The position numbers were made by a program, and so were the translations under genes. The notes under the pieces are model-generated. The model was not told the origin of the DNA. It was given only the letters and a program-made list of their open reading frames with translations, and did no database searches. This document shows positions 1 through 33,680 of a stretch of 33,680 bases of DNA, in pieces (the first letter of the stretch is position 1; each line of letters starts with the position of its first letter). Origin of the DNA: Ruminiclostridium sp. (lineage in GTDB: Bacteria; Bacillota; Clostridia; Oscillospirales; Ruminococcaceae); NCBI GenBank assembly GCA_017624025.1, contig JAGANY010000021.1, positions 1 to 33,680 of the forward strand. Direction: 5' to 3'.

Positions 1-245
1 ATAAAGGCGAATGTTCTTATAAAAGTATTTATAGGTATTTATCGGGAGAAACCTTTCTGAAGAAAAGCTTTCTCCCGAACCCTCTTCCAAAGACTTTTAA
101 TATAAATTTAAGACCCACAGGGTATTACCCTGTGGGTCTTAAATTTAAACTGAAAGTTTTCGGAAGGGAGCTCGAGGGAAAGCCCTTTTTCAAAAGGGTT
201 TCCCTCGTTAATACTCATAAATACTTCTATAAGACATTCGCCTTA
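1..245. repeat. Long multi-hairpin palindromic repeat, copy 1
   Basis: This is an imperfect palindrome that folds into three hairpins: 43-77 (arms CGGGAGAAA/TTTCTCCCG), 104-146 (perfect 20-bp arms, 3-nt loop) and 173-207 (arms CGAGGGAAA/TTTCCCTCG). The sequence between the hairpins also pairs (about 80-103 with 149-168), and so do the outer ends (about 1-36 with 212-244). The core at 43-230 is roughly 95% identical to 9897-10084. It abuts and slightly overlaps the stop codon of the minus-strand gene ending at 243, so a bidirectional terminator is the simplest role. A MITE-like mobile origin is the alternative. The left end may extend beyond the window. Confidence 0.85.
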
Positions 246-3200
246 TTCTTCGAAATAGCCTGTCGGACTGCCTGTTTCGGGGTCAACGGTTATAACTGAA
301 GCATTGGTTATTATATAAAGCGAGTTGTTATGGAATGACAGTAAACGATAATCCGAACGAACATCGAACAACAGCAGATCTGTGGTAACATCAAGACTCG
401 TTCCGCTGTCCTTATAGCAAAGAATTCGCTCGATTTCGGATATTCCGTCAAAATATACTGTCGAAAGGGCGATATATCTACTTTCCTTATCCGAAGCAAT
501 ACGAAGATTATTTGTTTCAGCATCAGAGGTAAGATATTTTAAATACTCGGAATCTGTGTTCTCGTCGAGGGTTATTAAAGCTGAACGCTTTTCCTTAAGT
601 CCATTCTCATAGCTGTAAACGGTAAGCTTAAGACCTGTTCTGTTGCCGTCTGCATCAGCTTCTACCGTAACTCCTAAAAGCTCGTCGCCGTATGCTTTAA
701 GCTTATCGGAATAAACCACAGAGGCATCCGCTGTAGCGTGTATAAGCTCTGTTCCGCTTATATCAACGCTGTAAAGCTTGTCCTTTCCGTCTGTTGTTCC
801 GGTAATAATATAAGCATTTTTGTCGGTATATGTTACACTCTCGGGAGTTTCGCCAACGCCGATTCCGCCTATGCTTACGTATTCTTCGCCGTTTTTCTTC
901 TGTACAAGAATACAGCCGTTCGCACTGTCATAGGCGGTTATAACTGTTCCGTCCCCGTTTATGCAATCCACACCGAAGCATTCGCCTGTATAGATTTCAG
1001 AAGAAGCTTTTTCGAGACTGCTTCCGATAAATCGGAATTTTTCAGATAAAGTCTTGTTTTTGTCGGGAATTATAACAGTACATTCATCACCGTTAAAATC
1101 AACATAGCTGTCTGAACCGCCGAGAATTCCATAAACACGGGCTTCGGTTCCGCTTGCGGTTCCGATAACGGTAAAGCTGTTGTACTCTATTTCCGAAGGA
1201 ACGGTTATGGAGTCAAAGTTCACAGAAGCTGTCTCGCCGTTGAGACTGTACGTGGGAAGATATGTCTTCGGAGCTTCCTTTACGGGAGCAGGCGATGTGC
1301 CGAGTATTGTTGCGATAGTTAAAGAGCTTTCGTTAAGCTTTACGCCTGTAAAATTGCCGTCCTGGGAATATGTATAGCTTAATTCGTTGTTTTCATAGAA
1401 TTCAGCTGTCACACGGGGTCTTTTAATTTCTTTCGTAAGCTCTTCCGTTGTTGCAGTTCCGTCATCGGCTGTTTTTGTTACTGTGTAAGCAACGGTTTCG
1501 GAATACTTGTCGCTGTAAAGCATATACATTCCGCTGTCAGCGGGTATAAAGCCGATAAAATCTCTCGTTTCGTCAATAGCGAGTTCACTGAACAGGTTGG
1601 GGTTGTCTGACGAAAGGTCATAGATAAGAATTTTACCGTCAACAGCATTGTATATTTTGCTTCCCTTTTCGGCGTATTCCTTTGTAATTATTTCGCTGTA
1701 GCCTTCGCCGTCAGATTTAAGATATCCTGCTGTTTTTCTGTCCGACTTAGCTTCGAGCATAGTTATTGCCGTATAAATATCATCGTTGGAGAGATATTCT
1801 GTGGGCAGCTTCGGAGTTTCTGCTTCTGCGGAAACAGAACCGGGAGTATCTGTGGGAAGAGGGTTGCCGGTTACAAGATAACGGATACCGAAGCTTCCGC
1901 CTATAAGAAGAACGGCACAAACCGCTGCAAAAATAAGCTTTCCGTTATTTACGCCGGGATAGTAAACATCATCGTCAATAAAATACTCTCTGCCCTTATA
2001 TTTTTCCCGTCTGCCTGTCTGCTGTTCGGGTTCTTCTTTTTTTACAGACTGCTGTACGGGCTTTTCTGCAACCGGTTCGTCTTCATCATCTTCGTCGGGC
2101 TCGTCGTTTACGACAGGCGAAATATCCGGGACATAGGGGATATTCATTGTATCCGAATTTTTCACTTCGAGCTTCGGTTTTTCCAAAACGGGTTCGGGCT
2201 TTTCTGCCTTTTCCTCTTTCGGCGTTTCCGTAACAGAAAAAGACCTTGTATCCGATGCAAGTGCGTCGGTTTCGGGCTCTGGTTCCTTTGCTCTTCTTCC
2301 GGGAGGAGTAAAGAGACCTGCTTCTTCGAGGCGTTTTTTCGCCTCTTCCTTCTTTGCGAGCATTTCGCTTCGCTGTTTTACCGCTGTAAGAACCTTATAG
2401 TAATCTTCGGAGGTAAGAGAGGATTCTTCGAGAAGCTCAACCAATCTGTCCTTTGTAAGATTAGGATTCTGTTCTATTTCACGATAGGCACTGTTGCTTA
2501 TACGGGTATTACCCATAAGCTTTAAAAATTCACTGCCCTTTATACGCTGTGCGGTTATAACGTTTATAAAAGTCTTTGCGTCAATTTCTTTTTTAGAAGC
2601 AGGAGCCTTTACCTCTTCTTTTACAGGCTCGGGGTTTACTTCTGCTGCCTTTATCGGCTTTTTCTCTGAAACAGGCTCAGGCTTTTTCTCTTCTGTAATC
2701 GGTTTTTCTGTTACAACGGGAGCAACTTTTTTCTCTTCCTTAACCGAAATCTCCGCTGCAACAGGTTCAGTTTTTTCTTCCTGTATCGGTTCGGGCTCCT
2801 TTTCGGGAGCGGGAGAAATGTGCTTTTCCTCGATAGATTCTGCCATTTTCACGGGAACAGGTTCAGAAATATCACCGAATTTTATTTTAATTGCCTTTTC
2901 GGATTTAACGCTCTGTTCGGAGCTGTTTTCCGTCTCAGTCTCATTTCTTGAGGGTTCAAACTTTATAATTCGAGGCTTTTCAACAGGCTTTTCTTCGGGT
3001 ATATCACCTTTTTCTGCCGCTTCGGCGAATGCGGCAATACGCTCCATTTCACCTATAAGCTCGTCATCGTCAGCCTTATCTATTTCAACAGTAAGGTCGT
3101 GAACCTTAGGCGGCTTTTTAATAAGCGAGTCAGGAGCCTTTACGGTTTCTATGTATGCCTTTACCTTAGGCTTGTCCTTTCCCAACTTTTTGTCGGAATC

Positions 3201-3632
3201 GTTAAGCTTTCGTTCGGCAGTTTCCTCTTTAAGACCTGTAATAACCGAAATTTCTCTTAATTTATAATCAAAAGCAAGATTAAGCGAGCATACGAGGCGG
3301 TCGAGATCATTAAGATGGCAGAAAATAACCTTTTCGGGTACATCTCCGCCCGAAACAGTCTTTCCATCGGCACGATATTCCTTAAGCTTAGCTACAATAT
3401 GCTTTGTAAGCTCTCTCGAAAGCCACGCACAAAGATGATTTTCGTCATTAATTCTTCCTATTGCCTTAAAACCGTCATCAAGAGCATTCCTTAAAACAGT
3501 TTCAGCATCCTCGCTATTGTCAAGAACAAGAAACGCTATTGCATAAAGACGGTCGGCAAACTCGTTGCAAAGCAGCCCGTAGGCATTTTTGTTCCCGTCT
3601 TTTGCTCGTTTTAAATTGACATTAACGCTCAC
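243..3632 (-). CDS. Sigma-70-like / transmembrane / beta-propeller fusion protein
   Basis: About 1129 aa. The GTG start at 3632 is chosen because AAAGGAGG lies 6 nt upstream; an 11-codon longer reading would translate the ribosome-binding site. Residues about 5-75 resemble sigma-70 region 2 of ECF factors (NAYGLLCNEFADRLYAIAF, then AWLSRELT). Residues about 100-150 resemble region 4 (LNDLDRLVCSLNLAF, then LREISVITGLKEETAERKL). A long Glu/Pro/Lys/Val-rich linker follows, holding a small helical segment near residues 355-440, then one transmembrane helix at about 565-588. The C-terminal ~500 residues are beta-rich and fit the secreted beta-propeller family distantly related to WD40. Predicted topology is cytoplasmic sigma-like domain, extracellular propeller. 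The sigma-like part is divergent and may not bind promoters. It is the last gene of the parAB-serS direction, directly before repeat copy 1. No specific function is known to me. Confidence 0.75.
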   Translation of the reverse strand: MSVNVNLKRAKDGNKNAYGLLCNEFADRLYAIAFLVLDNSEDAETVLRNALDDGFKAIGRINDENHLCAWLSRELTKHIVAKLKEYRADGKTVSGGDVPEKVIFCHLNDLDRLVCSLNLAFDYKLREISVITGLKEETAERKLNDSDKKLGKDKPKVKAYIETVKAPDSLIKKPPKVHDLTVEIDKADDDELIGEMERIAAFAEAAEKGDIPEEKPVEKPRIIKFEPSRNETETENSSEQSVKSEKAIKIKFGDISEPVPVKMAESIEEKHISPAPEKEPEPIQEEKTEPVAAEISVKEEKKVAPVVTEKPITEEKKPEPVSEKKPIKAAEVNPEPVKEEVKAPASKKEIDAKTFINVITAQRIKGSEFLKLMGNTRISNSAYREIEQNPNLTKDRLVELLEESSLTSEDYYKVLTAVKQRSEMLAKKEEAKKRLEEAGLFTPPGRRAKEPEPETDALASDTRSFSVTETPKEEKAEKPEPVLEKPKLEVKNSDTMNIPYVPDISPVVNDEPDEDDEDEPVAEKPVQQSVKKEEPEQQTGRREKYKGREYFIDDDVYYPGVNNGKLIFAAVCAVLLIGGSFGIRYLVTGNPLPTDTPGSVSAEAETPKLPTEYLSNDDIYTAITMLEAKSDRKTAGYLKSDGEGYSEIITKEYAEKGSKIYNAVDGKILIYDLSSDNPNLFSELAIDETRDFIGFIPADSGMYMLYSDKYSETVAYTVTKTADDGTATTEELTKEIKRPRVTAEFYENNELSYTYSQDGNFTGVKLNESSLTIATILGTSPAPVKEAPKTYLPTYSLNGETASVNFDSITVPSEIEYNSFTVIGTASGTEARVYGILGGSDSYVDFNGDECTVIIPDKNKTLSEKFRFIGSSLEKASSEIYTGECFGVDCINGDGTVITAYDSANGCILVQKKNGEEYVSIGGIGVGETPESVTYTDKNAYIITGTTDGKDKLYSVDISGTELIHATADASVVYSDKLKAYGDELLGVTVEADADGNRTGLKLTVYSYENGLKEKRSALITLDENTDSEYLKYLTSDAETNNLRIASDKESRYIALSTVYFDGISEIERILCYKDSGTSLDVTTDLLLFDVRSDYRLLSFHNNSLYIITNASVITVDPETGSPTGYFEE

Positions 3633-3706
3633 GTTTCTCCTCCTTTCATTGTTCGATAAACACACTATCAGCCGTTATAAAACGGCTGATAGAAAAGATA
3701 TGTCTT

Positions 3707-5005
3707 TTACTTGTTTGCTTCGGGAACTTCAATAACGCTCTTTCCGCCCATATAAGGTCTTAAAACTTCGGGAATTCTGATGCTTCCGTCTTCGTTAAGA
3801 TTGTTTTCGAGGAATGCAATTAACATTCTCGGAGGAGCAACTACTGTGTTATTGAGTGTATGTGCGAAGTACTTCTTACCGTCCTTGCCGTTTACACGAA
3901 TCTTAAGACGGCGAGCCTGTGCGTCGCCTAAGTTGGAGCAGGAGCCTACTTCGAAATACTTCTGCTGTCTGGGAGACCACGCTTCAACGTCAAAGGACTT
4001 AACCTTAAGGTCAGCAAGGTCGCCGGAGCAGCATTCGAGAGTACGTACGGGAATATCCATAGAACGGAAAAGGTCAACAGTATTCTGCCAGAGCTTTTCG
4101 AACCAAGTCATACTGTCTTCGGGCTTACAGATTACGATCATTTCCTGCTTTTCGAACTGATGGATTCTGTAAACGCCTCTTTCTTCGATGCCGTGTGCAC
4201 CCTTTTCCTTACGGAAGCAGGGAGAATAGCTTGTAAGGGTATGGGGAAGTGTTTCTTCCTGTACGATTGTATCAATGTACTTACCAATCATAGAGTGTTC
4301 GCTTGTACCGATAAGGAAGAGGTCTTCGCCCTCGATTTTATACATCATAGATTCCATTTCAGAAAAGCTCATAACGCCTGTAACAACGTTGCTTCTGATC
4401 ATAAAGGGAGGAACACAGTATGTGAAGCCTCTGTCGATCATAAAGTCACGAGCATAGGAGATTACAGCGGAATGGAGTCTTGCGATATCGCCCATAAGGT
4501 AATAGAAACCGTTGCCTGCAACTCTTCTTGCGGCATCAAGGTCGATACCGTTGAGCTTTTCCATAATATCTGTATGATAAGGAACTTCAAAAGCGGGTGT
4601 AAAGGGGTCGCCGTACTTTGTTACCTCGACATTTTCGCTGTCATCCTTACCAATCGGAACGCTTTCGTCGATAATGTTAGGAATAACCATCATTATCTTT
4701 GTAACCTTTTCAGCGTATTCGGGTTCAAGCTTTTCAAGCTCAGCAAGACGGTCGGAGAATTCGCCTACCTTTTTCTTTACTTCTTCGGCTTCTTCCTTCT
4801 TGCCCTGACCCATAAGCATACCTATCTGCTTGGAAAGGTTATTACGTTCAGCTCTTAAGGACTGTGCTTCAGCCTGGATCTTACGGCTTTCAGTGTCAAG
4901 AGCAATTACCTCGTCAACAAGAGCAAGCTTAGAATCCTGGAACTTCTTCTTGATATTTTCCTTTACGATTTCGGGATTTTCTCTTAAAAATTTAATGTCG
5001 AGCAT
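3707..5005 (-). CDS. serS: Seryl-tRNA synthetase
   Basis: Charges tRNA-Ser with serine in the cytoplasm. It is 432 aa, the normal length. Residues about 30-100 form the charged antiparallel coiled-coil arm that contacts the tRNA long variable arm. The class II core follows: a TSE motif (GTSEHSMIG), motif 2 (SPCFRKEKGAHGIEERG, then RIHQFEKQE), the SCSN segment (EVGSCSNLGDAQARR) and motif 3 (NNTVVAPPRMLIAFLENN). Most bacterial enzymes have an NGSGLAVGR-type motif 3, so this belongs to a divergent branch, but the key arginine remains. The ATG at 5005 is preceded by AAAGGA. It lies 32 nt after the stop of the upstream membrane-protein gene, so co-transcription is likely. Confidence 0.96.
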   Translation of the reverse strand: MLDIKFLRENPEIVKENIKKKFQDSKLALVDEVIALDTESRKIQAEAQSLRAERNNLSKQIGMLMGQGKKEEAEEVKKKVGEFSDRLAELEKLEPEYAEKVTKIMMVIPNIIDESVPIGKDDSENVEVTKYGDPFTPAFEVPYHTDIMEKLNGIDLDAARRVAGNGFYYLMGDIARLHSAVISYARDFMIDRGFTYCVPPFMIRSNVVTGVMSFSEMESMMYKIEGEDLFLIGTSEHSMIGKYIDTIVQEETLPHTLTSYSPCFRKEKGAHGIEERGVYRIHQFEKQEMIVICKPEDSMTWFEKLWQNTVDLFRSMDIPVRTLECCSGDLADLKVKSFDVEAWSPRQQKYFEVGSCSNLGDAQARRLKIRVNGKDGKKYFAHTLNNTVVAPPRMLIAFLENNLNEDGSIRIPEVLRPYMGGKSVIEVPEANK

Positions 5006-5037
5006 GGTTTTTTGTTTCCTTTCAGATTGTTTTTATT

Positions 5038-5544
5038 TTAATTAACCTTTGTTATTCTTTCTACTGTTACTGTCCAGCCTATTACCTCAGGTTCAAAATT
5101 CTTTACATTAGGTGCAAAAGCGATAGCCTGTGTAACCTCATACTGGATACCCTTTATCTTGATTATACCCTTTATGGGGTTTTCGTTTGTTCCACAGTAA
5201 TATGTAGCTGCACCCTGAAGGAACTTGGGTTCGTTCTGAACAGCATTAAGCTTTTCAAAAAGAGCAATCGTTTCTTCGTCGGGGGCTTTCTTATTCATTA
5301 CTTTTTCGTATTCTGTCTGTGTTACTGCAAGCTGGAACGGCTCAGAAAGAAGCGAATAAGGAATATTTGCTATATTCGTAATATTATCAGGGGTAAGAAG
5401 ACGCTCTGCCTTTTTTGCTGCTTCTTCGGCGTCGGGGCCTGCCTGTGTACAAAGCACAAGACCATAATAAAGAACGCCTACAAGAGCTACAAGGATTATA
5501 ATCGAAAATACTGTTGTTAATGGACTTTTTCTTTTAACTGACAT
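5038..5544 (-). CDS. Small membrane-anchored protein of unknown function
   Basis: 168 aa and not recognised. Residues 1-9 are basic (MSVKRKSPL), and one hydrophobic helix spans about 10-31, giving a likely N-in signal anchor. The remaining ~135 residues would be extracytoplasmic: a helical Ala/Glu/Lys-rich stretch (about 37-50), then a mixed segment with a Cys near residue 116 and a beta-rich end. The start at 5544 has GAGAGG 8 nt upstream. It lies 70 nt downstream of parB and 32 nt upstream of serS, so it is probably in the same transcript, which says little about its job. Confidence 0.75.
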   Translation of the reverse strand: MSVKRKSPLTTVFSIIILVALVGVLYYGLVLCTQAGPDAEEAAKKAERLLTPDNITNIANIPYSLLSEPFQLAVTQTEYEKVMNKKAPDEETIALFEKLNAVQNEPKFLQGAATYYCGTNENPIKGIIKIKGIQYEVTQAIAFAPNVKNFEPEVIGWTVTVERITKVN

Positions 5545-5614
5545 AATAAATACCTCTCATTAATTATTAAAGCTGTTTTAAGATTTTCAATTCCATTTTT
5601 TCATTTTTTCAATA

Positions 5615-6463
5615 TCAACGTTTAGAAAGAAAACTTATAAGTTCTCTTAATTCTTCCTCAGACTTACAGTCTATACTCATAGTATATCTGTCTTTGGATT
5701 TGTCAATGCGTACAGGTTTTCCGATGTAATCTGTCATACTGATTTCAGCTTCCACAATAAATACCTCTTTCGAAGGCTGGGTCTTTGTCTTTTTTTCTGT
5801 GGTAAGCTGTTTTGCGAGCTTTTCGAGAGCACGTACGCTTATTCCGTCATTTATAACCTTCTGTGCAAGCTCACGCTGATTCTTTTCATCGGGTACGCCG
5901 ATAATAACCTTACAATGACCTACGGAAAGCTTTCCGTCTCTTACCATAGTCTTTACATCCTCGGGAAGAGTAAGGAGTCTTAAGGAGTTCGCAATAGTTG
6001 AACGGGCTTTTCCGACCTTCTTTGCAACCTCATCCTGTTTTATGCCGTATGTGTCAATAAGATTCTGGTAGCCTAACGCCTCTTCGATAGGGTTAAGGTC
6101 TTCACGCTGGAGATTTTCGATAAGAGCAATAAGTGCAACCTGTTCATCGGAAAGCTCCATAATTCTTACAGGTACTTCGCTGAGCCCTGCAATCTTTGCC
6201 GCTCTCCAACGTCTTTCGCCTGCAACGATCTGGTATATATCGCCGTAAGGACGAACGGTAAGAGGCTGGATAATGCCGTTTTCCATAATGGATTCGGCAA
6301 GAGCGTTAAGTGCTTCTTCGTTAAAGGTTTTTCGGGGTTGTTTCTTGTTCGGTTCGATTTCGGTGATTCTTAATTTCTGTGGTGCGATATTTTCCTCTGC
6401 ACCAAATACATCATCGTCAAAAATCGAGCTGAAATTACTTCCTAAAGCTGATTTCTTTGCCAT
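5615..6463 (-). CDS. parB: Chromosome-partitioning protein ParB (Spo0J type)
   Basis: CTP-dependent DNA clamp that loads at parS sites near the origin and works with ParA and SMC in segregation. It is 282 aa. The N-terminal ParB/Srx domain contains KQPRKTF and the CTP-binding GERRWRAAK motif. The central helix-turn-helix region follows ENLQREDLNPIEEA, with DEVAKKVGKARSTIANSLRL as the recognition part. A C-terminal dimerisation segment ends in SEEELRELISFLS. The ATG at 6463 is preceded by AAAGGAG. It lies 25 nt downstream of parA. I saw no site close to the consensus parS 16-mer in the window. Confidence 0.97.
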   Translation of the reverse strand: MAKKSALGSNFSSIFDDDVFGAEENIAPQKLRITEIEPNKKQPRKTFNEEALNALAESIMENGIIQPLTVRPYGDIYQIVAGERRWRAAKIAGLSEVPVRIMELSDEQVALIALIENLQREDLNPIEEALGYQNLIDTYGIKQDEVAKKVGKARSTIANSLRLLTLPEDVKTMVRDGKLSVGHCKVIIGVPDEKNQRELAQKVINDGISVRALEKLAKQLTTEKKTKTQPSKEVFIVEAEISMTDYIGKPVRIDKSKDRYTMSIDCKSEEELRELISFLSKR

Positions 6464-6488
6464 TTAATCTCCTTTCGTTTTATTGATA

Positions 6489-7283
6489 TCAAAGCATTTC
6501 TTCAAATGCCTTACATTTTTTTGCAACTTCCTTTGCAAGAAGCTTATAAGCGTCCGCACCCTTTGAGTTCGGCTCGTAATACATAATCGGTTCGCCGTGG
6601 CTGGGAGCTTCGGAAATTCTTACGTTACGGGGTATCTCGGTCTTAAAAACCGTATCCTCGGAAAATGATGATTTAATCATATTCATAACGTCACGGTTTA
6701 TCATAAGACGCTTATCAATCATTGTAAATACAATACCCATAAGCTGAAGGTTTCTGTTGCTTGTCTTCTGTACACGCTTTACGGTAAGAAGAAGCTCGGA
6801 AACACCCTCTAAGCTATACGGTTCGCACTGCATAGGTACAATAAATCTGTCACAGGCAGAAAGACCGTTAAGACAAAGCACGCCGAGAGAGGGGAGGCAG
6901 TCGATTATGATTATATCATAGTCGTTCTTTATCTGTAAAAGTGCTTTCTTTAAACAGAGGGTCTTATTTTCGAACTGTAAAAGTCTTACTTCCGCTTCTG
7001 CAAGATTTGCTGTTGCGGGCATAATGGAAACATTCTTGAACTTTGTTTCTACTATAGCCTGTGCGGGACGGGCTTCGCCCATAATAACATCGTATGTAGT
7101 ATATTCAAGGTTACGCTTTGCTTCCTTTCCGAAGCCGTAACCCGAAGTAGCGTTTCCCTGTGGGTCGAGGTCAACGAGAAGAACCTTTTTTCCCATAGCA
7201 CCGAGAGCGGCACTTAAGTTTATTGCGGTAGTGGTCTTAGCGACGCCGCCTTTCTGGTTAACAATAGAAATTATAATAGCCAA
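6489..7283 (-). CDS. parA: Chromosome-partitioning ATPase ParA (Soj)
   Basis: Deviant Walker-A ATPase that forms an ATP-dependent dimer on DNA and is stimulated by ParB. It is 264 aa, typical for Soj. It has the Walker A' motif KGGVAKTT at residues 11-18 with the signature first lysine, the A'/switch motif LLVDLDPQGN, and Walker B IIIDCLPSLG. There is no N-terminal HTH, so it is the chromosomal (type Ia-short) form rather than a P1-plasmid form. The start is TTG at 7283, with AAAGGGA about 6 nt upstream. It precedes parB and has its own likely promoter near 7333-7338. Confidence 0.97.
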   Translation of the reverse strand: MAIIISIVNQKGGVAKTTTAINLSAALGAMGKKVLLVDLDPQGNATSGYGFGKEAKRNLEYTTYDVIMGEARPAQAIVETKFKNVSIMPATANLAEAEVRLLQFENKTLCLKKALLQIKNDYDIIIIDCLPSLGVLCLNGLSACDRFIVPMQCEPYSLEGVSELLLTVKRVQKTSNRNLQLMGIVFTMIDKRLMINRDVMNMIKSSFSEDTVFKTEIPRNVRISEAPSHGEPIMYYEPNSKGADAYKLLAKEVAKKCKAFEEML

Positions 7284-7332
7284 TTTTCTTCCCTTTCATT
7301 CTATACATTCTGTTTTTTTCGATATACAATTT

Positions 7333-7338
7333 ATTATA
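7333..7338 (-). promoter_or_regulatory. Probable parA promoter (-10 hexamer)
   Basis: Reading the minus strand, TGATATAAT gives a perfect TATAAT at 7338-7333 with an extended -10 TGn. The matching -35 (TTTATT at about 7356-7361) is weak. It would start transcription about 45 nt upstream of the parA TTG, in the AT-rich gap at 7284-7400. Confidence 0.6.
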
Positions 7339-7400
7339 TCACAATATTTCGAAAAAATAAAGTGTTTTTATAAAAAAAGTGGCTGAATTTAATACAATAA

Positions 7401-8426
7401 CTATACTCTTTCGGGAACCGTCCATTCTGCAGCAAGTTTTGCGTATTTAATCGCATTTCCGTTGTCTCCTGCTTTCCTGTAGCAATCGGCGAGACGGGAA
7501 AGAGAATGAGTGCCTTTGGAATATACGGAAATTATAGCTTCTGTCTCAAATATTCCGTCGTGATACCAGCACAAAGCCTCGTTAAAATCCCCGTTATCGT
7601 AGAAATAATCGGCAATCTCAACGCACATTTCGCTGCTGGGACAGCTCATAGCCTCGTGGAGTGACATACGGAAAAAGGATGCTGTATTGCCGCTTAAACG
7701 ATAATAACGTGCAAGCACACAAGCCGCTTCCTTTTTTTCATCAACGGAACGGCCCGGGTCTGAGAGACTTTCTTTAAAAAACGCCTCTGCTTCCGAAAGG
7801 TCTGTTGTATCGCCTGCTATAAAAAGCTCCTTGGCATACATACCGTGAAGGGTCTTATCCAGTCTCATACCCTTGCGGAGAGCCTTCTGGAATGTGGCAA
7901 AATCTCGTTTTGCGTGGCTTCCCTTTGCGAGATGCTGTATCTCTATATCACTGTCGTAAATTATAGGGTCAAGACGTACAGTTTCGTGTACAGGGTTTAT
8001 CCATTCGAAATTACGAAGCCTCTTAAAAAGCTTAGGACGAAGCTCACGTTTTGAGTTATAGGCTGTGTTTTCTTCCATAAGATTAAGATAATGCATCTGT
8101 ACGATTTCAATTTCGGGGAGAAGCATCTGCTTTATCTGCTTAAAAAGAGCGATATTCGCTTCGTCAATAACCTCGTCAGCGTCAGCTGTATAGATATAAT
8201 CCATTGTCGCTTTTGAGAAAACGAAGTTACGGGCTGCCGAAAAATCATCTATCCAGGGAAAATCATATATCTTGTCCGTAAACTCAGCGGCAATTTCCTT
8301 TGTGCGGTCGGTAGAGCCTGTGTCCGCAATAATGATTTCATCTGCAATATAGTAAAGGCTTTCGAGGCACTGTCTTAGCTGTGCTTCCTCGTTTTTTACT
8401 ATCATACAAACGCTTATTGTAATCAT
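7401..8426 (-). CDS. Family 2 glycosyltransferase with TPR-like C-terminus
   Basis: 341 aa, probably cytoplasmic, with no transmembrane helix. Residues 1-100 are a GT-A fold of the WaaE/SunS-like GT2 group: ISVCMIVKNEEAQL at the start, nucleotide-binding IIADTGSTDRT (D35), and the metal-binding TADADEV (D82-x-D84). From about residue 190 the protein becomes helical with TPR-like repeats (for example FNEALCWYHDGIF and GDNGNAIKYAKLA). Such TPR-bearing GT2 proteins often glycosylate peptides or proteins, but the acceptor here is unknown. The ATG at 8426 has GGAG 8 nt upstream. It starts 12 nt after prmA and is probably co-transcribed with it. Confidence 0.88.
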   Translation of the reverse strand: MITISVCMIVKNEEAQLRQCLESLYYIADEIIIADTGSTDRTKEIAAEFTDKIYDFPWIDDFSAARNFVFSKATMDYIYTADADEVIDEANIALFKQIKQMLLPEIEIVQMHYLNLMEENTAYNSKRELRPKLFKRLRNFEWINPVHETVRLDPIIYDSDIEIQHLAKGSHAKRDFATFQKALRKGMRLDKTLHGMYAKELFIAGDTTDLSEAEAFFKESLSDPGRSVDEKKEAACVLARYYRLSGNTASFFRMSLHEAMSCPSSEMCVEIADYFYDNGDFNEALCWYHDGIFETEAIISVYSKGTHSLSRLADCYRKAGDNGNAIKYAKLAAEWTVPERV

Positions 8427-8438
8427 AATATCTCCTTT

Positions 8439-9398
8439 TTACTTAAGAACGATTACGTTCCAGCCCTCGGAGGAGGCTGTATCCTTAACGGTAAAGCCGT
8501 TTTCCTTAAGTGCGGAAAGCACTTCCTCAAGTCTTTCGTCGATAATTCCCGAAACGATAAGTGTTGCGTCAGATTTCATAAAGGAACGGAAAAGACTGCT
8601 CATTGCTATAATTACATCAGCAACAATATTCGCCACAACCACGTTGTAACCTGTGCCGATTTCGTTTCTTAAAGCTTCGTCCTCGATTATGTTTCCGCAA
8701 TACGCACGGTATTTTTCAGCAGTAAAGCCGTTCTTTTCCATATTTTCTGCTGCTGTATCTGCTGCATTCTTGAAAATATCAACCATAACGGCACTTTCTG
8801 CTCCTAAAAGCATAGCCGCAATTGAAAGAATACCGCTTCCGCATCCTAAATCGAGAACCTTGTCATTATTGCCTAAAACACCCTCGAGCTTTTCCATTAC
8901 AAGACGGGTCGTGTGATGCTGACCTGTGCCGAAGGTAGAAGCAGGGTCGATTTCAAGGATTTTTCTGTTTCCGATGTCTGTTACATTTTCCCAGGAAGGC
9001 TTTATTATAAGCTTTTCGCCTACATTAAAGGGTTTATAATACTGTTTCCAGTTATTCGCCCAGTCCTCTTCCTTTACGTTATCGATTTTAAGCTCCAGCG
9101 AGCCGTAAAAGCTTCCGTTTTCAGCCTTTAATTCGGAAAGCACGCCCTTAAGCTCTGAAAGAGTTTCGAGACCCTGTTCGTTATCCTGTAAATAAAGAGT
9201 AATATGGGTAGGAACATTTTTAAGACCCATAAGGTCATCATCAACATAGTCCCAGTTCATATCCTTATTTTCGAGAAATTCCTCGAAATCAGCACTGTCG
9301 TGGATAGTAAAGCCGTTTATACCAAGCTCCGAAAGACGCATAACCAATAAATTGACCGCCTCGGACTCTGTATAAACATCAATCTGCATAAAATTCAT
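8439..9398 (-). CDS. prmA: Ribosomal protein L11 methyltransferase
   Basis: SAM-dependent trimethylation of ribosomal protein L11 in the cytoplasm. It is 319 aa, the usual length. The N-terminal ~100 residues are the substrate-recognition domain (MQIDVYTESEAVNLLVMRL). The methyltransferase domain has the PrmA hallmarks: DPASTFGTGQHHTTRL (family form DPGxAFGTGxHxTT), SAM motif I LDLGCGSGILSIAA, and motif IV VVANIVADVI in the place of NILANPL. The ATG at 9398 has AAAGGA about 10 nt upstream. It is first in the transcript that continues into the GT2 gene and possibly parAB. Confidence 0.95.
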   Translation of the reverse strand: MNFMQIDVYTESEAVNLLVMRLSELGINGFTIHDSADFEEFLENKDMNWDYVDDDLMGLKNVPTHITLYLQDNEQGLETLSELKGVLSELKAENGSFYGSLELKIDNVKEEDWANNWKQYYKPFNVGEKLIIKPSWENVTDIGNRKILEIDPASTFGTGQHHTTRLVMEKLEGVLGNNDKVLDLGCGSGILSIAAMLLGAESAVMVDIFKNAADTAAENMEKNGFTAEKYRAYCGNIIEDEALRNEIGTGYNVVVANIVADVIIAMSSLFRSFMKSDATLIVSGIIDERLEEVLSALKENGFTVKDTASSEGWNVIVLK

Positions 9399-9442
9399 AA
9401 TATCTTATTCCTTTCGGTTTTTTCATTAATCCATACATTACA

Positions 9443-9471
9443 ATTATGCAACATTTTTCAGAAAAAAGCAA
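9443..9471 (-). promoter_or_regulatory. Likely prmA promoter
   Basis: On the minus strand, TTGCTT (9471-9466) and CATAAT (9448-9443) are separated by 17 nt. It lies about 45 nt upstream of the prmA start and diverges from the promoter at 9579. The match to consensus is good but not perfect. Confidence 0.5.
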
Positions 9472-9578
9472 TAGAAAACCGCTATTTTTAAAAGAAAAAC
9501 CATAGTTTTTATCGTTTTAGGCGTCAAAGCGATAAGATTATGTATATTTTCCCCGAATAAATCTGTTTAAAATTACTA

Positions 9579-9607
9579 TTGAATAAAAACCGCCGATAGC
9601 TTACAAT
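9579..9607 (+). promoter_or_regulatory. Promoter of the 66-aa membrane peptide gene
   Basis: TTGAAT (9579-9584), a 17-nt spacer, then TACAAT (9602-9607). An 8-bp inverted repeat, CCGCCGAT (9590-9597, in the spacer) and ATCGGCGG (9628-9635, overlapping the Shine-Dalgarno), flanks the start site and could be an operator or chance. Confidence 0.65.
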
Positions 9608-9646
9608 ATATATAAGAAATCGTTTAAATCGGCGGAGGTCTTAATA

Positions 9647-9847
9647 ATGAAAAAAATCTGGGGTCTGGCGGCGGCGGTTTTCGCCTGCATTATATTCAGC
9701 ATTGTGGCTTTCGCGGAAGAATTCACAGAAGCAGATAAAAGAATATTCGGTATATTCCCTATCTGGCTCTTTATACTTATCTTAGCAGTTGTAGTTATGC
9801 TCGCAATTATAATAATCATCGAGATTTTTAAAAGGAAGCATAAATAA
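9647..9847 (+). CDS. 66-aa membrane peptide
   Basis: Unrecognised, and the only + strand gene in the first 29 kb. The sequence shows a cleavable-looking signal segment (residues 1-23, ending AFAEE), a short charged region (EFTEADKRI), a second hydrophobic helix (about 37-60, very Ile/Val-rich) and a basic tail FKRKHK. The predicted result is a single-pass protein with a tiny outside segment and a basic cytoplasmic end. The gene is credible because GGCGGAGG sits 8 nt before the ATG and a good promoter lies at 9579-9607. It converges on glnN, and its stop codon overlaps the outer arm of repeat copy 2. Confidence 0.8.
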   Translation: MKKIWGLAAAVFACIIFSIVAFAEEFTEADKRIFGIFPIWLFILILAVVVMLAIIIIIEIFKRKHK

Positions 9848-10114
9848 AGACGTTACCGTAATGGTATTGCTTTTATAGAAGTGTTATAGGTATTAACGGG
9901 AGAAACCTTTCTGAAGAAAGGCTTTCTCCCGAACCCTCTTCCAAAGACTTTTAATATAAATTTAAGACCCACAGGTTTATCCTGTGGGTCTTAAATTTAA
10001 ACTGAAAGTTTTCGGAAGGGAGCCCGAGGGAAATCCCTTTTTCAAAAGGGTTTCCCTCGTTAATGCTCATAAATACTTTTATAAAAACATTGCTGTTATG
10101 ATAATGTCTTTATT
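9843..10114. repeat. Long multi-hairpin palindromic repeat, copy 2
   Basis: Same element as at 1-245, with about 95% identity over 9897-10084. Hairpins are at 9897-9931, 9958-9998 (perfect 18-bp arms, 5-nt loop) and 10025-10059. Differences between the copies fall in loops or keep pairing, for example the centre GGTattACC becomes GGtttatCC. The outermost arms AATAAAGAC (9843-9851) and GTCTTTATT (10106-10114) pair with each other but do not match the outer arms of copy 1. Both ends overlap the stop codons of the converging genes, which fits a bidirectional transcription terminator. Confidence 0.87.
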
Positions 10115-12212
10115 TTACGCTGAAAAGAATTTCGCCGTATGTAGGTACGGGCCAGTAGGAGCTTGCTACCATAGTTTCGAGGGTATCTACGATTTCACGA
10201 ATTTCGTTCATCTTTGCGAATATCTCGTCGTGGTAGAATCTCGCAATAGTTTCAACGCCGCTTAATTCCTTAACCTTAGTGAGAAGTCCGTAAAGCTCCT
10301 CGTTTTTAGCAAGCATAGAAGCAGAGAGAGAAGCGATTCTGTTAACTGTGTCAAGCTCTACAGACGCATCAACGCCGACATTCTTCTTCGACGCAATAAC
10401 ATCACATAAAACCTTCTGGTAAGACATAACTGCCGGTGCATAATCACGTTTTACCATCTGGGCTGCTGTCTGTGCTTCGATATTAAGCGTCTTATAATAA
10501 TTTTCAAGCAGAATTTCTGTTCTTGCGTGAATTTCACGTTCGGTAAATACCTTATGTCTGCCGAAAAGCTCGATAGACTTCTGGTCAGCAAAATGAGGAA
10601 GTGCGTCAACAGTAGAAACGAGATTCGGAAGACCTCTTTTCTTTGTTGCTTCTTCTACCCATACTTCATCGTAGCCGTTACCATTAAAGATAACTCTGCT
10701 GTGCTGCTTGAAGGTCTTAACGAGGAGAGAATGAAGAACTTCGTCGAAGTTTTCTGCTGTTGCCTTTTCAAGTTCATCAGCAAAAACTCTGAGAGATTCG
10801 GCAACGATAGTGTTAAGTATAATATTCGGAGTCGATACGTTGTGGGTAGAGCCTACCGAACGGAACTCGAACTTATTACCTGTAAATGCGAAGGGAGAGG
10901 TTCTGTTGCGGTCGGTATTGTCTTTCTTGAACTTAGGGAGAGTTACGATGCCTAAATCGAAATACGAGGATTTCTTTACGATAGTTCTTCCGTCAATAAT
11001 CGCCTTTACTACTTCATCAAGCTCATCGCCGAGGAATATGGAGATAATTGCGGGAGGAGCTTCGTGTGCACCTAAACGATGGTCATTACCTGCTGTTGCA
11101 ACGGAAAGACGGAGAAGCTCAGCATAATCGTCAACAGCCTTTATAACTGCCGCTAAGAATGTAAGGAACTGTGCGTTCTCGCTGGGGGACTTGCCGGGGT
11201 TAAGAAGATTCTGGCCGTCATCGGTAGAAAGTGCCCAGTTATCGTGTTTGCCCGAACCATTTACGCCCTTGAAAGGCTTTTCGTGAAGAAGGCAGACCAT
11301 ATCGTGCTTCTTGGCAATCTTCTGCATCATTTCCATAGCAAGCTGGTTCTGGTCAGCAGCTACGTTGGCGGAAGCGAAGATAGGAGCCATTTCGTGCTGT
11401 GCGGGAGCCGCTTCGTTGTGCTTTGTTGTAGAAGGAACGCCAAGCTTCCATAAAGCTATGTCGAGGTCCTTCATATAATCTGAAACTCTCTGCTTTATAA
11501 CGCCGAAGTAGTGGTCTTCCATTTCCTGTCCCTTAGGTGCGGGAGCACCGAAGAGAGTTCTTCCTGTATAAAGAAGGTCTTTTCTCTTTTCATATACGCT
11601 CTTGTCAACAAGGAAATATTCCTGTTCAGCTCCGACTGTAGGGATAACACGCTTTGAGGTCGTATTTCCGAACAAGCGGAGTACTCGTAAAGCCTGTTCG
11701 GAAAGAGCCGCCATAGAACGGAGAAGAGGAGTCTTTTTGTCGAGGGCTTCGCCTGTGTAGGAACAGAAAGCGGTAGGAATATAAAGGGTAGTATCCTTTA
11801 CGAAAACGAAGGAAGTAGGGTCCCATGCTGTATATCCTCTTGCTTCAAAGGTCGCACGGATGCCGCCGGAAGGGAAAGAAGAAGCGTCTGTTTCGCCCTT
11901 TATAAGCTCCTTGCCCGAAAATTCCATAATAACTGTACCGTCTCCTGTGGGAGCGATAAAGCTGTCGTGCTTTTCGGCAGTAATGCCTGTCATAGGCTGG
12001 AACCAGTGGGTATAATGGGTTGCACCCTTTTCGATTGCCCAGTCCTTCATAGCTGTAGCTACGCTTTCAGCAATAGAGCCGTCAAGCTCTCTGCCTGTGT
12101 TCATTGTTTCCTTAAGCTTTTTGAAGACATCCTTAGGAAGTCTTTTTCTCATAGTTGATTCGTTGAAGACATCCTCGCCGAAAATTCTCGACACATCGAT
12201 TACTTCTGCCAT
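10110..12212 (-). CDS. glnN: Glutamine synthetase type III
   Basis: ATP-dependent synthesis of glutamine from glutamate and ammonia in the cytoplasm. It is 700 aa from the ATG at 12212, which has AGGAGG 7 nt upstream; a longer in-frame start at 12266 would translate the leader hairpin and ribosome-binding site. GSIII hallmarks are present: RIFGEDVFN at the N-terminus, [80 protein letters not shown] and [24 protein letters not shown] is typical of Ruminococcus, Bacteroides and cyanobacteria. It is monocistronic, with its own promoter and a structured leader, and ends in repeat copy 2. Confidence 0.97.
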
Positions 12213-12242
12213 ATATGGTCCTCCTCTTAAGAGTAGAATATG

Positions 12243-12285
12243 AAAAAAGGCATTCTGACATAGCACGGGCTATGCAAAACGCCTT
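12243..12285 (-). terminator. Attenuator-like hairpin in the glnN leader
   Basis: In the minus-strand transcript, AAGGC pairs with GCCTT around an inner stem CATAGC-ccgt-GCTATG, and T6 follows immediately. This is the form of an intrinsic terminator. It lies between the promoter (12312-12340) and the ribosome-binding site, about 30 nt before the start codon, so it should reduce read-through unless an antiterminator acts. TGACA upstream (about 12294-12290) can pair with TGTCA in the right arm, giving a possible competing fold. Confidence 0.65.
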
Positions 12286-12311
12286 GTTCTGTCAATAAAT
12301 ATTACTTCATT

Positions 12312-12340
12312 ATAATAATATAAAACAACTGATTTGTCAA
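12312..12340 (-). promoter_or_regulatory. glnN promoter
   Basis: On the minus strand there is a perfect TTGACA (12340-12335), a 17-nt spacer and TATTAT (12317-12312), with an overlapping TATAAT 3 nt further on. The predicted start is near 12305, giving a leader of about 90 nt that contains the attenuator-like hairpin. Confidence 0.75.
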
Positions 12341-12377
12341 TATGGGAATATAGCCAAAATAAAATGTTGAAATACCC

Positions 12378-13007
12378 TTATTTTTCGCTGTGTTTCTTGG
12401 TTTTTTTCTCTACAAGCTTCGCCCATAACCCCCATACAAGCAGGTTTATGTTTATAATAAGCAATGTTTTAGAAATCGCCTTTATGCTTTCTTCGTAATT
12501 CGAAGCCGCACTTAAAAGACTAGTGTACATACCACAGGCTTCCGTTACGTTGTGCCAGGCAAAACCCAGAGACAGAACAGTAAGAATAAGCGGAAACACA
12601 TACATTCCAAGCTTTGATGACTTTTCGTCGAGCAAGTCCTGTCCGTGACGGAATATAAGGGCGAAGCATAATCCCAACAGTGCAATTATTGTCGGATAAA
12701 CGAAGAATTCTACTGCCGCATAGGTCTGTACCGAGGGGTATTCCTTAAAATAAAACACTGTTTCAACCGTCGGAACGAGAAAATCTCTCGTATCGCTTAC
12801 ATCAACGGTATAGCTATAGCTTTCCTCTTCAACAACATACTCATAAACCGCAAGCCGTTCAGCAGTAATGTCCTTTAATTCGCTTCGGCTTATACCGATT
12901 ATATCGAGGGTCGCAAAAAGTGCCGCAATAGAGAGAATTGCGAAAAAAAGGCAGGAAAAGGCAAGGAAAATCCAGCCGTTTACACGTAAATCCAGCAGTT
13001 TTTTCAT
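12378..13007 (-). CDS. Four-TM membrane protein, last gene of the DHHW/FkbH operon
   Basis: 209 aa and not recognised. Hydrophobic helices are at about 12-35, 97-120, 132-153 and 183-201. The loop between helices 1 and 2 (about 60 residues, Tyr/Glu/Val-rich) is predicted to be outside, and the tail is very basic (KLVEKKTKKHSEK, inside). It is too short and has too few helices for an MBOAT acyltransferase. The start at 13007 has GGTGAGGA about 6 nt upstream. It lies 44 nt after the acyl carrier protein gene in the same direction, so an accessory role in the same surface pathway is possible but unproven. Confidence 0.75.
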   Translation of the reverse strand: MKKLLDLRVNGWIFLAFSCLFFAILSIAALFATLDIIGISRSELKDITAERLAVYEYVVEEESYSYTVDVSDTRDFLVPTVETVFYFKEYPSVQTYAAVEFFVYPTIIALLGLCFALIFRHGQDLLDEKSSKLGMYVFPLILTVLSLGFAWHNVTEACGMYTSLLSAASNYEESIKAISKTLLIININLLVWGLWAKLVEKKTKKHSEK

Positions 13008-13051
13008 TTTTCCTCACCTCAGCATCGTCTATAAACAAGTATTTTTATCTT

Positions 13052-13285
13052 TTACATTCTTGACTTTATTATGTCTGCCATTTCTCCGACATTTTTCATA
13101 CCCGAAACTTCTCCCATCGTGAAGCGGATACCGAATTCGTCTTCTACGGCAGCCATAAGGGTAATATGGTTGAGACTGTCCCAGTCGTCGATATCGTCTG
13201 CTGTTGTTTCTTCGTCCAGTTCAATATCCTCGTCATCAAAAAAGTCACGGAATACTTCGTTAAGTCTTTCAAAAATTTCTTCCAT
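13052..13285 (-). CDS. Acyl carrier protein, pathway-specific
   Basis: 77-aa acidic four-helix protein that carries an acyl group on a phosphopantetheine arm. The attachment site is Ser37 in DDWDSLNHITLM, matching the DSL signature. It differs from typical fatty-acid ACPs (DSLDTVE) in having DSLNH, which is common in ACPs that partner with FkbH-like enzymes and specialised loading systems. AAGGAGG precedes the ATG, and the FkbH stop codon is 1 nt upstream, so the two are translationally linked. The context suggests it receives a group from the FkbH protein. Confidence 0.93.
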   Translation of the reverse strand: MEEIFERLNEVFRDFFDDEDIELDEETTADDIDDWDSLNHITLMAAVEDEFGIRFTMGEVSGMKNVGEMADIIKSRM

Positions 13286-13286
13286 C

Positions 13287-15074
13287 TTATTTTTCCTCCT
13301 TATTTATGTTTATATGCTTTGTATAAGGCTTATAACCGTCTGTTAAAAGCTCCCATACTGTATTTCCGTCGCTTTCCGACACCTTTTCAAAACCGAATGT
13401 GCCGAATAATTCCTTTACCATACCGTTTTTTGCGGTAGGGTAGTAATAGCCTCTGATTTTCTTTACGCCCTGTGCCGAAGCCGTTTCAACAACCTTGTCG
13501 AGCATTGCAAATTCCATCTCTCTTTTAAGAACTCTGCAGCTCATAATCCACAGGTCTATATTAAGCTCTGTGCCGTCCTTGTGACCGATAACTACCGAAA
13601 CAACGCCGTTATCTCCGAATTTATCGGACAATCTTCCGTAAAGAGCGATATAATTATTATCCGAAGCTATGCTTTCAATTTCGCTTTCGGTATAACGTCT
13701 TGTAGTTACGTTAAACTGGTTGCTTTTGTTGGTAAGCTGTGCGATACGCTGGAGGTAAGGGGGTGCGAAAGGCTTTATCTCCGCATTCATGGAAAGGCTG
13801 TCGAGATAATCTCCGTAATCGGAATAGCTCTTCATAAGGCTTGCTCTTTCGGCATTTGCCTTATACATTTCTCCCCTTTTTCTGTCGTCCTCAGAAAGAG
13901 AAACTACCTCGAAATATCTGTTTCTGTCGAGAATTCTTATGTAGTTCTCCGCTCCGTCCATTTCGGGAACAGCGGTACCCTTAAGCTGTTCACGGACGAT
14001 TTCACGTTCGGCAGGGTTATCGTCAGCAAAAACAAAGCTTTCGGGAAGAAGATTAAGCTCTTCGGCTGTTTCAAGAATGTTTCTGTCCTTGTTTTCCCAG
14101 TTCGCCTTTATAACCGTAAAGTCATCGGGGCGTAATGTGCCGTCGGGATGCTTAAGTCCTGCCTCAGCGTTTTCGTAATCGTTCTTCGAACAAACCGTAA
14201 GCAGTATTCCAAGGTCCTTATGAAGCTTAAGGTATTCCTGGAACTCCGAATAGACCTGGCCTTGCGGAAGGTCCATACCGATTTTTATATTATCCGCTCC
14301 GTCATCGCCTACAACTCCGCCCCAGAGGGTATTGTCGAGGTCGAGAGCGAGAACCTTTTTGTTCTTGCCGTAAATTGCCTTTATGATTGCCGCTGTGTTT
14401 GCGGCAAGATAAGGTACAGCCTGTAAGGAAAGTGCGTATTTATACATCTGCCAAGCAAGATTATCTGACCAGTTATCAAGACCGTAGCAGGCAGAAACAT
14501 AGTTTATGTCGTTTATATAAAGCTTTGGCTCGTTTTCGGCATATTCCGAAAACTTAAGATTAAGTTCATTTACAGCACGTACTCTTCCGTGAATATCCGA
14601 ACAATCGGAGTTTCCGAGAAGTCTGTATGACGGAAGCTCGAAGTTGTTCTGGATTATGGGACAGCCAAATTTTTCCTTTAAGCTTTCCCACATCTGTCTG
14701 TACCTTAAAAACTCGCTCTCTATAGCCGATAAAGCTTCCTCTCTGCTGTCTGTTACAGAGGGATAGCGGTTTATATTGCGGTTTGTGGTATAGACATAAA
14801 TAAGGTCGGGCTTGAATTCCGTAAGTTCTTCCGACGGGAACATCGCATCCTGCCAGTACTGACCGTATTCCGACAGGTAAAATGTCGGCTCGAGACCGTA
14901 ATTCAGCAGGAAAAGCTCCAGCTGGTCAGCCAGAGCGTTAGCCGTAGAGCCGGAAAGAATTGCAATCTTTACGGGAATACGCTTTATTCCGTCATTTTTA
15001 AAGGCTTTTTTCAAGCTTTTCTGTTTTTTAAGAAGATAACCGCTGTCAAAAGGGTATGTAAAAATGTCTTTTAT
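13287..15074 (-). CDS. FkbH-like HAD-family protein (acyl/glyceryl-ACP loading)
   Basis: About 595 aa. In the N-terminal ~220 residues AILSGSTANALADQLELFLL marks the FkbH family. The HAD domain follows with the DxDxT motif (VLALDLDNTLWGGVVGDDG), and a GNAT-like C-terminal part covers the last ~150 residues. Studied relatives move a glyceryl group from 1,3-bisphosphoglycerate to an ACP with loss of phosphate, and the ACP gene next door fits. No ATG, GTG or TTG lies between the upstream stop (15094) and the conserved YPFDSGYLLKK. Candidates are ATA at 15074 (9 nt after AAGGA, preferred) and ATT at 15080. An ATG at 15206 or 15185 would overlap the upstream gene by about 100 nt and has no good ribosome-binding site. 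Confidence 0.85.
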   Translation of the reverse strand: MKDIFTYPFDSGYLLKKQKSLKKAFKNDGIKRIPVKIAILSGSTANALADQLELFLLNYGLEPTFYLSEYGQYWQDAMFPSEELTEFKPDLIYVYTTNRNINRYPSVTDSREEALSAIESEFLRYRQMWESLKEKFGCPIIQNNFELPSYRLLGNSDCSDIHGRVRAVNELNLKFSEYAENEPKLYINDINYVSACYGLDNWSDNLAWQMYKYALSLQAVPYLAANTAAIIKAIYGKNKKVLALDLDNTLWGGVVGDDGADNIKIGMDLPQGQVYSEFQEYLKLHKDLGILLTVCSKNDYENAEAGLKHPDGTLRPDDFTVIKANWENKDRNILETAEELNLLPESFVFADDNPAEREIVREQLKGTAVPEMDGAENYIRILDRNRYFEVVSLSEDDRKRGEMYKANAERASLMKSYSDYGDYLDSLSMNAEIKPFAPPYLQRIAQLTNKSNQFNVTTRRYTESEIESIASDNNYIALYGRLSDKFGDNGVVSVVIGHKDGTELNIDLWIMSCRVLKREMEFAMLDKVVETASAQGVKKIRGYYYPTAKNGMVKELFGTFGFEKVSESDGNTVWELLTDGYKPYTKHININKEEK

Positions 15075-15093
15075 TTTAATCAGTCCTTTTTTA

Positions 15094-16380
15094 TCAATAA
15101 TTAAGTATTTTTCCGAGATAATTTCCGTTCGTTCCTGCCGGGGTAAAGGTACATACAGAGAAAAGCAGGTCGGTAGCACCCACATCCTTACAGAACTGAA
15201 CCGCATTCAGATAGAAATAACGTATGTCGCACACGTAAATCTTTTCAAAGGACGAGGTAAGGAAAGGCACAACAGCATTTCCATAGCTTTCCTTGAATAT
15301 TACAAGGGTACGTCCGTTTTTTGTTCCCGTTTCGATTTCTGCAATTATATTGTCTGCTCCTAAAAAAGAACAGTAATAACCGCTTGCATCGGGAGAGGTT
15401 ATAAGGCTTCCGCTGTAGCCGTTCTTGAAATATCCGTTATAATAGGTGGTTTTAAGGCTTTCATTGTCGGGCGGAATATATAAATCGAACTGTTCGGGGT
15501 CGTTATAAATAAGACTGCTCTCTGTGTACATATACATCGAGCCGACAAAACCGCCTCTTGTTACCTTTTTATATGCGTCGAGATAAGGGAAGCTTACCCC
15601 CGCCTCAACAGCAAAGGCCTGTGCAGCGTAGTAGCCGCCGAGTGGGAACCAATGGTGGTCGGTACGGGAAAAAATCGCTTCGTCGGTATGTGCCGCAAGA
15701 GCAGAATATGCGTCAACATTCTTCACATTCTTAAGGCAGGCACGGATATGGTCGATTTTTTTCCACTGGCTTGCCGTAAAATTATCAAAGCCTTCGGGAA
15801 CATAAAACTCGCTGGACGTAGGAACTACCATATTATATACATTTACATCAGGCAGCTTTTCTTTAAAGGTATTTACGCTTTCAGCCCAGCTTTCGCAAAG
15901 TCCGTATGTACCCCAGCAAGGCATCAACGCCCAGTAATGACCGTTTATTTCGGAAATAAGGAGACCGCTGTCATCAATAACATTATATGCTCCGCCGCTT
16001 ATTGATGTTACTTCCGGCTTCGGAAGGGTTTCGAGAGGGGATGTTGTAATTATAGCCTCTGTTTCGGGCGGTTTGGTGGTAATTTCGGGTAAGGTTTCTG
16101 AAAAAGAGGTTTCAGTACCGCCGATAAGGGTTTCGGGAATTGTTGTCTCGTAATGCTTCGTGCTTTTCGAGGTAACGATTTCTTCCGTTGCCGCTTCCGT
16201 TTCTTCGGGCAGGCTTTCGCCCGTTGTGGCACTGGTGCCTAAATCGGCGGCGATATACGCGTTTATTCCCTCGGTAACAACTGTACGGAAGGTAACTTCG
16301 CTTTCCTTATTTGCCGAGCAGGATGACAACAATACTGCTGTACATAAAAATACCGCCGTTTTTATAAATTTATTCTTCAT
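15094..16380 (-). CDS. DHHW-family lipoprotein (AlgX/AlgJ-like SGNH fold)
   Basis: 428 aa. The N-terminus is a lipoprotein signal (basic start, hydrophobic core, lipobox LSSC with the Cys near residue 21), so it is probably tethered to the outer face of the membrane. A Thr/Glu/Pro-rich linker (about 45-130) leads to the DHHW domain. D241-H242-H243-W244 (in SRTDHHWFPLGGYYAA) and S365 (in KESYGNAVVPFL) line up with an Asp-x-His plus Ser triad, as in alginate O-acetyltransferase proteins AlgX/AlgJ. It is a close paralogue of the upstream gene and overlaps it by 11 nt. The likely role is transfer of an acyl group to, or its removal from, a surface polymer. The substrate is unknown. Confidence 0.87.
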   Translation of the reverse strand: MKNKFIKTAVFLCTAVLLSSCSANKESEVTFRTVVTEGINAYIAADLGTSATTGESLPEETEAATEEIVTSKSTKHYETTIPETLIGGTETSFSETLPEITTKPPETEAIITTSPLETLPKPEVTSISGGAYNVIDDSGLLISEINGHYWALMPCWGTYGLCESWAESVNTFKEKLPDVNVYNMVVPTSSEFYVPEGFDNFTASQWKKIDHIRACLKNVKNVDAYSALAAHTDEAIFSRTDHHWFPLGGYYAAQAFAVEAGVSFPYLDAYKKVTRGGFVGSMYMYTESSLIYNDPEQFDLYIPPDNESLKTTYYNGYFKNGYSGSLITSPDASGYYCSFLGADNIIAEIETGTKNGRTLVIFKESYGNAVVPFLTSSFEKIYVCDIRYFYLNAVQFCKDVGATDLLFSVCTFTPAGTNGNYLGKILNY

Positions 16381-17926
16381 CTTCGGGTGGAATTGTTGTT
16401 TTTGTTGTTGCTTTCGTTTTCTTGGGCTTCTTTGTTGTGGCGGCTTCCGTTTCGGGAACTGTTGTAGCCTCTGTTGTCGAAGTTGCCGCTGCTTCTTCCA
16501 TAGCTATAAGCTCTTCCTTTGTGGGATTGGTGAACAATCTGTCAAGTCCGTTTGCGTTGGGGCCTACTGCTGAAAATGTACACATAGTAAAGAGAAGGTC
16601 GGTAATGCCCTCTTTCTTTATAAAATCAACAGCATTAAGGTCGAAATAACGCATATCGCATACATATATCTCCTCGAAAGAACCTGTATAGAACGGAACC
16701 TCGGCATTACCGTAGCTGTCCTTAAAGATAAGAAGCTTTCTTCCGTTTTTACAATCGGTTTCGATACGGACTATCTTAGCGTCGCCGCCCATAAACGTAG
16801 AATAGGACGAGCCTACAGGCATTTCAACAAATAACGGGAAGTTATAATCGAAATTATAGGCTGTATCATAATAATATACGGTATAATCGTTAGTCGGCTT
16901 ATAATATACGAACTGTTCGGGGTCATTAAGGATATTTACGCTTTCGGTATAGGAATACATTGTTCCTACATAGCCGTCAATAACAACTTCCTTATACGTA
17001 GATATGTCATTGAAGGGTACTTCCGCCGCCTTTGCCAGTGCTTCAGCGGCATAGTAAGCTCCGAGAGCCTGCCAGTGATGGTCGGTACGGGTATAGATAG
17101 GTTCGTCTGTATGTGCTCCGAGGGCGGAAATTCCGTCAACAGCTATAATGCTTTCGTTAAGCTGTGAATTGATGCTGTCAACGCTCTTGCGGTGGCTTGC
17201 GTTATACTCGTCGAAGTTGGACGGAAGATAGAATTCGCCTGCTGTGGGAACTACCATAGAGTATATTTTTACATCATCGCCCAGTGCTTCGCTGAAACGG
17301 TTAAGAGTATTTGCGTAGGTCGTACCCTTGCCGCCTCCGAAAAGGGAGATTGCCCAGTAATGTCCGTCGCTTCTCTTTACGACAACCTGTCCGTTGGTAA
17401 TAACGCCGTCAGCAATTTCGTTTATATGCTTTTCTGTTGTTGTCTGTTCCGTTGTGGTAACTGCAGTTGTTACCGCTGAGGTTACGGGAGTCTCGTCCGA
17501 ATCTCCGATAACGGGAGCTTCTGTAGTTACAGGTGCAACCACAGGCAGGTCTTCGGGCTCCTGCTCCGATTCTTCGGTAATAGCAACAAGCTGACCGTGA
17601 ATTTCGGCATTATCCAGTTCAACGCCGTAAAAGCTTTTTATTCCTGCCGCAACCTTTTTTAATTCATCACGGTAAGGAACTGTATCGTTGTAAAACTCAG
17701 CAATTCCCTCAGTATAATCGCCGTTTAAAAACGCTTCGTATGTAAATTCGGGGAATTTGGCAAGCTCACGCTGTTCTATAAGAGATTTTGTGGGTCTCTG
17801 AAGAACAAGCATAGCAATAACTATGCCCCCGAAGAAAATTCCGGAATATATGACATTGGCAGAGGCAAAAATAGGTTTTAAAGGCTTTACTGTTTCCTTT
17901 TTTGCCTTTTTCTTTTTTTCAGCCAT
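16370..17926 (-). CDS. DHHW-family membrane-anchored protein (AlgX/AlgJ-like)
   Basis: 518 aa, first gene of the operon. A Lys-rich cytoplasmic start (MAEKKKKAKKETVK) is followed by one transmembrane helix (about 22-43). After ~80 residues a Thr-rich linker (about 130-170) leads to the DHHW domain: D282-H283-H284-W285 in TRTDHHWQALGAYYAAEA and S404 in KDSYGNAEVPFY, giving an Asp-x-His plus Ser triad. The tail is again Thr-rich and Lys-rich (TTKKPKKTKATTKTT), perhaps for wall or glycan contact. The ATG at 17926 has GAGGAGA 6 nt upstream and a near-consensus promoter about 60 nt away. With its paralogue it may work as a pair on the same polymer. Confidence 0.88.
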   Translation of the reverse strand: MAEKKKKAKKETVKPLKPIFASANVIYSGIFFGGIVIAMLVLQRPTKSLIEQRELAKFPEFTYEAFLNGDYTEGIAEFYNDTVPYRDELKKVAAGIKSFYGVELDNAEIHGQLVAITEESEQEPEDLPVVAPVTTEAPVIGDSDETPVTSAVTTAVTTTEQTTTEKHINEIADGVITNGQVVVKRSDGHYWAISLFGGGKGTTYANTLNRFSEALGDDVKIYSMVVPTAGEFYLPSNFDEYNASHRKSVDSINSQLNESIIAVDGISALGAHTDEPIYTRTDHHWQALGAYYAAEALAKAAEVPFNDISTYKEVVIDGYVGTMYSYTESVNILNDPEQFVYYKPTNDYTVYYYDTAYNFDYNFPLFVEMPVGSSYSTFMGGDAKIVRIETDCKNGRKLLIFKDSYGNAEVPFYTGSFEEIYVCDMRYFDLNAVDFIKKEGITDLLFTMCTFSAVGPNANGLDRLFTNPTKEELIAMEEAAATSTTEATTVPETEAATTKKPKKTKATTKTTIPPEDEE

Positions 17927-17959
17927 TTATCTTCTCCTCTCTTTAGGGTGTTCTGTTTA

Positions 17960-17988
17960 ATTATAGTATATATGACAAATGCCGTCAA
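17960..17988 (-). promoter_or_regulatory. Promoter of the DHHW/FkbH/ACP operon
   Basis: On the minus strand: TTGACG (17988-17983), a 17-nt spacer, then TATAAT (17965-17960). The predicted start is about 27 nt before the translation start. It separates the five-gene operon from pth upstream. Confidence 0.82.
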
Positions 17989-18009
17989 GGGTAATTTCTG
18001 GTAAAGATT

Positions 18010-18639
18010 TTATTTGTTATATTTATTCATAGCCTCGTCGGTCTTGCCCTGTACCATAAGCTCTGCCGCCAGAGCGGAATTCATAAGGGCGGTTTCCAGT
18101 GCTTCCGCCTGTTCCTTTAAAAACGGCGAAAGAACCCAGTCTGCAAGATTATAGTCGGGATGGGGCTTTGCTCCGACGCCTATCTTTATACGGGGGAAGG
18201 TATCGGTATTTGTACAGAGAATAATGCTCTTTATGCCGTTATGACCGCCGTCGCTTCCTTTTTTTCTTATGCGTGTACGTCCGACATCCATAGAAATATC
18301 GTCATATATAACTATAAGACGCTCGGGAGAAAGCTTATAGAAATTAAGAGCCTCTCTTACTGCCTCACCGCTGTTATTCATAAAGGTAGTCGGTTTCATA
18401 AGAAGACAGCGTACTCCGCCTATCATAACATCAGCTGTAAGGGATTTGAACTTAAGCTTCTTTACGTCTGTCTTAAGTCTCTCCGCTATTGTATCTATTG
18501 CCATAAAGCCGGCGTTGTGGCGGGTATTTTCGTACTGTGTCCCGGGATTTCCGAGACCGCATATTATATATTCTACCGAGCCTGTTACCATAGGCTCTCT
18601 TTCGGTTTTAAGCTTGTTAAGAATATCAAGCACTGACAT
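18010..18639 (-). CDS. pth: Peptidyl-tRNA hydrolase
   Basis: Releases tRNA from stalled peptidyl-tRNA in the cytoplasm. It is 209 aa. Family motifs are clear: GLGNPGTQYENTRHNAGFMAID with the catalytic His in NTRHNAG, KPTTFMNNSGEAV with the catalytic-site Asn, DDISMDVGRTRIRKKGSDGGHNGIKSII, and FPRIKIGVG. There is an extra N-terminal stretch of about 22 residues before the usual start of the fold (EYIICGLGNPG). The start at 18639 has AGGA 10 nt upstream, but an internal ATG at residue 17 cannot be excluded. It follows mfd and the 97-aa gene in the same direction, a pth-mfd neighbourhood common in Firmicutes. Confidence 0.96.
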   Translation of the reverse strand: MSVLDILNKLKTEREPMVTGSVEYIICGLGNPGTQYENTRHNAGFMAIDTIAERLKTDVKKLKFKSLTADVMIGGVRCLLMKPTTFMNNSGEAVREALNFYKLSPERLIVIYDDISMDVGRTRIRKKGSDGGHNGIKSIILCTNTDTFPRIKIGVGAKPHPDYNLADWVLSPFLKEQAEALETALMNSALAAELMVQGKTDEAMNKYNK

Positions 18640-18659
18640 TTTTCATCATTCCTTTATAA

Positions 18660-18953
18660 TTAATTGCCGTTAAAGAAGTTTTCAATCTTATTTCCAAGCT
18701 TGTCGAAAACCTCATCGGCTTTTCCCATTGCTTTATCCGCTTTTTCCTTATACTCTGCCTTTTTCTCTTCGGTAAGACTTTCGTCGATTTTCGTCTTAGC
18801 CTTATCGAAAGCAGTATCAAGCTTTTTATCCAGCTCATTTATGGTATTGTTTATTTTAACTCTGTATTCCTCCTGCTTTTCTTCGGGAAAGGCTTCGTCG
18901 AATTTGTTCCTTGCCTTATCGATAGCGTTTTCTATTTTTTCTGTAAAACTCAT
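18660..18953 (-). CDS. Small charged helical protein of unknown function
   Basis: 97 aa, almost entirely Lys/Glu/Asp/Ala with regularly spaced hydrophobics, so a long amphipathic or coiled-coil helix is predicted. Two related halves are visible: EKIENAIDKARNKFDEAFPE and DKKLDTAFDKAKTKIDESLTE share a KxD-type pattern followed by EEK, suggesting an internal duplication of about 40 residues. It has no signal peptide, membrane helix or cysteine. AAGGA precedes the ATG, and it sits between mfd (5 nt) and pth (20 nt), so it is co-transcribed. It resembles YtxH/CsbD-like helical stress proteins only in general character. Confidence 0.78.
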   Translation of the reverse strand: MSFTEKIENAIDKARNKFDEAFPEEKQEEYRVKINNTINELDKKLDTAFDKAKTKIDESLTEEKKAEYKEKADKAMGKADEVFDKLGNKIENFFNGN

Positions 18954-18958
18954 AGCTT

Positions 18959-21900
18959 TTATTCCTTTTCGTCCTGTAATCCTTCTAATACAATTCTCAT
19001 AAGAGAAAGAACCGTTTCGCCCTTCTTGGGTTCAATCTTAAAGCATACCTTTCCAGCGAGATTAAGATTTATTCTTCCTCCGAGCTTTGCGTTAAGCTTA
19101 CCGATTTTCTGCATATCCGGTTTTTCACTGTAGAAACAGATACCGTCCTTGTTCTGTGTAATTTCGGTAACGCCGATATTCTGGGCGAGGTTACGTATCT
19201 GGGCAACCTCAATAAGTCCGAAAACGGGCTTCGGCGGGTCGCCGTAGCGGTCGATAAGCTCGTCTGTAACATCCTCAGCGTCTTCGGGATTACGTATAAG
19301 AGCAATTTTCTTATAACAACTTATACGCTGTGCCTGATTAGATATATAGCTTTCGGGAATAAATGCGTCAATCTTTACGTCAACAAGACATTCCGGCTTT
19401 ATTTCCGCTGTTTCGCCTCGTTCTTCCTTAACTGCTTCATCGAGAAGCCTCAGGTACATATCATAACCTACTGCTGAAAGATGTCCAGACTGGCTTGCAC
19501 CTAAAATCGAACCCGCACCTCTTATTTCAAGATCACGCATAGCGATTCTGAAGCCGGAGCCGAATTTTGTAAACTCTCTTATTGCGTCAAGTCTTTTTGT
19601 CGCTACCTCGCTGAGCATTTTTCCTCTTCTGAAAGTAAAATATGCAAAAGCACGGCGGTTTGTACGGCCTACTCGTCCTCTGAGCTGGTGAAGCTGGGCA
19701 AGTCCCATATAATCTGCATTTTCGATAATAAGAGTATTACAGTTAGGTACGTCAACGCCTGTTTCAATAAGCGTTGTACATACAAGTACATCGATTTCGT
19801 GTTCGAGAAGCTTACGCCATACCTCTAAAAGCTCGTCTTCCTCCATTTTTCCGTGTGCAATGCCTATTCTCGCTTCGGGAACGAGCTTATGAAGCTCTGC
19901 CGCACACTGTAAAATACTTTCGATACGGTTATGGATATAGTAAACCTGACCGTTACGGCGGAGCTCTTTATTTATCGCCTGGGCAATAACGCCCTCGTTA
20001 TGCTCGATAACATAAGTCGTTACGGGCTGTCTGTCCTGGGGCGGCGTTTCGATAACGCTCATATCACGTATTCCCGACATAGCCATATTGAGCGTACGGG
20101 GAATAGGAGTTGCGGAAAGGGTAAGAATATCTACCCCGGCGAACATTTCCTTGAATTTATCCTTATGGGCAACGCCGAAACGCTGTTCCTCGTCTATAAT
20201 AACAAGTCCGAGACTTCTGAAATCTATATCGTCCTGTACGAGTCTGTGTGTGCCGACTACGATATCGACTGTGCCGGCTTTAAGCTTTTCAATGGTCTTT
20301 TTTATTTCCTTCTGTGTGCGGAAACGGCTAAGAAGGTCAACGTTTACGGGAAAATCGCCCATTCTTTTTAAAATAGTCTGGTAATGCTGCCACGCAAGAA
20401 CTGTTGTGGGGCATAGCAAAGCACACTGCTTTCCGCTCATAACACACTTGAATGCGGCGCGAAGAGCAACCTCGGTTTTTCCGAAGCCAACATCTCCGCA
20501 AAGAAGTCTTTCCATAGGTCTTTCGGATTCCATATCGTTCTTTATTTCCGCAATACAACGAAGCTGGTCATCGGTTTCAACGTAATTGAAGTGGTTTTCG
20601 AAATCCGCCTGCTCTGAGCCGTCGGGATAGAAGGCAAAGCCCTTCGATTTCATTCTTTTTGCGTAAAGAGCAGTAAGCTCGCCTGCCATTTCCTTAGCGG
20701 CGGCTTTAGCCTTCGTTTTTGCCTTCTGCCACTGGTCTGTGTGCATTTTTGAAAGCTTTACGGTAGTTACATCACCGCTTCCTATATAACGGGAAATAAG
20801 GTCAAGCTGTGTTACGGGAACGTAAAGAACATCCGTACCTGCATAACGTATTTTTATATAGTCCTTGCTTATCTTATCCTGTGTAAGCTTCTGGACACCC
20901 TCAAAAACGCCGATACCGTAGCTGTTATGAACGACTAAATCGCCTATAGCTATATCGTTAAGAGAATTTATAATCTCAGCCTTTTTACGCTTCGGCTTTT
21001 CTCTTGTCTGAACGCTTACGGCAGTATGAGAGAATGCGGCAAGCTTGGATTCCTGGTAATTATATCCCGAAGATAAAACACCTTCGGTTATATATACTCT
21101 TTTTGCGTACAGCTTTTTAGGGGATGACGAATAATCGGCGGGGATTCCGTCGCTTCTTAAATCCTCGGCTAATGTGCGTCCGCCTTTTTCTGTGCCGGCG
21201 AATACAATAACGCTGTAATTTTCCTTCATATAGGATTTAAGCTCTTCTAAAAGGTACTTGTATTCTCCGCTCCAGGGTGCAACCTGTCCCGCTGATACTG
21301 TAAGAAGCTTTGAAAGCTTTATATCGTGGCCACGCATAAAGTTATCAAAGTATGCAAAAATCATATCCTCGACATTTGTCATATACTCTGCCTTTGTGAG
21401 CATATAACGATCAAGCCCTTTACAGAGAACACCGTCCTCGAGAAGCATTTTTATATCCTCGCTGTGCTGTGCGAATGCAGACTTGAAGCTTTCGTTACAG
21501 GCTGAATGCTCGCACATTATTATGCGTTCGGCATAATCGAAAAGGGAACATTCTTCGCTGTAGCAAAGGGGTAAATATCTATCGGGGTCGGGCATAATGC
21601 CGTTTTCGAGCTTATCTATATCGGAAGCTATACGCTTTTTAACATTATCAGCGTATTTCCCTCTTATTTTTGCTGAAAAGGCGGAAAGCTTTTCGGAAAA
21701 TACCTTTGAGCTTTCAAATAATATCTCCATAGCCGGAGCAATAGTTATCTTTTTAATAGTATCGATTCTACGCTGTGTTTCGATATCGAAGGTAGAAATG
21801 CTGTCAATATCCTCGTCCCAGAGTTCAATTCTTACAGGAGAGGGGAAATTTACAGGATATATGTCAAAAATCGAACCTCTTACGGAAAACTGGGATACGC

Positions 21901-22408
21901 CCTCGATCTGGTCGCATCGGCTGTAACCCATAGCAAGAAGCTTTGAAATAGTTTCTTCGAGATTTATTGTGTCGTTATTTCCGATAGTTACCGAACGTCC
22001 GAGAAGAACGCTTTTAGGTATAGTAAGCTGTGATGCGGCTTCGGGAGTAGCACACACAATCTTACAGCCGTCCTCACACATACGGTAAAGAACGCCGAGC
22101 CTTTTATACTCGTATTCTCTGGAAGCGGAGTCAACCTCTCCCAGCATAAGGTCCTTTGCAGGATAAACAAGGGCACTTTCTTCCCCTGTCATTGTGTTTA
22201 TATCCGAGCACATACGGACGCATTCGCCCTCTGTGTCACACAGCACAATAAGAGGAGAAACGAAGTCGTTCTCCTCTGAAAATGCCGCTAAAAAATGTGC
22301 TTTGTGTATATGGGACAAGCCCGTAAGCATTACGGGCAGTCCTCCGTTATGTCGGGCAACGGCTTCATATTCATCTATGAGCCGTGCCGCATTTAAAAAG
22401 TATTCCAT
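18959..22408 (-). CDS. mfd: Transcription-repair coupling factor
   Basis: ATP-dependent translocase that removes RNA polymerase stalled at DNA damage and recruits UvrA. It is 1149 aa, full length. The UvrB-like N-terminal modules include VSQFSVRGSIFDIYPVN. The RNA-polymerase-interaction (CarD-like) domain at about 490-560 contains GDLVVHNSYGIGVFEGVQKL. The helicase core has Walker A GDVGFGKTEVALRAAFK (about 636), VVGTHRL, the DEEQRFG box (about 738), TLSATPIPRTLNMAMSGIRD and QLRGRVGRTNRRAFAYF. The C-terminal TRCF domain ends with a short acidic tail. The ATG at 22408 has AGGTGA 4 nt upstream. It starts 23 nt after the ECF S-component gene. Confidence 0.97.
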   Translation of the reverse strand: MEYFLNAARLIDEYEAVARHNGGLPVMLTGLSHIHKAHFLAAFSEENDFVSPLIVLCDTEGECVRMCSDINTMTGEESALVYPAKDLMLGEVDSASREYEYKRLGVLYRMCEDGCKIVCATPEAASQLTIPKSVLLGRSVTIGNNDTINLEETISKLLAMGYSRCDQIEGVSQFSVRGSIFDIYPVNFPSPVRIELWDEDIDSISTFDIETQRRIDTIKKITIAPAMEILFESSKVFSEKLSAFSAKIRGKYADNVKKRIASDIDKLENGIMPDPDRYLPLCYSEECSLFDYAERIIMCEHSACNESFKSAFAQHSEDIKMLLEDGVLCKGLDRYMLTKAEYMTNVEDMIFAYFDNFMRGHDIKLSKLLTVSAGQVAPWSGEYKYLLEELKSYMKENYSVIVFAGTEKGGRTLAEDLRSDGIPADYSSSPKKLYAKRVYITEGVLSSGYNYQESKLAAFSHTAVSVQTREKPKRKKAEIINSLNDIAIGDLVVHNSYGIGVFEGVQKLTQDKISKDYIKIRYAGTDVLYVPVTQLDLISRYIGSGDVTTVKLSKMHTDQWQKAKTKAKAAAKEMAGELTALYAKRMKSKGFAFYPDGSEQADFENHFNYVETDDQLRCIAEIKNDMESERPMERLLCGDVGFGKTEVALRAAFKCVMSGKQCALLCPTTVLAWQHYQTILKRMGDFPVNVDLLSRFRTQKEIKKTIEKLKAGTVDIVVGTHRLVQDDIDFRSLGLVIIDEEQRFGVAHKDKFKEMFAGVDILTLSATPIPRTLNMAMSGIRDMSVIETPPQDRQPVTTYVIEHNEGVIAQAINKELRRNGQVYYIHNRIESILQCAAELHKLVPEARIGIAHGKMEEDELLEVWRKLLEHEIDVLVCTTLIETGVDVPNCNTLIIENADYMGLAQLHQLRGRVGRTNRRAFAYFTFRRGKMLSEVATKRLDAIREFTKFGSGFRIAMRDLEIRGAGSILGASQSGHLSAVGYDMYLRLLDEAVKEERGETAEIKPECLVDVKIDAFIPESYISNQAQRISCYKKIALIRNPEDAEDVTDELIDRYGDPPKPVFGLIEVAQIRNLAQNIGVTEITQNKDGICFYSEKPDMQKIGKLNAKLGGRINLNLAGKVCFKIEPKKGETVLSLMRIVLEGLQDEKE

Positions 22409-22431
22409 TTTTCACCTGTTTGTAATGGTTT

Positions 22432-23034
22432 TTAAGACTTTATCTCTTTTATACCATATTTTATAATAGCAAAGATTGCGGAGCTTAACGCAAGATTTAT
22501 TACAAGCTCAATTACAAAGTTAAGCCCTACGAATGCGGTAATCATATATGTACCAGCGTTTTCGAAGCCTGCACCTGCTGCCCATTCCTTGATTGTATCA
22601 AAGAAGAATAAACGGCAGCCTAAAAGGAATATGCCCGTATTCATAACGGGAGATACGATACCTGCAGCAATAACGGCAACAATACCGTTCTTTTTAGCTA
22701 AGAGCTTATAAACAACGCCTGCCATAAGACCCGCCATAGCACCTTTCAATATACAGGTCACGATAGTTCCCGGTACATTTACCGCAAGGAACGCGGCTGC
22801 GTCTGTAAAAAGTACTACTACACCGAAAACGAAGCCGAGCCAGGCTCCTGCCTTCCAGCCGTAAAGAGCCGCACCTACAACTATGGGAGCGAGAACCAGC
22901 GATATGCTGAAGGTTCCGAACTTAATACCAAGTGCCATAGCCTGTAAGACTATTACGATTGCCGTAAGAAGTCCGAGTCCGACAATTGTCTTCGTGTCGA
23001 ATGTTCTGTTTTCGTTTCTGTTTGTTTTTTCCAT
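22432..23034 (-). CDS. ECF transporter S component, probably for pantothenate
   Basis: 200-aa integral membrane protein with five to six hydrophobic helices. After a hydrophilic start (MEKTNRNENRTFDTKTIVGL) it has the small-residue-rich first helix and FSISLVLAPIVVGAALYGWKAGAWLGFVFG, typical of the S components that capture a vitamin for an energy-coupling-factor transporter. Pantothenate is suggested only by the neighbour coaX, 162 nt upstream. The AT and T subunits are not in the window, so it would share a common module encoded elsewhere. AAAGGA lies 8 nt before the ATG. The sequence upstream forms a long inverted repeat (23113-23164). Confidence 0.82.
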   Translation of the reverse strand: MEKTNRNENRTFDTKTIVGLGLLTAIVIVLQAMALGIKFGTFSISLVLAPIVVGAALYGWKAGAWLGFVFGVVVLFTDAAAFLAVNVPGTIVTCILKGAMAGLMAGVVYKLLAKKNGIVAVIAAGIVSPVMNTGIFLLGCRLFFFDTIKEWAAGAGFENAGTYMITAFVGLNFVIELVINLALSSAIFAIIKYGIKEIKS

Positions 23035-23112
23035 GATGGATTTCCTTTCTGCCTCCCCTTTTTAGGGTGAAGCGATGGGTTTATATTTTTAAGCTTTAAC
23101 GCCTTATACTTT

Positions 23113-23164
23113 TATATAAAAGCTTTGCGGTGAAACGGAAAAACCTGCTTCCCGCTTTTATATA
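23113..23164 (-). promoter_or_regulatory. Structured leader between coaX and the S-component gene
   Basis: TATATAAAAGC (23113-23123) and GCTTTTATATA (23154-23164) form a perfect 11-bp inverted repeat. Inside it, in the minus-strand RNA, CGGGAA can pair with TTTCCG. No T-run follows, so it is a poor terminator. It might be an RNA leader controlling the transporter or an intercistronic processing structure. I do not recognise a known riboswitch class. Confidence 0.45.
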
Positions 23165-23196
23165 TACGATAAAACGCCTTTGCTTAACCCCTTGAA

Positions 23197-23976
23197 TTAT
23201 GCTTTCGGCTTGTTCTTGCGATAAATAACAAGCAAGCCCTTTAATAAAAGCTGTGTATCTATTGTCATTTTATGCTTACAGTACGGTGCAACGGTCTGGG
23301 AATATCCGCCTGTGGCTACTACGGTCTTAGCCTTGCCCATTTCATCTTCGAAACGTTCGACAAAGCCGTCTATAGTACCTGCCATACCGATAATAACGCC
23401 CGAACGCATACAATCAGCCGTATTTGTTCCGATAGCCTTATCTACCGCACCTGCAGAAATAAGCGGAAGAGCAGCAGTACCGCTGGAAAGGGAGCTGAAC
23501 GCCATTTTTAATCCTACTGCTAATGCACCGCCTAAAAAATCGCCCTTTTCGTTTACAGCAAGAATCTTGCTTACTGTTCCGAGATCAACTACTATACAGG
23601 GAAGCGGATATAATTCCTTAGCCGCAACGCCTGCACAGCAAAGGTCTGCTCCTAAAGTAGCAGGGTCATCTATCTTTATGTTAAGGCCTGTTTTTACGCC
23701 GGGGCCGACAACCATAGCGTCAATATCCATATATCTCTTTACAGCAGTCTTAAGCTGTTCGGTTACGGGAGGAACGACCGAGGAAATAATTACTCCCTCG
23801 AAATCTGACTTTTTAAGACCATACATATTAAAAATATCGTGTAAAATCATCGAGTATTCGTCAGCCATTCGTGACGAACGGGTTTCAACACGGATTTCAA
23901 ATACAAGCTCCTCGTTTTCATCATAAGCTCCGAAAACCGAATTTGTATTTCCTATATCAACGGTAAGAACGTACAT
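23197..23976 (-). CDS. coaX: Type III pantothenate kinase
   Basis: First step of coenzyme A synthesis: ATP-dependent phosphorylation of pantothenate in the cytoplasm. It is 259 aa from the ATG at 23976, which has AAAGGGG upstream; the longer in-frame start at 24042 would overlap the preceding gene and adds a basic, non-conserved stretch. The ASKHA fold is shown by VDIGNTNSVFGAYD (phosphate-binding loop, D7), GADLCCAGVAA (catalytic Asp region), VVDLGTVSKILAVN and GDFLGGALAVGLKMA. The usual DFGTATT is replaced by DLGTVSK, so it is a somewhat divergent member. A pantothenate-type transporter gene follows downstream. Confidence 0.94.
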   Translation of the reverse strand: MYVLTVDIGNTNSVFGAYDENEELVFEIRVETRSSRMADEYSMILHDIFNMYGLKKSDFEGVIISSVVPPVTEQLKTAVKRYMDIDAMVVGPGVKTGLNIKIDDPATLGADLCCAGVAAKELYPLPCIVVDLGTVSKILAVNEKGDFLGGALAVGLKMAFSSLSSGTAALPLISAGAVDKAIGTNTADCMRSGVIIGMAGTIDGFVERFEDEMGKAKTVVATGGYSQTVAPYCKHKMTIDTQLLLKGLLVIYRKNKPKA

Positions 23977-23995
23977 TTTTCCGTCCCCTTTCTTA

Positions 23996-26767
23996 TTATT
24001 CCTCTTCTTCGTCCTGTTCCTCTTCGGAATCTGCTTCGTCATCTGTCTCCAAAGAAGCCTTCTTTGACTTTTTCGCTGTAATTATACGGCTTATCGCTAT
24101 AAGGGCAATAAATACAACTGCTCCGGAAACAGTAATAATTACCGCCATAGGATAGCCTGCTGTTGTAAAGGACATTTCAATAGTATGTCTGCCTTCTGCA
24201 AGCGGTACGCCGATAAGAGCGTCGAGAACCTCAACATACTCTGTTTCAACGCCGTCAACCTTTACTGTCCAGCCCTTTTCAACAGGGATAGTTGTAAACA
24301 GCATATCATCATCGCCTGCATTTACTTCTATCTTAAGCTTTGTAGGCTTTACTCTTTCGGTAACGGTTTCCGCATTCTTTTCGTTTAATGCTCCTAAATC
24401 AGCAAAGATTGCATCATGGTCACAGAAAAGGAACTGTGCCTCTCTGAAATAAAGGTCTTCTCTTGTAAGGGTAAGACCGATAGTAACGCTTTCGCCCTTT
24501 TCAAAATCGCCTATCTTCATAATGCTGTTGTTGTCGCCTTCGAAATATGTGCCGAGGAAAAGCTCGCGGTTAAGCCACACGTTTACTTTTCTTTCGTACT
24601 TCGAGGGAAGATACATATAAAGAGCGGAGGTTTCGGGCATTTCAAAGGTATAAACGATTTCTGTATTCTGGTTTGCCTGCTTCTGCTTGAAGCTGTGGTG
24701 ACCGTCTGTGGTCTTGCCCTGTGTTACGTTGTTAAGCTCGAGGTCAACATCGTCTATAATTCTTGTGAAATACTCCGTTATCTGTGTTTCATCAGTTATA
24801 AGCTGTTTTCCGTAAAGCATAGTCTGGAGAAGCTCGTTCTGGTTAGCAAGAGGCTCTGTTGCGGATAATTCCAGGTCTTCCACATCATCGTCAACAAGAT
24901 ATGCTATAGGTAAAGCATATTCGTTTTCTGTAACGGTTATATCGTCCTTCGACTCGATATTTCCTGTCGAATTATCGGGGCAGGAAAGAATATATTTTAC
25001 GCTGAAAAGGCTGTTTGTGATTTCTGTACCGCCGGAAGAACGGGTATAGTGGCTTCTTGCGGAAAAGCCTAAGCGTGAAAGAAGCTCGATAGGCTTTGCG
25101 TTAAGGGTACTGGAGCTGTGTGAAAGTCCGTACATTCCACAGGCGAGAGGGTCGTTTACGGTTCTGTGGTATGTCTTTTCCACACGGTAGAAGCCGTCGT
25201 CCTTCGCCTTTATTTCGTCAACAACCTCTCTTGTAGGCACGATAACATCTACGTAGGAAGGACGTGTTGAATATACAATATCCCAGTCCTGACGTAAAAT
25301 CTGGACAAAGGTATTTGCAAAGATTTCACAGGAAATTATAACGGTAAATACAATACAGCCCCATTTTTTGTTGAAGCGGTCTTTAAGCTGAACTACCGCC
25401 GCACTTATAAGGAGCAGGATAAACATAGCAGGGAGAATTACCTGAAGGCTGTCCATTGTATCACGGTCAATATCTTCGAGGAAATTATCCGCCTTTTCAA
25501 TAAGAAGAAGTACAGCGAACCAGGCTACTGCAATTCCTGCAATATGCTTCTTGCGGATTTCGGAGATGCTGTTGAAGGCTTCTGCCGAGAAACGTATCAT
25601 AAGAAAAGAAAGCATAAAGCTATAGCGGTAAGGAAGCCAGTTGGGAAGCTGTCCGCCGTGCCAGAGCATATCCACCTGACATATCCACATTGAACAGCAG
25701 ATTATTGCTATAATCGAAGCGGCCGCAATTCTGTCTCTTCCTCTTATCTTCTTCGAGAAGAAGTAGCAAGGGAGCATAAGAAGAACAATAGTACCGCAAT
25801 AGATAAAGGGAAGTCCCGACATTCTTACTGTATCATAGGTAAGCGGGAACATCTTATCCAGCATTTCGATAAGGTCGAAATTTGTATAAACGGTGCTGTA
25901 ATCGGGCTCGGAGAAGTCGAATTTTCCGTAAGAAAGCGAGTTATATACCGGTATAAGCATATAACAGGACATCATTGCGGAAATAATAGCTACCGCCGTA
26001 AAAAGAACGCCTCTTCCGATAAAAAGACCTGCAAGTCCTTTTTTGTGGGACGCTACAGCATAGTAGAGGAAATAGATTGCCGAGAATATGGCAATCATAA
26101 ATCCGATATAGAAGCAGGTTACAAATGCATATACAAGAGAAATTGTAAGCATTATAAACTTACCCTCGTCCATAAGCTTTTCGATACCGTAAACAACGAG
26201 AGGAAGTATCATAACGCCGTCCAGCCACATAGGGTTCATTGTCTGTACCATAGTGTAGGAGCAGAGTGCGTAGCTTGCGGAGAAAACGACGGTAGTAAGC
26301 TTATTATAGCCCTTTCCTCTGCTTAAATATACAGCTGTACAGAGTCCGATAGCTCCGACCTTCGTTACCATCATTGTAAGAAGACCTTCGGTTATCATAT
26401 TACGTGGGAACATCCATACAAGGAAATTAAAGGGGCTTCCGAGGTAATAACCTATGATGCCCATAAATTCGCCCGAAAGGTTTCTGCTCCAGGAGTAGAA
26501 GACGCTTTCCTCTCCTGCAAAAACATCATACATATAGTCATAGTAATATACATACTGACCGTTTAAGTCGAGAGATAATACGGATTCGTCCCCGAAAGGA
26601 TAAACGCCGAAAATAAAGTATGCGAGAAGCAGAATGAAACAAGGAATGCCGAAGGATACGGGAAGCTCCCAGTCTTTTGTGAAAAATCTCTTTATTCCCG
26701 ATTTTGCATAACCCAGATATCTGCTCACAACGCTCTGTGAGTCTGTTGTTTTTTCTGTTGCTGTCAT
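23996..26767 (-). CDS. YfhO-family membrane protein (surface glycosylation)
   Basis: 923 aa. After a short cytoplasmic start there are roughly 12 hydrophobic helices up to about residue 480 (first one SFGIPCFILLLAYFIFGVYPF). A ~350-residue extracytoplasmic domain follows, then one last helix (about 875-895) and an acidic tail (DDEADSEEEQDEEEE). Early loop motifs DLNGQYVYYYDYMYDV and FYSWSRNLSGEF are typical of the YfhO family, GT-C-like enzymes. In B. subtilis and Listeria, YfhO proteins work with a GtrB/CsbB-type enzyme to put a sugar on lipoteichoic acid outside the cell. Exactly such an enzyme is encoded 1 nt upstream. The polymer decorated here is unknown. Confidence 0.9.
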   Translation of the reverse strand: MTATEKTTDSQSVVSRYLGYAKSGIKRFFTKDWELPVSFGIPCFILLLAYFIFGVYPFGDESVLSLDLNGQYVYYYDYMYDVFAGEESVFYSWSRNLSGEFMGIIGYYLGSPFNFLVWMFPRNMITEGLLTMMVTKVGAIGLCTAVYLSRGKGYNKLTTVVFSASYALCSYTMVQTMNPMWLDGVMILPLVVYGIEKLMDEGKFIMLTISLVYAFVTCFYIGFMIAIFSAIYFLYYAVASHKKGLAGLFIGRGVLFTAVAIISAMMSCYMLIPVYNSLSYGKFDFSEPDYSTVYTNFDLIEMLDKMFPLTYDTVRMSGLPFIYCGTIVLLMLPCYFFSKKIRGRDRIAAASIIAIICCSMWICQVDMLWHGGQLPNWLPYRYSFMLSFLMIRFSAEAFNSISEIRKKHIAGIAVAWFAVLLLIEKADNFLEDIDRDTMDSLQVILPAMFILLLISAAVVQLKDRFNKKWGCIVFTVIISCEIFANTFVQILRQDWDIVYSTRPSYVDVIVPTREVVDEIKAKDDGFYRVEKTYHRTVNDPLACGMYGLSHSSSTLNAKPIELLSRLGFSARSHYTRSSGGTEITNSLFSVKYILSCPDNSTGNIESKDDITVTENEYALPIAYLVDDDVEDLELSATEPLANQNELLQTMLYGKQLITDETQITEYFTRIIDDVDLELNNVTQGKTTDGHHSFKQKQANQNTEIVYTFEMPETSALYMYLPSKYERKVNVWLNRELFLGTYFEGDNNSIMKIGDFEKGESVTIGLTLTREDLYFREAQFLFCDHDAIFADLGALNEKNAETVTERVKPTKLKIEVNAGDDDMLFTTIPVEKGWTVKVDGVETEYVEVLDALIGVPLAEGRHTIEMSFTTAGYPMAVIITVSGAVVFIALIAISRIITAKKSKKASLETDDEADSEEEQDEEEE

Positions 26768-26768
26768 T

Positions 26769-27698
26769 TTATTTGTCCTTGCTCCTTTTCTTTGTGTCTA
26801 TGGAAACTATATATCTCGGACGGAATTTTATCTCTTCATATATTTTTGCCATATAATAGCCGATTACTCCGAGACCAAGCATAATAAACGAGCCTGTAAG
26901 AAGAATAAGTATATATACCGTCGGGAAGCCTTCGGCAGATACGCCCGAAAAATGCTGTACGAGGGTATATATTCCGAAACCTACCGCAAAAAGCAGAAAG
27001 ATAATGCCTGCTCCCGTAATTATCTGAAGAGGAAGGTTCGTAAAGCTTGTTATATTATTGAGTGCGAATTTCATCAGCTTTCCGAAATTCCACTTTGTTG
27101 TTCCTGCATTGCGTGGTGCAACGTGGAACTCGAGCTGTGTCGTTTTAAAGCCTACCCAGCTTGACAATGCACGGAAAAAGGTAAGTCTTTCGGGCATCTC
27201 GTTGAGAGCGTCTATGACCTTTCTGTCCATAAGCTTATAATCGCTTGCACGGTCAAGGTTTACGTCTGCCGAATTCTTCATAAGACGATAGAAGCCTTTA
27301 GCAAAGGTTTTATAGATTAAGCTTTCCTTGCCTCTGCTCGCTTTTACTGCTTCAACGACCTCGTAGCCCTGTTCCCATAGGTTCACCATTTCGGGAATAA
27401 GCTCCGGCGGATGCTGTAAATCACAGTCGATTACTACCGCACAATCGCCTTCACAAGCCTTTAAGCCTGCAAAAATAGCGCCTTCCTTACCGAAATTACG
27501 GGAGAACTTAAGTCCTCGTACCGAAGGGTTTTCTTCAGCAAGACGGCTTATTAATTCCCAGGTCTTATCCTTTGAGCCGTCATCAACGAACATTATTTCA
27601 CATTCGATTTTTTCATCGGAAAGAATCTTGTATATTGTTTCCGCTGTTTTTTCAATATTCTCCTGTTCATTATATGCAGGAATTATTACTGAAAGCAT
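26769..27698 (-). CDS. Polyprenyl-phosphate glycosyltransferase (GtrB/CsbB type)
   Basis: 309 aa. The N-terminal GT2 domain has LSVIIPAYNEQENI, D39-D40-G41 (FVDDGSKDKT), SRNFGKEGAIFAGL and D91-x-D93 (VVIDCDLQHPPE). Two C-terminal hydrophobic helices (about 225-250 and 262-288) anchor it with the catalytic domain inside. Members load a sugar from a nucleotide sugar onto undecaprenyl phosphate. The adjacent YfhO protein is the expected user of that lipid-sugar on the outside. The ATG at 27698 is preceded by GAGG, and its stop codon is 1 nt from the YfhO start, so the pair is tightly coupled. Confidence 0.93.
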   Translation of the reverse strand: MLSVIIPAYNEQENIEKTAETIYKILSDEKIECEIMFVDDGSKDKTWELISRLAEENPSVRGLKFSRNFGKEGAIFAGLKACEGDCAVVIDCDLQHPPELIPEMVNLWEQGYEVVEAVKASRGKESLIYKTFAKGFYRLMKNSADVNLDRASDYKLMDRKVIDALNEMPERLTFFRALSSWVGFKTTQLEFHVAPRNAGTTKWNFGKLMKFALNNITSFTNLPLQIITGAGIIFLLFAVGFGIYTLVQHFSGVSAEGFPTVYILILLTGSFIMLGLGVIGYYMAKIYEEIKFRPRYIVSIDTKKRSKDK

Positions 27699-27715
27699 TT
27701 TTTCATCCTCTTCCT

Positions 27716-28477
27716 TTATTTTGTTCTTGTTATTTTAAGATTTCCGCTTGTTGTGTTTATTTTAAGGACTGTTCCGCCCTTTCCGCTTAAAAGAGCAGCG
27801 TCGCCCTTCTTTTCGGCTAAATCCTCGGGGAAGCCTGTTGTTGTACAATGTCCGGATTCTGTCCCGAATTCGAGAAAATAAGAAAGCTTTTCGGGAACAG
27901 AAAGATTTATATCTCCCTTACCGCCGTTTATCGTCATATCTCCGTTCAGCGACGTAAGCGAAAGGGTTATGTCTCCGCCTGCCGTCTTTATCTTAGTTCG
28001 TTCGTCCGCACCGCTTATGTTGATTCCGCCGTTTTTTGTGGAAACCTCGAAGGATTCACAGCTTATTGCTTCCGAGGTTATTTCTCCGCCGCTTGAGGAA
28101 AGACTTATTCTTCCGTAGCTTTTACGGGGAACCTGTACCGAAATACGATAGTTTTCGCTGCTTTTTGAGAAAAGCGAAAGAGTAAAGCTGTCGTCCTGTG
28201 TGATACGAAGCTCTCCTGTTTCGCTGCAGCTTATAATGAGCGGAAGCTCGGAAAGTCCGTTTACAATACATTCCTCTCCCTCTGTATAGCTTAGCTCTAT
28301 GGGGAGAGAACCACTTATTATGACTATATCGCGTACGTTTTTAAAATACTTCGTCTGTGCGGAAGCACCGTTTCTTATGTGGGCTGCTGGGGTAAAAAGC
28401 TGCATACATACCGCCGCCGCTATAAAGGCGAGACCCGAAAATATAAGCAACAGCGTCAGATTCTTAAGCTTTTTCAT
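27716..28477 (-). CDS. DUF4097-like secreted beta-rich protein
   Basis: 253 aa. An N-terminal hydrophobic segment (about 8-30) is a signal anchor or signal peptide. The rest is a run of short beta-strands with repeated Gly/Ser/Asn turns (SLSSSGGEITSEAIS, SFEVSTKNGGINISG, KIKTAGGDITLSL, MTINGGKGDINLSV), the pattern of the DUF4097 putative-adhesin beta-helix. Such genes usually accompany a small membrane protein in envelope-stress or surface operons, as here. Its start overlaps the 3' end of the upstream gene by 14 nt. The actual ligand or function is unknown. Confidence 0.82.
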   Translation of the reverse strand: MKKLKNLTLLLIFSGLAFIAAAVCMQLFTPAAHIRNGASAQTKYFKNVRDIVIISGSLPIELSYTEGEECIVNGLSELPLIISCSETGELRITQDDSFTLSLFSKSSENYRISVQVPRKSYGRISLSSSGGEITSEAISCESFEVSTKNGGINISGADERTKIKTAGGDITLSLTSLNGDMTINGGKGDINLSVPEKLSYFLEFGTESGHCTTTGFPEDLAEKKGDAALLSGKGGTVLKINTTSGNLKITRTK

Positions 28478-28802
28478 CTCTCAACCGCCTTTTCCTCCAC
28501 TCTGTCCCTTTACAGAACCAGTGGAATCTTTTTAATGAGCCGGGGCAGACAAAGGCTGTGCCAAAGCACATACCTCCTCCGAGAAGAATAAAGCCGATGC
28601 CTGCAGCAGCGAGAACAGGCAATCCTAAATCGGTAGTAACTATAATAACGTCAAGCATACCAAGGAGCGAAGCAGGAAACACTATCAGCCCCAGGGAAAG
28701 AAACCCAAGGGCGAGAAAGATATAGAGAAAATTAAGTAAAAATAAAATCGTAAAGCCGATAATACCGAAAAAAATACGAACGGTATAGCTTAATTTTTTC
28801 AT
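28464..28802 (-). CDS. Small membrane protein preceding the DUF4097 gene
   Basis: 112 aa with about three hydrophobic stretches (residues 9-35, 36-56 and 62-85) and a basic cytoplasmic tail ending RKRRLRDEKA. A Cys-containing segment (GGGMCFGTAFVCPG) follows the last helix. It resembles the membrane half of DUF1700/HAAS-type proteins that pair with DUF4097 proteins, but the N-terminal helical domain of that family is absent, so the family assignment is tentative. It is the first gene of the operon, with GGAGGG about 5 nt upstream of the ATG and a promoter at 28843-28871. Confidence 0.75.
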   Translation of the reverse strand: MKKLSYTVRIFFGIIGFTILFLLNFLYIFLALGFLSLGLIVFPASLLGMLDVIIVTTDLGLPVLAAAGIGFILLGGGMCFGTAFVCPGSLKRFHWFCKGTEWRKRRLRDEKA

Positions 28803-29037
28803 TACGTCCCTCCGAGGGCATAGTTTTGACGATACAAAAGAGATTATACCATATTATTATAATATTTGCAATATATTCTTCGCCAAATATAATGCAACTA
28901 AAAGCCAAATTTTTGGGATTAATTGAAAACAGGAGAGATTTTGGACAATGTTTCGCCCAAATATCGAAAAATGTCCTAAAAATCCGTCCTTTTTTTACGA
29001 AAAGTTAGAAAAAGAGAATGAACTTTATTTTTACCTC
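28803..29037. other. Divergent AT-rich intergenic region upstream of rpmH
   Basis: Non-coding on both strands. It holds the promoter for the minus-strand operon near 28843-28871 and leads into the rpmH promoter at 29038. In many Firmicutes dnaA and the origin lie here, but I see no dnaA and no obvious DnaA boxes (TTATNCACA). CCAAAT occurs three times between 28880 and 28960, and GGACA/TGTCC occurs as a spaced inverted pair at about 28943 and 28972. I cannot assign these a function. Confidence 0.6.
28843..28871 (-). promoter_or_regulatory. Promoter of the small-membrane-protein/DUF4097/GtrB/YfhO operon
   Basis: On the minus strand: TTGCAA (28871-28866), 17 nt, then TATAAT (28848-28843), about 40 nt before the first start codon at 28802. 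The -10 is perfect and the -35 matches at four of six positions. Confidence 0.65.
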
Positions 29038-29066
29038 TTGACAATAAGAAGTTTATTGTTTATAAT
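29038..29066 (+). promoter_or_regulatory. rpmH operon promoter, perfect consensus
   Basis: TTGACA (29038-29043), exactly 17 nt, then TATAAT (29061-29066). It should be a very strong SigA promoter, as expected for ribosomal protein L34 and RNase P protein. The roughly 115-nt leader contains a small hairpin, TGGGAG-n7-CTCCCA, at about 29081-29099. Confidence 0.9.
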
Positions 29067-29190
29067 AATATGGCTAAGCTATGGGAGAAGTATGCTCCCA
29101 AGGATATTAAACTAATGGATGGACGGCTTGACCTTACGATATTACGAAGGACGAAAAGCCTCCACGTTAAAGAAAGGACAGGTTACTACT

Positions 29191-29325
29191 ATGAAAAGAA
29201 CATATCAGCCTAAGAAACTCCAGAGAAAAAAGGAACACGGTTTCAGAAAAAGAATGAAGACTGCTAACGGCCGTAAGGTACTTGCAAGAAGACGTGCTAA
29301 GGGCAGAAAGAGCTTAACATACTAA
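29191..29325 (+). CDS. rpmH: 50S ribosomal protein L34
   Basis: 44-aa basic protein of the large ribosomal subunit, full length: [19 protein letters not shown] then [19 protein letters not shown]. The ATG at 29191 is chosen because L34 starts MKRTYQP; an in-frame ATG at 29119 would add 24 non-conserved residues. AAAGGA lies about 12 nt upstream, slightly far. It is the first gene of the rpmH-rnpA-yidD-yidC-jag operon. Confidence 0.97.
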
Positions 29326-29332
29326 TAAACCT

Positions 29333-29701
29333 ATGGGAGAATATTCCAAGAGGTTTTTCAGTATCAAGAACGACAGGGAGTTTAAATTTCTCTTCCGAAA
29401 AGGCGAGACCTGTGTAAATTACGCTTTCGTCTGTTACTTCAGAGAGAATAAACGCCGTCGTAACCGATGCGGTATCGTAACGGGCAAAAAAATAGGCAAT
29501 GCGGTTACAAGAAACCGCTCAAGACGAGTTATACGCGAAGCCTTCAGATTTTTTGACCACGACCTCCGTCAGCTCACGGAAAAACGATACGACTTTATTT
29601 TCGTTGCAAGAAGCCAGACCGCTTCCCAGAAGTCCCAGAAGATTTTAGGGCTTATGAATAAAAAGCTTAAACCGCTTCTTGTACCCGAAACAAACGGATA
29701 A
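29333..29701 (+). CDS. rnpA: Ribonuclease P protein component
   Basis: 122-aa basic protein that binds RNase P RNA and helps process tRNA 5' ends. Family features: RFFSIKNDREFKFLFRKGE at the start, CGIVTGKKIGNAVTRNRSRRVIREAFR (the RNR signature that contacts the RNA), and YDFIFVARSQTA. It starts 8 nt after the rpmH stop with no clear Shine-Dalgarno, so translation is probably coupled to rpmH, as is usual for this pair. Confidence 0.96.
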   Translation: MGEYSKRFFSIKNDREFKFLFRKGETCVNYAFVCYFRENKRRRNRCGIVTGKKIGNAVTRNRSRRVIREAFRFFDHDLRQLTEKRYDFIFVARSQTASQKSQKILGLMNKKLKPLLVPETNG

Positions 29702-29702
29702 A

Positions 29703-29734
29703 ACGGAAAACAGGTTCAAGTAACCTTGTTTTCC
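29703..29734 (+). other. Hairpin between rnpA and yidD
   Basis: GGAAAACAGGTT and AACCTTGTTTTCC pair over about 12 bp with one bulge around a CAAGT loop. The nearest T-run is more than 10 nt further on, so this is not a standard terminator. An RNA-processing or stability element between rnpA and the downstream genes is plausible. Confidence 0.6.
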
Positions 29735-29758
29735 TTGCTAATCCGCTTTTTTAGAATT

Positions 29759-29998
29759 ATGAAATATATTCTTTTAGGAATTATTAAGATTTATCAACTT
29801 ACTTTATCTAAAATTCTGCCGCCTTGCTGCCGATTTACCCCATCCTGCTCCCGGTATGGTATGACTGCTATAAGCAGATTCGGTGCGGTCAAGGGCGGCT
29901 ATTTGACTATCAGAAGAATTATAAGATGTAATCCTTTTAACCCGGGCGGGTATGACCCTGTACCCGAGGAATTTTATTTTTTCAGGAAAAAATCGTAG
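29759..29998 (+). CDS. yidD: Membrane protein insertion efficiency factor YidD
   Basis: 79 aa from the ATG at 29759, which matches the usual MK-LL-IIKIYQ start; a TTG at 29726 would add 11 residues but overlaps the hairpin. Conserved positions are present: [28 protein letters not shown] with the family cysteines, [28 protein letters not shown]. It is a peripheral, amphipathic membrane protein thought to help YidC insertion. It sits between rnpA and yidC, the canonical place. Confidence 0.93.
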
Positions 29999-30024
29999 GA
30001 CATTATTACAGAAGGTGATTAAAA

Positions 30025-31422
30025 ATTAGCTGGTTATACACTCTTTTAGGCACACCTCTCGGATGGATCATGTGGCTGTGCTACCTTATTGTCCACAACG
30101 TAGGCTGGGCAATTATTATTTTCTCGCTTTTAATTAAATCGTTATTATTCCCTCTCAACTTAAAACAACAGAAAAATACCGCAATTTCCCAACTCTTTAC
30201 TCCAAGAGTACAGGAAATCCAGCGGAGGTATAAAAACAACCCCGAAAAACAGCAGGAAGAGCTTACAAAGCTCCAGAAGGAAGGCTATAATCCTACCGGC
30301 GGATGCGGAACAATGGTAATCTCTATGCTTATCCTTTTCGGTATCGTAGGCGTAGTTTATAAGCCTATGACCCACATGGAGCGTTTCGATAAGGCCGAAA
30401 TCGCTGCTATCGTAGAAACAGCAGAAAAAATCGATATCGCACAGGCTATTCTCGCAAGCCCCGAGGACGCTGAAATCATAAAGGCGTTCAGAGATGATTC
30501 TTCCTCTATAACTCTTGTTACAGGCAAGGACGAGGAAGGCAAAAAGACCTCTAATCAGGTCGTTTTAGCCAAGGATTTCGACTACAATGCCGCTAAGAGC
30601 AGTATTGTTGTTACAGCCGAAGATTTAGTAACCTACGGTACTTTTACCAACGGTGAAATATCCGATATTATCGGTAAGAATTCCCGTGTTTCTGCTACTG
30701 TAAAAAACGCAATCAATACAATCTGCAACAACCATTACAACGAAAAATCCCTTTACGGTGAACTCCGTGCATTAAAGGCATACGAAAACCAGAACCACCG
30801 TAACCTTTTCACTGCTAATGAAAATATCTCCGAAGAGCTTATGGGCAAGCTTGATACTCTTCTCGAAAATATGTATTTCGGACCTATCAATCTTATTGAT
30901 ACTCCTACATTAAGCTGGTCTCCTCTTCTTATTATTCCTGCTATAACTTTACTTTTCGCACTTTTACAGACAATTATCCAGCAGAAGATCCAGAATAAGC
31001 AGAATCCCCAGATGGCAGAAATGCAGGGCGGTATGAAGATGATGTTCTATCTTATGCCCCTTATTTCCGTATGGATCTCCTTCAGCGTTCCTGCCGGTGC
31101 AGGCTTCTACTGGGCATTAAGCTATCTCTTCGGCCTTATCCAGACTGTTGTTACAGCAAAATTCTGGCCTGCAGACAAAATCCGTGCCGAAGCTAAGGCT
31201 AAGATGGAAGCACTTGCAGCAGAAAAAGAACAGCGTGCAAAGGTAGTAGTTGTTGATGCTGACGGAAAGGAAACCGAAAAGGTTCAGCGTCTTTCCGAGC
31301 TTTCACAGAAAGAAATAAGAGAACTCAACCGTAAGAAGCTTGAAGCAGCAAGAAAGGCTGACGCTGAAAAGTACGGTGAAGAATATTCTGATTCTGATGA
31401 TGAAGATGATTATGATTTTTAA
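30025..31422 (+). CDS. yidC: Membrane protein insertase YidC (Oxa1 family), apparent ATT start
   Basis: 465 aa. It inserts membrane proteins with or without Sec. The start is an ATT codon at 30025: GAAGGTGATT lies just upstream at ideal spacing, an in-frame TGA is at 30016-30018, and the first residues (SWLYTLLGTPLGWIMWLCYL) match the YidC N-terminus. The first in-frame ATG (30070) is 54 nt from the ribosome-binding site and would cut into the first helix. Helix 1 contains the conserved hydrophilic-groove charge (LLIKSLLFPL, Lys here). A second helix follows GGCGTMVISMLILFGIVGVVY. There is an extracytoplasmic insert of about 180 residues before the last helices (SWSPLLIIPAITLLFALLQ, FSVPAGAGFYWALSYLFGL). 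The tail is acidic. Confidence 0.93.
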   Translation: MSWLYTLLGTPLGWIMWLCYLIVHNVGWAIIIFSLLIKSLLFPLNLKQQKNTAISQLFTPRVQEIQRRYKNNPEKQQEELTKLQKEGYNPTGGCGTMVISMLILFGIVGVVYKPMTHMERFDKAEIAAIVETAEKIDIAQAILASPEDAEIIKAFRDDSSSITLVTGKDEEGKKTSNQVVLAKDFDYNAAKSSIVVTAEDLVTYGTFTNGEISDIIGKNSRVSATVKNAINTICNNHYNEKSLYGELRALKAYENQNHRNLFTANENISEELMGKLDTLLENMYFGPINLIDTPTLSWSPLLIIPAITLLFALLQTIIQQKIQNKQNPQMAEMQGGMKMMFYLMPLISVWISFSVPAGAGFYWALSYLFGLIQTVVTAKFWPADKIRAEAKAKMEALAAEKEQRAKVVVVDADGKETEKVQRLSELSQKEIRELNRKKLEAARKADAEKYGEEYSDSDDEDDYDF

Positions 31423-31443
31423 TTACACGAAAGGAGTATATTA

Positions 31444-32364
31444 ATGGAGAAAATCTATACAGCTAAGACTGAAGAAGCTGCTAAGGAACAGGCTGTAAAC
31501 GAATTTGCTGCTTGCGGAATCGAAGAAAGCGATATTGAATTTGAAATACTTGAACGTCCTGTTAAAAAGCTTTTCGGAATGAAAGGCGAATTCAAGATAA
31601 AGGCATTCGCTGTTGAACCTATAAAGACAGCTGACGAAGAAGCTCCCGCAGCTTTTGAGGAGGAGGAACAGGTTGTTACCGCTCCCGCTGACGGAGTTAA
31701 TCCCCTCGAATCCGAAAAGGTAAAGAACGCTGTAAGCTATCTTACGAAGGTTCTTGCTGCTCTCGGTGCAGAAGACTTCAAAATCGAAACATCCCTTAAC
31801 GGAGAAACCGTTTTCCTCGACATCGTTGGCGAAAAGCTCGGTGTTGTAATCGGAAGAAGAGGCGAAACCCTCGACGCTCTCCAGTATCTTACAATTTTAG
31901 CAAGCAATAAGGCTGAAGAATCCTACTGCAGAATTTCCGTTGACTGCAACGGCTACCGTGCTAAGCGCAAGGAAACCCTCGAAGCTCTCGCTGTAAAGAC
32001 AGCAAACAGAGTTTTAAAGCAGGGCAGAAGAGTTACTCTCGAGCCTATGAATCCTTATGAAAGACGTATTATTCACAGCAAGGTTGCTGAAATCGAAGGC
32101 GTTTTCAGTAACTCTATCGGCGAAGAGCCTTTCAGAAAGGTTGTTATCTCCGCAAACGCAAAGCCTGCTTATAACGGCAACAAGAACGACAGAAGAAGAG
32201 GCGGTCACTCCTCCAATGCAGGAAAGAGCTATCGCCAGTCCACAGGCTTCTCTACTTCTTTCGAAAGAGAATATAAGCGTACACAGGCAGAACCTATTGA
32301 ATATTCACAGGAAACTGTTGATATGGAAAAGGATACTGCACTTTACGGAAAAATTGAACTTTAA
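31444..32364 (+). CDS. khpB: RNA-binding protein KhpB (Jag/EloR)
   Basis: 306-aa cytoplasmic RNA-binding protein that, with KhpA, affects cell elongation and division in Firmicutes. The Jag-N domain is at residues 1-50 (YTAKTEEAAKEQAVNEFAA, KKLFGMKGEFKIKAF). An acidic linker leads to the KH domain with the GRRG loop at about 138-141 (VVIGRRGETLDALQYLTIL). The R3H domain contains R-x3-H in ERRIIHSKVAEIEGV (about 208). The C-terminal ~70 residues are basic and disordered. AAAGGAG lies 7 nt before the ATG, 21 nt after yidC. mnmE, the usual next gene, is absent. Confidence 0.95.
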   Translation: MEKIYTAKTEEAAKEQAVNEFAACGIEESDIEFEILERPVKKLFGMKGEFKIKAFAVEPIKTADEEAPAAFEEEEQVVTAPADGVNPLESEKVKNAVSYLTKVLAALGAEDFKIETSLNGETVFLDIVGEKLGVVIGRRGETLDALQYLTILASNKAEESYCRISVDCNGYRAKRKETLEALAVKTANRVLKQGRRVTLEPMNPYERRIIHSKVAEIEGVFSNSIGEEPFRKVVISANAKPAYNGNKNDRRRGGHSSNAGKSYRQSTGFSTSFEREYKRTQAEPIEYSQETVDMEKDTALYGKIEL

Positions 32365-32401
32365 TAAGTTTAATTCGCGGGTGTAAACCCTCCATAAAAA
32401 G

Positions 32402-32432
32402 ATTCCGCCTCATTATTTAAATGGGGCGGAAT
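32402..32432 (+). terminator. Hairpin after khpB
   Basis: ATTCCGCCTCAT and ATGGGGCGGAAT form a 12-bp stem with one G-T pair and a 7-nt loop. The following T content is low (ATAA), so as a terminator it is weak. It lies directly before tRNA-Gln. Confidence 0.55.
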
Positions 32433-32439
32433 TATAAAC

Positions 32440-32514
32440 TGGGATATAGCCAAGCGGTAAGGCAACGGACTTTGACTCCGTCATCCGTGGGTTCAAATCC
32501 CGCTATCCCAACCA
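32440..32514 (+). tRNA. tRNA-Gln (anticodon UUG)
   Basis: A cloverleaf fits well: acceptor TGGGATA/TATCCCA with discriminator A, D-arm with GCGGTAAGG, anticodon stem ACGGA/TCCGT around loop CTTTGAC (anticodon TTG at 32472-32474), and T-arm GTGGGTTCAAATCCCGC. The 3' CCA (32512-32514) is encoded. A strong terminator hairpin follows. Confidence 0.97.
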
Positions 32515-32519
32515 AATGC

Positions 32520-32546
32520 GCCCCTGCTAATCGCAGGGGCTAATTT
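32520..32546 (+). terminator. Intrinsic terminator of tRNA-Gln
   Basis: GCCCCTGC (32520-32527) pairs perfectly with GCAGGGGC (32533-32540) around a 5-nt loop, followed by TAATTT. Confidence 0.75.
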
Positions 32547-32548
32547 AA

Positions 32549-32640
32549 TATTGAATAGTGAATAATGAATATTTAATAATGAAATTGCGCGGCGCATTTG
32601 TATTATTCAATATTCATTATTCTTTTTTCATTATTCAATA
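32549..32640. repeat. MITE-like AT-rich palindrome
   Basis: 92 bp bounded by TATTGAATA (32549-32557) and TATTCAATA (32632-32640). The whole element is an imperfect palindrome made of ATTGAATAATGAAT-type units, with a GC-rich centre (TTGCGCGGCGCATTT). Elements of this composition recur in clostridial genomes near tRNA and accessory genes. Only one copy is in this window. Confidence 0.6.
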
Positions 32641-32656
32641 AAGAAAGGATTGTTTT

Positions 32657-32980
32657 ATGAACGAAAACCCATTGCTCGAAAAATCACTTTTATTTGCAGC
32701 TCGTATCGTAAAGCTATACAATTATCTCCAAAAGGAAAAACACGAAACTATTATATCTAAGCAAATTATTCGTAGCGGAACATCAATAGGTGCCAACGCT
32801 AACGAAGCAGCATATGGTGTCAGTACTGCTGATTTCATAGCAAAGTTACATTTTTCTCTCAGGTTAGACAGAAAAACACGCACAGTGCTATTAGCCTGTG
32901 CGTGTTTTTTATTCTATTTCCTCAATCTCAAGCTTCTCAAAAATCGGCGAATTGAAAAATTCAGTTACCGTAATCCCTAA
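32657..32980 (+). pseudogene. Truncated four-helix-bundle (23S rRNA IVS-type) protein gene
   Basis: The first ~69 residues match the four-helix-bundle family also found in 23S rRNA intervening sequences (FAARIVKLYNYLQ, RSGTSIGANANEAAYG, DFIAKLHFSLR). Full members continue EA-ET-YWL for another ~50 residues. Here the match stops near 32864, and the reading frame runs through the bidirectional terminator and antisense to the xre gene, giving a meaningless tail. AAAGGA is kept before the ATG. The likely cause is a deletion or insertion joining this fragment to the xre region. The function is probably lost. Confidence 0.75.
32872..32910. terminator. Bidirectional terminator after the xre gene
   Basis: CACGCACAG (32877-32885) and CTGTGCGTG (32896-32904) form a perfect 9-bp stem, flanked by A5 on the left and T6 on the right, so it works in both directions. 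It overlaps the xre stop codon. Confidence 0.85.
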
Positions 32981-33148
32981 TCCATCGCAAAGAAGCTTTA
33001 TTGTAACAATTCCGGGGTTACGGCTTGTTCCGTTGAATATATTCTTAACGGTTGAGGGTGCGACGCCCGATAAGTTTGCAAGCTTATTTACCGTTATTTT
33101 TTTCTCTTCTAGAATTTCAAGAAATCTTCTTATTACCGCTTCACGCAT
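32909..33148 (-). CDS. XRE-family transcriptional regulator
   Basis: 79 aa from the ATG at 33148, which has GGAG 7 nt upstream; an ATG at 33166 adds 6 residues but lacks a ribosome-binding site and lies within a repeated operator-like sequence. It is a single Cro/CI helix-turn-helix domain: ILEEKKITVNKLANLSGVAPSTVKNIFNG, then IVTIKLLCDGLGITVTEFF. There is no additional domain. It probably represses its own promoter through the repeats at 33161-33228. No toxin, phage or conjugation gene lies beside it. Confidence 0.9.
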   Translation of the reverse strand: MREAVIRRFLEILEEKKITVNKLANLSGVAPSTVKNIFNGTSRNPGIVTIKLLCDGLGITVTEFFNSPIFEKLEIEEIE

Positions 33149-33160
33149 ATTTTCGCTCCA

Positions 33161-33228
33161 GTCCATATATAGTCTATTTCGATTTTATCTTATTGTCCTC
33201 GAAATTGTGGTCTATATATGGTCTATTT
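33161..33228 (-). promoter_or_regulatory. Duplicated operator-like sites upstream of xre
   Basis: Two 19-bp direct repeats, 33161-33179 and 33210-33228, match GTCYATATATRGTCTATTT with two differences and are spaced 49 bp apart. Their centres, CCATATATAG and CTATATATGG, are exact reverse complements of one another. The position just upstream of the regulator start suggests autoregulatory binding sites. Confidence 0.6.
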
Positions 33229-33276
33229 TTACAATATATAAAACAAACTTATGTAATAATTTGTTATTAAACAATA

Positions 33277-33395
33277 TTTACTTTTTTCTTTATTTGACCT
33301 ATAATAAATATGTACTTGATCAAGTATTTTTCTGTCAAAACCCCCACATCAGACCTCCAAGCTGGTATGGGGGTTGCGTTTTTAATTTTTTGTGA
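33277..33395 (+). ncRNA. Candidate short transcript between xre and ppdK
   Basis: TTTACT (33277-33282), a 17-nt spacer and TATAAT (33300-33305) would start a transcript near 33312, inside a perfect 14-bp palindrome TACTTGATCAAGTA (33313-33326). AACCCCCA and TGGGGGTT (about 33339-33377) form a hairpin, followed by a T-rich run to about 33395. The result would be an RNA of about 80 nt with no open reading frame. A plain terminator or a ppdK upstream attenuator is the alternative. Confidence 0.45.
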
Positions 33396-33423
33396 AATAT
33401 TTTAAAAAAATTTTAAAAAATAC

Positions 33424-33452
33424 TGGAAATAATGCTTGAAATGTGTTATAAT
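33424..33452 (+). promoter_or_regulatory. ppdK promoter
   Basis: TGGAAA (33424-33429), 17 nt, then TATAAT (33447-33452), with an extended -10 TGn (TGTTATAAT). The leader to the ppdK start is about 110 nt. Confidence 0.7.
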
Positions 33453-33569
33453 ATACTTGTTATGCAGAAACCTATATATTTTGAATACTTATGGTATTTT
33501 TTACCTTTAAGTTTACTATTTGTATAGGGTAAGCTGCGGAACTAATTTATTTTATTGGAGGTAATACCA

Positions 33570-33680
33570 ATGGCAAAGAAATACTGCTATCTCTTCTCTG
33601 AGGGTAATGCTGACATGCGTGAAATCCTCGGCGGTAAGGGTGCAAACCTTGCAGAAATGACCAACATGGGTCTTCCTGTA
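33570..33680 (+). CDS. ppdK: Pyruvate, phosphate dikinase, N-terminal fragment (cut by window end)
   Basis: The first 37 codons are visible. [20 protein letters not shown] then [17 protein letters not shown] is the characteristic start of PPDK, with the nucleotide-binding [10 protein letters not shown] segment. The enzyme interconverts pyruvate, ATP and phosphate with phosphoenolpyruvate, AMP and pyrophosphate, common in anaerobic clostridia. GGAGG lies 8 nt before the ATG. Confidence 0.95.

Follow-up and report, generated by a model that had tools for sequence, protein, structure and literature searches.

A DHHW-FkbH-ACP operon of Ruminiclostridium as a candidate Dlt-like pathway for acylation of a cell-surface polymer

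We propose that a five-gene, operon-like run in the window (the whole stretch of 33,680 nucleotides that was analysed) supplies the greater part of a Dlt-like pathway for acylation across the membrane in which an FkbH protein, instead of DltA, acts as the loader, a reading to which we give a probability of about 0.6. What is established here is the gene content, the catalytic motifs, the folds assigned by homology or model, the co-occurrence, and the orthology of operon-borne MBOATs with one that this genome encodes at another locus. The features of the run are as follows.

12378-17988, minus strand: operon-like DHHW-DHHW-FkbH-ACP-4TM run, five open reading frames confirmed
17960..17988, minus strand: sigma-70-like promoter match, TTGACG-17-TATAAT, 11 of 12 consensus positions
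16370..17926, minus strand: DHHW1, SGNH/DHHW acyltransferase-like protein (PF14286), with an N-terminal hydrophobic anchor recognized by eye
15094..16380, minus strand: DHHW2, DHHW family protein (PF14286), with a lipoprotein-type signal, LLSSC, recognized by eye
13287..15074, minus strand: FkbH (TIGR01686), with FkbH_N, HAD phosphatase and C-terminal GNAT-fold domains
13052..13285, minus strand: dedicated ACP (PP-binding profile), phosphopantetheine site Ser37
12378..13007, minus strand: small membrane protein (4-TM), four hydrophobic helices recognized by eye

The run described in the earlier note is real, with all five open reading frames in place on the minus strand: DHHW1 and DHHW2 overlap by 11 nt, FkbH and ACP are separated by 1 nt, and ACP and the 4-TM gene by 44 nt. 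The same note had one near-consensus promoter driving the five genes; the 11-of-12 match holds, and from the gene spacing a single transcript would span all five. Because a promoter scan returned 17 sites where shuffled sequence gave 13.1 on average (sd 2.2), we treat the promoter as a consensus match only. The true 5' end of FkbH has no ATG, GTG or TTG nearby, and the start listed for it (15206) falls within DHHW2; by comparison with the ATG of the related genome G022, the start is probably ATA (15074) or ATT (15080), and a standard start is also absent at the corresponding place in the close relative G004.

Both DHHW proteins carry all the features of their family (profile, DHHW block, nucleophile Ser and D-x-R-Y), with matches to PF14286 at 8.8e-50 and 3.5e-42. 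The triads proposed for them at first reading, D282/H284/S404 in DHHW1 and D241/H243/S365 in DHHW2, are correct and intact, and D-x-R-Y lies at residues 424-427 and 385-388, respectively. Among solved structures the closest to DHHW1 is 4nzk (389.8 bits), with PatB1 (5v8d) at 39.2 bits, and DHHW2 matches 4nzk at 267.9 bits. In the available sections of PMC9487903, 4nzk is EUBSIR_00411 of Eubacterium siraeum and PatB1 is a DHHW protein that acts as a polymer O-acetyltransferase. The pathway proposed here would suggest a role for 4nzk, a solved DHHW structure that is biochemically uncharacterised.

The remaining two core proteins are equally recognizable. FkbH scores 276.8 bits against TIGR01686 (cut-off 146.65) and the ACP 25.8 bits against the PP-binding profile (cut-off 20.8), its Ser37 confirmed within DDWDSL. 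The HAD catalytic aspartates D245/D247 of FkbH and C513 of its GNAT-fold domain are both invariant in 32 of 32 FkbHs; a cysteine of the HAD loop was considered as the acyl site and rejected, since two cassette FkbHs have Ala or Asn there, in contrast to the invariant C513. A solved relative of the ACP, 2lml, has a role in lipopolysaccharide synthesis. Work on OzmB is said to be the basis of the FkbH reaction. Natural-product relatives of the family form a glyceryl group from 1,3-bisphosphoglycerate according to the available part of PMC7489565, and by analogy the group placed on the ACP is most likely glyceryl from this same source.

The earlier note found no MBOAT in the operon and allowed that one might be encoded elsewhere, and a genome-wide search located it. 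The genome, a draft that is 58% complete, encodes two MBOATs, on contigs C39 and C65: that on C39 is followed directly by a third DHHW gene, and that on C65 has no DHHW gene within 4 kb. Orthologues of the C65 MBOAT lie inside the operon in other families: genomes G045 and G054, from two of these, carry MBOAT-DHHW-DHHW-FkbH-ACP on one strand, and in a tree of 82 rows their MBOATs join that of C65 in one 26-row clade with support of 100/100 (rows shorter than 350 aa were left out, among them G034 at 173 aa and G025 at 259 aa). In a second, quick tree of 132 rows, a single branch (SH-aLRT 100) divides 23 MBOATs from MBOAT-DHHW(s)-FkbH-ACP loci together with 24 from the genus from all other rows; cassette MBOATs below 380 and then below 420 aa, including the truncated L180 and L191, were dropped from it. 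The analysis covered a part of the MBOATs of the 24 other-order genomes. MBOAT and DHHW thus share one operon in other Clostridia and are split between loci in the window's genus.

Co-occurrence was followed in 60 genomes (our own and 59 relatives), 36 of them from the genus. Twenty-nine carry FkbH, 28 of them with scores above the cut-off, and these 29 include 25 of the 36 genus members. The C65-type MBOAT is present in 24 of these 25, counting 23 on the tree plus the G034 fragment, which was assigned to the clade by its end motif, and is absent only from G016 (76% complete). Among the 11 FkbH-negative genus genomes it occurs in two, G007 (80% complete, on the tree) and, as a fragment, G025 (83% complete); the five that are at least 90% complete all lack it. 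Nine of the 11 form one clade on the C39-type part of the MBOAT tree, so that the co-occurrence of MBOAT and FkbH amounts to roughly a single gain or loss.

With a dedicated MBOAT on C65, the suggestion that the 4-TM protein takes its place falls away. As the sole multi-spanning membrane protein of the operon it was a candidate for moving the ACP-borne group, but its gene adjoins the operon in only 2 of the 60 genomes, the window's own and G022, the protein exceeds no family cut-off, and its sequence has no FxYxxF tail; we regard such a substitution as very improbable. A structure prediction from the two sequences was unusable (mean pLDDT 48.5). The 4-TM protein is probably a lineage-specific accessory, not a core part.

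The C39 locus bears on a different alternative, in which the two DHHW proteins of the operon would work with the C39 MBOAT as conventional O-acetyltransferases, and FkbH-ACP would share only the promoter with them while serving an unrelated pathway for a natural product or lipid. A standard MBOAT-DHHW pair is indeed present at C39, and polymer O-acetylation is the activity described for the DHHW protein PatB1 in the available text of PMC9487903. Yet the C39 MBOAT already has a DHHW protein of its own, the FkbH cassettes of other families contain DHHW together with their own MBOAT, and inspection of the window's open reading frames by eye revealed no PKS or NRPS gene; we hold this account to be improbable. 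The presence of a dedicated ACP also speaks against a carrier-free acyl-CoA donor of the PatA/PatB type; MBOAT/SGNH pathways other than Dlt are described as working without a similar carrier protein in the available part of PMC12148441.

The gene order of the proposed acylation pathway is well kept within the genus. Two DHHW genes stand directly upstream of FkbH at 23 of 25 genus loci, the window counted (of the other two, one has a single DHHW gene there and one is cut by a contig end), and ACP directly follows FkbH at 19 of 25; at the remaining six it is displaced or cut off, or was not seen in the stretch fetched. The genes are therefore not scattered in relatives as far as DHHW and FkbH are concerned, partly so for ACP, and so for MBOAT within the genus. 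Of the pathway first sketched for this run, a cytoplasmic FkbH/ACP donor with an external DHHW transferase, the conserved unit stands, and the glyceryl group is a matter of what FkbH would be expected to make. At one locus, L050 (10503-15673, genome G011), about 5 kb lie between FkbH and ACP, and the ACP still adjoins a glutamine synthetase gene; its near relatives L040, L062 and L065 likewise have no ACP beside FkbH.

The sequences of the MBOATs offer a possible mark of carrier use. The segment between FWxRWH and WHG is 35 residues long with [PTK][ILV][FG]G in 47 of 47 members of the C65-type clade, is [PS][LM]GG in 53 of 56 unlinked MBOATs (the other three being two with a long segment and one without a match), and takes other, mostly long forms in 22 of 29 MBOATs from other cassette types ([PS][LM]GG in three, four unmatched); the patterns were chosen after viewing the alignment. 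In DltB, helix HC of this region is the docking site of DltC according to the available sections of PMC11035591, the helix having been placed on the segment by residue numbers and alignment to DltB, and the altered segment may accordingly reflect docking of a carrier. The change follows clades, so it represents few events and cannot count as separate proof that an ACP is used. The C65 MBOAT also ends in NPFLYWQF, which contains the FxYxxF acyl-shuttle motif whose tyrosine bears the acyl group in PatA and DltX (available part of PMC12148441). F.Y..[FI] is found at the C terminus of 47 of 47 MBOATs of the C65-type clade, 26 of 29 other cassette MBOATs and also 56 of 56 unlinked MBOATs, and the motif therefore does not set the C65 type apart.

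In a tree of DHHW proteins, those of FkbH cassettes split from the rest at SH-aLRT 99 with three exceptions, and within the genus one branch sets off DHHW1 and another DHHW2, with 23 rows in each case; this quick tree left out rows shorter than 250 aa or without a literal DHHW, including ten Ser-less paralogues. The FkbH tree (108 rows, likewise a quick tree) has a weak backbone on which the genus needs three label changes, not one: the nine rows of the window's group branch separately from two further genus groups, which sit among MBOAT-DHHW-FkbH-ACP loci. Given this weak backbone and the split of the genus, FkbH does not show a single shared descent of the cassette; one origin of the genus cassette is neither confirmed nor excluded by FkbH, and the MBOAT result is not mirrored.

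The ten Ser-less paralogues are an observation in their own right. They are extra DHHW proteins encoded beside the FkbH-type MBOAT at 10 of 10 loci of one sub-clade (L114, 5304-6959; L121, L123, L130, L131, L145, L148, L152, L154 and L156), with the nucleophile Ser replaced by Asp (DDY for DSY) and D-x-HW instead of DHHW. Such a protein may be a catalytically dead docking partner.

We propose the following course for the pathway, in which parts are assigned from sequence, structure and linkage, and the glyceryl group and each transfer step from better-known relatives. FkbH would take an acyl phosphate of glycolysis, 1,3-bisphosphoglycerate being the likeliest as in its family, and place the acyl on the phosphopantetheine of the ACP, probably via its GNAT-fold domain, with the HAD domain stripping the phosphate to leave glyceryl-ACP. 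The loaded ACP would then dock on the C65 MBOAT, as suggested by DltB/DltC and the sequence signatures above, and the MBOAT would hand the acyl on, at the outer face, to the tyrosine within the FLYWQF at its own C terminus. There, by comparison with PatB, PatB1 and DltD, the anchored DHHW1 (Ser404) or the lipoprotein DHHW2 (Ser365) would accept the acyl and esterify a cell-surface polymer.

Both the spread of this arrangement and the neighbours of FkbH were followed in a wider survey of FkbH loci (cluster defined as same strand, gaps below 2.5 kb). Among the best 80 of 572 confirmed loci, the orders were MBOAT-DHHW-FkbH-ACP (22), MBOAT-DHHW-DHHW-DHHW-FkbH-ACP (1), FkbH-ACP-MBOAT (25), FkbH-ACP (16), FkbH alone (5), MBOAT-FkbH-ACP (4), DHHW-DHHW-FkbH-ACP (3, all from the window's genus) and four others, one each; ACP was in the cluster at 72 of these 80 and MBOAT at 55, some of the 25 without MBOAT lying at contig ends. 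Hosts of MBOAT-DHHW-FkbH-ACP include Ruminococcus flavefaciens 007c (L249) and Neglectibacter, and FkbH-ACP-MBOAT occurs in Eisenbergiella tayi. Some cassettes of other types among these best 80 of 572 carry genes for MaoC, SDR, HAD, glyoxalase-like or split transketolase proteins. FkbH relatives elsewhere are thus neighboured by enzymes, transketolase-like ones included, that could alter the group, which is what favours the reading in which the same pathway carries another acyl, FkbH making for example lactyl-ACP or another enzyme loading another group. None of these genes is found in the window operon or among the neighbours examined at MBOAT-DHHW-FkbH-ACP loci, and the HAD residues are invariant in all 32 FkbHs, which together make the direct product of FkbH the simplest donor; a different acyl seems to us unlikely, if less so than the two alternatives above.

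Several loci of this survey and of the genus depart from the main pattern. Split transketolase-like genes occur at L220 (9779-12966), L222, L244 and L248 (Pfam was run on the L220 copies), three of which also have MaoC-like genes, and such neighbours suggest further ACP-bound hydroxyacyl groups. In six Lachnospiraceae loci (L186, L196, L197, L198, L228 and L257) FkbH-ACP lies beside a GDSL-type protein (by Pfam at L197 only), with large membrane proteins seen by eye and no MBOAT in the cluster; at L198 and L228 an MBOAT lies about 4 kb upstream of FkbH-ACP. The FkbH-negative genus genome G003 (contig C91; L103, 2651-6014) has a run of genes for an adenylating enzyme, a carrier and an MBOAT with a long segment. 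This enzyme scores 246.7 bits against the DltA model (cut-off 476), and an SGNH-like protein, recognized by eye and with no NCBIfam match, is encoded nearby (408-1523); the run fits a modular scheme with an exchangeable loader.

As to the target, no polymer synthase is consistently linked to the cassette. TagF-like genes lie just upstream at 4 of the 23 MBOAT-DHHW(s)-FkbH-ACP loci (L182, L202, L204 and L239; confirmed as PF04464 at L202 and L239), and PF04464 was found in 11 of 25 FkbH-positive and 1 of 11 FkbH-negative genus genomes, 20 of 60 overall, and not in our own 58%-complete draft. Teichoic acid was considered as the target polymer and rejected, most FkbH-positive genus genomes having no PF04464. 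Elsewhere in the window (23996-27698), a YfhO-family membrane protein and a GT2 glycosyltransferase form a possible second pair for decorating an envelope glycan.

The proposed pathway resembles Dlt (DltA-DltC-DltB-DltX-DltD) in having a loader, a phosphopantetheine carrier, an MBOAT, an FxYxxF shuttle and an SGNH transferase, with the roles in the same order. It departs from Dlt in loading by an FkbH protein (HAD plus GNAT fold) where Dlt uses an adenylating ligase, in a shuttle motif that forms the C-terminal end of the MBOAT, and in an SGNH protein of the DHHW type in place of DltD; the acyl group and polymer, D-alanine and teichoic acid in Dlt, differ or are unassigned here. The C65 MBOAT is related to DltB (6bug, 2.2e-19) and scores 153.7 bits against the DltB equivalog (cut-off 375); no adenylating enzyme is encoded in the window operon, where FkbH holds that role, and the DltD family PF04914, present in 2 of the 60 genomes, was found nowhere in the genus, our 58%-complete draft included. 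As DltA in the operon, the DltB-equivalog and the DltD features are all absent, this is not a Dlt system by membership. A second likeness is to PatA1/PatB1 of Bacillus cereus and CcsH/CcsI of Clostridioides difficile, which also pair an MBOAT with a DHHW protein bearing the DHHW block, nucleophile Ser and D-x-R-Y; unlike the window cassette, these O-acetylation systems are described with no mention of FkbH or ACP in the available parts of the sources. Natural-product FkbH/ACP pairs (tetronates, methoxymalonyl-ACP) differ in turn by having PKS or FabH-like partners, where the cassette has MBOAT and exported DHHW proteins. The open-licence literature searched yielded no paper that links FkbH to DltD or to a pathway of MBOAT and DHHW proteins; FkbH, MBOAT and ACP appear together in PMC10143770, the subject of which, in its available part, is aeruginosins.

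Our broader interpretation is more tentative, somewhat short of even odds: that these cassettes represent a second carrier-dependent pathway for esterifying surface polymers, widespread in gut Clostridia, which would take its acyl directly from an acyl phosphate of glycolysis, with no adenylation at the cost of ATP, and yield glycerate-bearing polymers, with sister cassettes giving other hydroxyacyl decorations and carrier docking marked by the altered cytoplasmic segment of the MBOAT. If this is true, MBOAT/SGNH pathways would be modular, with loader (by adenylation or FkbH), carrier, MBOAT and SGNH protein all exchangeable, and a new surface-polymer ester would be predicted in gut bacteria, its supply tied to glycolysis.
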